Assembly (NCBI RefSeq): GCF_022201045.2
Contig: NC_068561.1
Coordinates: 17,114,501-17,178,500 of the forward strand
Reading direction: 5' to 3'
From: Citrus sinensis
Lineage: Eukaryota > Streptophyta > Magnoliopsida > Sapindales > Rutaceae
DNA: 64,000 nt
Part shown: positions 1-64,000 of the stretch, in pieces
How the letters are laid out: each line of letters starts with the position of its first letter
Numbering within the stretch: the first letter of the stretch is position 1
Notes under the pieces: generated by a model
Told to the model about the DNA's origin: nothing
What the model saw: only the letters and a program-made list of their open reading frames with translations
The model's database searches: none
Translations under genes and position numbers: made by a program

Positions 1-1324
1 CCTTGACCTACATTCCAACCAGCTCCAAGGAAACATCCCTCACCCACCACGAAATGCAGTCCTTGTAGATTACTCCAACAACAGTTTTACTTCTTCCATC
101 CCAGGTGACATTGGTAATTCCATGAACTTCACCATCTTTTTTTCCCTTTCAAGCAATTCCATCACAGGAGTCATCCCTGAAACTATTTGCAGAGCAAAAT
201 ATCTATTAGTTCTTGACCTCTCAAATAACAAGTTGAGTGGGAAAATGCCAACATGTTTGATCAAAATGAGTGACATTCTTGGTGTTCTAAATTTGAGGGG
301 AAACAGCCTTAGTGGCACTCTATCTGTTACATTTCCAGGAAATTGTGGATTAAAAACACTTGATCTCAACGGAAATCAACTAGGTGGCACAGTTCCAAAA
401 TCCTTGGCCAATTGCAGAAAGTTGGAGGTTCTAGACCTCGGGAATAACAAGATCAGAGATACCTTTCCATGCTGGCTAAAGAATATCTCAAGTTTGCGCG
501 TCCTAGTTTTGCGATCGAACAGCTTTTATGGGAGTATTACTTGTCGAGAGAACGATGACTCCTGGCCAATGCTTCAAATTGTTGACATAGCTTCGAACAA
601 CTTTGGCGGAAGAGTCCCCCAGAAATGCATAACTTCCTGGAAGGCAATGATGTCTGATGAAGATGAAGCACAATCAAACTTCAAAGACGTCCATTTTGAG
701 CTCCTGACTGATATTTTCTATCAGGATGTAGTGACAGTTACCTGGAAAGGTCGAGAGATGGAATTAGTGAAGATCCTAAGTATATTCACATCCATTGACT
801 TTTCTAGGAACAATTTTGACGGGCCAATACCAGAAAAGATAGGACGACTCAAATCGCTTTATGGTCTGAACTTTTCGCAAAATGCTTTCGGAGGCCCCAT
901 CCCATCAACTATTGGAAACTTGCAACAGCTTGAGTCTTTGGATCTCTCAATGAACCACCTGAGTGACCAGATCCCCATACAGCTTGCAAACCTAACTTTT
1001 CTTTCTGTTCTGAATCTCTCACACAATAACTTAGAAGGAAATATTCCAGTAAGTACTCAACTCCAATCATTTTCACCGACTTCTTTTGAAGGCAATGAAG
1101 GATTATGCGGTGCTCCGTTAAATGTTTGCCCACCAAATTCCAGCAAGGCACTTCCTTCAGCACCAGCTTCAACAGATGAAATCGATTGGTTTTTCATAGT
1201 GATGGCAATTGGATTTGCGGTAGGCTTTGGATCAGTTGTTGCACCTCTAATGTTTTCCAGGAGAGTAAACAAATGGTACAACAATCTCATCAACAGATTT
1301 ATCAACTGTCGTTTCTGCGTGTGA
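1..1324 (+). CDS. LRR receptor-like protein (Ve/Cf type), 3' part, cut by window edge
   Basis: The reading frame is open from base 2 to the stop at 1322-1324, so about 440 C-terminal residues are visible and the 5' part lies outside the window. LRR units of the plant extracellular type (LxxLxxLDLSxNxLxGxIP) run through most of it. They are broken by an island domain (about nt 545-790), then a Cys-containing C-cap (EGLCGAPLNVC), a short acidic juxtamembrane region and one hydrophobic segment at about nt 1185-1255. The cytoplasmic tail is only about 25 residues and there is no kinase. Such proteins sit in the plasma membrane and need partner kinases (the SOBIR1/BAK1 type is known for this family) to signal in immunity. 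It is nearly collinear with the 3' part of the complete paralogue at 8197-11655, but its tail is much shorter. The ligand is unknown. Confidence 0.93.
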   Translation, partial: LDLHSNQLQGNIPHPPRNAVLVDYSNNSFTSSIPGDIGNSMNFTIFFSLSSNSITGVIPETICRAKYLLVLDLSNNKLSGKMPTCLIKMSDILGVLNLRGNSLSGTLSVTFPGNCGLKTLDLNGNQLGGTVPKSLANCRKLEVLDLGNNKIRDTFPCWLKNISSLRVLVLRSNSFYGSITCRENDDSWPMLQIVDIASNNFGGRVPQKCITSWKAMMSDEDEAQSNFKDVHFELLTDIFYQDVVTVTWKGREMELVKILSIFTSIDFSRNNFDGPIPEKIGRLKSLYGLNFSQNAFGGPIPSTIGNLQQLESLDLSMNHLSDQIPIQLANLTFLSVLNLSHNNLEGNIPVSTQLQSFSPTSFEGNEGLCGAPLNVCPPNSSKALPSAPASTDEIDWFFIVMAIGFAVGFGSVVAPLMFSRRVNKWYNNLINRFINCRFCV

Positions 1325-2457
1325 AATAATTTATCTTGATTTTAACAATGTTAACAAGAAATTTCAAGGAAGAGGATATATTATTTGGACAATCTTTACC
1401 TCCAATTCGAGTACTCCAAACCAGATGCAGGCCATTAATTCATATATGGACTTGCGTGCATATGAAGTCTTTAAAAGGACTTTTATGTCTTCCCATCTTA
1501 TTGTCAAACAAATGAAGTCTTCGGGGTAGTACTTTCGATATGGACATGTTACCAAAAGCCCTCAATTTTCTTCTCCAATTGCCTTCTTCTTTACGCTGCG
1601 CGACAGGATTAACTGGGCGTGGGAGTTGGGACACATATTTAATTCTACAGGTATTGACAATCCTTCAATATCCTTCTAAAACTCCATTTTTGAATTAATT
1701 AATTAGTCATTGACGAAAATCACATAAATGGACAAGTTTTAACTAAAACCTACTCGTACTTCTTACTGGAATTCTTTTCATCCGCACAATGTTCGGCTTC
1801 CCATCCACATAAATCGTGAACACCATTCTCTGCTTTAAGATTTCTTGTGATAAGTTCTAAATAATGTAAAACAATAGCAAAATTTATGAATATATGGGCT
1901 GGCGTGCAGGAGAATCGTAATATAATGAGAATAGCTGTCATTGTAGACTTGTAGTTGTCCTTTTATGCAAATATGATTAAAGATTGAAGTAGAAATGCAC
2001 AAATGGTGTTGTTTTTGTTGAAAAAATAGCATATCATGCTATTTTGAGGGCTTTTGAGTGGGTCACACTTAGCAAAAGTGGGAAATCTTGTGAGATTCGG
2101 ATTCTACTCCGTTAATATTTCAAAAGTATATGTTTATTTTCTCAAAATGGTGCTTGGGTGAATGAGAAATTGTCTCTCAAATTTCACCTTTGAAGTTGGA
2201 AATTTGAAAGGAAATGAGGTTTATCCCACATGAGAAAAAGAAGCATAGGGATTAGTATTTATATATAAACACTTAACCATATATAAACAAGAATTTTAAG
2301 GATAAAAGCTCTCTCTACACGCGCATGCGCAGGGGGGTGCGAATCCCTGATTAATTTGATTAAACTCATGTGCATCCGCACGTCCTGCGTACGTGAATGT
2401 CAGCCCAAAATACCCAAGCTTGCATGGCATGATTTTAATTCCAAAATTCAATTCTTG

Positions 2458-2555
2458 TGCTGCTGTTACCTACCCACATGAGTATAAAAAGGCACATTCC
2501 CTCTTCTGCTGCTGTTACCTACCCACATGAGTATAAAAAGGCATCTTCCCTTTTC
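2458..2555 (+). promoter_or_regulatory. Tandemly duplicated 49-bp segment carrying two TATA boxes
   Basis: A unit starting tgctgctgttacc occurs at 2458 and again at 2507. Each copy contains gtataaaaaggca, so TATAAAAA lies at 2483-2490 and 2532-2539. About 100 bp downstream, a gtaaatt donor-like site and a cctgcag acceptor-like site (near 2640 and 2697) could bound a small intron. No convincing protein follows. It looks like the promoter and leader of a non-coding or decayed transcription unit. Confidence 0.45.
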
Positions 2556-2886
2556 TGTTTTTGCGCACACAGAGCACTCGCAATTTTCTTTCGTCTGTTT
2601 TTCAATTGTCATTTTCAATTGCTGTTTGCGTTGCTACGGTAAATTCACCTACTGGTTTTATTTGTTTAACTCACTGTGTTTGTTTGTTTCCTGCAGTTTT
2701 ATAAAAATTTTGGAGTTGGTGGCAATAGCAGAAAGCATAATTTGGAGTATCTACATTAGAAGCAGGCCAATGATATAAAGTTAATTTGCCTCAGAAATAG
2801 AGACAGACGTCTAAAATATTACCAAAAAGTTCTTTAAATGAGATTTTATTATTTATTTGAAAACTCACGTCAACTATCATTTTAAA

Positions 2887-3088
2887 GAGTAATAATACAG
2901 CCACAAACTCTTGTACAAACTTATTTTGTACAAACTGACGTGGCATTAATTCATTGGTTGAATGAAAATATAAATTAATAAAAATAAATCATGTGGGCCA
3001 AGTGATATTTAATTCAACCAATCTTATCATGCCACATCAGTTTGTACAAAATAAGTTTGTACAAGAGTTTGTGGCTGTATCATTACTC
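2887..3088. mobile_element. Mutator-type MITE, 202 bp, with 9-bp target duplication
   Basis: This is a palindromic element whose arms begin gagtaatratacagccacaa and extend about 75 bp. The direct repeat cattttaaa flanks it on both sides (2878-2886 and 3089-3097). A 9-bp duplication with long inverted repeats is typical of Mutator-like MITEs. It has no coding capacity. A decayed copy of the same length lies at 25625-25826. Confidence 0.85.
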
Positions 3089-3097
3089 CATTTTAAA

Positions 3098-3711
3098 ACC
3101 CATTTTAGAATTATACTTCTTCTAATACTGAAAAGTAACGACACCCTTTCTTTCTAAACTATCTATTTTTTTTCTATAGTTTTTAGCTGTTTTTTCACTC
3201 TAAAAATTCTTCTAAAAAAAATAAATTAAAATCTTCTTACCTCACCCTTCACATAAATAACTTTAGGGGTGATATATTTTTAAAGAATTGTTATCCTTAT
3301 TTTTTTCTTCAAACTTTCTCTCTCTACAGACCTAAAAAACAATAGCTTCCCAAAAATTATAAAAATTAATCAAAAAAATAAAGAAAAAGAGAAATGCGTT
3401 ATTTTAAATTTTCGTAAACCGATTGAATAGTTAGAGTCAAAAATTGAAAAAAAATTAACAAAATAGATTAATAATAAATATGAAGAGTTTGCATTTTGCA
3501 GCAATAGAGAGAAAAAAAATGGTATACCTGTGTAAGTAAAAGAGATGGGAGAAAATATAGATTGTTCATTACAATTTTTGTGTGTTTATCCTCGAATGTA
3601 ATTTTAATGGAAGAGAATTTTTATCATTATATTAACAAGGTGTTAAAAGCACCACTATCATAAAACAGAAATATAGCTTGAAATTTTTCCGGATAAGCTA
3701 AACATGAAAAG
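3098..3711. other. AT-rich intergenic DNA, no gene seen
   Basis: Poly-A and poly-T runs and no long reading frame. I see no recognisable element. Confidence 0.5.
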
Positions 3712-4065
3712 TCTTGAGAAAAGAAGCAAATTGATTGGGTATTCCTGCAGTGTTCACCGAAATTTTGGCCAGATTCCATCTTCTAACGCCTCTAATTTTA
3801 GAAATGGGTCTTCAATAGGTTGTTTTCTAACTCTTGAGGAGAGTACCAAAACCAGTGGCTATTGCTGCAATGTTTGCCAAAAGTCTGACCAAATTCTGGC
3901 ATCGAAGACCTCTAATTTGCTTTAGAATTGGGTCTACAATATGTTGTTTCGAAACTCTTGATAAGAGGAGCAAACACAAATGGCTACTGCCATAATATCT
4001 GTCGAATTTTTGCCAAATTCCATCCTTAATTTAAGTCCTCCAATTCACTTTTGAAGTGCTTTTTC
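3712..4065. repeat. Three degenerate tandem copies of a ~120-bp unit
   Basis: The unit begins at 3712, 3832 and 3956, each with tcttga. The shared order is an A/G-rich start, a tgctgcaatgtttgcc-like block, a gaccaaattctg-like block, cctctaattt, and gggtcttcaatatgttgttt. The copies are clearly diverged. The short reading frame over the first two copies (73 codons) changes register with the repeat and resembles no known protein, so I do not call it a gene. Confidence 0.6.
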
Positions 4066-5123
4066 TTTTTTCTTTCTTGCACAAAAAAAAAAAATCCTTG
4101 ATTTCAAAGTTTTTATCCTTTAATAAAAACACTCAGAATAAGCTGTTTCTTTGTCTTTAATACTTTGGGTGGTATTTATATTCTACTAATGAAACCTAAA
4201 TTTACTAACAAGCGCGTATATCAATTGACATGAGGTTGTTTTAAGTTAACTAAGGTTCTCGATTCGAGACTTGAGAATATAACTGCGTTAAATATTTGTT
4301 GGGAGAGCTTTGTTGCCCTAGTGGTCCTACTCGGCTTAAATGCTCTAGTGTTCCTACTCAACTCGAATTTAAATTAGTCGGGATCTAATCTAATTTTTAG
4401 ATACTGAATGGTTTAATATAATAAAAAAAACTAAATTTTGCTTATTTCAAACAATCTAAATTAGTGATATAAGGTGTAATTTGAGCAATAATCTCATGTA
4501 ATGAAAAGAAACAATACAATCTAGATTAAATGAGAAAGATTAGAATTCGGTAAAATGATTTGAGCTCCTAGTTTGCCATTTGGTATAATTTATAAACCCA
4601 CTTGTTTGTCGTGTAGCGAAATGATCGTCAGATAATATCTAATCAACGAGGTGACATACAACACTAACTAGCTTGGAGTATCTTGTCAAACCCTTCGCCT
4701 ATCAATTAATAAACTGAAATTTTCTTTTATGCATCTTGATGTTTACACTCTAGTAACTAGTGTGAGCTCAAAATAATTAATTATCACAATCAAAATATAA
4801 TGGAAAAAAAAAGAGCAAATAATGCTGAGAATGCATGGATCAACTTTGAAGTAGCATCAATATTTTTTTATAATAGAGATCATAGCATAGGCTCCCGCGC
4901 CACCAAAAATAAATAAATAAATGAAACGTCTAAAGTTTGTGCATTAGTAGTATTAATTGCACTCTGCGAACTGTGGCAGACAAGTGGGACTTCCACCAAG
5001 GTCCATTGTCTTCCCCATTGCATTTGCATCCCCTTTCTCTTTTCGGCTGCCAAAATTTCACAATATGGGAAATGGGACTTTGAACTTCATAGATTCTTTA
5101 GTTGACCCAACAGACTATTTTTA
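4066..5123. other. Intergenic, no gene seen
   Basis: AT-rich sequence. A stretch near 4205-4300 with a ggttctcgattcgagact block resembles the B-box part of a tRNA-derived SINE, but the ends cannot be set. Confidence 0.4.
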
Positions 5124-5998
5124 TGCTGCGTTTACTTTTTAGATTGGAGCGGGAATTTTGAGGAGTGGGAATTCTTGGATTAGGAGTGTGAAGTGGAAGT
5201 GGGAGTAGATTGTTTACTTACACTAGAATGGAAGCATGAAATAGAGATCAGAATCCAATTTATGTGTTTACTTTGTCTTGGATTGGGAGTAAATAGTTTC
5301 AAATTATAATTTTATCCTTATTTAAAGAATTATAGTTTTTAATTACAAAACTAATAAAAAATATATTTAATGAATAATATTTATTTTATTATATTTGTAA
5401 ATTTATTATAATTATTAATATTCTTAATTATGAACAATAAATTATTAATTTTAAGATAAAATGAAACCTTATTTTATTTTATTTAATATAATTATATTAA
5501 ATTTATTATTATATAAAATAATAATATAATATTATTTAGTACAAAATTAATATTTTCTTAGAATAAACTATTTATTATTATTAATATTAAATAAATATAG
5601 TACTATTATTTTTAAAATAAATATAATAATATTATATTTATTAATTCTATATTAATATAATAATATTATTTTAAAATAATTTTAACTTAGAATCAATGTA
5701 AATTATTATTTAGTTAAATATAATATTATTATTCAAATAAATATTATTTATTTTATTTTATTAATTATAAAATATTAAATTAAATTAAAAATGAAAGGGT
5801 AAAAAGGGGAGAGGTGGGAGTGGATTTCCACTCCCACTCCCCACTCCAAAAATGAGTAGGGCCCACGGAGTGGGATTCCCCAATCCGTGGTCATTTTAAG
5901 CAAGTAAACGCTGGAGTGAGAGGAATTCACACTCCTCACTCCCACTCCGACAAGTACCTTAGTTGTAATCCCACTCATAAAAACTAAAAAGTGAGTGC
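5124..5998. mobile_element. Probable non-autonomous DNA transposon (MITE-like), ends approximate
   Basis: The left end reads gctgcgtttactttttag and the right part holds the inverted counterparts caagtaaacgctg (5901-5913) and ctaaaaagtgagtgc (about 5984-5998). Subterminal blocks rich in gagtggga/tcccactc occur at both ends, around an AT core (5290-5790) that is almost entirely A and T. No transposase frame is present. I could not identify a target duplication, so family and exact limits are uncertain. Confidence 0.5.
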
Positions 5999-6471
5999 TA
6001 ATGTTGATAACACAGTAATTAGATTCGCAGGTAAAGAGTTCGGCTGTCCAATGTTACGGCCTTCTTTTGGTTTTATTTTAAAAAAAAAATTAGAAATAAA
6101 AATTCATAATATAATCCAGGCATAAGTTGCGTACGAGTTATTTAATTGTGTTGCTTACGAGTCGAGTCAGGTCAAGTCCGCTGGGTCAGTGGCAAAATTA
6201 TTTTTCTACCTAATGCTAATGGGCAGATAGAAACCGGAGAAGACGTTGGCGCAAATAATTCAGTAGGTCCACTGAAAACTAGGGTACGTGGGGCCTGTCT
6301 CAAGGAAAATTAGTCATCGGCATGTTTAGGTTGGTTTTATCTGTAATTAAATGGCGATTAATTATGCCATTTAATCGGTGATCAGGCTTTGTACATTCAT
6401 TCCCAGCCAGCCGTTCAATCAAGTTTCTGTATAAATCTAATTATGGCAACGCATAATATGAAGGATCCTTT
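5999..6471. other. Intergenic, no gene seen
   Basis: Mixed-composition DNA without a coding frame or repeat that I can recognise. Confidence 0.4.
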
Positions 6472-6606
6472 TAAGTTACATGCATGTACCTTACAACCCT
6501 CTCACATGAATAGTGAGTGGACCCACATCATTCACTATTTATGTGAATGATGTGGGTCCACTCACTATTCATGTGAGAGGGTTATAAGGTACATGCATGT
6601 AACTTA
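6472..6606. repeat. Near-perfect 64-bp-arm hairpin (foldback MITE-like)
   Basis: The left arm 6472-6535 and right arm 6543-6606 are reverse complements with a single mismatch, separated by a 7-base loop (tatttat). The termini are taagttac and gtaactta. The near identity of the arms implies a young or constrained element. A transcript through it would fold into a 64-bp duplex. No clear target duplication is visible. Confidence 0.85.
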
Positions 6607-8139
6607 GCATTAACCTAATATGAAAGTAGCAACACAATACTCAACGAATTACGCCAACGAAGAAACCCCTGTGCGAGGAAGCAGAGAAAAGGGTGTGTTT
6701 CTTATTCATCATAAAAAAAAAAGGTCAATGTTATAAAGCAATTACATTTATGAGTATTTGAAAAGTAGTAAAGGCTAACTTCAATTAGAATGGAAGCTAG
6801 CAATCACTGACAATCTTCCAATTACTTCGTTATATTTGACAAGTCAATCTGATTTGCGTTCATCAGGTTCTTTTTGCTAAAAATGGCTTCAAAAGATCTA
6901 TGAATTATGAAAGTTTACATGGATTTTTTCATTTAACCAAAAAAAAATTATAATAATAAATGACAAAAAAAATATTTTTGATGAACCTTACTTCCAATTT
7001 TTTTTTAAGAAGCATGGAATCAGGTGTGTGCTTTTCAATTTTCACACACAACAGCTTATGTACTGTTTTTGAACTTTAAAAAAGAAATAGTTAGTTATTT
7101 ATTTATGTATAGAATGTCAAACACGTTTTCACTTCCTTTTGATTTTAGAAGAATGCCTTCTAATTAAATCTACAACGCATCAAATTCAACGTCTTTTGAA
7201 TTTTAAAAGCACCATTTGAAAATGTAAAAAAAGGGGGGATGCAACGTAAATTTTTACAAAATTTGGCGGCACAGTGACTGGTGTAATTATGAAACTCGAA
7301 TTTATTATTATTTAACCCAAAAACAAAAAACAAAAACAAAAAAATAAAGACCTCGTCAATGTTCACTGTTTTTCAAGGTCCACGATGGCAGGCTCAATGC
7401 TTTCACACCAATTCTAAAATTGTTTCTTTGATCCCGGCGTTCACCGTTCAAATTTTCTCACTCTAGTAACGCAGAGGTGCCCACATTCACAAAGATTTGT
7501 TATCATTCAGTAATCAGTAGTATGCCCCATTAAAAAATTGACAATACCATGTGTTCCATGTGGACACAACCTCACGATTAATGCACAACGTTACCATCGG
7601 TAAAATTTCGTAAGCATTTTTTTTTTAATTCTTACAATTTAACTATTATTTTAAAAACCTACTGCCGCTGACAATTAGCAAGAAATCTACCCTTAATCCA
7701 CATTTTAAACAAACTCAGACTCATGCACTGCCGCTGACAGACATAGCTCCTTTTTATTATAATCATTAATCAACCGGTAACTACATATTGACAAATTGGC
7801 AGAGGTAGGTTTGATTTTTCTTGGTAAACAAAGAAGTTCAGATTAGTGCTCCATCATCATATTAAAAAAATAAAGAATTTATGGAAATACAGCTAAGAAT
7901 CAATAAGATATGAACAACACGTTGTCTTACTTTGACGGCTTTTATTTTGCTGACCGTTCAATTTTCTCCTGTACTGCAATCTGCCTCTGCCTCCCTAATT
8001 CTGTACTTTCGGGTTGCCGTCCCGTTGGAAACTTGAGGCAAGTTTTTGGGCGGCCTTAAGTTAGAATCTACAAGCAACAAATGGTTAATGGTTATGTTCG
8101 TGTATCTGCATCCCCCTCCTGAAGAAGTGGTGGCCACGG
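6607..8139. other. Intergenic, upstream of the complete RLP gene
   Basis: AT-rich, without a coding frame. It should hold the promoter of the receptor-like protein gene that starts at 8197, but I see no convincing TATA box in the last 150 bp. Confidence 0.4.
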
Positions 8140-8196
8140 ATGTTGTTTTCTCCTTTTAAGTTTCAGTTATATGGGTGTTTTCAGTCACTGATTCCG

Positions 8197-11100
8197 ATGA
8201 GAATTCTACTACTGTCATGGCTTTTCTTGATACCCTTCTTGGCGACTGCCTTCGGCATCGATGTGGTTTTGGTTTCTGGCCAGTGTCAGAGCGATCAGCA
8301 GTTGTTGTTACTCCAAACGAAGAACAGTCTTGTGTTCCATTCTTCTTTATCAGTAAATCTGGTGGAGTGGAGACAAGGAACAGATTGTTGTGATTGGGGC
8401 GGTGTAGATTGTGATGGAGATGGTCGTGTCATTGGTCTTGACTTGAGCAACGAATCAATCTCCGGTGGAATTGAGAATGCTACTGGTCTTTTCAGCCTTC
8501 AGCATCTTCGGAGACTGAATTTGGCTTACAATAGCTTCAATGGAAGTCAAATCCCGTCCAGGTTAGCCAGCCTTACAAATCTGACTTATCTGAATCTCTC
8601 CAATGCTGGCTTCGTGGGGCAGATTCCAATTCAGGTTTCAAGGATGACAAGGTTGGTTACTCTTGATTTGTCAAGTCTGTACCGCTTCAGAGCTCCCATG
8701 AAACTTGAGAACCCGAATTTAAGTAGGCTCCTTCAGAACCTCACAGAGCTCAGAGAACTGTCTCTTGATGGTGTAAATATATCAGCTCCTGGAATTGAAT
8801 GGTGTCAGGCTCTATCATCTTTGGTGCCTAAACTGCGTGTTTTGAGCTTGTCCAGCTGTTATCTTTCGGGCCCTATCCATCCCTCCCTCGCAAAACTTCA
8901 GTCACTCTCAGTGATTCGTTTGGATCAGAATGATCTGTTGTCTCCAGTTCCAGGGTTTTTGGCTGATTTCTTTAATTTGACGTCTTTGCGCCTCAGTAGT
9001 AGTGGGTTGAACGGGACATTCCCAGAAAAGATATTACAGGTACACACACTCGAGGCGCTTGACTTATCAGGCAACAGTTTACTTCAGGGCTCTTTGCCTG
9101 ATTTTCCCAAGAATAGCTCTCTTCGAACCCTGATGCTCAGTAACACGAACTTCTCAGGTGTACTACCAGATTCCATAGGCAACCTTAAAAATTTGTCGAG
9201 ATTAGATCTTGCACTTTGCTACTTCAGTGGATCAATTCCCACCTCATTGGCCGATCTCACCCAACTAGTTTATCTGGACCTATCATTTAACCAATTTGTT
9301 GGTCCAATCCCATCTCTACATATGTCCAAAAATCTCACCCATCTAGACCTCTCGTACAACGCTCTGCCCGGTGCGATCTCATCCACAGACTGGGAACATC
9401 TCTCCAATCTTGTTTATGTTGACTTGAGTTACAATTCACTCAATGGAAGCATCCCAGGATCTCTGTTTTCACTTCCAATACTGCAGCAGCTTCATCTTGC
9501 CAACAACAAATTTGGTGGACTAATTCCCAAATTTTCAAATGCATCCTCCTCTGCACTTGATACGATTGATTTAAGCAGCAACAGATTAGAAGGGCCTATT
9601 CCCATGTCCATCTTTGAACTCAAAAATCTTAAAATCCTTATTCTTTCTTCTAACAAGCTCAATGGCACTGTACAGGTAGATGCAATTCAGATGCTTCGCA
9701 ATCTTACCAGACTCGAGCTTTCATACAACAACTTGACAGTGAATGCCAGTAGTGATTCTTCCTTCCCCTCACATGTTAGCAAACTGAGATTGGCTTCTTG
9801 CAAAATGAAGGTGATTCCTAATCTTAAAAGTCAATCAAAACTATTTAACTTGGACCTTTCAGACAATCAAATTTCAGGGGAAATACCAAATTGGGTTTGG
9901 GAAATTGGTAATGGTGGTCTAGAATATCTAAATCTGTCACACAATCTGCTGAGCAGTCTGCAACGACCTTTTAGTATTTCTGATCTCAGTCTCATAACTG
10001 TCCTTGACCTACGTTCCAACCAGCTCCAAGGAAACGTACCTTACCCACCACCATCCGCAGTTCTTGTAGATTACTCCAACAATAATTTTACTTCTTCCAT
10101 CCCAGACGACATTGGTACTTCCATGAACTTCACCATCTTTTTTTCCCTTTCAAACAATTACATCACAGGAGTCATCCCTGAAACTCTTTGCAGAGCAAAA
10201 AATCTATTAGTTCTTGACCTGTCAAAGAACAAGTTGGGTGGGAAAATGCCAACATGTTTGATCGAAATGAGTGAGATTCTTGGTGTTCTAAATTTGCGGG
10301 GAAACAGACTTAGTGGCACTTTATCTGTTACATTTCCGGGAAATTGTGCATTACAAACTCTTGATCTCAATGGAAATCAACTGGGTGGGAAGGTTCCAAA
10401 ATCCTTGGCCAGTTGCACAAAGTTGGAGGTTCTAGACCTCGGCAATAACAAGATCAATGATACCTTTCCATGCTGGCTAAAGAATATCTCAAGTTTGCGT
10501 GTCCTAGTTTTGCGATCAAACAGCTTTTACGGGAATATTACTTGTCGAGAGAATGACAAATCCTGGCCCAAGCTTCAAATTGTCGACTTAGCTTCAAACA
10601 ACTTTGGTGGAAGAGTCCCCCAGAAATGCATAACCACCTGGAAGGCAATGATGTCTGATGAAGATGAAGCACAATCAAACTTCAAACACCTCCATTTTGA
10701 GTTCCTGCGGTTAGATAATAGGTACTATCAGGATGTAGTGACAGTCACCAGCAAAGGTCTAGAGATGGAATTAGTGAAGATCCTAAGTATATTCACGTCC
10801 ATTGACTTTTCTAGGAACAATTTTGACGGGCCAATACCAGAAGAGATAGGAAGATTCAAATCGCTTTATGGTCTGAACTTGTCACAAAATGCTTTGACAG
10901 GCCCCATCCCATCAGCAATTGGAAACTTGCAACAGCTTGAGTCTTTGGATCTCTCAATGAACCACCTGAGTGGGCAGATCCCCATACAGCTTGCAAACCT
11001 AACTTTTCTTTCTTTTCTGAATCTCTCACACAATAACTTAGTGGGAAAGATTCCAGTAAGCACTCAACTCCAATCATTTTCACCGACTTCTTTTGAAGGC

Positions 11101-11655
11101 AATGAAGGATTATGTGGGCTTCCTTTGAATAATTGCAGAAGTTCCATCTTATGTGGGTTTCCTGCTACGAATGATTGCAAAACAAATTCCAGTAAGTTGC
11201 AACCTTCAGAACCAGCTTCAAACAAGGAATTCAATTGGCAGTTTATACTCACGGGTGTTGGGTTTGGGGTAGGCTCAGCAGCAATTGTTGCTCCCCTAAT
11301 GTTTTCCAAGAAAGCAAACAAATTGTATGACGTTCAAATCGACAAGCTTCTGCTGGTGACACTGCCAATGCTGGGATTGACATACAAAACTTCTTATGAA
11401 AGGAGTCTTGAGGCAGAGGAAAACCTAGAAGACGAACTCACAGATGATGACGACGACGACGATGACGAGGAGCAGGGTGAAATGGAAACAGAAGGAGTCC
11501 GCGGGCGTTACTGTGTGTTCTGCTCTAAACTCAACATCACAAGGAAAAAGGTTATTCATGATCCTAAATGTACATGCCATAACTCCCCGACTGCCTCTTC
11601 TTCTTCTTCAACATCAACTTCATCTTCTTCATTGGCACATTTTGATAACAGTTAG
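8197..11655 (+). CDS. LRR receptor-like protein, Ve1/Cf type, complete
   Basis: Single-exon gene of 1152 codons. I choose the ATG at 8197 because it opens directly into a signal peptide (MRILLLSWLFLIPFLATAFG). An upstream in-frame ATG at 8140 would bury that signal. Order: signal peptide (1-28); N-cap with Cys64, Cys65 and Cys72; about 30 extracellular LRRs with many NxS/T sites; an island domain around residues 795-850; final LRRs; Cys-bearing C-cap; membrane helix at about 1015-1036; cytoplasmic tail of about 115 residues. The tail has an acidic run (eight Asp from about residue 1082) followed by Cys1106, Cys1109, Cys1125, Cys1127 and His1128, then a Ser/Thr-rich end. There is no kinase. 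The family acts as cell-surface immune receptors with SOBIR1-type kinases; the ligand cannot be inferred. Its 3' part duplicates the gene at 1-1324. Confidence 0.95.
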   Translation: MRILLLSWLFLIPFLATAFGIDVVLVSGQCQSDQQLLLLQTKNSLVFHSSLSVNLVEWRQGTDCCDWGGVDCDGDGRVIGLDLSNESISGGIENATGLFSLQHLRRLNLAYNSFNGSQIPSRLASLTNLTYLNLSNAGFVGQIPIQVSRMTRLVTLDLSSLYRFRAPMKLENPNLSRLLQNLTELRELSLDGVNISAPGIEWCQALSSLVPKLRVLSLSSCYLSGPIHPSLAKLQSLSVIRLDQNDLLSPVPGFLADFFNLTSLRLSSSGLNGTFPEKILQVHTLEALDLSGNSLLQGSLPDFPKNSSLRTLMLSNTNFSGVLPDSIGNLKNLSRLDLALCYFSGSIPTSLADLTQLVYLDLSFNQFVGPIPSLHMSKNLTHLDLSYNALPGAISSTDWEHLSNLVYVDLSYNSLNGSIPGSLFSLPILQQLHLANNKFGGLIPKFSNASSSALDTIDLSSNRLEGPIPMSIFELKNLKILILSSNKLNGTVQVDAIQMLRNLTRLELSYNNLTVNASSDSSFPSHVSKLRLASCKMKVIPNLKSQSKLFNLDLSDNQISGEIPNWVWEIGNGGLEYLNLSHNLLSSLQRPFSISDLSLITVLDLRSNQLQGNVPYPPPSAVLVDYSNNNFTSSIPDDIGTSMNFTIFFSLSNNYITGVIPETLCRAKNLLVLDLSKNKLGGKMPTCLIEMSEILGVLNLRGNRLSGTLSVTFPGNCALQTLDLNGNQLGGKVPKSLASCTKLEVLDLGNNKINDTFPCWLKNISSLRVLVLRSNSFYGNITCRENDKSWPKLQIVDLASNNFGGRVPQKCITTWKAMMSDEDEAQSNFKHLHFEFLRLDNRYYQDVVTVTSKGLEMELVKILSIFTSIDFSRNNFDGPIPEEIGRFKSLYGLNLSQNALTGPIPSAIGNLQQLESLDLSMNHLSGQIPIQLANLTFLSFLNLSHNNLVGKIPVSTQLQSFSPTSFEGNEGLCGLPLNNCRSSILCGFPATNDCKTNSSKLQPSEPASNKEFNWQFILTGVGFGVGSAAIVAPLMFSKKANKLYDVQIDKLLLVTLPMLGLTYKTSYERSLEAEENLEDELTDDDDDDDDEEQGEMETEGVRGRYCVFCSKLNITRKKVIHDPKCTCHNSPTASSSSSTSTSSSSLAHFDNS

Positions 11656-13401
11656 CATTTTCTTCTCTTCTTTTCCATTCTGTCTTGTACATAGATAGAT
11701 AGATAGATAGATATACAGAGCATCAACCCTTGTATGAGAGTGATGAGGGGGAAAGAAAAAGAAGAAGAAAAAACATGAACGGATGATCTTGTAATGTTGA
11801 TTTATGAAATGAGTGTATCAGTTTCGGTTCTTGAATTGCCTTATAAGCATGGCGGGGGCAGCCTCTTTTACTCATTCAGGAATTCTGACAAACAGCCAGT
11901 ACGCATAAAACTACTGCGTGCAGTGTATCCTTGAAATTTATATTATCTACCAAAAGCTTGAAGTTTGCAGTACTGCTGATGCGTGACATTTGGATGCCAG
12001 AATGCAATCCCTCTTCTCTCTTGGAGAATCCAAACGCATCATTCAATGTCCAGAGAAAGAAAAATTTGGCGCCAAAAATTATTCACCACCTATGATAAAG
12101 AGAAGTAAATGAATGTGATATATAATTGTCATTTTATTTCTTTCTTTTTTTTTTTTTGTTGGAAAAGTAATTGCATGTTATATATAATTTTCATTTCTAA
12201 AAGTGGAGAATTTTCATTTTCTAATAAAACATAATACTTTATGTAAACGGGCCTCGTGGTGGGCTGACCACAAAAGAACATTCAAAGCCTGGCTTTATAA
12301 GGCCTTAATGGGCTTAAACTCATTGGACCAATTTCTCCTAAGTTACCAACCCATAAAAGGAATCATTGTTTATATGCGTTTACGTGCGGGTTACCTATAA
12401 ACAAACGTTGTGAATCCACTGTGAAGATGGCAATTATTTCAGAACAAATTTTTTTTTTTTTTCCAATAATGATATATCGACAAATTTTTATACAAAATTT
12501 GTTATATAATTTGAAGTGGTGCCTTACTAAATACGAAGAGATTAGTTGAAAAGTATGAAAATAATTATGTAAACCTTGTCATGTTTTCAAACCAACCAAT
12601 TCACTGATACCATCTAAACACCCCCTCAAAATTTATGAGAAAATTTGTACAACAGTTTATAAAAGCATCATTATTTTTTTCCTCTGATCTAACGGTAGTC
12701 ATGACTCATCATATTGATCATCACGTGATTTTATCAGACTATTGTCAATTCACTTATGTTGGCACCAGAACACGATTGGATTGATTAACATATTTTATTG
12801 CAGATGATTTGTCCTCTCCATGTTTCTGTTTCACTTTCTCAGCGGAGCCAGGGAATCGTTCGTGCATCAAGATGAATTTATCAGAACGTATATTTTTTAG
12901 ACTGATTACTAGCCAAGCTAGGTTCCCACTTCCCTTCGTAACAATATCATTGCTGCGTTGATCTTCGAATAAACAGTTTTTTTCATTTAATCGTACACAA
13001 AATATATATAAGACTATTAACATGCATATGAGTATGAGACAAGTGCATGTGCATTCAATATAAGTAACATGCACGAAAGAAGTATCAAAATTTCCATAGG
13101 GTAAAGAACTAGTTAATGGTCATGGATTGGAAGCTGGACCCTCAAGGCTTAAAGTAGTACAGATGATGAGATGAGCGCCACTATACCTATATATAGATAA
13201 TTTCCATATCTGGGGCGACCAAACTAACCGATCCTGTTAAGGTTTCCACATTTATACATAGATATTAACTGATTCAAGATAGCTAAGCATACAATAACAA
13301 GTTAATACTAGATAAGTTCCCACCATCACAGATGCCACTTACAAAAGGACCACATTTAACATTAACATAAACGTAGATCATAAAGAGGCAAAAAGACCTA
13401 G
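11656..13401. other. Intergenic between RLP and bHLH genes
   Basis: Starts with the RLP 3' UTR, including a short gata microsatellite near 11692-11712. The rest is AT-rich. A 106-codon minus-strand frame at 12754-13074 has no recognisable domain and I do not call it. Confidence 0.4.
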
Positions 13402-13911
13402 CTAGTATTTCATGAAGCCATCCAAATGCATTAATGTCTCCGACTCTTCACCTTGGAACACATTAAAATCCTGAAAAGGTTGCGTCTCTGAAGCTTGCAT
13501 GGAATCCTGTTGCGGTACTGGGGCTGCGGCTAAGTTGTTAATGCTAGAGTAGAGACTCTCCGGGGAATAAGGAAAGGAACCCGGAAGCTGACCGAAAGCA
13601 ACCGGCGGGTCATATTCGTGATGATGATGATCGGCGAAGTTGATGATGTTTTCGTGAAACCAAATCACGGCCTTCAGGAACTTCACGTAGTTAATGGCCT
13701 CGTCTAACATTGAGGCTGTATCCATTTTAGTTCCTCCAGGAACCATGCTCTGCAAGATCTTGAACCGGTCGCTGATTCGATGCCTCCTTTGTCTTGCGGC
13801 AACACTTTGTGGGTCAGTTGATAGCTTCATCGGATTGCTTTTGCTTCCACTACTCTTCTTCTTCTTATTCCCCTTGCCGCTTGCTAATGTTTTCGCATTA
13901 ACATACTCCAT
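13402..13911 (-). CDS. bHLH transcription factor, subgroup VIIIb (HECATE/IND/bHLH140-like)
   Basis: Single exon, 169 aa. A Lys/Ser-rich N-terminus leads into a bHLH domain at about residues 30-85 containing [13 protein letters not shown], then the [20 protein letters not shown] helix 2 typical of HECATE, INDEHISCENT and bHLH140. The basic region has Gln and Ala where canonical E-box binders have His and Glu, which is the atypical state of this subgroup. The C-terminus is short and has a His run (HHHH) and acidic, Gln-rich sequence. The wording [11 protein letters not shown] and YVKFLKA..W is closest to my memory of Arabidopsis bHLH140. There the locus is annotated fused to an aprataxin-like protein, but here a stop follows at residue 169. 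The expected role is a nuclear factor that dimerises with other bHLHs. A TATA-like tract lies just upstream. Confidence 0.9.
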
Positions 13912-13969
13912 TGTTTCCTGCAGCTACAACTTGCAATAATAGGTGGGGTGTCAAAGATCACAAGACATG

Positions 13970-13984
13970 TTTATATATATATAG
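13970..13984 (-). promoter_or_regulatory. TATA box of the bHLH gene
   Basis: On the minus strand tatatatatataaac lies about 60 bp upstream of the bHLH start codon at 13911, which implies a leader of roughly 30-40 nt. Confidence 0.5.
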
Positions 13985-16900
13985 AGTGAGAGAAAGTAAC
14001 ATGCGGCATGTCGATTAATTTGATGGTGAAATAGACGAGAGATGTCGTCACATGACTCAGCCAATATCTCTGGCATAGGATTTGGGTGTCTACCTACAGT
14101 CGTAGACCAGCATGTAGACTAATTAAGTTGTACGCAAAAAGGTTTTGGCTTTGCCCTCTTAGCTTAGTTTGTTCTTGTTTTCTCTCGCTAACCTTTAGAA
14201 ACGGTAGGGTACAACAAAACTAGTAAATCGCTTAATAAAGTGGCAAGTTGAAGAACTAAGCATGAAATTTCATTTAGAGGGTAACTTTGAATAACAATAG
14301 ATACAAATTTAATAAAACACTACTTTTTTTGTCCCTTTAAATTTATTCGACACCATAGCATTCATTAATTTTTGAAGGAAGTAGAGGATAAAGGATGCGT
14401 GGTTGTTAGTCTTGGGGACAGAAGCTTAATTGGGTTCAATACGTAAATGTTTAAGTTTATCGTATATATTGTGGCATGTGAGAGGGAAAAGTTCCTTCAA
14501 ATTAATTGTTGGTCTGACTAATTATTCCGAACTAATTAGATATTTGATGGTAAATATTAAAGCTATTTAGACATGGTTCTAACAATTTTACAATAACATA
14601 TAAAAATTATGGGTTCGGTTAAATTAAATCAGCTCGATAGTAGAGTACTGATGATAAATATTAAATCTACAATTCTACTATAATCTTATAGTTATTACTA
14701 TAGAATTGATCCAACTTACTTACTGTCATAAATTATTTATAATACAATATTAAGTCGTAGTCAGTTCTACATTGTTATAGAACTCAATATTTACTTATAA
14801 TACAATATTAAGTCGATTTGTATTGTTATAAAACTCAGTATTTACTTCATGGAAGAAAGAATTTGAAATTTTTTTAAACAAACAAAATAATTACGATGTG
14901 CAGCGGAAAAGTTTGATTGTACACTCTCTCTCTCGACAATTAGGTGCCCACACCAATTGACCCCCACAATTTGTGAGTGCAATGTTTAACAAGACGGGAA
15001 GAAAGAGAGAGAATTCGTCTTTTACGATTTGTCAAATTGAACAGAAATAAGGAATTGTGGGGGTCCTTCGCCTTCCTCTCCAAGTTCGAAATAGATGTAT
15101 GATTATTACGGGTGTGTATAAATCCAAGGAACCAAACCCTTCCCGGGTTTTTATTAATTATGGTACGACAGAATGCCCTTTTTTTATCTGAGGTTTACTT
15201 ACTGTTTAGTGAATAAAATAACTATATATTTTCCCTCGATTACTAGTCTTTTAATAAGATAAAAAGAAAGGAGCTCACGGACGGTCATATCATCGAGGGC
15301 TCTGCTTTTCAAGTGAATTTCGGAGGAATTTTAATTCGTTTGATTTTTGAACCGGTGCTAGATTCAAGTTAGATCCACTGCCCAACCAACCCAATCGTGA
15401 TAGCCCCACCGGCCTTTCTTTTGCTACTTTTGCGAAAACGGCACTGGAAATTCCAATTTCCAACCCTGCTTGATTTCATGCATTTGCTTTGAAGAGGCCT
15501 AATGTGAGACACCAATCCGATGTGGGTTTCTTTTCGTGAAAGATTAGATTAAAATTTGTTCCCCTTTGATGAACACATTTTAAACGTCGTACAATTTCTT
15601 GGGGATCCAACGAAAAGGAAAAAAAAGCATTTGGGAAAGACTTTTGAATGACCACACTTCAAAGCGTACACAGTTCATCTAGTAGAGTCTTCCGTTTAAA
15701 TTTTCTTGACTAATTAACATAGGAAAAATTACACTCGTTGCTTTTTTGGATCCTGTAGTTGGATCAAGAGAAAATATTTGAGTGACAATCATATGAAGTC
15801 ATCAGTAACGTTAGAATATTCCGGATTTAAGTAGTTAACAATAACTTGGTGAGCGAGTTATCAATAAAAAATGAGTCGGGATTTAAATTAATTAGGATCC
15901 TATACATGACTCTTACGCATCATGCATTCATTTGTTAAAATTACACCTGATACGTGCTATTTGAAAATCAACTGATCATATTAGTAACTATTAATTATGA
16001 ACAAAGAAAAAATTAGGCATGTGCCGTGATGAATTTTTGTTAAATAAACACATTAAAACCAATATTAATCTAGCTAAAAGATACATATTACAGCTCCAGC
16101 CTGCGGAGCAGCTTTCGTAGTCGAGCCTCCGAGTCCACAACTGCTAACCACACATACGATCATACTTTGTTGAACATCATAAATGATGGAGCTTGAAATT
16201 TCATGGAAACACAGAGCTGGGGGGGTAAAGCTGAAAACATTTCACAGAAAGACGAGCGACAAGGGCAAGCGAGGGCACATGTGTAGCTCCGGATTTTACG
16301 TTTGGGGTGGGTAGAAAGAATCAAAGAAAGAAACCCATTTAAAATTTTTTTAATTTAATCTAACTTGTTCAACTGAAACTACCTGCTTTATCCGTCTTCT
16401 CAAATATCTCTCCATCAAAATTCCACTGTCACATGATCATCAGTCATCAGTCACCAGTACTGCTGATGTCTCACGTCTGTCGTGTTTGATGGCACTAAAA
16501 CAAATATAAAAATAGCTACCCTAAGTACTGATGTTTTATCGCTTTATTAGACCCTTTTGACTAGACTAGTAAAGCAAATTAAATCACCCTATCAAAAGAA
16601 GATAAAACAGTAACAGTTTACAATTCTCGGACACAACATAGGCTGCCTTTCAATTCGCCTTTCGCTGTAAGAAACTAAAAATTGAAGGATTCAAGGTCCC
16701 ACGAGTATAAATGCTAGTGTGAAAAGGCCTCATTAGTCGTTAAATTGCCAAATGGAACCCTAGTGTATGAATGAAGCAATACGTTATGTCGTTGACTGGG
16801 AGAAATCATTGATCATATTGGGGACCAAATCTACTCCGATCTGCAGTTATGTTTAGGTAAATACGTAAAGTTGAATCTGTGAGTCTGCTATTTGAATGAG

Positions 16901-17582
16901 CAACGTGAAAATGAGACGACATAGCTGCAGAGCCAGTGACTGTCGTCGTCTCGTCTGCCCTAATTAATTAAAGCCTCAACAAGTCTTTGTGTGTATGTGC
17001 GTGCGTGATATATACGAGTTTACGTGTTCCATGCAAATGAATCGACGGCACATCGCACGTGGCCCGGGCATAGGGCAGAAAATTACTAGAGCTGGAGTAG
17101 AGGGAGTAGAGTCTGACTCAAAAGGGCCACTCAAAGCTAATTGATGATTATCAATTTGTCTGTCTGTTTCTCTAATCTCCAAAAGTCGAGTTGCTGGCCC
17201 GGATTTGAAGCCTGAAAGAACGATGAGTGTGGATCTTTTAACACTCCCTTAAAATTCTTATAACACCCCTTTTAAATTTTATTTTCTAAATATCCTCAAT
17301 TTAATTTATCTAATATGAACCTATATCTAAAAAAGAATTATTTTTTGGATAAAATTTCATCCCAAAAAATGTATTTCTTTAATTTGTTTAATTTATATAA
17401 TACATACAAATTCTAAATCTTAAATTATTTTTCTGTTTGGGATATTAAGATTTAGGCAAGACGAGGGGGAGTTTCGTTATCTGATCGCATGTATCAAACG
17501 TGACCAACACGACTCGAGCATACCAAGATCTGGTAGCGTGACTTTCACAGGTGAAGACAGGGAGTTCCTTTCAGGAATTAGT
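13985..17582. other. Long intergenic stretch, no gene seen
   Basis: About 3.6 kb with no coding frame that I can support. It contains short dispersed direct repeats (for example ttataatacaatattaagtcg near 14740 and 14790) and AT-rich tracts. The proximal part may carry upstream regulatory DNA of the bHLH gene. Confidence 0.4.
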
Positions 17583-17960
17583 ATGTAACGTCCAGACGTG
17601 TTTAAAGCATAATCATGCGTTACAACGGCTGACCAATAACTGCATAAATGAACATATTAACCCACGCACTTAAATGATACAATCAATGCATTCAATTAGA
17701 TAACGGCCACAATAATCGACGCTTACAGTCATTTATAAAAGCAGGGAAAAGATCTAGAAAAAGGGGTTGGACTTTTTGAGCTAGATACCATCTCTTCAAT
17801 ATAGAAAATCACATAAGATGGCTGGCTTAAGTGTCGGAAGGTTAATGCCTGAAAATCTGGCGCCCCTGGCCATCTTCTCTGTTGTCTTAGGTTATTGGAA
17901 GCATCGAGACAGTTCAATACTTGTAATATCAACATAAGAGCATCTTCAAGTAAAGGCAGA
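17583..17960. mobile_element. LTR-retrotransposon long-terminal-repeat fragment (fossil)
   Basis: The stretch has the look of a plant LTR: a TG start (tgtaacgtccagacg), a TATAAAAG promoter motif near 17736, and downstream a ggcttaagtgtcgg block with a ctggcgcccc block as found in the R/U5 part of many plant LTRs. No internal coding domains are next to it, so it is probably a solo LTR or truncated remnant. Limits and family (Ty3-like or TRIM-like) are approximate. Confidence 0.4.
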
Positions 17961-18480
17961 TTTGACCGTTGACAAGGCATTTTGGACGTCATCATCCGCT
18001 CAACAAGATTTCACATTTCAGCATCAACATTTTCTTTTAATTATATAAGTAGTTTCTATTTCTATAACTCAAAACTCTTATAATTTTTTTTAAAAATAGC
18101 TTTTTATTAAAATCAAAATGGGGTGATGTAAAATATTTTCTAAGAGAATCATTTTGTTATTTTTTTCATTCAAAAAATAAGAAAAGGATTAAAGTATCTT
18201 TTAATTATTTAAATAATCTCATTTAAAAAAAATTGTAAAAAATTTTTGGGGGGTGTCTAAAGGCCTACTCATGATTCTATTAAAAGCAACGGACTGAAGT
18301 CTAGCTGGTCCAAGTCAGGTTTTCGAAGGGCAGCCCAGGCCCAGTTGTTTAGTGTGTTAAGGTTTAATCTAACTGAGTTACGCAGGCCCAGTTAGCATGG
18401 TGAAAGTAGATAATAACGCTATCCTGATATGTTATATCCAATTCATTTTCCTTTGTCTAGAACCCTCCACCTTTCTCCAC
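17961..18480. other. Intergenic, upstream of the PEBP gene
   Basis: AT-rich DNA followed by the distal promoter of the PEBP gene. No gene seen. Confidence 0.4.
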
Positions 18481-18490
18481 GTAATACTCG

Positions 18491-18589
18491 ACGTGTCTCC
18501 GCCCCCAAACTCTTTACCACCTTCTCTCGACGCCACGAAAGTTCTCGCAACACGTGTCACTCCACCCATAAACACGATACTCTTTATAG
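18491..18589 (+). promoter_or_regulatory. Core promoter of the PEBP gene with two ABRE motifs
   Basis: ACGTGTC occurs at 18491-18497 and again at 18552-18558, the second inside a CACGTG G-box (18551-18556). A TTTATAG TATA-like box is at 18583-18589. Paired ABREs close to a TATA box are the usual layout of ABA- and drought-responsive plant promoters. Responsiveness itself is inference. Confidence 0.5.
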
Positions 18590-18654
18590 CAATCACTTTC
18601 AACCCAGCTATCCTCAGCGTCAATCTGTGCAATTTTATCCAGCCGAAGAGCTAT

Positions 18655-18660
18655 ATGTAA
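18655..18660 (+). promoter_or_regulatory. Minimal upstream ORF (ATG directly followed by TAA)
   Basis: An ATG-TAA start-stop pair lies one base upstream of the first in-frame ATG (18662) of the PEBP gene and 55 bases upstream of the second (18716). If the transcript starts near 18610, as the TATA box suggests, ribosomes meet this start-stop first. Confidence 0.45.
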
Positions 18661-18661
18661 G

Positions 18662-19301
18662 ATGATACCAGATCAAGCAGCTCATAATAAGTTTATAGCA
18701 CAAGCAAGCATAGCAATGGCCAGCGAGGAGTTCAGGCTAGTATCACCAGAAATAAACCACCAAGGGAGGCTGCCAAGAAAGTACACAAACGAGGGGCAAG
18801 GTGCGAAGAAGAACATATCTCCCCGATTGGAATGGTACAATGTTCCGGAAGGAACGAAGAGCTTGGCTCTGGTGGTTGAAGACATAGATGCCCCGGACCC
18901 AAGTGGCCCAATCGTGCCGTGGACTCATTGGGTGGTTGTTAACATACCTCCGACGCTGAAGGGTCTGCCGGAGGGATTCTCCGGCAAAGAGGAGGAAATT
19001 GGCGGGGAATACGCCGGGATCAAAGAGGGAAACAATGATTGGAAGGTTCCGGGGTGGCGCGGGCCCAAGTTGCCCAACCATGGCCACAGGTTCCAGTTTA
19101 AGCTTTATGCCTTGGATGACGAGATGCACCTTGGTAACAAGGTAAGTGTTTGATTGTGTTACGTGCGTGTGATCTGTGCGGATTGAGAATTAATGGTGAT
19201 TTTGCGTGTGATTAATTTCCTTGCAGGTGACAAAGGAGCGGCTTTTGGAAGCAATTGAAGGAAATGTCCTGGGAGAGGCAGTCTTGACTGCCATATTCTG
19301 A
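18662..19301 (+). CDS. PEBP-family protein (YbhB/RKIP-like, not FT/TFL1)
   Basis: Two exons, 18662-19141 and 19227-19301, joined by an 85-bp GT-AG intron (gtaagtg...ttgcag). They give 184 aa from 18662, or 166 aa from the ATG at 18716. The second start gives MASEEFRLVSP, which fits the family N-terminus better. Motifs: the ligand-pocket signature DIDAPDPSGP..PWTHWVV and the downstream GPKLPNHGHRFQFKLYALD. It ends VLTAIF, as in the prokaryote-like PEBP group (UPF0098/YbhB), so a florigen role is unlikely. The family binds small anionic groups or phospholipid head groups; the cellular role in plants is unclear. From memory, the Arabidopsis counterpart (At5g01300) is next to the bHLH140 locus, matching the bHLH gene upstream. 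A minimal uORF and ABREs lie in its leader and promoter. Confidence 0.92.
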
Positions 19302-21574
19302 ATATTTTAATGTTGGTGTTTCTTAGCAGCTATGATGTGTGCTTTCTTGTAGCTCGCAGAGTATGTGACATCAATGGACAACTAATGTAAAAATAAATTT
19401 ATTTCTTAAAAAAAATGTAAACTAAATTTTACTTGACAGGCTTACCCTTTTTATACACAGGCTTACCCTTTTTATGCACTTTCTTTTTTTAAAAAAAAAA
19501 AAAATCTTTCCCATTAGATTTAGATAATGAATTGCGATCTATATATGTAGAATTGGTTGGCTTGAACTTTTTGCACCTCCAAATTTCAGCGAAAATTTGT
19601 TTATTATATATACTGATGGATCAGAAAGAAATTCGGGATGCTTGTTAATGTATGTGCTCGTTGTTTCGGATGAATAACTGTAATATGTGTTTTCAAAGGC
19701 ATTTGCCAAAGCTTTCCTTGATCATTCATTCGAAATATTTTTGGACAATTTCCTTTTTGAGAAGAGATTTTGAGGTCCGTGCGAGCTGGATTTGGGAACA
19801 AACAGGATTGACCGTCTCAATACGCTCTTAACATCAATAGTACACTTGATTTACACTCGGTGCCTGTTACTTTGACAGTGTTTGTGCCCCTTCAAACTAA
19901 ACGGTGCTAGTGTATTATCTAGAATTTCAATCGCAAAATGTTTTGGAAATTTTGCAATATGATTTCGAGCAGTATAATCTGTTGTGATTTTAGTTTGGGA
20001 TAAAAATGTTAAAAAAAAAAAAGTGCCTTATTATTTATTTTTTTAGTTCATTTATATTTTTTTAATTTTTTATAATAATTTAATTTTTATTTAATTAATA
20101 ATAAATAAAAGAATATTAAAAAATAAGAATAATATTATAAGATGGCATTATCCCAATCTTCCATTCCTGACACAGTGAATGGAGTGTTTCCTTACTACTT
20201 GTATTGAATGAATTCGTGTGACGTTCGGCCGTACCAAGATTAGGCTTTTTATTGTTTTAAAGACCTCTACACATTGGGCCTGGCCCATGTACTCTCAGAC
20301 CGAGGTGAGACCAGACCGATTCCCGTGCTAAACAGCATGTTGGGAGATAACCCGTTAAATAACCTGGAGCGTAGTGTTTGTGCATATGATAACTCGTATT
20401 TAAATAATAATAATAAAGAGAAAGGATGGTGAGTTGCAAACGCGTTTGTGCTTGCGATGACAGAAGTTTGAGTAACAATTGTGTATGAGGGTACGAGAGA
20501 TTGATAAATCGATCGTGAAACAAGTTAAAGGGAAAAAAACAAGAAAGAAAGATAGTTTATGCGTATAATCACTCGGGTATATTATTGAGTAAGGATGAGT
20601 GAGCCATGAATGTGCTCATACTTGCAATCTGAGTTTGAATTATGATTGGGAGTCAGAATAATCGAACAAACAAGATCAATTATAAGATAGTGTAAAAGGA
20701 AAAAAAAAAATTACCCAATTTAGGTGCTCGACGAAATAGAATGCTATGAGAAATTGAGAATGTGGCATTTAGAATGAAAACGTATGCATGAGAGTGACAA
20801 TAAAAGCTTTAAAGCAAGGTAATAATAAAAAAAAGAAGTAAATTGTTAATTATTTATCGTATGTCGTCGCTTGAACCTATGTTGCTTAATATGTCGACTC
20901 GACTATCAATTGTTGTCTCTCACTACCTGTCGTCATTCATTATTACTTGAGTTTCTTAATATCGCAAGTTAAGACCTACCCATATTTGTAATATTGAGAT
21001 CAATTAATTTTATTATTATGGGGAGGTTATAACATAATAGAGATATAATTACAAAATTCTTGTCTTAAAATTTTTCTTAATGCAAGTAATATATAGGTAA
21101 AGTATGTATTATATTAGTAATTAATATCAAATCCAATGTATAAGATATTGATAAAAGAGATAGATATAGTTTCGAAAAGAATACTAGTATATATATTTAA
21201 TAATATAGCATTTAAAATATGCGAGTCATCTTATATGTTTAAAATTTGCATTTTGTTTTTCTTAATGTAAATTCTATTAATACTATATAACGAATTGTTA
21301 ATAATTCTAAAAAATAAATAATTGCCTCAAATAATTTTAGAAAAATATTTTCCTCTATCCTAAATCTTTAATGTAACAAAATATATATATTTTGTAATAG
21401 ATATAAAATTATTATTATAAGAAAACAATTTTTTTAAGAAAGGATTTTTAAAAATTATAATTTATTATAATATAGAGTTTATTCATATTTATAATTATCT
21501 CAAATTAAAATATAATTTTTTACCACTACATAAATGTTATTCTTTTATAAAATATAGGTATAAAGAGGTTTTAC
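19302..21574. other. Intergenic, with short repeats and SINE-like pieces
   Basis: Holds the PEBP 3' UTR and a two-copy tandem repeat of aggcttacccttttta (19438-19480). Between about 20400 and 20700 two related stretches occur, each with a gtgagttgcaaa- or gtgagccatgaa-like start and a gtttgagt/gtttgaat B-box-like block, suggesting decayed tRNA-derived SINEs. The rest is AT-rich. No gene seen. Confidence 0.4.
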
Positions 21575-24500
21575 TATAGTTTGCCAAGCCCAAGACCAGG
21601 CCCATATCTTATTTTAAAAGTTCAGGCCCTCTCAAAGCCCATCCAAATTAGGCGGGCTTTGGACGGGCCGGGCCTGGGCTTTTACAAATTTTTAAAATTT
21701 TTTTAATAAAAATATAATTTTTCAAAACATAATTATCCAATACATAATACTACAATAGGCTAAAAACTTAAACATAATTATCTAATACATGATTAGCCAA
21801 CACAAAATATAAAAATACTAACATCACAAGTACCATACACAACATACAAATCAAGTAATCAACCACTAATATAAAAAAAAAAAAACTAATCCAATATTTG
21901 CGGGCCATCTTCGTCCTCATCCTTCAATTCCTCGCCAGTAAAAATTTCTTCTTCAGGAACTCCACCTGATAAAAAAAAGTGTTAAAATAAATAATAAAGC
22001 AAAATAATTAGTAATTAATTTTGTAAAAAAATGTTTTTATACCTCTACTGCTAGTAGCCCATAACCAATGCTGAGAGCACATGATAGCTTCCAACGTGTC
22101 TGGATGTAGTCTACTTCGATGTGGACTCAATGTTCTACCTCCCGTACTAAAAGCCGACTCCGAGGCAACAGTTGTCATAGGTATGGCTAGCAAATCCTTG
22201 GCCATCTCCACCAAAATAGGATATTTACCTTTGTTCATCTTCCACCATTGTAAAACATCAAAATCTGGAGTTCTTTTTACTAAAGGATCCTCCAAATACT
22301 TATCTAAGTCGGACTTCGAACTAATAGGTTGATTATTTTGGGTTGCATATGCATCAAAATCACCCATATCATCTATATTATCAAAATCAATATGAGATTG
22401 GTCAAAAGGAACAACAAGTGCTGTAGAAGACTCACCAACAACACCATATCTCGTAGTTACGGATTTGGCCTCATAAAAATTCATCATTTCATCACAAAGC
22501 TCCCGCACTCTCTTAAGTTGATTTTCAAGGCCGACTACATAAATCTTCAGATAATAATAATTAATCAACATCATCTTGTATCTCGGATCAAGAATAACAG
22601 CCATGACTAATACCCCACTAATCTCATCCCAATACTTCAAAAATTTTCCAATCATGTTATCCGTCATATTCTTAACTGCAGGAACATCGGATGTTTGCCA
22701 CCCCTTCAATGCAATCATCATTTTACAAACCAATGGAAAAAAAAAGATTAGCAGTGGGGTATGTTGTACCCGAAAACATCTCAGTCAACTTTGAAAAATG
22801 CCTCAAATAATCTAGCATTTGCTTAGCCAACTCTCATTCCTCACTACTAGGCAAACACTTGTATTGTGGCTCAAGTGTTTGCAGTCGAGAAAAAACACTT
22901 TTGTACTTCACTGCAAGTTCAAGCATCACAAAAGTCGAATTCCATCTAGTTGGACAATCAAGCCCCAACTTTTTCACATCTATTTGTATTTGACGACATG
23001 CCAACTCAAACTTTTCCACCCGTTTTGGCGATGAACTCCAGTAAGATACACTGTCTCTAACACGTGTAATACCACTCTCAATCACCGACAACCCATCCTT
23101 CACAATTAAATTCAAAATATGAGCCGCACACCTCATATGAAAAAAAATTACCGCTCAATATCATTGACTCAATGGACAACAATCCCTTCAATCTTGCAAC
23201 CATCGCATCATTAGTTGAACAATTATCCAAAGTAACCGTGGATAACTTTCTATCTAGATTCCAATCCATCAAACACTTCACCAAAATTTGGGAAATGCAA
23301 TCAGCAGTATGTGGGGCTTGCACATATATAAATCTGTTCAAATTTAAATAAAAAATTTTTTAATTTAATAAAGTGCCTATGCTATACAAATTTAAATACA
23401 AAATTTAAATATTTAATAAAGTAAAAATACCTTAGAATTCGACTTTGCAAATGCCAAGAATTGTCAATGAAATGTCCTGTAACAGCCATATAACCTTTCT
23501 TTTGATTACAAGCCGTCCACATGTCTGTAGTAATTGCCACCCTACTATTAGTAATCTCCAACAAATTCATTGCCTTCCCCTTTTCAATATTATATATCTT
23601 AAATATCTCACTCTTTAAAGTGTTTCTGGACATATGCTTCACCAATGGATTGCAATAATCAACAAAATCTCTAAATGACTCATACTCCACAAATCTAAGA
23701 GGAAGCTCATGTTTAACAACAACTGTTGTAAGTTTTTGACGTGCAACCAATGGATCAAATTTCTGAATTCCAAGCTCACCACTTTCGGTTTTCACCAAGT
23801 GTTGCTTATTCTCAAAAACTTCTTCAATTGTCGGTTGATTAAAACCATGAATTTGTCTAGTATGTCTATTCAAATGACTAGTTCCCGACCCACAAGAAAG
23901 AACCGTTCCACAATGATTGCATTTTGCCTTTGATACACCACCAACATTTAGTTTTGTGAAATGGTCCCAACAATTTGAAACAACCCTCTGTTTTCTTTTT
24001 TTATCACTCCGCATTTCTTCTTGAACATTTTCTGACTCCACAGATGGATTTGAAGGCAAATTAGAAGATTCAGAAACATTTTCCATTATAAACCTATACA
24101 AAATTAAAGGAGATAAAATATTAAATTAATAAATTAATTAAGCTAAGTGTAAATGCAGTAAACGCATATTGCATTTACAAGCAAAGCAGTGACAGGACAA
24201 TAAATTTACAATGTCCAGAACTCCATACAGTATGTCAGTATCTATACAATGAAGACATCACCTTAATAGTTAATAGTTAATACAGGCTGAGAAAATAATA
24301 TGAATATGGAAATTAAACGCTCTGCAATTATAATATAAACACTCTGCAAAAAAATAACTCTACAAAAATAACAGCATGATCCAAATTTAAACACTCTGCA
24401 AAAATAACTTTGACAGAACAAATGCAAAGTTGCAAACTCTTATTTTGCTTTCAACGAAAATTGAACTTATCCAAATTTAGATGAACTCTCATTATCTAAT

Positions 24501-25347
24501 CAATTCTGTCATTACAAAATTTAGAACAACAAACAGATCAAAAAAAGCAACCTCCAGGCCTCCATCAAGTTGAGAGCAAAACGAATTCCTAAATTAGAGA
24601 CTGAACAAACTAAAGATAAAAAAGCAAACAAAGATGGAAAGAGAATAAACCTTGAATTTTAGATAATCGCGCGGCTGTGCTGGTGGGTGGGAGGAATCGC
24701 GCGGCTGTGCTGGTGGGTGGGAGGCACTGCTGGACACACGGGAGATGTTGTTGCTGCCTTGCTGGGTGGCTGGACGGTGGGTGGCTGGACGGTGGTTGAT
24801 GCTGCTGCTGCTGGAATCTGTTGCTAACTTGCTGCTGCTGCTGGACGGTGGGTGGCTGATGGTTGATGCTGGCTGGACGTTGTTGGAATTTGGAGATGCT
24901 CGCTGCTGTTGGCTGCCGGCGGCGAGAACAGTGAGTGAGAAGTGAGAACGGAGAGGTGAGTGAGAAGTGAGGGAACGAGGGATTTTCGATTTAGGGATTT
25001 TGTCACAGTTGAAATTGAATATTATAAATGTTTTCCTAGTTACACTTACAAGTTACAGACTCATGGTCACGGGAATGACTAATGAGGGATTTTTAATTGT
25101 TTTGTTTTAGTTTTTTTTTATTTTAATTTTATGATATATTAATATATTATACAGTTTTTTTTAAAAAATATATATATATTATTTATTATAAAGTCCAGGC
25201 TTAAACCTGAGTTTTTCAGTCAGGCCCTTGACTGAGCCCATATGTTATGGGCTTTGTTAATTATGAGCCCTTATCCATAATTTCAAGCTGCGGGCCGGAC
25301 TTAAAGCCCGCAGGCCTGGGTCAGCCCGGGCTTTTCTGCCAACCCTA
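21575..25347 (-). mobile_element. hAT-superfamily DNA transposon, 3.8 kb, nearly complete
   Basis: Read on the minus strand it begins tagggttggcagaaaagccc (25347 downward). The other end is a degenerate inverted copy, tatagtttgccaagccc (21575). Both subterminal regions are rich in gggccggg/gcccggc blocks, as in plant hAT elements. It encodes a BED-finger transposase with an hAT dimerisation domain. An 8-bp target duplication is not clear, which fits some age. The transposase leader region contains a perfect 30-bp tandem duplication (24665-24724) and GCT-rich repeats. A possible 5' UTR intron runs from about 24650 to 24093. Confidence 0.85.
21886..24086 (-). pseudogene. hAT transposase (BED finger, RICESLEEPER-like), disrupted
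   Basis: Exon 1 runs 24086-23431 (an in-frame ATG at 24101 also exists). A 97-bp GT-AG intron ends at 23334. Exon 2 runs 23333-22043. A second GT-AG intron is followed by exon 3, 21965-21886, ending in GPQILD and a stop. Domains: BED zinc finger (CNHC...HLNRHTRQIH), RNase-H-like core with TTDMWTACNQKKGYMAVTGHF and the ILNLIVKDGL and CPTRWNST blocks, and the C-terminal hAT dimerisation domain (WWKMNKGKYPIL, ASESAFSTGGR). Exon 2 carries three disabling changes: a one-base deletion in a T run near 23140, a TGG-to-TGA-type stop near 22834, and a one-base gain in a T run near 22740. Two lie in homopolymers, so assembly error is possible. It would bind and move hAT ends. Confidence 0.85.
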
Positions 25348-25624
25348 GATTGAAAACGAAGAATTGCTTGTAAGCAAAAAGCATTCGGAAGACAAGGGGT
25401 GAAGATTCGCGGAGCATTGAGTTTTTGTTGAGCTTTTGATGGCTAAGGGTATTTTGGTCCGTAGTCGGGTTTTGTACTTTTGTTGTTAGAAAAGTAAAAG
25501 TCGTTGGACTTGGGCTATGTTTGAAAATTATCCAAAGTTGGCCATTTTTTGTAAATTACTATATATATTCTAGATCTTCAAAGAATGCAGCTTTAAAGAA
25601 AAATATTAGTAAATAATTTTTAAA
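25348..25624. other. Intergenic, no gene seen
   Basis: Short AT-rich stretch between the hAT element and a decayed MITE. Confidence 0.35.
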
Positions 25625-25826
25625 GTGTAATGATACAATCATAAATTATTATATAAATTTATTTTATATAAATTAATGTAGTATAATAAAATTAATTAAA
25701 TAATAATATAAATTAATAAAAATAAATTATATAAATTAAATAATATTTAATTTAATTAATCTTATTATACCACATTAATTTATATCAAATAAATTTTTAT
25801 AAGAATTTACGACCGTATGATTACTC
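25625..25826. mobile_element. Decayed copy of the 202-bp Mutator-type MITE
   Basis: Same length and plan as the element at 2887-3088: ends gtgtaatgatac and gattactc, and the shared core block ataaattaataaaaataaat. Most differences from that copy are C-to-T or G-to-A. The flanking 9-mers atttttaaa (25616-25624) and atcttcaaa (25827-25835) look like one target duplication whose left copy also lost two Cs to T. Confidence 0.7.
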
Positions 25827-25978
25827 ATCTTCAAATGACGTAGAGTCGTTGACTGCCAATTAACGACCTCCTTTCTCCAGGTATGTCCCGAATACAAAAC
25901 CCAAAACCCCTAAACCCATAACTGTAAATTTTCCCAAACTTTCCATCACTTTCCCGAGAAAAAGGAAATAAAACCAAC

Positions 25979-26764
25979 ATGGCCACAAGACTTACCCACC
26001 ATCTCAGATCCCAATTTCTCAACGCCATCCGCCACAATCCCCGCCTCCTCTCAACCACCTCGGCAGCCGCCGCCACCACCTCAATCCCTAAATCTCCAGT
26101 GCCAATTCTCTCCCACCTCTCCGATCTCCGCCAAGTCCCCACCAGTACCACCAATTCCATCCGCTTCTTCTCCACTGCCCGCCGCTTCCCGGCCCGCCCC
26201 AACCGGGTCGATATCGGAGCCCGAGCCCGACAGATGCAGAGCCGCCGCCTCTGGACTTACGCACTAACCTTCAGCTGCATCGCCGGCTTCATAGTAATCG
26301 TCCTAAATAACTTTCAAGACCAATTAGTCTTCTACGTAACCCCATCTGAAGCCCTCGAAAAATATCAATCAAACCCCTCGAAAAACAAATTCAGACTCGG
26401 GGGTTTGGTGCTCGAAGGCAGCGTGGCCCACCCCGCCTCGTCGTCCGAAATGGAGTTCGTTGTGACGGATTTAGTTACAGATATTTTAGTTAGGTATCAG
26501 GGTTCGTTGCCCGATTTATTTAGAGAGGGACATTCCGTTGTTGTTGAGGGATTTATTAAGCCGATTACAGAAGAGATTAAGAATGTGAAATCGGAGAAGA
26601 GTGTTTCGGAGAATGCTAGAAGTAGAGATTGTTTCTTTTCAGCCACCGACGTTTTGGCTAAGCATGATGAGAAGTATATGCCTCAAGAAGTTGCGGCGGC
26701 GATTGAGAAGAACAAGAAGATGTTGGAGGAGCAGCAGCAGCAGGAGGGAGGTAAAGATTCGTAA
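25979..26764 (+). CDS. CCME: Cytochrome c biogenesis protein CcmE, mitochondrial
   Basis: Single exon, 261 aa. CcmE is the haem chaperone of system I cytochrome c maturation: it takes haem covalently and hands it to the CcmF lyase at the mitochondrial inner membrane. The N-terminus (about residues 1-85) is Arg/Ser-rich without acidic residues, as in a mitochondrial presequence. One membrane helix lies at about 91-112, followed by the OB-fold with YVTPSEALEKY, NKFRLGGLVLEGSVAHP, MEFVVTDL and LFREGHSVVVEGF. The haem-attachment His229 is in the HDEKY motif with Tyr233, matching the HxxxY rule. The C-terminus is a charged, Gln-rich helix. Its G+C is well above the flanking DNA. BAG4 lies downstream on the same strand, an adjacency I recall from Arabidopsis chromosome 3. 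Confidence 0.96.
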   Translation: MATRLTHHLRSQFLNAIRHNPRLLSTTSAAAATTSIPKSPVPILSHLSDLRQVPTSTTNSIRFFSTARRFPARPNRVDIGARARQMQSRRLWTYALTFSCIAGFIVIVLNNFQDQLVFYVTPSEALEKYQSNPSKNKFRLGGLVLEGSVAHPASSSEMEFVVTDLVTDILVRYQGSLPDLFREGHSVVVEGFIKPITEEIKNVKSEKSVSENARSRDCFFSATDVLAKHDEKYMPQEVAAAIEKNKKMLEEQQQQEGGKDS

Positions 26765-28369
26765 ATAGATTCATTTAATTATAATTGATTTTGATGGAAT
26801 TATACATGTATTTGATTGAATATTGGATATTTGGTGATTCTTTTGACGTGAGGAAGAGCTGAAGATGAATGTTGATGTAGTGCCACGTAAGTGGTTTTTG
26901 CACCGATTCTATCATTCTTTCCTCAATGATTTTGAGGGATTTTGAAATTTACATTGTTCTACTCATTAATAAAGGCTATGATTCAGAACTGGGGTTCAGG
27001 AAGTATGGAATTTGTGATGGTTGATTGCCATTCAACTAAGTTTAATTCGGTTTGTGAATCCTTTGTCTGTCGCATTATTGTCTTACTGATTGCTGGAATT
27101 AACTTTTGTGGGATCTGAGAATTCTTTGGCTGTTGGATTAGGTCTCATTGATTGCTGGAATTTATATTTTGTTGGTAGAAATATGAGCTTCGATCTGAGG
27201 ATTGGAATTTCGTGGTTGTCAGGCAAAAGTTTATATTCTTCTCTACGGACCTGATGAGGTGCGTGACTGCACGCCACCTGATCATAGTTCTTCTTCTCTA
27301 AGCTAATTTTTGTTCTATTTTATCTAACTTTAATGCATTTTATGAGGAATAGTCAGGAATGTGGGAAATTGGATCCGATGCCAGGTCAGGCAATTTCAAT
27401 TGTTTAGGCTGCAAGTATTTTAGGAAATTTTGTTGGCTGATCTTCAAATGATAAATGAATTGGGTTTTTCGCTTCTCTGTTTAACTTTGAGAAATCTTCC
27501 TTGTGAGGATGTTAGCCTTTGCTGAGTGTGAGCCCTCTATGCTTCAGTAGTAAAATGCAATGGATTTTTATCATTTTATTTCTTCAAATTACTTTACTGT
27601 GTTTATGAAGTTGTCAATACCAAACCTCATTGACAACTAAATATTAGTCCATTCTTTTGGAATGGGGTGTTTTTCCAATTTGCTGTGACTGTGAAGTATG
27701 TCTGGTTGTGATTGTCTAAATGTATCGAATAGGCAATCTGTAATGATTGTTGAAAATGCAGTTTAATTGTGAACTTATAAAGATGAGATTTTGCTATAGT
27801 GTTCCAAGAAATAGTTACAAGTTGGATTTGGATAGAGTTCCTGATCTTGAATGTTGAAACTGATATATGGAAAGCATCTGCAATAAGCCTAAGCCTAAGG
27901 CAATAGTATTGTTATGATTTCATGTAACATGATGTTAAAGGATATAACTTCTCGGCTTCTCGCAGCTTCAAGTTGCTTTCCTTCTCCAACTTCTAATTGC
28001 TGCAAATTCTCCGGCCACAGTTGGATAATCAGCTGTTTTGGGTGATGTTATGCATGTTTGTCCTTATCTTAATCTTTGTGGCTGTATTGTCCCTGTGTGG
28101 GTGGATTTCTCGGTAATACAAATACCTAGCAATCCAAGGATGAATTGGAAAACGCATATTTTTTCTGAATTATCAATTTTTTCAATAGAATCCTTAGCTT
28201 TGTTTATATAACTGAATATTGTTATTGATTTTTTGGAGAAATATCTTGCTCCTTGTCCTATACTGGAAACGGTTATGATTTCTCTGGACTTTGTTACTGG
28301 AATTTTAATTTATCAAGTTCCATAAACTGTAAACACTTTGCAATTAGTATAATGTGTGTGTGTGTCATT
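26765..28369. other. Intergenic downstream of CCME
   Basis: About 1.6 kb of moderately complex sequence without a coding frame that I can support. It may include a long 3' UTR or an unannotated non-coding transcript. A (gt)n run sits near 28352-28364. Confidence 0.35.
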
Positions 28370-28502
28370 CTCTAGTGAGAATACTAATAAAAAATTTTAA
28401 AAAAAACACAGATTTCAATATATTAACACACAAAAAAATATAATTTTCAATGTATTGAAATATGTATTTTTTTATATGTTAGTGAAATGTCCTCACTAGA
28501 AA
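28370..28502. repeat. Small inverted-repeat (MITE-like) element
   Basis: The ends ctctagtgagaat and cctcactagaaag are inverted copies. The interior contains a second pair of inverted blocks, tttcaatatattaacacac and caatgtattgaaatatg. No coding sequence. The family was not identified. Confidence 0.5.
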
Positions 28503-28693
28503 GACTATATATATATATATATATTTATCAAATCTATATGGGTTATATGTATGTTTCAGTTAGTGGAAGTATTTCTTTCATTCATGGTGACAAGATGATG
28601 CTGGCCATCTTGATTTTTGGAAAATTGAAGGTAAATATAGTATAGGTGTAAGAGCAAATTAACATATATTTGGTCATTTTAATGATATTGACA

Positions 28694-28853
28694 CCAACAA
28701 CTCCTTAGTTGAGTTGGTTGGCATTTCCTCACCTTACTTATAAGGTGGAGTGTTCGAGTATCCATAATTGTGGAGTAATATATGCATATTTCGAATACTC
28801 TAGCCTTACGCATAAGGGGAGGAGATGTCAACCAACTCAATTAAGAAGTTGTT
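28694..28853. repeat. Inverted repeat of a tRNA-like (SINE-related) sequence
   Basis: The left half reads aactccttagttgagttggt with a later gtgttcgagta block. The right half is its reverse complement with mismatches (accaactcaattaagaagtt). The halves contain A-box-like tagttgagttgg and B-box-like gttcgagt motifs in the spacing of tRNA-derived SINE heads. It looks like two SINE heads in opposite orientation, or a foldback that includes one. Confidence 0.5.
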
Positions 28854-29740
28854 ATTTTTAAAATTATAGCATATGAACAAATTAATGTGGTACATTATAA
28901 TTTGATTGTTATATGACTATAAATTTTACTTCATTTTAAGTAAAGTTATTTCTAACATCACTCTCAGAAGTTTCTTCCATATTTTTTTCGGTCATGTATT
29001 AAAATTTGTGCTTTTTTTTTTCAATAGCATTTCTACATTGTTGAAGTAAGAGAATTATTTTATATAAGTATTGACATAAAATTAATAATACTATACATGC
29101 ATATTTTTGTAAAATTCTTTATAGAATTATGGCTTTTCAATTATAATTTATTTATCCTTTCAAAAACAATATAATTTATTTTTACAAACAAATATGAAAG
29201 AAGGAAAAAAAATATATTTGTGTATCCTTTAATTTTTTTCAGCATGGTATCAAACATTATTCATACCGAAATAACAAAAATAAAGAGTTATCTTTTAATT
29301 TAATAATGTTTAACTTATACCATGTAGAGCCCATGCTCTCACAAGAGAGTAAGAGCATGGTTTGAGTCCCCATATTATAATTAATTTCCTTCATTAACTA
29401 TAGTATAATTGAGTAGTGACAGTCTTTTTTTTTTAATGTGAGTAGAATAGATGTCTATTGAATATTTATGAGGGTAATTGTCTAATTATAACATCAATAA
29501 TAATCTAATTAGTCTCTAGTAGAGTAGATATTCCTTAAATATTTATGAAGGTAATTGTCTAATTATAAATATAAGTAATAGTTTGATAATGCATTTACTA
29601 AATGGGAATAAGAATAGATTGAAATCGAAATATCTTGAAATCAGAATTAGAATAAATTTGTTTACTTAAATTGTAAGAATCGAAATCAGAATGAATTGCA
29701 TTCTTATTAATGTGTTTACTTTATTTAGCAATTGGAATGG
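28854..29740. other. AT-rich intergenic DNA with element remnants
   Basis: Near 29335-29380 a cccatgctctcacaagagag...ggtttgagtccc block again resembles a tRNA-derived SINE piece. From about 29585 the text (atttactaaatgggaataag, later tgtgtttactttatttagca) looks like the left part of an older MITE, interrupted by the Mutator-like pair that follows. Confidence 0.4.
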
Positions 29741-29750
29741 ATTGTTATAA

Positions 29751-30365
29751 GGGTAATTTTTAAAAACCTCCCCTGAGGTTTGGGCTTGTTGCAAGTAGAT
29801 GGCGAGAATTGATTTATTTGTAAAAAACCCCCTACCGTCAGTTAAGTTTAACATTGACCGTTAGTTGACCGTGCAAAGACAATATTACCCTTAACAATAG
29901 TTTGTAAACGAAAATAACTAAAAAAAAACCAAAATTATTGGTGCAAAAAGCACAAACCCTATTTTTTGATAATTTTATCCTTGTTAATTCTAAAAATTTA
30001 CAATATCATAGTTAAAGATTATGACTATTTCATTTTTAAATTTTTAATTTTATCTTTCTTGTAGGAATTTTAAGGAAATATCAATAATTTAAAGAGGATT
30101 TTTTAATTTTTTAATTTTAACTTTTTTATAGAAACTTTAAGAAAATATCAATAATTTAAAAAGTGTAAAATAGCTAATAATTTTGATTTTTTTTTTAGTT
30201 ATTTTCGTTTATAAACTATTGTTAAGGGTAATATTGTCTTTGCACGGTCAACTAACGGTCAATGTTAAACTTAACTGACGGTAGGGGGTTTTTTACAAAT
30301 AAATCAATTCTCGCTATCTACTTGCAACAAGCCCAAACATCAGGGGAGGTTTTTAAAAATTACCC
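29751..30365. mobile_element. Mutator-like MITE with ~190-bp terminal inverted repeats (E1)
   Basis: The termini are gggtaatttttaaaaacctc and its inverse. The arms 29751-29940 and about 30175-30365 differ at only a few positions. A 10-bp repeat attgttataa stands on both sides (29741-29750 and 30366-30375). Long TIRs with a 9-11 bp duplication are typical of Mutator-like elements. The 230-bp core is AT-rich and non-coding. It abuts the related element E2. Confidence 0.88.
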
Positions 30366-30376
30366 ATTGTTATAAA

Positions 30377-31827
30377 GGGTAATTTTCAAAAACTTCCCCT
30401 GAGGTTTGAGGCTGTTGCAAGTAGATGGCCAAGATTATTTTATTTGTAAAAAAGCACATGCCATCAGTTAAATTTTCTGTTGACTGGTAGTTGACTTAGA
30501 AAAGACTATATTATCCCTAGTGACAGTGCACTGAGATCCTTTGCAACTCTCTTCAGTCAACTAGCAAGAAGTTGAGATTAAAATAGCAAAAATTGTGTGC
30601 TGCCACCCGTACAACCCTCTAAAACATCATTTTCCAGGTCAAGATCACTAAAGTACAGTACACCAGTTTCATTTCTATGCTTGATAGTTCTCGCAGGAGA
30701 AGTCCTACCACTTAAATGGATCAACGAATCAACACACGAAGAAGATGAAACACCATCCTGCTGATAATCATCTTCCCCAAGCAGTAAGCAAGAAGATTCA
30801 GATGATTCATTCGAAAACAGAAATTCCATATGATGACCATATTTTTCTGATGGAGAAAACTGCTGAGCTGGAGCATATTTTTCAACCACCAAAGACACTC
30901 CAGGAGAATCTATTAAATTAGAATTTATCTGGGATAAAGCACCATAAGAGCAAGTTGTTGTGGAGCCATCGGCTTGAATCATAGAATTGCAGTCTGAATC
31001 ATCAACAGACTCTTCAGAGCATGTATCAAACTTTTTGTTAGAGGCCGCAACAGAGTTTTTCTACAAAGGATGATGTAAAATGTCAGAAACGCAATGAAGC
31101 AGATTCACCAGGAAAACAAAAATAAAATCTCTTACAACCAATCTTAGATGTTGAACTCAAAAATAGTCGTTCCCTTAAAGCAGACGCCAAAAGAAGGAAA
31201 AAAAAAAAAACTTCTTCGATTTAAGGAAAAAGCTAAAACTCTTTACCTTCTTGAGATCTGCCGTTAAAACTCGGTCTGAGTTGAGATTAGCATTACTCAA
31301 AAATCTGCGTTGCGACTGCTCCAACCTTCTCCGAATGCATCCAACATTATCTGTAGGCATAGCAACCGTACAAGTGACCTTATCAAAATCTGGAACCTGT
31401 GACAAAACTTGTCAGTACTCAGCTTGTATTTCAAATTGACTAGAGAACAATCTTCGTATGTAGTGATGCATGTGTAAGAATACATGCTTCTGAGGCAAAT
31501 GGACAGAGTGATCATACAAATCTTACATTTAATTGCCTTGACCTTGCTTTCTTTGAAAGGGATCGTATACACATACACGACTCAGAAAACGCCGTCCATT
31601 TTTGCTATTTTAATCTCAACTTCATGAGATGTTTGCTAGTTGACTGACTGAAGAGAGTTGCAAAGGATCTCAGTACACTGTCACTAGGGATAATATAGTC
31701 TTTTCAAAGTCAACTACCAGTCAACAGAAAATTTAACTGACGACAGGGAGCTTTTTACAAATAAAACAATCTTGGCCATCTACTTGCAACAGCCTCAAAC
31801 TTCTGGGGAGGTTTTTAAAAATTACCC
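30377..31827. mobile_element. Pack-MULE-like element carrying a captured gene fragment (E2)
   Basis: The TIRs 30377-30592 and 31598-31827 are roughly 90 percent alike by eye. Their outer tips match those of E1 (gggtaattt...cctcccc). The target duplication is attgttataa on the left and atgttataa at 31828-31836. No transposase is present. The interior of about 1 kb (30593-31597) has higher coding complexity on the minus strand, with two in-frame exons split by a GT-AG intron. That is the hallmark of gene capture by Mutator-like elements. Confidence 0.82.
30578..31396 (-). pseudogene. Captured host-gene fragment inside Pack-MULE E2
   Basis: Exon A is 31396-31247, preceded by a tcacag acceptor and followed by a gtaaagag donor. 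It encodes 50 residues beginning VPDFDKVTCTVAMPTDNVGC. Exon B starts at 31060 after ttgtag and encodes 160 residues in the same phase, with Ser/Asp-rich text such as SCLLLGEDDYQQDG and YFSDLDLENDVLEG. The last residues (QFLLF) and the stop come from the terminal repeat itself, so the frame is a host-TIR chimera. There is no convincing start: the 5' exon or exons of the parent gene seem to be missing, or only a non-coding part lies upstream. I do not recognise the parent gene. Whether the fragment is transcribed is unknown. Confidence 0.6.
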
Positions 31828-31837
31828 ATGTTATAAA

Positions 31838-32829
31838 TTACTAAAATGCTCTTTGTTAATTGTTGTCCATAATATTATTTGTATATATTATAATAACTAT
31901 TATAAGAAAAAATAAGAAAATTATCTCCATATCATCTCTCTTTTGTCATATATATATATATATATATATAACAATCACAGAATTTTGACATGTTCTCTAC
32001 AACATTTTTGTTTCTAAACTTATATCAACCAATCACTTTGACACTAACATATCCGTTAAATAATTTAACTAAAATAACTGTTTTACCCTTAGATGAATTA
32101 AAAGACTATTTTATCCTATAAAATTTTAAAAAATAAAAATTATAATAACAAGAATATCCCTAAATTTAATAAAATAAATAAATCCCATAACCCAATATGT
32201 TAAATTTTGTAATTATAATTTTTTATTTATCAAAATTTAAAGAAAGCTTTGAATGTTAATTTAGTTTGCACTAGATAAAGGTTGGCATGCACACTACAAA
32301 AAAAATTATAATTACAAAAATAGAAAAATGAAAAAAATTATCAATATATTTTTAATACAATTTAATAATTTTCAATATCCGACATGTCATAAATTGATAA
32401 ATATATTTTAGTTATTTAGTTAAATATTAATAATCATACTAAGAAATTAGTATTGTATATCATTTGAAAACAATAAATTTTAAAACAAATTAAAGTGAAA
32501 GTAAATTTTTGGGTATTTTGATTTATTCATCTTATGAGTGTAAAATAATCATAATGAATTTATATTAAAAGTAACGTTAATAGTCAAATATTAATAAAAT
32601 AATATAATCACATAAACTAAGAATGAACTTAATTGATTAATTCTCTTGATTTACTTTTTTGTTTAGATTTTTCAAAGATTTATTATAATAATTTTCTAAG
32701 GTAAATTTCTGCGGGCTGGAAATATCACCGTCCAAATAAATAATGGGTGAGGTACCGTACAAGATGCTTTTTCTTCATGGATAGATGACCGACGAAAAAA
32801 TAAATAAAACGCCACCGGATCACCGTTTA
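31838..32829. other. AT-rich intergenic, upstream of BAG4
   Basis: Contains a (ta)n microsatellite near 31949-31970 and otherwise AT-rich DNA. It may include the right half of the older MITE split by E1 and E2 (attactaaaatgctctttg). No gene seen. Confidence 0.4.
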
Positions 32830-32831
32830 TC

Positions 32832-32866
32832 TTCTAGAACACCGACCAGCCGTTGCGTGTATAAAA
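32832..32866 (+). promoter_or_regulatory. Heat-shock-element-like motif and TATA box of BAG4
   Basis: TTCTAGAA at 32832-32839 is an inverted pair of nGAAn units, followed 20 bp later by TATAAAA at 32860-32866. Transcription would start near 32895, about 110 nt before the start codon. Only two HSE units are visible, so heat control is a suggestion. Confidence 0.5.
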
Positions 32867-33006
32867 GCGATTTCCGTTATATACATTTGCACTGTTCTTT
32901 CTTTCTTCCAAAAGCCCTTGTTTTTCGGTCTCTCCGTCACTAGTCAACAAAGTACACCTTTTTCCTATTTCAGGTTCCGCCACGTGCCCAGTTGGATTTA
33001 TCTGGG

Positions 33007-35050
33007 ATGAATAAAATGAAGAAGAATTCGAAAAACGATAGCAGTAACAACAACAACAACAACGAACAAGTCGATTGGGAGATGAGGCCAGGTGGCATGC
33101 TTGTGCAGAGAAGGGACGACGATAATTACGATCATCAAGACGGCGCTGCAGCTTCTGTTTCAGGGGGACCCGTGATCAGGATCAATGTCGCTCGAGGTCC
33201 TTCTCAGTACGAGGTTCATGTCCCTGCTCGATCCACTTTCGGTATCTCTCTTTGTATTTGGCCCCATTTACAGTTTGCTCTTAAGTTCTTGTTATTGTTA
33301 ATTTTTTTTATCAATTTTTATTTATAATGAATGGGATTACTGGTGCTTGTTTCTGTTTTCAGAAAATATGTATATGTATTGATGATATTGTAGCAATGTT
33401 GTCAGATCGAAAATTTATTATAATCCGAGTGACTTGTAAAATATGGCGTCAGTTGAGGCGCTCTTGTGTGAAATGGAACCATTTGGTATCAATTATACTG
33501 TTGGAAGTTGAGCGGTAAACATCAGCCCCTAGTAAAAGGGGGTGTTTACTTACACTTTAAGCACAAGCATATGCATTTGGTATCCAAACTGAACTACTGA
33601 TGGAGTGTGACCCTTATATGTTGCAAGTAATTGTGTGATCAGGGTATTGAAATTGAATCATTTGTATGTATTTTTGGTTTTTTTTTTAATCATGATGATA
33701 GGGGATTTGAAGAAAGCAATTTCAGAGAAGACGGGATTGGATCCTCAAGAGCAGAAAGTTTTATTCAGAGGCAAGGAGAAAGAGGACAATGAGCATTTAG
33801 ATGTGTCAGGTATGAAAGATAAATCGAAGGTTTTGCTTTTGGAGGAATTGACAAACAAAGAGAAGAAACCTAAGGAAGTGAAGGATAGCCCAGAGAAGAA
33901 ACATGAGTATGCTAAGGATAGCGAAGAGATGAGAAAGGCTCTACAAGCAATTGCAGGAGTCAGAGCGGAGGTTGATAAGCTCTCAGAAAGGGTAAATTTC
34001 AAGGGTACCTTGTTAATGTGTTATCTTTATTGGTTAGGTTCTGTTGAGGCTTATCTTGCTTCCTTCATTTTTGCAGGTTGCTTCCTTGGAGGTAGCTGTG
34101 AATGGTGGGACCAAGGTGCCGAGCGAGGAATTAGATACATCAGCAGAGTTGCTCATGAAGGAGCTGCTAAAACTGGATGGTATCGAAGCCGAAGGTGAAG
34201 CAAAAGTACAGCGGAAGACTGAGGTCAGTATCTTTACGCATTGAGTTTATATTTACTGCATTTTGCAAAAACTTGGATACAGTTTTAATTTGTTTGGACT
34301 TTTGAAAAATTGTTGGTCCTGTATGAATGTGATTGTCTTTCCGTTTTCCTTGTTTTACATTTGTTGTTCTTTGCCTTTGTCTTGTTATACTGCATGTCCA
34401 TTCGACTGAAGTTAGAGGATTTGTGTACGGTAGGAGGTTTGATTGCATTGTGTTTTATCATCTGTGTTTTAGATCTCATTATTATTGACTTCTGTCAGTT
34501 ATTGCATTGAAATCTGAGTGCTTCTGGCTAGAATGTCAGCATATTTTCTCCTGGCATACTTGGTATAAATTGAAAACTCCACTGAGAACTGTCAAATGGA
34601 GTGATGCATTTTCTATTATATATTTCAGTGAGTGATGCGAACTGAATTGGGTGTTATGATATATATCTTCGACTTTATGATATCAAATCATTGATGTATA
34701 TTGGTATCTCGTGCTATGCTATAGAGGAAAGCTTTTCCTATATTTCGTATGGTATACATGGAACCCTGTATAACTTTTGTGTTAAGATTCAATCTTTACA
34801 AGATTATATATGTAATCCTGGACTTTTTACCATCATTGGATGGTGGTGACAGGTGCGTCGTGTACAGAAGTTCCATGAGACACTGGACAATCTAAAGGCA
34901 ATAAATTCCAACCCGTTTTGTGACAGTAGTAACGCTATAAAGGTGGTAACCCAATGGGAGACCTTTGACTCTGGTATGGGAAGTTTGAATCCCCCTCCCC
35001 TGGCGCCATCCTCGACGACTATAAATCAAGATTGGGAACGGTTTGATTAG
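33007..35050 (+). CDS. BAG4: BAG family molecular chaperone regulator (BAG4-like)
   Basis: Four exons: 33007-33241, 33702-33991, 34077-34223 and 34853-35050, all with GT-AG introns, giving 289 aa. The first ATG of the frame (33007) is used; a second lies three codons on. Residues 10-55 are low complexity (Asn run) and include MRPGGMLVQRR, typical of plant BAG1-4. A ubiquitin-like fold follows at about 55-128 (PVIRINVARGPSQYEVHVPA, then GDLKKAISEKTGLDPQEQKV). The BAG domain lies at about 145-222 (EEMRKALQAIAGVRAEVDKL, ELDTSAELLMKELLKLDGI). The C-terminus ends QDWERFD. BAG proteins bind the Hsp70 ATPase domain and act as nucleotide-exchange and client-targeting factors. The subtype rests on adjacency to CCME, as I recall for Arabidopsis BAG4, and on length. 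Confidence 0.93.
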
Positions 35051-36408
35051 TTAAATATCTGCTCTATTGTTCAAAAATCTGTTGAACTTAATATATAATA
35101 TAAGCTTCGGGGGCACTTTCTTTATTATTATCAGTGTCCTATTTGGAGCTTTAACTCTTGCTTTGGAGTTAAGAGACCTTACAAATGTAGGAAAGACTTG
35201 ACAGTCGGCTAGAACTGAACATATTGATCAATTTTGCATGATTTGATATGCTATTGCTACATTCAGATTACCTATCTTGTTTGATTGATTAAGGTGTTTG
35301 TAAATGTCTTCACATAAAGATCAAACAGAAGTTTAATGCATCTCAAGTCTGTTATTACTCCCTCTGTTATGTTTGTATGTTTCTGTCTGTCCTTGTCAAG
35401 ACAGAGCATAGGCTTGTTCTCTTTGAACGGCAGGAATCCCTATCCTGAGCTCTTCTTCAGTCATTTGATGAGGGCTATCAATCTTAAGCATAAATGGAAG
35501 TGAATTCTACAATCATATGGCTGATTGTTTTCTTTTCTTTTTTGCTTAATTGGACATGATAATATCTAAAAGCTGACCGAGCTTGCACTTAATCAGATTC
35601 CACAATCCTGTGCATTCAATGTGTTTGCAGCTGAGCCGTGTATAAGCTTTCATCGATAGTCCCTTCTCACCCAAATTTCCTATGAGATCTTATATCACCG
35701 GCACGCTTTAGCTTGATTTTCAACCTTCTAAATTGACCCAAGTCCGTCCATGAGTCACGGTCGATGAACCATTTGTCACTTCAATGCACAAGTTGGACAA
35801 GACTCGGGCAATCCTCAAGTTGTATATGATGTAGTTCATAGCCAGTAAATTTTATCCGTTAGATTTCAATCCAATCCAATGCATGAGAAATAATTAAGTC
35901 AAATGAGCAACAGGTGGGTTGTCAATTGAATGGCCTTGCCCTATGGGCTGTAACTTAGCAAGAGGCAGGTGTCAGAATTTAATGTTTTTAGTTGGGTTTG
36001 CATTAAATCTATTAAAATTTGTACAGCAGATGGGGCAGATCTTCTGTATCTATCAAGTTAAATAATGTCAGGACAAAAAAGGCTGTGGTCACGTATGATT
36101 TTTGGGTTTGAAGTGCTTGGAGTGTTCTGCCTTGACCGCCACTCATTCTCTGTTGCTGATGGAAGTAAAGGTGTGTGTACCAAATATTTCACTGTTATGT
36201 TAAGTAAAATTGAGATGAAGTACAATAGCTACAAACGGATCTTTGACTTTTGTTCTTGACTCACGAAAGCAACAAGATGGCATCTGATTTTCACCAACAG
36301 GTTTGGAGATGATAAAGGAAAATCAACATTCGGTTAATCATTCAAATCATTCAACTTACAAAACTGTATTTACAGTAAGCTTACAGAAACTAACACAATC
36401 CAGAATAC
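35051..36408. other. Intergenic between BAG4 and the ammonium transporter
   Basis: Holds the 3' UTRs of the two convergent genes. A 64-codon plus-strand frame at 36065-36259 shows no domain and is not called. Confidence 0.4.
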
Positions 36409-38684
36409 TCAAAGGTTAATGGTAACCCCTCGTGCACCATTAACATAGGGCGACGGTGCAATGTCCTCCGAGTAGGAAGACCCATGCCAGCCGTGCTTTC
36501 TCGGGTCATACTTCTCTCCGTCGCCCCAGAGAGCGTAAGCTTCTTCTCCGTGAACGGCGTCATCTCCGATCGCGAGCTGCTCCTCAGGCATTCTCAATGG
36601 AATGAATATCCTTATTGCCAGGAGAATGATTGTTGTGGAAACTAAATTCCAGGCGATAACAAACAGAGCCCCAACAATCTGCTTCAGAAATTGCACCCCG
36701 CCTTTCCCCCCGTAGAATGCTCCTCTTGTGGGCTCTGGTAGTGTGAGCTTGCACAGTTGTGGCTCCGCAAATAGCCCGGTCAGTAGCCCGCCCAACAGCC
36801 CAGTCACCGCGTGCGTGTGAAACACAGCCAGTGTGTCATCCACCTGTAATCACATTACAAAATTGCTTTGATGATGCGTCTCATCTGCCTATCAACCTTC
36901 AATTGCTTTTCAAAACAGACACTTGTCTTTTAACATATATTAAAAATCAAATTGCTTTAAGTAAACCAGGAAGAAATTATAATTTTGAAGGGTGCAATGG
37001 TATTATTGTCATTTCACGTGCAGCGTGACGGTGATACGTTAGAAATATGACCACAATTAGCCATTATCAAATCACAAAAAAGTGTTGTATTATATTCTAA
37101 ACCTTGTCAATAATTATGATGTATACATTTTCTAAATTAACACCATATAATATAATTTTACTTTTTGTTTGTGATTTCTTAGTTGGAAATTTTGAAAAAT
37201 CAATATCGGCGTCTCCCTAAAGAGGTTCCGTGTGCATTGAAGCCACCTATGCTATCATAATTAGCTGAACTTTATGGTCACTTTTTTAGTGGGAATTGAA
37301 TAGGCGGCCCTGCACTTGAGTCAAGCCTCAATTAACATCAAGTCAATGGCGCATATCACGTGTGTTTTTTTTTTTTTTTAACAAAAGAAGCAATAGTAAG
37401 AAAGTAAAAGAGTTTCAAAAATGTAAAACTTACCTGTTGAAGAAGACTACACTTCTTGTGAAGAATCATCATAGTTACCCATGGAATGCTACCAGAAAGA
37501 ATGCCCATTACAATAGCCGCCCATGATTGTACCAGCCCTGAGATATTTTATGCTTCTGTTAGAATACAAAACCCAGTGATTTTATACCATGAAAATTGAA
37601 ACGCGGTGTTGATGCATACCAGCTCCTGGGGTGATGCAAACAAGGCCAGTCATCATGCCCTGAACAGCTCCGATAACTGAAGGCTTCCCAAAGAAGATAA
37701 CATCAAGACATGTCCAAACAAGAAGGCTCGTGGCCGCCGCTACATTTGTGTTTAGAATAGCGATCGAAGAGGCGATATGAGCAGCATAAGGAGCCCCACC
37801 GTTGAAACCCGACCATCCCATCCACAGCAGCCCGGCTCCCGCAAGCATGAGCAGCACATTATTCGGAGGAAACCTCTCTTTGTCGCTCTTTAGCCTGGGT
37901 CCAACCTGTATATATATATATATATATATGAAGACAATTAAAGTGATTTCATCAACAAATCAATTATATGTTTCATAATAATGCAATTGATCGGGGTATG
38001 TTTGTAACTATTGTGCTTCGGTTACGTGGTTAATGGACTTACCCAATAGGCGGCAGTGAGACCGGCAATTCCTGAGGAGACGTGAATAACATAGCCACCA
38101 GAATAATCAATGACACCCCACTGATAAAGGAAGCCACCACCCCAAAGACTAAAAGCACCTACAGTGTAAGAAAACATGAGCCATAACGGCACAAAGGCCA
38201 TCCAGGCCCTGATATTCATTCGACCAAGAACGGAGCCGGCTAGCAAAATAACCGTGATCGCAGCAAAAGTGAACTGAAAATACACAAGTGTAGCCATAGC
38301 ATAGAAAGGTTCAGTGGTCACAGTTTTGCCATCAACTTCGTGGGTGCTTTCTGGGACTCTGGCTCGACCAACAAGGTACTTTTGGCCTAGAGCAGGGGCG
38401 CCCTTGCCCCAGAAAGGGAGCAGTTGGTCACCAAAAGCCATGCGATAGCATACAAGGACCCAGCAAATGAGCACGGCAGCAAAGGCATAGAGCACCATGA
38501 AGGCTGAGTTGACTGCCCACTTTTTCTTGACGATGCTGGCGTATATGATAAGGAGACCCGGCATGCTTTGGATTCCGACGAGTGTCGATGCCGTCATCTG
38601 CCATGCACTGTCACCTTTGTTGAGCCAGTCGGGGACTGCCGGCAGCTCCTGTTGGTAAGCTATTGGAATTGGAGGAGTAGCCAT
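36409..38684 (-). CDS. Ammonium transporter, AMT2 subfamily
   Basis: Four exons read from the right: 38684-38043, 37905-37620, 37537-37434 and 36843-36409, giving 488 aa. All introns are GT-AG. It has the eleven-helix AMT/MEP/Rh fold of the plasma membrane. Visible hallmarks: the N-terminal [20 protein letters not shown] and [19 protein letters not shown], the signature-like region [57 protein letters not shown] and [20 protein letters not shown] with the twin pore histidines (one in VIHVSSG, one in FHTHAV). The multi-intron structure and this wording place it with AMT2/AMT3 and not the largely intronless AMT1 group, whose regulatory C-tail differs. The C-tail is short ([20 protein letters not shown]). 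It imports NH4+ in roots or shoots. Confidence 0.95.
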
Positions 38685-39473
38685 GGCTCAAGGCTGAAGC
38701 TCAACTCTGTGAAAATATAATTTTGTTAGCAGTTGTGTTTATCATAGACTTGTTGTATTATTTGTATGTATATACGGAACTGGATCAAAGCTTTGGGGAC
38801 CATCAATTGTTTGTTTAGCATGCTAATTTGGAAATGTCTTTGAAAGTTCGTGTGAAAATTCAAAGGATTTTCAGCTACTTTTTCCGACTTAAGTGATGGG
38901 CGGACGGTAAGTACAACGGTGGTTAGGTTTGTCCTATGTATGACATTTAGTATTAAATTTGTCATCATGACTTATGGAGGCCACCAAACAGTGACGTTTC
39001 TCCATCTTCAACTTGTACAAGAACTTTCTTCGTTAATTGGGTCAGTCAAGATACGTGGCTCGGAGTACTTATGTTACATTTTTCATTTATTTATTTATTT
39101 ATATTGAAAAGTTAAGGAAAATGGCTTATCAAAAAAAAAAAAAAAAGTTAAGGAAAATGTAAATTAACTAGAAACCATAGCACGTAACACAAAGAATAGT
39201 CACATAAATAAACTAATTCAAAAGTCAAATAGACGATTTTCCAAGAAACTATGGGAAAAAGAAATGATTTCTAGACTAAAGCTATCGTATCATCTTAGAC
39301 TAAAGTTGTTATTATCAGCAGATTAACTACGAAATATCTTAAGGTCAATTATATAATATCACTTTATATAATGCAAGTGGATAATATGAAAATAAGGCTT
39401 GATGAGCTATCTAATTTTTGTTTGCAAGTAATTAATTAAGTTTAAATTTATGTACTTAAGGAAGTATTTTACG
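38685..39473. other. Intergenic, 5' of the ammonium transporter
   Basis: Leader and promoter of the AMT gene (minus strand), then AT-rich sequence. No TATA box stands out and no gene is seen. Confidence 0.35.
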
Positions 39474-41975
39474 CTAAGATATTCTCAAGGCTCTTTGCAA
39501 TTGTTGAAGGTCAGGAAGATGATGATGCGGGTTGACCATTAAACAGAGGCTGCTCGAATAGATAATAGAGGCTGCTCGAATAAGAATGCTTGCAGTCAAA
39601 CCGCATATTGGAAAAACTCCTTGCTTTGACGTCTCGAAATCAAAATGATGTTGAATATATTTGTAACCCATCCATTCCCTTTATTCAACTCTTATGATTA
39701 TCTCCCTGAAAAATTGAAACCAATGAATATCAATTTGTGTGAGCATATATTAATTTCACTCTGTTACAGGATCACCTACTCACATATTTATTTATTAATG
39801 ACGAAAGATAAAGTATTTTGAACCCATAAAAATTAAGGTACAATAACTAAAACTTAGAAATCTTAGAGGAGCAACATAACATGAAAGAAACTAAGACTTA
39901 TTTGGTATTAAGTTACTATAATTTTTAAGTCATAACAATCGGAAAAAAAAATTATAACTATAAAATAAAAATTAATAGGTTGTACTAAATTTGATTTTTA
40001 AATAATAGTTTTGACAAAATTAGTAAGGATAACACAACTTAATTTTTAAGTTATAGTAGCTAATATTTATCAAATATTTTAATATTATAACTGTCCAAAT
40101 AGAGTTTAAAATTTATTAGGGTTACAGTGGAAAATGTTACAAATAATGAGCCAATTCCTATATATGAACCTATTTCGTACATAATGTTGGTATGGTGTGG
40201 GTTTATAGAATCACTTATAATACTCGTGTACTATAACTGTGCTACAAGTTTTTCGACGATGGTTACAAACTTTTCATTACTAATCAGAAAGGTTTTTGTT
40301 ACATAGATAACAATTGTATGATGCAAAATTTGATAAGTTTAACGATTAATTTAATCATATAACGAAATTTTTTGGATGAGTACCAAAAACCTAATTATGA
40401 GAGTTGTAACATATAATTAACAATTGTATGATCATGTTGTTAGTGTGCATCAATTCTTCTACGATTTATTATATTATTGAGAAATTTGAGAGTAAAATTA
40501 ACCTTGAAAAACATTTCCAATGGTACATCGAAAATGGCATCAACCTCATCAGGATTGAGAAAAGGCTTGAAATCTTCCATCTTCGCAAGCAGGCCAATCA
40601 CAGGTACAACGTTAAGTTGATTCTGGGCGCATATGTATAGAAGTTCCCACATTTTTAATTAATTAATTAGGATTTCAGGTTCAAATACATTTGAAAATGA
40701 ACAAGATTAGTGTAAATTATATATATATTACCTTCGAGTTAAAAGGCTCTAAATGCGCAGCAACTTGAACCAGATGAGGATCCAAGCCGATCTCTTCCAT
40801 GGCTTCTCTCAATGCAGTTGCAGAATCGTCTGCATCTCCGTCTTCCATTTTTCCTTCTGGCAATGCTACGTCCCCTGCCCTCTTACGGGAAACAATTTAT
40901 GTCTTAGTCAGTATGTATATTTTACTGCCTTTAAAGTTTAAAGTATGGGCTCAATTTTTAAAGTAGAACAGCTAAACTATTTAATAACCATATGCTTCTT
41001 TGCTATTTAATAAACATATGCTTCCTGGCAAAGAGTGCCGCTAAATAGCGTTGGGAAAGAGTGATATTAAATAGTCATAAAGAAAAAAGAATGATGATAG
41101 AAACGGCAGTATAAACTGTTAAACGGCCCAAAAAAAAAAGAAAGAAGGACGACAGAAACGACAACATGTGTTGCTGTTACATGCGTCCTTCTCACTCTTC
41201 TTTATGGCCCGCAAAAAGTTTAAAATAATTATGAAGAAATGTGAGGATAATGTCTGTATAAAGAGAGATTTCTTCTCTTTTTTTAATGTTATTTTTAATT
41301 ATTATTTTAATATTTATTGTGGGCCAAATGAAAAAGAGAAAAAGACGCATAAAACGGCAGCATGTACTGCCGTTTCTATCGTCCTTCTTTCTTCATTTTG
41401 GCCATTTATTATTTACAAAACTAAAGAGTTCACTCACCAATTAAAAGTGGGACATTTTATCCTAAATTTGTTTAACTTTTTAGATATAACCCTTAAAAAT
41501 ATACCCTTAATTCGATTTTCTTGTATTATATATAACTTGTTATTAATATGAATATTGCTTGAATAAACAAACGAGTGCGCCGTAAATTGAACCTGTACAG
41601 TCAATAATCAAAGTAAAAAAGTCATGCATACTTACCGGGGTAAGAAGACAAATTCATGGACCTCTTGGTAAGAATAACACGTAGCTCGCCTCCATGACCT
41701 TCTTCAAAGACACAAATCAAGACCGCCGCTCTTCTGTGCTCATTTTGCTTTGCAACAGACTCCATGATGCCAAGATTTGAGCCGATAATACGATCATCAT
41801 CACCATCTACTTGCTGCTCATTCGAACTAGTTGGTTTGTTAACTTGAAGCTGCTCTGCAATTCTTTGCAGTAATGTTTGGTTGCCGCAATAATTCTGTTC
41901 ATCTTTAATATTGCACCCCACTAACTCAATATCCATAAGTAATGCTCGTATTGTCGAAGTCACAGCACTATCCAC
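39474..41975 (-). pseudogene. Nudix hydrolase (NUDT15/22, CoA-diphosphatase type), decayed
   Basis: Exons from the right: about 41975-41635 (ends SSYP plus G), 40874-40732, 40622-40503, and a last exon from about 39698 to 39474, with GT-AG junctions in phase. The Nudix box is KMEDGDADDSATALREAMEE, spaced as in the plant CoA-pyrophosphatase group. RRAAVLICVFEEG, LRVILTKRSMNLSSYPG and VVPVIGLLAKMEDF also match. Signs of decay: the start codon of the MDSAV-like N-terminus is GTG (next ATG 41936), LPGGK has become LPEGK, a one-base gain and a TAA stop precede EWMGYKYIQHHFDFETSK in the last exon, and a ~22-bp tandem duplication sits at 39545-39590. The ancestral enzyme hydrolysed CoA or related dinucleoside diphosphates, often in mitochondria or plastids. 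Confidence 0.75.
41100..41412. repeat. Foldback repeat inside the first Nudix intron
   Basis: aaacggcccaaaaaaa...ggacgacagaaacg on the left is mirrored by cgtttctatcgtccttcttt...ttttggccattt on the right, around an AT core. A small palindrome, acggcagcatgtactgccgt, lies in the right arm. The arms are imperfect. It is probably a MITE of unidentified family. Confidence 0.5.
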
Positions 41976-43346
41976 ATATATAGTACATAGTCTGACGTTG
42001 TAGGTATGACGACTAATTAATAAATAATCATATGTATAAAGAACAATTGTTTTGGAGAATCGATTCTAGAATCAATTTGCGAGTGATTAAAGAATAATGT
42101 GAACCATATTCCTTTGAAATGGAATTTACTTAAGATTTGGGAATACTATTCCACAAAAATATGAAACAACACATGCAAGTTGGAAAAAAAGTATACACTG
42201 CTTGCAATCACGGCTAGCTGTTTTCATCAATATAACGGTGCCTGTGTTACGTATCATGCAAAGAAAAACTTGGTCTGCTCCATTATTTTCTTTATTGATT
42301 GAATTCTTGCCAACTTGTATTTAGTTTTTATATAATTGATTCAAAGGTACGTGACTAAGACTTTCTCATTATTAATATTTACCCTTTCTCATATTAAAAT
42401 TTGGATCTTAATATATCTCATACTTCTCCGGGTTGTGTTATGCTTTTGGTTTTAAGACCTTCTGCATATTTGCAATTATAACATTGCATAATTAAACTTG
42501 AATATTATTTATACAATTTTGGGAGATTGCTAGTTTGTCCTCTTCTGATATTAATAAATACCACCTACTCCCATACTACTTTCAAATAGAAAATAATTCA
42601 TCTAACACAAGAATTTTATAATATTATTCTTATTTTCAAATACACTTTTATTTATATTTATTATTAGTTAAATAAATTATATAAATTAAAATTAAAATTA
42701 AAAAAAATATTACTAAAAATAAGAGGTATAAATTTCAGTGTGAATAAAGAATTAATAATAAGATATATATTTCTTATTACTAAAATTTTGTCCACTTTTT
42801 CTTTAAATTTCGGTTTACAGCTATCACGAAAATTTCACGTAGGGATGTGGAGAAAATCTTCTATTATTATTGTCCTGAGAATTTGGGCTGATCTGGTAGA
42901 ATTTGGGCTGAGCTGGGAAGAATGACCCAATATCATCAGCTCATTCATTGACAGATGCCTCGACAATAAACTGGATCCTCTTTTGAGACCAATTATTATT
43001 TATTACATTCAACTGGCCCAGTACGTTTCTTGCAGCATCATGATGGTATGTACTCCATGAAACCAGTAAAGTTTCCATCACACTTGCCGGGGACGGTGCC
43101 CATTGAAGAGCTCAAACAAGCAGGCAGGCACTTTATGTATATGCTCGTGAATTTCCTCTGGCATGCAGCTCTGCTACCAACCGACGACGAGAAACATATG
43201 TTATATGTCATCATTGTTCATTTAACTTACTTTTGGTGGAGTCATTTCAAAAAGACAAAATGATTTGTTGTGTCCTTGAAAATTTCCTCAAGGAAATATT
43301 TAACTCTCTCTCTCTTCATAATGGATATGATGCACTCAAATACAAC
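41976..43346. other. Intergenic, no gene seen
   Basis: AT-rich. The 77-codon frame at 43030-43263 has no recognised domain and is not called. Confidence 0.35.
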
Positions 43347-44360
43347 TAGGGATGGCAATAGGGAAGGGAGGGAAGAGGACCAATCTCTCCGTACTCATCC
43401 CCATATTTTGCGTATATCTCCATCCCCTCCCTGTCCCCGTCAGAATTATTTGAGAGAATCATCATCCCCTCTCCGAATAATAACAGGGGATCCCCAAAGG
43501 TCTCCGATCCCCAAATAACTAATACATTTTTTGTTTTTGATTTTGAGTTAATTATATTAAAATAAAAAATTCAAATAAAAACAAAGTTTGAAATATATCT
43601 TACATTAATATCCATTACAAAAGTCACACACATTAAATTAGTAAGTAACGCAACATGTAAGGGATACAAACTTCTTTTATAAATTATCGTGAATAAATTA
43701 ATAGTCTAATACAAAATTGTTACAAATAAAATCGAATTTAGATTTAAAATTAACTTTTTCAATGGTGGCGTGGGCACTTTATAAATGTGGATTATTCCCT
43801 TTACAGCACAATTAAGTCGGAGCAAATCAAGAGTAAATATTAGATTAGATTAGATTAAATTAGATATTAAAATTGTGATTCGCTGTGGGCAATTATAACA
43901 TTTAAAAATAAATAAATAAAATAGATTTAAGTTTAAAACATTTAATGAAAATTAAAATTAAAACAAAATTTTTGGGCTAATAGAATTTACCCGGTTTTTG
44001 TAATGTCCTAAATAAAAATTTAGGACTTTAATTAGTTAATTAGGCCTAAAAGTTTAATAATATAAATATTTTGATATTTGTTATTTTTACCAATATTTAT
44101 AATTTTATAATTCAAATTTTATTATTTATTTACTAGTAGTTTTAAAAAATAAAATTAAAAATTAAAATGGGGAAATGGGTAGGGGATGGGGATTCCACCT
44201 CATCTCCGTCCCCTTCCCGAATAAGAAATTGAGTAAAAAAATTTCCCCGTCCCTTCCCCGAATAAAAAATTAGGTATAAAATTATCCTCATACCCCCCCC
44301 CCCCCGAATGGGGAAAATCCCTGAGGGTACCTGTCCCAGCGGGGATTTTTGCCATCCCTA
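43347..44360. mobile_element. Non-autonomous hAT element, 1014 bp, perfect 8-bp target duplication
   Basis: The termini are tagggatggcaa and ttgccatcccta, with aatacaac on both sides (43339-43346 and 44361-44368). Subterminal blocks of ccccgtcccc/ggggatcccc type occur at both ends around an AT-rich core. A C10 homopolymer lies near 44296. It has no transposase. Confidence 0.92.
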
Positions 44361-44368
44361 AATACAAC

Positions 44369-45129
44369 CAAGCAAGTAATTATCACAAAAAAAAAAAAAA
44401 TCAACACTCCCAAAACAATAATTTTCAAAAATTTAATTTTCATAAATATTCAACATAAACACTTCTAATAATCTCAAATATGTCAAATCCCAACTTCCAT
44501 CATCAATTAAACAAATTATATAAAAATCTATTTTATGGCAATGAAAAACATGTGTTAATTAATGAACGTGCATGAGTATGACATAAAGATTTTTATGAAG
44601 AAATCTTTAATCCTCATGATTTAGAGTGACAACCCCAATATGTGACTGTATAAATGAAACAATTTACTATGAAATTTTAGAAAAATAAAAATAGTAAACA
44701 CAATCACTAAATCATTTCCTAAAATCTCCAATCATCATTGCCAAATTCGGCTATCCAAAGATGTACCTGTGATATTTGGCTTTCTACAGGTAGCGGCATT
44801 TAAAAAAATGGACAATGGATTTGTAAGTGACACAAAAAAATAAAAAAAAGGGATGAAATCTGACCATTAAATCTGCTTTGATCAAGGGATAGAAGCATTG
44901 GTGGCGTGGCAAAATCCGGGCGCTCCGTTTGAGCTCAAAACAAGCAAAATCATTTGCCATAATCCATAGTCAACGAGGGTCAACAATGTCAAACGCCTGG
45001 TCAACGCGGTCAATGTTTTGATGATGTGGCAACATTTCAGCACTTGGATCAAAAGCGATCAACGACTCAAAGTATATGGATATCCTCTTGGGTCATTCTA
45101 TTTGAAGGCAAGGATCTTAGAGTTCGTCA
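44369..45129. other. Intergenic, no gene seen
   Basis: AT-rich, with a patch around 44930-45060 of higher complexity (gtcaacgagggtcaacaatg). No coding frame. Confidence 0.35.
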
Positions 45130-45137
45130 TTTCATGT

Positions 45138-45843
45138 TAGGAGTGTTTACGGATCGGATTTTACATATTGAATATCAATACATATTCGATCCACGATTTT
45201 GCGGATTATAAATTTTTAATCCAATCTAATCCATAAATTAGTAAAATTCAATCCAAATCTAATTCATACGTATGCGGATCGGATGCAGATTTAACTCAAT
45301 CCATATTCAATCCACCATTTTGCGAATTGGTTTGCGGGCTAAAAATTTTTAGTCATGTTCTATCTACGAACAAAATAAAAAAATTTATATAAAAATAATT
45401 TTACTACCGATTAAATTTAAAATTAAATAAGATTTAAATAAATTAATTGTTTAAATAAAGCTAGAAAATACATTCAAAACATCAAAATATAACACACCGA
45501 AAAGAAAAAAAAAATCTCATTTGCTTAGATCAGTACATGAAAATTAACTGTTTGGAAATCTATATTTTTTATTTAATTATTTTTATTTTATATTATTATC
45601 GGATAAAGCATAATATGATGTTAATGTAACTATATTTTAACTTATTTATTTATTAATAAGTATAATGTCATATTTACACATTTAATTTTATATTAAATAT
45701 TTTTTTTTGCGGATTTAAAAAAGTAAATTTATATCCAATCCATCGACTGCGGATTTTTAAATTTTCAATCCATCAATCTACGGATCGGATTTATGCAGAT
45801 AAGACGGATTAAGCAAATTGGATTGCATTCCAAACACCCCCTA
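45138..45843. mobile_element. Non-autonomous hAT-type element, ~706 bp
   Basis: The left end taggagtgtttacggatcgg and right end ccaaacaccccccta-like (aaacacccccta) are inverted counterparts. Many gcggat/atccgc and cggatcggat blocks fill the subterminal regions. The flanks tttcatgt and tttcgtac could be a diverged 8-bp duplication. No coding sequence. Confidence 0.65.
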
Positions 45844-46142
45844 TTTCGTACAATCAAGTCTACCTGAGTTTTTGGTGGCCAATTAGTGTACAGTCAATCC
45901 AAAAGTCAACAAAGTTGTACCAAAATACTCTACACTACACCATACTAAATTCAAGTCTGTAATCCAAACGGACCAAACCCATCTTCAATCATGTCTCGAT
46001 TTGAACCTTATTATTACCTGTTATCCTAAGGTTTAACGGGCTTTTAACAAATGGGGTGTTTCAGTGATGCTTGACTTGATAAACAATGTTGACAGCATAG
46101 TTATACATCTATTAATTATTAGAGAAAAGATTACCATTTGTC

Positions 46143-46800
46143 TAGGGTTGGCAATAAACTCTGGATCAGTCCGGATCCGCAAAGATCTGGAAGATCCGAA
46201 TCCAAAAAAATTCGAATCTTAAAAATTAAGATCTATGTGGATCCGGATGTAAGTACATTCAGAAAACTGGATATCCGGATCTGCATTATTTTATAATTAA
46301 ATTATTTATTTAAATAAATTTCAATTGAAATATATATAAATTAAATTATTTTATTTAAATGTATAAGCATAATTAACTCTATAATCTTCATTAATTTTGA
46401 AAAATATGTTAATAATAATAATAATAATTAGAAAATATTGTAACAAATCAGTTTTTACCTTTGATTTTTTTTTTAATGTTTGATTTATCTTGTGAAATTA
46501 TTATTTGTGATTTTATGGCGTTGTTGTATGTTATTTATGTTGAATTGATGTTAAATTATTGATTGTTAAATTATAATTGAATTTTATTTAATATTATTAT
46601 GTAAATTATTAAATTTAAATTTATATTTAAATTTATTATTATGTGGATTTGGATATTTAGAATATCCACCCACAATATGTGCAGATATTATCTGCATTCG
46701 GATCCGCATATTTTTTTATGGATCCAGATGCTAAAAATTTAATCAGGATCCAGATCGGGATGCACCTACATCCAGATCCATCCGGATTTTATCATCCCTA
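46143..46800. mobile_element. Non-autonomous hAT element, 658 bp, perfect 8-bp target duplication
   Basis: The termini are tagggttggcaat and atcatccctа-type (ttatcatcccta), flanked by catttgtc at 46135-46142 and 46801-46808. The subterminal ends are rich in ggatccgg/ccggatcc motifs and the core is AT-rich. No transposase. Confidence 0.9.
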
Positions 46801-46808
46801 CATTTGTC

Positions 46809-48946
46809 TTGGAAAATTTGATGCCCAAAACAAATAATATTTTACAATTTCCAACAAAACGATTACAAATACATGTTACAAGGATGAAGAAGAATATTAT
46901 TAGGTCCCTGAGAGAGTGAGAGTGTATGTGATAGCGTTTTTTTTTCCCTTTTTTCATAATGAAAAATAAAATAAAATAAAATGTACGTTTTGTTACATGT
47001 TTTCTAAAACATATTTTGAAAATTAAAAAAACAAATTTTTTTAAAATATGAGGAAAGGTTGGAAAACACTTTTTTTTTTAATTTTCCATAGATTTTCTTT
47101 GAAATTACTGTATAATAAGATTAAAAAAATTTGGGTCGCACTGAATTAAATTAAATTAAATATCATTAAATTTTATTTCGCATAATTTAGATTATTTTTA
47201 ATTCAATTGAGTCCCACCTAATCTTTTTAAAATTGGTACTAACCAATTTTTTTTTTTTTTTGTTTTCAATTTTAGGAAACTTGATACTAAACACAATTCA
47301 TTCCAAAAAAAAAAAAGGTCATTCTTAAAAACATCTTTTTCATTCTCAATTATTATCTTCAAAAACACCATTTTATAGAGGAATTAGCCTCAGAGGCCCA
47401 CCCACATAAATCGGACCGTTGTTTCTTGTTTTATATCACCAAGTTTTTCTTTCCATGAAAATTCTTAGCGCATAAATTCCATGTCACTTCATGTGGGGTC
47501 ACGTACTTTGAAGACATCACCAATCATGTCCATACGTTATATCGATTACACACCACATGAATACGCACGCAAGGGATCTTTTGCCCATATGCTGTTTTTA
47601 CTAGTCAGATAAATAAGGGATAATAAGAAATTACTTTTGGTTTAAGTGTAATTTACACGTAATATAAGTTAGCAGCTGTCCTTTATTTAAAATTTTATAT
47701 AAAAATCTAGAAGTTAATTTTGACTTTTGCTATAAAATAGAAATTTATACTAATAATTTTTTAAATTATAAAAGAATTAGCCACATAATTTATTTTTTAA
47801 ATTATGCCTCGATAGTAATTCAATTGTCTCTCCACGTGCATTTAGTCGTACAATTTAATTGTGTCGAAATGTTAAAATTGTATTTATTTTTATTCAATAC
47901 ATTTTTCTAATTAGACTGACGCCCAAATTGTAACTACTACCTAGTAACTGTATCAAAATGTTAAATTACATTTATTGAAAATTAATGGGAATTTTTTCAT
48001 CTTTACTCCATTACATTGTCATAATAATCATGTAATCCTCGTAATAATTTTGTGATATTGTGCAATTTAAGAGATGCCGTCTTACTGAGCCATAAATAAA
48101 TAAAGTGCCCTAGGGTTTCATAGGTTTACAAGTAGCAACACATAACAATTTTTTTTTTTTTTTTTTTTTGTGTGGCTAATCTATACTTAATAACGTTGGG
48201 GCCTGGGAAGTTGGGTTTGTGTAATCTTTATTGAGTAAGATTATTTTTTTTGAAACTTTATTAATAAGATTATAATCAAGATAAGAGTGGAGCTTAGTTT
48301 ATAATATGTAATAAAAATTTTTTTAAAAAGAATAAAGAAAAATGATATTTACTTACGAATAAATAAGTTTAAGTAATTTAACGAATAAAATTTCCACGTC
48401 TAGACAGAACAGAATGTTTGGGTTGATTGACATCCACATGCGAAGTTGCGTACCCACTTTGAGCATCGACATATATGGACCCTGGTAAGTCTATCGTTAA
48501 GTAATAAAATAGTAAGAAAACAAATGCTAAATAATTATTAGGACGTATTAATTTACAAAGCTGCTTCAAGGAACTTGGAGAGAAAGTGACGGCATTTGAA
48601 TGCGTGACGATAAAACCGGCTACATAATTGAACTCATGTGTCGTCACATGCACGAAAAGGACACCCATTATTTGAATTTTATCAATAAAACATGAATTAT
48701 GAATTACACATAACACATCACCTATTGCTGTGAAAGATGCTTATCCAACAGTGCATTGAGGGCAATGCTAATGACCATCCATTCCTACTCAGCTTAAATC
48801 TTTTGGTTCTTTCCCCCGTTTGTCTTGGCTTCATTTAATTTACACTCAAAATTCCTCTAGCAGATAGATAGCTACATGGCTGAATGCTGATCGTCATCAA
48901 AATCCTCAAAACTTGAACTAGCAAATTCTATACCTAATAGCTACAC
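46809..48946. other. AT-rich intergenic DNA
   Basis: Includes an imperfect palindrome around 47117-47228 (aagattaaaaaaatttgggt against acctaatctttttaaa) and a T23 run near 48148-48171. A 4-codon upstream frame starts at 48876, ahead of the gene at 48947. No other gene seen. Confidence 0.4.
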
Positions 48947-49333
48947 ATGGCCAGTATTGCTCCATTTTCTGATTCCATGTCACCTAACAACAACAACAGC
49001 ACGCAAGGAGATGAGCTTCGCGTGTCTGAGGATCCCAAATTTGCGCTTCATGGTGAGGTTATGATGCTTATTATTATCTTGCTTTTTCTCATTTTCCTTT
49101 CAGTTCTTCTAGTCTTTCTTTACAATAAGAAGAATCAGTCACAATCTCAGTCTCAGTCTCGGGGGCACCATCTGTATCGGCCCAAACATGGCTCATTAGA
49201 GCAAAATTTGCCAAGGAAGTTGCCCGTTGCTCAGTTCAAAGCAGCTCATAATCTTGGCAGTCATCAATCAAAGTTGCAACACGAACATGAAGAAACAAGC
49301 TCGACAACGTACGCATCAATCAGCATAGCATGA
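48947..49333 (+). CDS. Small single-pass membrane protein, unknown function
   Basis: Single exon, 128 aa. The N-terminus is Ser/Asn-rich (NNNNSTQGDELRVSEDPKF). One strong hydrophobic helix lies at about residues 38-59 (LIIILLFLIFLSVLLVFLY), followed by a basic stop-transfer KK and a Gln/Ser repeat (QSQSQSQS). The rest is a hydrophilic tail with basic and His-rich text. There is no RING, kinase or Cys motif. The N-terminal layout (short acidic lead, LHGEVMM, membrane helix) recalls ATL-type RING-H2 proteins that have lost the RING. That is only a resemblance. The start codon is not the first ATG in the region, because a 4-codon frame (48876-48890) precedes it. A gttgct/gtttct microsatellite follows in the 3' region. 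I do not recognise the gene. Confidence 0.55.
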   Translation: MASIAPFSDSMSPNNNNSTQGDELRVSEDPKFALHGEVMMLIIILLFLIFLSVLLVFLYNKKNQSQSQSQSRGHHLYRPKHGSLEQNLPRKLPVAQFKAAHNLGSHQSKLQHEHEETSSTTYASISIA

Positions 49334-52300
49334 ATACGCCGTCGTATCAAAGCTTACTGCGCATCTGCTCGTTTCTCGACGGAAAGAGCTAGGAACTTCA
49401 AGCAAACCCAGAGGGTGTTGCTGTTGCTGTTGCTGTTTCTGTTTCTGTTTAGCTAACTAGGTTGCTGCTGGTTCAATTAATTTCTTCTGTACAATGTACA
49501 AAATTAATCACGTATTGCTTTTGCTGAGATGGGGCCATGCGCCTGGACGTGACAAAATATTTTTGTTTTTTGTTTTTTGGTTTTTGGTTATCATTTTGCA
49601 GCTTCTTTTTTCTCCTGTTAACGATTAAGAATGTAGTTTTCGGTGGAAAGAATGGATGAAAGATCTTCCATGTTTGCTTTAACTTGTGGTGTCAGTCAAA
49701 TACATCTGGCATTTCCAAATATCAAAATCTAACGAGATATTTCACAATATTACTGAAATTATTATTTCAATGTATCAAATTATATTAGCTTATAAAGAAT
49801 AACAGTTTAAAATTCTTAGACAAATTGATGCGACACTCAAATTAATTCGTGATTATACCATTGCTCTTATTTAAAACAATGCCTCCAAATATTTGTTATT
49901 ACATCAAGAAATTAAATAAAAGGAGTCTTTAAGAAGGGCTCAATTTCTTCGAAGTAAAATACAAGTACTTGCAACAGATGACTAGTAAATATCTATGAAG
50001 TAAAAGTAATCAAATTTAACCATATATTATTACATTCAAAAAAATAAAAAATAAAAGTCGTACTGAAGGACTGCTTGGTCAAAAAAGGTACGCCTTATTT
50101 ACCTTCGTTTTGATCTAGGAAGAAGAATCAAATGTAGGAAGGCCCCATAGGACATGCAAATTTAATTATATGACATTATGTCGCATTCACGGATAAACGA
50201 TCTTGCCAGCAACCATTGTACCTTATCATAATTTTGGGAGAATTACATAACATTCCATATTGTTTCCGGAAAATAATAAAAAGTACAGGTTTCGAGTTTT
50301 TAATAAATAAGCCCTAATTTAAAAATTCCTCTCTCTCTCTCTTCTTGTCAATCCTTCTCCTTCACGTTTCTCTTCTTTTCTTTTCTTTTTGGTTAGAAAT
50401 TGTCATTAATTATTCATTATTATTAATTAATTAATAATAATAATTAATGATAATTAACATATTTATGATCATAATAAAATGAAATAAACACTGAGTCTAT
50501 ATTTATGTAGGAGACTCTTTTTATATTTCTATACTTTTTAATTTCAAGTACTTTCAGGATTTTTTGTTATTTTGATAAATAATGATTTCGTAGGCATCTC
50601 ATTATTAAACAATCATTTTTAAGTGCTTTTTGCTAAGTTGTTACACCTTCGAGGATGTAAACACATTTTTCTTGCTTCTATTTTTTAAATGCAAAATTAT
50701 TTTTACTGGGTCAAACTTAAAATTTTGATAGAAATTGTCATTCATTGGTCTCTTGAAACCCGATAATGAGTATTTAAAGTCGAAGGTAGCATTAGCAATA
50801 CATTTACTATTAGTTAGATAATAATTAATTATTATTATTATTATTATTAACAATTTATAATGCTTTTTATTCTTGTTATTAATAATAACAAATAATCTAT
50901 TTTAAAAAATATTTATGATTATAATAAAATTATAATTATAATTATAATTCATTTAAAAATAATTATATTTTTTAATTAAATGGAGGTTATTTTGAGAATA
51001 TAAAATTATGGGGGCGAATTCATATTCTATGGTTTTAATAAAATAAAATTGAGTATAAGGAGTTAAACGAAATTTTACATTTCAAAAAGTTTATAATATT
51101 CATGAATAAAATATAAATAATATAGAGTATAGGGGGCTAGATGAAATTTCACAGGCTGAGCGTAACTTACATTCAACGTAAGTTAGGCGGACCCTTTTTT
51201 CATCTCTCTCTCTCTTTTCGAATTTCATAAGTAATTTTATATTTTTGAATTTTCAAAGACAACAAGAGGGATATATATATATAAACAAGGGAATTTATAT
51301 ATAAACAACAAGGGAATTTATAGTAAATCAATCAATTGGATTAGATTTGTTGTTAGTTGTATTTGGTCTCATGTTTTTAAGTTGATTTTGCTGCAGTGGT
51401 TCGATGGTGATCTCCAAAGATGGTAAGCTTATTTAGTTAATTTTTGACATGGTCAATTGGTCTAATGATCAAATTTTGTCAATACAAATAAAAATTTATT
51501 TCTATTTTCATTGAGAATAGAGAAGATTCAACTTTTATCTCTCCCCCTCCCCCCTATACTCTCTAATCATTTCCATATCCCAACTCGATTATGATCTTTT
51601 GCATCTAAGTTATCCAAAACTTTTAAAAATCTCGTGCCACCTTACCTTTAATACTAATATATGATTAATATTTAATTAACTTTTTTTAATTTATTAATCA
51701 CTAATCACTTGAGTGAATTTTACTAAGAAGAAGATCAAATAATAAGAGGATCTTGATCTATCCCAATTACCTTAAAACTCAAAATTTCAATCATTAACAT
51801 TAGAGAGAAAATACTTAAAAGTGTTGAAACTATATTTAAATTTGATCGAGCAAGTGCAAACACTAAAATAACTTATCCATCTCAAACTGTATTATTAATT
51901 TATTATTAGTAAAAGCTTGAACTGTGAATTTTGGGCCTAATCTGAAAGATGTTTAACCAAACACTGAATAAACATTTTAGATTTTGACCAATTAGAGGAA
52001 ATTTGCTTTATTTGTTTCTCTAAGCAAAAAAAGAAGAGACAAAACCTCTTTTCAATTTATATTTTAGTTCATAAAAATCAAATCAACAAGTTAGTAGAAA
52101 TTTTTACATGAATTATATCATTATTAAACAATTATTAGTAAACTCATTATAAGTATCTAGACATCTTACCAAATATACACGAAACAACAAGATATAATAA
52201 TTCTGCCAATACTTAGTTCTATTTTGGTCCTATAATAAAATTAGAGAAATTAAAAAAAAGAGGAAATTATAACTGGTTTTCTTTTCCCCTTTCAGCTTTA

Positions 52301-53108
52301 ATGTTTTGTACCTCCTTGGTATTATGGATAATTAATCGTGGTAGTAGATTTGGGAATTAATAGCAATATTGGGGAATGGAATATTGATGTATTGATGGAA
52401 TAATTCAAAGGATATGTCTTGTTAAGATTAGGGAGTAATGGTAGGGTTTATTTTGTATTTAAGGGATTGTGACTCTCATGGACAAACACTAGATCATGTA
52501 TTGTAATTATCTAATATCAATAACAAAATTCCTTTCAAAATTTCTTATTTCTTCCTTGTTCATGTCATTTAACAACTTAACCAATAAATAAAAATGTTTA
52601 TTTAAAAAAAAACAAAATAACAACTAAGACAGAATAAAAAAATGATAATCTAAAGATTACCCATGGGTTCGGTGAGAAGGAGAGCGGAGGATGATTATCT
52701 GGGGTGGGAGCGTGAGATAATAATTAGTATGTAAACAAGAGAGATTCCAATGTTAAAAACCCAAGTAAATACATCCCTGTGGCTCTGCCATTAGATTTAC
52801 TTTTGCAATTGTTGGGTTGGATCCAATGATTGGATCACAAAATGACAAATTTATGGGTACCTTGCAAGTTGCAAAATGTGGCAAATTAACCGGACCCTTC
52901 ACGTACTGCTCAATATTATTCCGTTCTACTTTTTCATCATTTGTGGGGTTTACATGTTGGCAAAAAAGATGTATAAACAGTCCAAAATGCAAAATCAACA
53001 AGTTATAATTATAGTTTGAGTAATCGTGGGTCATAATGTATTTTTAAAGAGAGCTTAAAGCTTTTTTTCACTTATGAAAATGATTTCTTAACGCGGACGA
53101 AAATTACA
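49334..53108. other. Long AT-rich intergenic stretch, no gene seen
   Basis: About 3.8 kb, with CT-rich microsatellites near 50330 and 51205, AT trinucleotide runs (tta/att) near 50825-50850, and no supported coding frame. I could not delimit any transposon. Confidence 0.4.
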
Positions 53109-53181
53109 GCAGGTCTGGCTCAGTTGGTGAAGTGCAAGGCTCTTAACCTTGTGGTCGTGGGGTCGATCCCCACGGAGGGCG
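53109..53181 (+). tRNA. tRNA-Lys(CUU)-like gene, possibly a pseudogene
   Basis: It has a 73-nt cloverleaf-like order with anticodon ctt at 53142-53144 in loop ctcttaa, A-box tggctcagttgg and B-box ggtcgatccc. Compared with the standard plant tRNA-Lys(CUU), the acceptor stem has mismatches (gcaggtc against ggagggc), the D-stem is weakened and the T-loop has gtcgatc for ttcga. It may therefore be inactive. A tRNA-Ile lies 70 bp downstream. Confidence 0.6.
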
Positions 53182-53251
53182 ACATTTGTTTCCTAAATTT
53201 TACTTATAAATGTAAAGGAGTAATAAAAAACTTCGTGAAATGCTGTCAGCT

Positions 53252-53325
53252 GGCCTATTAGCTCAGCTGGTTAGAGCGTTGTGCTAATAACGCGAAGGTC
53301 GCAGGTTCGAGACCTGCATGGGCCA
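53252..53325 (+). tRNA. tRNA-Ile(AAU)
   Basis: 74 nt with all stems intact: acceptor ggcctat/atgggcc, anticodon aat at 53286-53288 (inosine at the wobble base in the mature tRNA), T-arm gcaggttcgagacctgc, discriminator a. It matches the standard plant sequence as I recall it, apart from a wobble change in the anticodon stem. A T6 Pol III terminator begins near 53331. Confidence 0.95.
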
Positions 53326-55221
53326 GTGTTGTTTTTTGGGTATATCTTTTTATGAATGGACTGATAAACATGGGCCAATTGTTTTTGTAAATGAGCGATT
53401 GAGCTAGCTCCCGGGCAGGCCCCTACAACCAGCGTTTCAAATGAAACAGATCTTTTGACACCCTTGAAAATTCCTTACAAAACCCATTCTTAACCAAAAT
53501 TAATTAAATAACCCAAGACAAATCAATTCATTTTAAATGAAAACTTAATTAAATACTTAAACAAATTATTCGTGGACAAAATTTTTACACCCAACCGATT
53601 TCATAATTTATATTCATATATTTGAATTTTAATTGAATATATTTCTTTTTTTTTGGGAGAAAATAGAAACTAAATAATAAAAAGAAAAAAAATTTCAAAT
53701 AATTTTTTTTATGAATGAGACACTATTTGCACTCAAAATACTAGACACTCACTCATCAAATTAAAATATAAACTATTACTCAGTATACTAAAAAAAATAA
53801 AATCCCAAAAATACCCTAAGTGAACCAACAACCCCCTTTTTCTTGTCCCTCTCTTTCTTTTTCCTCTTGCAAGCTCATGACATCAATAACTTGAAAACTC
53901 TCCATGGAAGACTTCTAACAGCTTTCTAACTCGCTCTTTCTCTCATTTATATAACCCCCCTTTTTTTACTAACTTTTTCCCTTGAGGTTTATTACTTTAC
54001 TATATTAATAGAAAATCTAATTCTCATAAAATTTGTCATCTACAACACGCGCAATTTTAAAAGAATCCTCCATATGGTCTAATGTACAAGTTCCTAAAAA
54101 TTATAAAACTGAAGAAGTATTGAGAAAATAAAAAATGCTCATTACTTTTGGGAAAACTCTCAAAAAGTAAATTTAGAATGGTATCCACTTAATTTCATCT
54201 TCTTTCAAGCAAATACAGATATCAATTTCATTAAAAATTTTATTGAAAATTGTGTCTCATATCTTTTATGTCAGTTTAGGTTTAATAATTAATATCATTG
54301 AAAGAAAATATTAGGGTTTTAAAAACTTTTAGTGGGTGTGTTTAGAAGGGTGTAAAAAATCATATAATTTTACTTAATTATATTGGACATTCAAATTTTA
54401 TTACTAAATATCCTTAAAATAATTTACAATTAAGGACATTTTAATATGATTAAAATTTAAGTGTCCAATGTACTTTTTTAGCGTGCAAGTAGACTCGTCC
54501 ATTTTATATTTTAGGATTTGTATGCAATTTAAAAAGAAGTATTTTTTTGGATAAAATGGAAAGAGTTGGTTAATAATATATGAATATGTATTTTACCAAT
54601 TACACTGTGAGTATTTTAGAAATAGCATTTAAAAGGGGATTTTAGAGATTTGTTAAAAGCTTCTCTCTTACAAATGAAAGTTGCTGTCAAAATAATCAAA
54701 AATAAAATTCAATAATAAAAATTTTCTAGACTGGGAAAAAAATCTTTTACAAATACCCTGTTAAGAATTCACAACATGGTCGGATTTTTCCTCCTATTTT
54801 CTTTAGTTGGTAAATAGTAATTGAAATATGAGTTGGATATTGGCATTCATGCTTCGTAAAGAAAATTAAAATTTTTGCTGTCATCAACTACCTATATACA
54901 ACAATTTGCTAATTATCTTACCAAAAAAATGTGTGACAGAAAAAATATATACCCATTAATACATATAAACGTGGATGCAGCAGAGTACAGGTATAAGTAA
55001 GTGCTTGAGTTAATTTGTCTCTTATTAGATACACTTGCCATGTATTCTTTAATCAATAGCCAATAAATTCACAATTTGATAAAGCTAAGTTGTGTTGCTA
55101 TTTAATATTAGATACACTTACCATGTATTTTTTGCGTTTTTTGAATGTTGACAATGGATAATTTCCACTGTGTTAAAAAAAAAAAAAATTAGGCATTCAA
55201 TTTTCAAATTTGAGAAACTTG
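53326..55221. other. Intergenic with a foldback near 54383-54470
   Basis: A palindrome with ends attggacattcaaa and aatttaagtgtccaat spans about 54383-54470. A ~30-bp direct repeat (ttagatacacttgccatgta) occurs near 55025 and 55107. No gene is seen up to the bZIP promoter. Confidence 0.45.
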
Positions 55222-55228
55222 TATATAA
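55222..55228 (+). promoter_or_regulatory. TATA box of the bZIP gene
   Basis: TATATAA lies about 135 bp upstream of the first in-frame ATG (55362), which predicts a leader of roughly 100 nt. Confidence 0.5.
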
Positions 55229-55361
55229 ACGGCTGTGGGCAATCTGTAGAATTGCCAGCTCTTAGCTAATTTGTGCTTCTTCCATTTAGTAAGGCTAGAA
55301 GGTGAAGTCGCTCATTGAATTTTTCTTTTTCTTCGTTAATTATTTTAGATAACTAAATGGG

Positions 55362-56503
55362 ATGCCACAATTTGTTTTACAGGTTCAAAACATTAATTCA
55401 AGAATGTTGAATCGAACACGAAGCTTTTCATCATCTTCTGGCATTAGCATGGAGAATTTGGCATCGCTTCGACGATCGGCTAGTGATTCTCTAGCTCTGA
55501 TGAGCAGTACCAATGTGATCAAGATTGGTGTTGGAGATAATTTCTCCTTTGAAGGAGACGTGGAAACTCGTAAAGGTGATGATGATAATAATAATAATAA
55601 TCATCTTAATTATTCATCAGACAAGAAACCAAGCTCTGCAAATAATGAAGTGAGAGCCCTAACTCCAATTGATTCTTCTAGCAAAATTGAGCCTCAAAAA
55701 AGCGTTGCTAGCAATGACCATGGCAAGGGCCCCAAGAGGATGAAACGGTTGGATTTTTTTTTTCCTTTTTTGTTTATTATCTGTATATACAAATTTTAAC
55801 TAAAATTCTTTAGGTTTTTTTTTCAGCAGATTGCTTGCAAACAGAGTGTCTGCTCAAAGGTCTCGACTTCGAAAATTGGCGTACATGGAAAAACTCAAGA
55901 AAGAAATAGACAATGAAGAGGTGAAATAATATCGGATGTATTCTTAATTTATTAGTTTATTATTTAATCTCTAATTAATTAGTGTTTTTGAAAGTCACTT
56001 TATTCCCTTGGTTACTTGCGGGTCAATGGTTTCTTCAATATAGTAGTAGAGACATTGTCTTATATATAAATTCTCTTGATAAGAGACCTTGTTGAACGAA
56101 CACAGTATTAGAACCAAGGACTTGTTGAATTCTCCACGCACAAAACAGTGTTAATACGCTCTTAGATCAATTTCTTGTTCTATGGTTTATATATGTATAG
56201 GCCAGATTATCAGTGCTGCTGCCACTAGTTTCTCACTATGAGACTGAGTGCAAGGTGCTTGGAAAAATGAACCGTGAGATGAAGGAGATGATGGAAGCTC
56301 TGGAGAATGAGACAGCTGCCAAAGAAGGTAATTTGAGATAGCTGTTAGCTCTAGAATATTATATACACATATAATTGATGGACTTTGATAAATATATTTA
56401 ATATAATTGGAAAACATGCGTGGCTGCAGCTGAATTCCAAGCTCTTATGGAAGAGAAAGAGGCCCTGGGTCTGGCCTATAGGTTGCTAGGAGAAGGAAAA
56501 TGA
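55362..56503 (+). CDS. bZIP transcription factor
   Basis: Four exons: 55362-55747, 55830-55920, 56201-56327 and 56430-56503, all GT-AG, giving 225 aa. The N-terminal 128 residues are Ser/Asn-rich with an Asn run (NNNNN). The basic region is KGPKRMKRLLANRVSAQRS with the required N-x7-R spacing, then RLRKLAYMEKLKKEI and a zipper/coiled coil through NREMKEMMEALENETAAKEA to the end LAYRLLGEGK. It resembles the group of plant bZIPs with ANRxSAQRSRxRKLxY basic regions (group E/I, bZIP34/61-like) and would bind DNA as a dimer in the nucleus. The start is uncertain: an out-of-frame ATG at 55357 precedes it, and a ttttacag acceptor-like site precedes another in-frame ATG at 55404. Exon 2 has a tandem NAG acceptor (cagcag). 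Confidence 0.88.
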
Positions 56504-57880
56504 AGATCCTCCATCTGGATTCTGAGCTCTTGAGGAAATCAAAATCTTTGTTCCAATAGCTTAATGAAAGTTAATAAGTTTGCCAGTTTCCTTTGTATAA
56601 GTTGTCAAAAGCATGTATCATGGTCCAGAAATTTGATAAACATGGAGAACTTCATTTAATCACTTACTACATTTCCTTTATTTATTTTAAATGAATCACT
56701 AAAGAAGAGGCATCTTAAAGAGTGACAGTATCAGTAATAGGAGTAAGGGGATCCATAACAAGAATAGCACACTTAGTGAAAATAATTAGACCAACATAAA
56801 AGCAATAGATTGACATGGAGGGGTGAGGCAAGAACTGAACATGCATTGAACAACCCTGTGAATCATGGTTAAAAAAGTAATTTACAATGTTGTGAATGAG
56901 TTTCCAGACTATATAATATTTGGGATTCTTAAATTGGAAGAGACTATATATATAGTCATTTTATAAATTGCGGATTCACCCTTCTATAGTGTTGTATAAG
57001 GGCTCTAAATGTTGCACAGTTTCTTTATAGCACTTTAAGGGATAATATGTACTTATAAGTTACTCATGTATCAAAAAATTATTATGTATATACGTAAAAA
57101 CATATAAATTTTAGGAATCATAACACTTACTATCAAAAGAAAGGAATGCCAAACCTATGTTGATTGATAAATATCTCTATTTGAATCACTAGAGGAGGAG
57201 TGTCTCGCTGTGGAAAAGAAACTTTAAAATCCATAATATAACTAAGAAGAAATTAATTAACTCTTTATGAATCGCCATGGATGGGATATCCACCGTAGAA
57301 ATGAAATGAAGGGAACTTAAACTCATATTAGCCACGCATCAACTACTGAATTCCCCTCTAGAAACATGTGAACAACTAAAATTCAATCCTTTGATAACCT
57401 TAAACAATTAGGCCGACTTAAAAACAACATATTGCGTGAGTTAATCGAGGAAAAAAAAACTCAAACAATTACACGGAATTAAAAACAGTAGATTGACATG
57501 GAGTGAAGCGAAACTGATAATAAATATATATAAATGATTTTTTTTTTTCGTAATCACTAGGTATGTGCCCAGCACAATTGTATAATTATTAGGCCTCACT
57601 TGCCTGCCAGGAAGTTTAGGTGTTTTCAATTAACAAGGCAGTAACTAATCAGAGCATATGGCCAATGGCTCATATATATAGAGATATATATAAGTAGCTG
57701 TGTGGTAAATTAAAAACTCAAAATCAGACAGGCATTCAGACAATAATGCTAATGAAACGGCAGAAGAAACAAGACGAAAATTATAATTTTTGTATAACGG
57801 TACAAGTACAATATCACATAATGCATGCATCAATATTTGGATAAGTACCTCAAGATCTCACTTAGAATTGTCTCATTAAT
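56504..57880. other. Intergenic between convergent bZIP and G2-like genes
   Basis: 3' UTRs and AT-rich DNA, with a short (ta)n run near 57678-57690. No gene seen. Confidence 0.4.
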
Positions 57881-59457
57881 TCATATAGTGAGATCTAGAG
57901 TACTTGCCCTTTTAGTTGCACGCTCCTTATTACTATGATCTTCTCCTTCCTTCATCAACCTCCTATGTTTTGAAGATGATGAAGACGGTGAGTACAAAGA
58001 TAAAGATAACTCACCATCAACTTTATTGATCTTCTCCTCCAGTGAGCCTTGCCGCGGCGGCCGGCTCTCCTCCTCATTGCTACTAGGTCTCAGCCTTAAA
58101 GATAGTTCCAAATCAAGCTTGCCGCAATCCGTAGCTTTTCTTTTCATGGTAGCACTCTTTTGTTCTTCTATTTTCGTGTGCTGTTGGCGTACCGGGTTGA
58201 GCTCAATTGGGCGTAATCTTGATTGTGCTTGCCATGGATGACGATTGCGGTTAAAAGATGTTTGAATTTCTTCTTTCAATTCAGGCATTTTCCAAGTAGA
58301 ATTTGCACCATAAGAGAGAGCACTACTCGTAGTACTCATGCGAAAATTGTTGTTACTAGGCCAGTTGCAATTGGTGCCATCGAAGATCTTTTCAGCCACC
58401 GTGCCATATAATCTAGATCTAGTTTCATCAATTAAACTCCGGCTCACGTAAGGGTTACGCATTAAATACTCACGAGCAGTACTCCAAGAAGCTTCCCCAT
58501 ATCTTCAAAAGATTAAAGCAAGTGAAATTAAATTCATAAATATCAAACCTAAAAAGGGTATGTGTATGTATCATCATATTAATTGGATTGTAATTGACTT
58601 TTGTACCTGAAACCAGAAGCTTGGCTTTGATTATTGTATCCCTGTAGCATGGGAAGCTGGCTGAGATTATAAATATTTCGATCTCCGCTTTCCACAAGAT
58701 GCCTATGATCTGCCATGGCTGTCAGTAAAAGACCCACTTTTATGCTTTAGTTTTGGATCAATGATTAGAAACCCTAATATTTTGCTCTGAAACTAAAATT
58801 ATAATGAAGAAATTAAGTGTATACCTCGACCTGGATCATCAATCTTTTTGCTTCTATACATCTGGAAAAAAAAAAAAACAAATGCAAAATTAGATAAAAT
58901 ATTGTTAGATGTCAAATTATTTGAAGATACAGATTAATGAAACAAAATTTGAGGAATTAATTATAGATTATTGTGGGTGTTTTCTAAATTAATCAACCAT
59001 TTATATAACCTGTAAATGGCTCTTGACATGAGCAATACTAAGTCCTTTGATATCCATCATTTGAAGAACTAGCTTAGGCGTTGCTCCTGCATCAAATTTT
59101 AAAAAATAATAATAATAAATTAGCACTAAAATTGCTAGAAAATTGAAGAAAAAGAAAAGCAATAGTATATTCATGGGTGGACTACTCACTTTCTTGTCCA
59201 CCGAGTTTTTCAACAGCATGTACAAAGCGAAGATGAAGATCAGGTGTCCACCTGAGCCTCGGCATCTTGGATCTAACGTAAGGCCTAACTGGTGGCTTCT
59301 TATCATTCTCTTCAACTGTACTGTTGCTTGAGCTTCCTCCATTTTTAGGCTTGCTGCTTTCATCATCATTCTCCTCGCTTTCGCCCTCATCATCAGGAAT
59401 TTCATCACTAGCGCTAGGGCATGTTTTTGAACACTCAGTGCCCTCACTCCCTTCCAT
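57881..59457 (-). CDS. GARP/G2-like (MYB-SHAQKYF) transcription factor with EAR motifs
   Basis: Five exons from the right: 59457-59190, 59086-59010, 58861-58825, 58709-58607 and 58502-57881, all GT-AG, giving 368 aa. The N-terminus is acidic (EGESEENDDESS). The single GARP MYB domain spans about residues 64-121 with MPRLRWTPDLHLRFVHAVEK, LGGQERATPKLVLQMMDIKG and LSIAHVKSHLQMYRSKK, split by two introns as in this family. The C-terminal part carries EAR repressor motifs: LDLELSLRL (nt 58091-58118), GELSLSLYS (near 58000) and a terminal LDLTI. It probably acts as a nuclear repressor that recruits TOPLESS-type corepressors; this is inference from the motifs. From memory, a G2-like gene also follows the AMT2 gene in Arabidopsis (At2g38290-At2g38300). 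Confidence 0.93.
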
Positions 59458-62400
59458 ATTCTTCTTTTAAATTAACACCTCTAAAACTTCAGATCATGAA
59501 ACTGAATATTGTTAACACAAGCTAGGCTAAATTGAAGCACTTCCACAAGTTTAGAAATTAAACTTTCCATCTACCTACTTTGTTCAAGCTAGTTGCTTCT
59601 ATGGCATGTAACAGAGAAGAACCAGTGTTTGAAAGAAAAAGAAACATCGATCTCAGTATGCGAAAACCTTCACAAGAAAAATAATTCTAGAGATAGAAGA
59701 TAAATGGAAACCCTAGATCTTGAGTCTTGACTTAGAAGATAGAAGACTTCGCCAATTACTTTCTCCTTCCTTTCCCCTTTGAACTTGTAAACTATCACTT
59801 ACCTAAACTTTGATTTGTATGTTGTGCATGCCATGCTATGTCATGTGTTTATGTATGTGTATGTATGTGTGTGGATGTACCGATCATCGATATCAATCAT
59901 GGGGAAAATCTTTTTTTTTTTTTTGAAAAACAACAATAATATTATACAGTGAAATGAACGTATAGGTTAACTTGGCATGACCAAAGAGAATTAAAAATGA
60001 CAAAATAATATACAAAGTTTGTCAGACAAATACGTTACAATTTACTATATTTCAGAAAAGAATAAATTTAAACTCCTTCTGTCGGAACCTAGCTAATTTG
60101 AACTTGAAAAAGAACTTCAAAGTGGACTTTTGTTCTTAATTTGTCACTTGGCAAAATGAACAAACCTTGGAAATTCCTGCCTAATTGAAGTGCGAAATAT
60201 TAGTCCTTGAGCAATTATATTTAGACAAAATGCTGACCAACAATAAATCAGTGTCGATTTAATCACTTTATTATAAATACAGTAAACTAACATTAGTTTA
60301 TCGTTATTTTTGTGGGTATTTTGTCAACTTTCTATCGCTACAGCATTCTCCTATATTCTTATTTCCACTGAATAAATTAACCTTAAAAATATACCAAAGA
60401 CATGAAATATTTCTGATGCAATTATCAATTTCAAGAAACCCTGCCATAATCAAAAGTAAGAACTCTATCATAGGAAGAATAACCAAAAATGAAAATACAA
60501 ATTCTATCATAGCAAGAAACCTAAGCTTAATAATTTTTTTTTTTCTGTATGTAATTTGCACCTAAAAATTACGACTCATTACATTTTCTAGTTTTATGTT
60601 GCATTTGCGTATGTTTAAAGTCATGAAATTAAATTTGGACACTAAAATCCGCTATTAATTAACCAAATTGACATGCACAGGTGAACTGCTCAAGTAATTA
60701 AGAAGCAATAAGTGACTGAGCCATCAGCTAAGTACGTAAATGAAGCATGCATGTGTGGAGTGATGCTATAGATATATAATCGATGCAGAACCAGACACAA
60801 AAGAAGATTATCAAAATGACTTTCCATCGGGAATCACGGGCTCTGCTCCATTCTGACTTATTCTTGCCACGTCACCGTCATGCATGTTTCCCAAATTTGC
60901 TTCTCCCTTAATGAAGTAAATAATTGAAAACCTCAATTAGTTAGCTATCCAAATCTCCGATAATCAAAGCTAAAATCCTTGCATTTTAATTGATGATGAA
61001 TTAATTTCTTGAATGTTTTAATTATTGATGTATAATTTTTCTTTTTTTTTTTCTTTTTGGTGTTGATAGGGATGCATAAAGTGGTTGAATGGCAAATGAA
61101 CTTTTTCATTCTTCCCACGTGGATAGCCGTGAAATGATTGACCTATTTTCGCAAAGCCAACACATTAATTAGGGTTTTTCCCCTTTTTGTTAGTCCCTGT
61201 TACTATCGATCACAAGGATCTTGCAGCAGCCGTTGTTAGAGTTGGCGTTTGCTTTATTCTTGTCCTTTTAATTTGTTTACATATATTAATTTCATGCCCG
61301 TGGGGGATGGATAGTACAAGAGATCTGATGTTTAAATCATGCTTGCTTCATAAAAATTGGTAAACAGAATTTGAACCTAAATTTGAAAATGTTATAGGTC
61401 ACTTAATTTAGGATCCTCTTCTATATGTGTGTGTGTGTATATATATATATATTAAAGAAGCTTAAGTGGAACAATAGAAACTTTATTAAAAATGTTCCTT
61501 TGAATTTATAACTTTAAAGAATCTTTTGACACCAAATCAAGTTAAGTCCTTGTTCGGTAAACTTAACCCTACCGCTATTTTGAAAACACAACTCATGGAG
61601 GGCTTGAAGTCTCATTTTATCGTGTTATTCTTTAAGATGGAGTGCCATTGGATCCGTACACCAAATGGGCAAAAGTTAATTAATGTATAATTTCATATCA
61701 ATGATCTTTTAATATTTTTCTGAAGATGAAAAGGTATCTCAATCTTCAGTTGAAGTTGGTCAGTGAGTCTCCTTCATTTTTTTTTTTTTTACTATATAAT
61801 ATTCGATGATGATATTTGCCAATAAAATAGTGAAAGAAAAATAATTAGGAAGCTCTGCAACCAGCTGTCGAAAACAGCAACTCGCAAACAACCCAAACCT
61901 TTTCCAGTATTATCATCAACTTGCAAGAGGCACGTGAAATTTGACGCTTCACAACTCTCTGCGTTCCTCTCTAGGGCTCCCTAATCCGTTACAATATTCA
62001 AGTCCGTAATTGATAATCCTCCGCAAAATTAATAAGCATATGTGTGCAACAAGTGGGAGAAAATGACACCAAAATATTTTAGATTGTGTTCGAAGGTCTA
62101 GGTTAATTTTATTATAGCACAATATAGGTATATAAGTCCATTTTAGCCCACCTTTGCGCCAAATTTAGGTGTCTAGCTGTTAGAATTTTAAACTCATATT
62201 TAGTAAAAATTCACCTTTTGGTCTACAATAATTGTATTATGGCTTGATTCATATATAATTTGATCAGCAAATCCCTCATCAACGTGGACTAAGTAGCACA
62301 TGAGGAGCTGAACTGAGGAAGGCACAAATACATGTCCCCATTAAATTAAAATGAAGTCTGAAAAAAGATTCACTCTCCAACTCCTAGCCTGCGAAGTCAA

Positions 62401-64000
62401 CCCCCAACAGTGTTTTAGAACCCCTTTTCTTACAATTGTATACTATTTTATTCTAACCATGTTTTTATTATTATCTTGCATGAGAATACGCGAGCCTATT
62501 AATGCGGATCTACCTTTCATATTTAGAATGAGCATGTCTGTCGTTTTATGTTTATTTAAACAAACCTCTCTGCTCACTTTGGTCGTGAATCATGCATTAT
62601 TTACATTAATTATCACCATGCATGATGTGATTCTTGCATGCATTCATGCGTTGATGTGCCATAATAATTTTATAATCTTTCAATTTAGAATGAGGCATTC
62701 AAGTTTCAAAGAAGCTTCACAACTGCTACGATTATAAAAATCCAAAATAAAAAAATTGGTTGGTGAAAGTATTCCCATCTAGACAAATTTTTAAGCCATG
62801 CAAATTTTATTTTTTTTAAAAAAAAATATAAATATATATAAGAAAAGGATAGCTAAGAATAAAAGGAGATGGACTGATGTTTTCATTTAAGTCCGTGCGA
62901 TTCATTCGTTTCCACTCACTGTTTGACAAGTCAGTGCAACCGAGACTTTTGATTTTTTTCATATTTCATTTCACCAAAGATGGAATATTCTGCCCATTCT
63001 TTTTTTTTTCTTTTTTTTTTTGTGGGGGGTAATTAGTGTTTATTGTTTGACTGAAATTACATGCAACAGCAAGAGATTAATAGTATCTGGGAGTCCATTG
63101 TTTTGGTTTGAAATAATGCATAGTTCTACCTAATGACAATGGAAATTGAGGCAGCTCTTTTAGAATACAAAGCCGGCCGCGTAGATTCCTTATTTCTTGT
63201 GTAGAATAATCTTAAAATGGAAGGCAGAAGTAAAACGAAATGAAAAACATGTGACAACGTGAAAGGCATTAGAATGACAAATGTCACGAAAAATATTATA
63301 GGGTGGACCTTTAGCTTGATAATTATACACATTATTTTGCTTTTTTTTTTTGTTATAAATATTATTTTACTTACCTTTAAATAAAAGTCTTAAGTTTTGA
63401 TAGATACGACATGGTCTAATATTCGTTTTAATGATAATTCTTAATAGATATATTTTCACCACATAAAACGTGGATCTTTGATAGACCAAGATAGAGACCG
63501 AAAAAAAAAAAAAAGCATATGAAGAAACTGCTGCAATGGAGGTTTGCTGGAACTGAAGCAAAACATAAATAAGCTACAATGTGATGAACATGGGCTTTAA
63601 ATTCATATTAGTGCAACCATTTTGACTCAAAATATTAAGTGTGAGTTTAGTAACACCTTTTCTTCTTAAATAATTATTGTTATAAGTGAAAAGAATCAGT
63701 TAAATATTTGGTTAAATTTATTATTATGTATTTGATATATCTTACTGTTAAATCACTGTAACAATATAAATTACTGAATTAGACACAATGTTGATTAAAA
63801 TTTATTTAAATATTTATAAACATGTACATATTTTTTATTGTGTACATATAATTATTGATAACTAAAATAATATTTTATATTATTAATATTATTTTCTATT
63901 TTGCTATCTCAATATAATTGATGATAATGATGACAACAATATCAACAACAACAATAATAATCCCTTTAATTTATTTTCTAATGAAGAAGGATAATTTTAG
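59458..64000. other. Terminal intergenic stretch, no gene recognised
   Basis: The first ~300 bp probably hold the 5' leader and promoter of the G2-like gene. Beyond that I see AT-rich sequence, a (tg)n(ta)n microsatellite near 61427-61450, and reading frames such as the 128-codon one at 62351-62737 that show no domain and mostly reflect low stop density. The last 400 bp are AT and caa/taa rich. Confidence 0.4.

Follow-up and report, generated by a model that had tools for sequence, protein, structure and literature searches.

A Pack-MULE-type element of Citrus sinensis carrying pieces of two host genes and a probable by-product reading frame

The 64,000-nucleotide stretch of Citrus sinensis DNA analyzed here (the window) contains at 30377..31827 an element of 1451 bp that is, with high confidence, best explained as a young non-autonomous Pack-MULE, which captured the leader of a BPS1/DUF241 gene, later captured a piece of a second host gene and then transposed, the 226-aa frame that it carries being an unconstrained by-product. 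Pack-MULEs are non-autonomous Mutator-like elements with captured gene fragments, present in maize, rice, Arabidopsis and tomato, and their terminal inverted repeats (TIRs) typically measure 100-500 bp.

A piece of a C7 gene between two inverted arms

The element has the ends GGGTAATTTTCA...TAAAAATTACCC and is bounded by 10-bp target-site duplications, TTGTTATAAA at 30367..30376 and ATGTTATAAA at 31828..31837, which differ by one mismatch. The left inverted arm (30377..30592, plus strand) and the right inverted arm (31591..31827, minus strand, as aligned to the left one) are 216 and 237 bp long, respectively, and they show 14 differences at 216 aligned sites, with 21 gap columns; the outer ~154 bp of the left arm are common to the small members of the TIR family considered below. 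The interval between the arms (30593-31584) holds only a piece of a gene from C7 and 7 bp of filler, so the element has no transposase of its own. Directly to the left of the element lies a 615-bp small family member (29751-30365) with the exact duplication ATTGTTATAA, and because the left duplication of the element overlaps the right copy of the duplication of this small member, both inserted in the same target within one base.

A search of the genome (299.7 Mb, 11 contigs) with positions 30578-31396 found three places, i.e. the window itself, C3 and C7. When the whole element was used as the query, the C7 match was limited to window positions 30593-31577, TIRs excluded, and a base-level alignment agreed on these limits. 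This match (985 query bases, E 0, 98%) exceeds chance, and the captured piece, C7:6255858-6256840, corresponds to 30593..31577 on the minus strand. The search of the same genome for an intact parent, a check set beforehand by the original prediction, thus located that parent on C7, copied at 97.8% identity over 985 columns, and the outcome named there as refuting, a genome lacking any parent, did not arise.

The parent was modeled on the minus strand of C7, with exons 1-6 at C7:6259065-6254673 and exon 7 from 6254581 down. Exon 1 begins at an ATG, exons 2-6 follow an AG, a GT stands after all six, and exon 7 likewise follows an AG; once joined, the exons give an open frame of 821 codons before a first stop is reached in the sequence read, with the end of exon 7 still provisional. 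The first 252 residues of the parent, used as a protein query against the genome, matched 10 stretches out of 13 candidates. Exons 1-6 account for six of these at C7, one apiece, and the elements on C6, i.e. that of the window, and C3 have two apiece (exons 5 and 6); no further place in the same genome was matched by these residues. Taken together, the protein matches and the alignment limits place the parent at C7 and indicate that the element carries, all on the minus strand, the end of exon 4 (31527..31577, with an in-frame ATG at 31574-31572), the complete exon 5 (31247..31396, 150 nt) and the start of exon 6 (30593..31060, cut by the left junction), with both introns. Both window junctions cut parent exons; at the left one a single T is assignable to either side, and the right one is occupied by the filler (31578..31584), seven bases that match neither side.

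The match on C3 to the whole-element query runs nearly end to end (18-1474 of 1481), and this second copy has the same capture and junctions and an exact 10-bp target duplication of its own. The C7 parent and the C3 copy with its own duplication therefore identify 30377-31827 as a mobile non-autonomous Pack-MULE-type element. That a TIR transposon had captured exons of a resident gene, as originally proposed, is borne out by the parent, the mapped junctions and the second mobile copy, all of which, like the target duplications, are observed directly. The parent and the second copy also rule out the opposite explanation, in which a resident gene of the window would be flanked by coincidental repeats: the C7 parent has further exons on both sides, the window junctions interrupt exons, and the second copy lies on C3 within its own target-site duplication, which makes such a resident gene extremely improbable.

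With respect to the identity of the parent, the joined N-terminal 208 aa matched no family in Pfam, and their comparison with solved calponin-homology (CH) domains gave weak matches, the best with an E value of 0.00013 (rng2), followed by Gas2 and calponin-2. These solved-structure matches, which are the sole ground for the assignment, weakly suggest that the parent N terminus may be CH-like. Because the element contains no more of exon 4 than its final 17 residues, most of this CH-like part is missing from it. Two other candidates were discarded: 8xMP, obtained for a 130-aa frame around exon 3 alone, stayed below the Pfam cut-off (15.8 versus 30 bits), and PAN_3, obtained with the chimera, was also under the cut-off (E 0.0055, 17.0 versus 21.1 bits) and was taken as chance. 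The 130-aa frame around exon 3 had no match under E 0.27 among solved structures, and a comparison of the chimera with viral contigs, a scan of little use for a plant gene, confirmed no relative. As a separate observation, a stretch from L057, another element of the family, also matches the C7 locus (149 columns, 75.8%, L024 4394-4542) outside the parent exons, and it was set aside as a repeat.

The TIR family and the captured BPS1 leader

The outer part of the arms belongs to an abundant family. The two arms gave 80 BLAST hits to 20 small members, which are mostly of ~614 bp, and none of the hits extended beyond position 154; a larger member, L056, matches the arm to position 168. A 31-nt pattern of the TIR end (up to 3 mismatches) occurs at 514 forward and 519 reverse sites, with 0 + 0 in the control. 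Since the pattern of the inner TIR of the window element occurs at 10 sites (control 0), the branch of the family to which it belongs is small. Target-site duplications were examined in 24 elements: the window element, the small member beside it, the elements on C3 and C1, and the 20 closely spaced inverted pairs present in the first 100 end sites of the list. L073 and L075, two of these elements, share identical flanks and do not count as independent. The duplications were exact at 10 bp in 19 elements, had one mismatch in 4 (the window and C1 elements among them) and were exact at 9 bp in 1, and a control with swapped flanks, for which the ends of two elements were used as first placed, before correction, gave a mean of 0.96/24 within one mismatch.

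Other members of the family carry host sequences as well. Six further 9.9-kb regions were chosen from the better TIR matches and hence are not a random sample; an autonomous partner was sought in them, and they yielded elements that carry gene pieces. An element with the same ends, L054 (3776-5168), contains the N-terminal portion of a gene resembling exocyst Sec15 (Pfam E 1.7e-50), and L057 and L058 contain an internal BPS1 piece; as these two are 93.7% alike, they are copies of one capture. L053, L055 and L056, again with the same ends, are 84-90% alike and carry a piece of an At5g48480-like glyoxalase gene, although the glyoxalase Pfam family, searched with the frames of L055 and L056 only, was matched by L055 (E 9e-19) and stayed under the cut-off for L056. 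Judged from these sequences, the family has taken up host genes several times. The MULE transposase family PF10551 is present in at least 150 places of the genome (150 of 899 candidates scored), no PF10551 place was linked to these TIRs, and no transposase was recognized by eye among the frames longer than 150 aa in the six 9.9-kb regions. As neither an autonomous partner nor a transposase bearing these TIRs was encountered, the assignment of the element to its superfamily rests on the target-site duplication and the TIR length.

Inside the family TIR, the arms of the window element contain sequence from another host gene. Positions 30570-30592 (plus strand) are identical to the 23 nt that immediately precede the start codon of a BPS1/DUF241 frame on C5, an open frame of 296 codons with a Pfam E value of 1.7e-51, and the chimeric frame reads this leader antisense. 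In the right arm, 31585..31624 (minus strand) corresponds to the BPS1 leader, the start codon and the first codons, with 90% identity to the donor over 41 columns. The 23-mer of the leader, searched throughout the genome with up to 2 mismatches, occurs in six places, all of them exact (reversed control, 0). One of the six is the C5 gene, four are arms of the C6 and C3 elements, two in each, and the last is a single arm of the C1 element. When 121 nt from the inner part of the right arm served as the query, the elements were recovered and the C5 gene was not.

The C1 element keeps more of the first donor. It aligns with the BPS1 gene over 317 columns (96.8% identity), leader included, and then with a PPR-DYW gene over 695 columns (96.7%), the BPS1 part being a 5' part and the PPR-DYW part an antisense 3' part (L027 1754-3126); the other arm of the C1 element is without the leader. 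The C1 and window elements have the same TIR/leader junction and the same form of the leader, one A shorter than that of C5. This common junction and leader form, together with the nesting of the C7 piece between the arms, suggest that BPS1 was captured earlier than the C7 piece.

Two further observations concern the same region. A 31-nt stretch separates the family TIR from the BPS1 leader at window positions 30535-30565 and in an inverted copy; with up to 3 mismatches it was found in four places, all within the C1, C3 and C6 elements, the right arm of the window element being absent from the four because of a 4-base insertion. In addition, the BPS1 pieces of L057/L058 (donor L045 1760-2062) and of the C1 element (2054-2370) are neighbors on the donor, overlapping by 9 bp, which gives the appearance of a split at a single point.

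A sequence of events can be proposed from these data. An ancestor with family TIRs of ~150-165 bp would have taken up the leader of the C5 BPS1/DUF241 gene, and the leader would have come to occupy both arms in the lineage of the window element. Later, a 985-bp genomic piece of C7, comprising part of exon 4, an intron, exon 5, an intron and part of exon 6, would have been copied between the arms, presumably by template switching or gap filling. The finished element would then have moved at least once, giving rise to the C6 (window) and C3 copies, whose target duplications differ, probably mobilized by a MULE transposase supplied in trans.

The joined frame and its pattern of change

The original prediction described two minus-strand exons with GT-AG signals that keep one phase and run into the terminal repeat, and the sequence confirms them: exons 31396-31247 (150 nt) and 31060-30578 (483 nt including the stop) are in one phase with GT...AG introns, and their join encodes 210 residues. 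A third, partial exon had been overlooked, since the exon 4 piece (31577-31527) is in the same phase as the two downstream exons and extends the frame, from its in-frame ATG, to 226 aa.

The tail of the frame, originally described as five codons and a stop supplied by TIR sequence, needs correction on both points. The parent match reaches 30593, and therefore the Gln codon at 30595-30593 is parental and the foreign tail consists of four codons and the stop (FLLF*; 30578..30592, minus strand), whose bases come from outside the parent. These bases sit in the inverted arm, yet outside the part common to the small family members, and the DNA of FLLF* is instead the antisense of the BPS1 leader, a host sequence present in both arms that would be the older capture. 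The idea that the chimeric tail represents a special event was rejected, because an exon that has been truncated always continues to whatever stop comes next, which here follows after four codons, and a chimeric tail is thus no more than expected by chance. On the minus-strand transcript predicted to start in the right arm, two short frames stand upstream of the long one, MKLRLK* (31605..31625) and MDGVF* (31582..31599), the latter starting at the captured BPS1 start codon, and they would disfavor translation of the 226 aa.

The captured pieces of the window and C3 copies show 13 differences at 982 aligned sites, with 3 gap columns, and they differ from the parent at 20/983 and 25/982 sites, respectively. 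When the parent serves as the outgroup, 6 nonsynonymous and 4 synonymous changes (519 and 150 sites) fall on the element branches; the nonsynonymous share, 6/10, compares with an expected 0.78 (p 0.17 for fewer than expected), and changed sites number 10/669 in exons versus 3/313 in introns (p 0.77). Counted by hand, C>T or G>A accounts for 10 of the 13 changes (p 0.008 in a post hoc test that assumes 0.4), an excess as expected for a methylated transposon, from which we infer a link to methylation. A random change in the frame creates a stop in about 4.5-4.8% of cases, and a neutral copy is still open after 8-10 changes with a probability of 0.61-0.69. Neutral copies mostly stay open, and therefore the open frame in both copies is no evidence for function.

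The differences from the parent that are common to both copies are rarer in exons (6/669) than in introns (10/313). Five of the six exonic ones change an amino acid and one, at 30890, is synonymous on its own; its codon has a second change in the window copy. The lower number in exons would fit constraint, which, the comparison being without an outgroup, could lie on the parent branch or on the element branch. Altogether, no selection on the frame appears from these alignments, the numbers being small and the ten exonic changes leaving room for weak constraint.

These data bear on the possibility that the element is a functional new gene, in which a TIR-driven transcript would be spliced and translated into the 226-aa chimeric protein. 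Both copies do keep intact splice signals and an open frame, the 6/10 nonsynonymous share lies, not significantly, below the expected one, and PMC4858842 describes some Oryza MULE-derived putative genes as expressed and a small proportion as constrained. Such a gene is nevertheless very unlikely here, because the openness is expected from the youth of the copies, the rate of change in exons is not below that in introns, the CH-like part is almost entirely absent, as is everything past the first part of exon 6, the two upstream ATG frames come first, and the changes are predominantly of the C>T or G>A type. We likewise strongly doubt that a composite transcript from the right arm, with the BPS1 leader and start codon, the exons of the second gene and a C terminus from the antisense leader, is transcribed and under selection. 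The suggestion of the original prediction that the frame may expose an unannotated gene or a new chimeric transcript is, accordingly, unsupported by the sequence comparisons, neutral copies being expected to stay open and constraint not being seen.

A somewhat less improbable, though still unlikely, alternative is an action at the RNA level, in which transcripts of the element or small RNAs would target the C7 parent and perhaps BPS1 too. The identity to the parent along the whole captured piece and the long inverted arms would favor such an action, and Pack-MULE small RNA is named in PMC4858842; the sequence gives no pointer to it beyond the identity. A young element with an unconstrained by-product frame is thus our preferred explanation.

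Implications and comparison with known systems

The element offers a readable history of capture in two steps, with two donors, mapped junctions, two mobile copies and, on C1, a sister that retains more of the first donor, and it illustrates that inverted arms are able to absorb host sequence. It also serves as a warning that, in a young Pack-MULE, a frame which is open and looks spliced does not amount to evidence for a gene. The copying of gene fragments by such elements is already known, and a useful protein made from the piece would seem to be unsupported in this case.

The hallmarks of Pack-MULEs given in PMC3310237 and PMC4858842 are long TIRs, 9-11 bp duplications, the absence of a transposase and captured gene pieces. 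The window element resembles them in its long TIRs, its 10-bp target-site duplication, an intron-bearing gene fragment with the parent elsewhere and the absence of a transposase. Multi-donor chimeras such as this one are also known from PMC3310237 and PMC4858842, the latter stating for Oryza that 5-10% of MULE-derived putative genes draw on at least two donors and that a small proportion is constrained. Unlike Pack-MULEs as described there, the window element has an older host leader in both arms that ends the frame, a feature not met within a narrow look at the literature.

Among Mutator MITEs of Citrus, DTM63 is, according to PMC6466647, similarly small and non-autonomous, with a 9-10 bp target-site duplication and no autonomous partner found, and it differs in its average size of ~150 bp from the small members of the present family, with their ~614 bp.

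Animal Pack-TIRs and the Drosophila Ssk-FB4 element, as presented in PMC8277862, share with the window element the occurrence of several copies with one capture and different target-site duplications, as well as short overlaps at the junctions; in contrast to the window element, Ssk-FB4 is from an animal and has peptide and selection evidence. For the short breakpoint overlaps of animal Pack-TIRs, PMC8277862 puts forward gap filling or, alternatively, fork switching with a subsequent transposition, and by analogy both models would fit the junctions of the window element.
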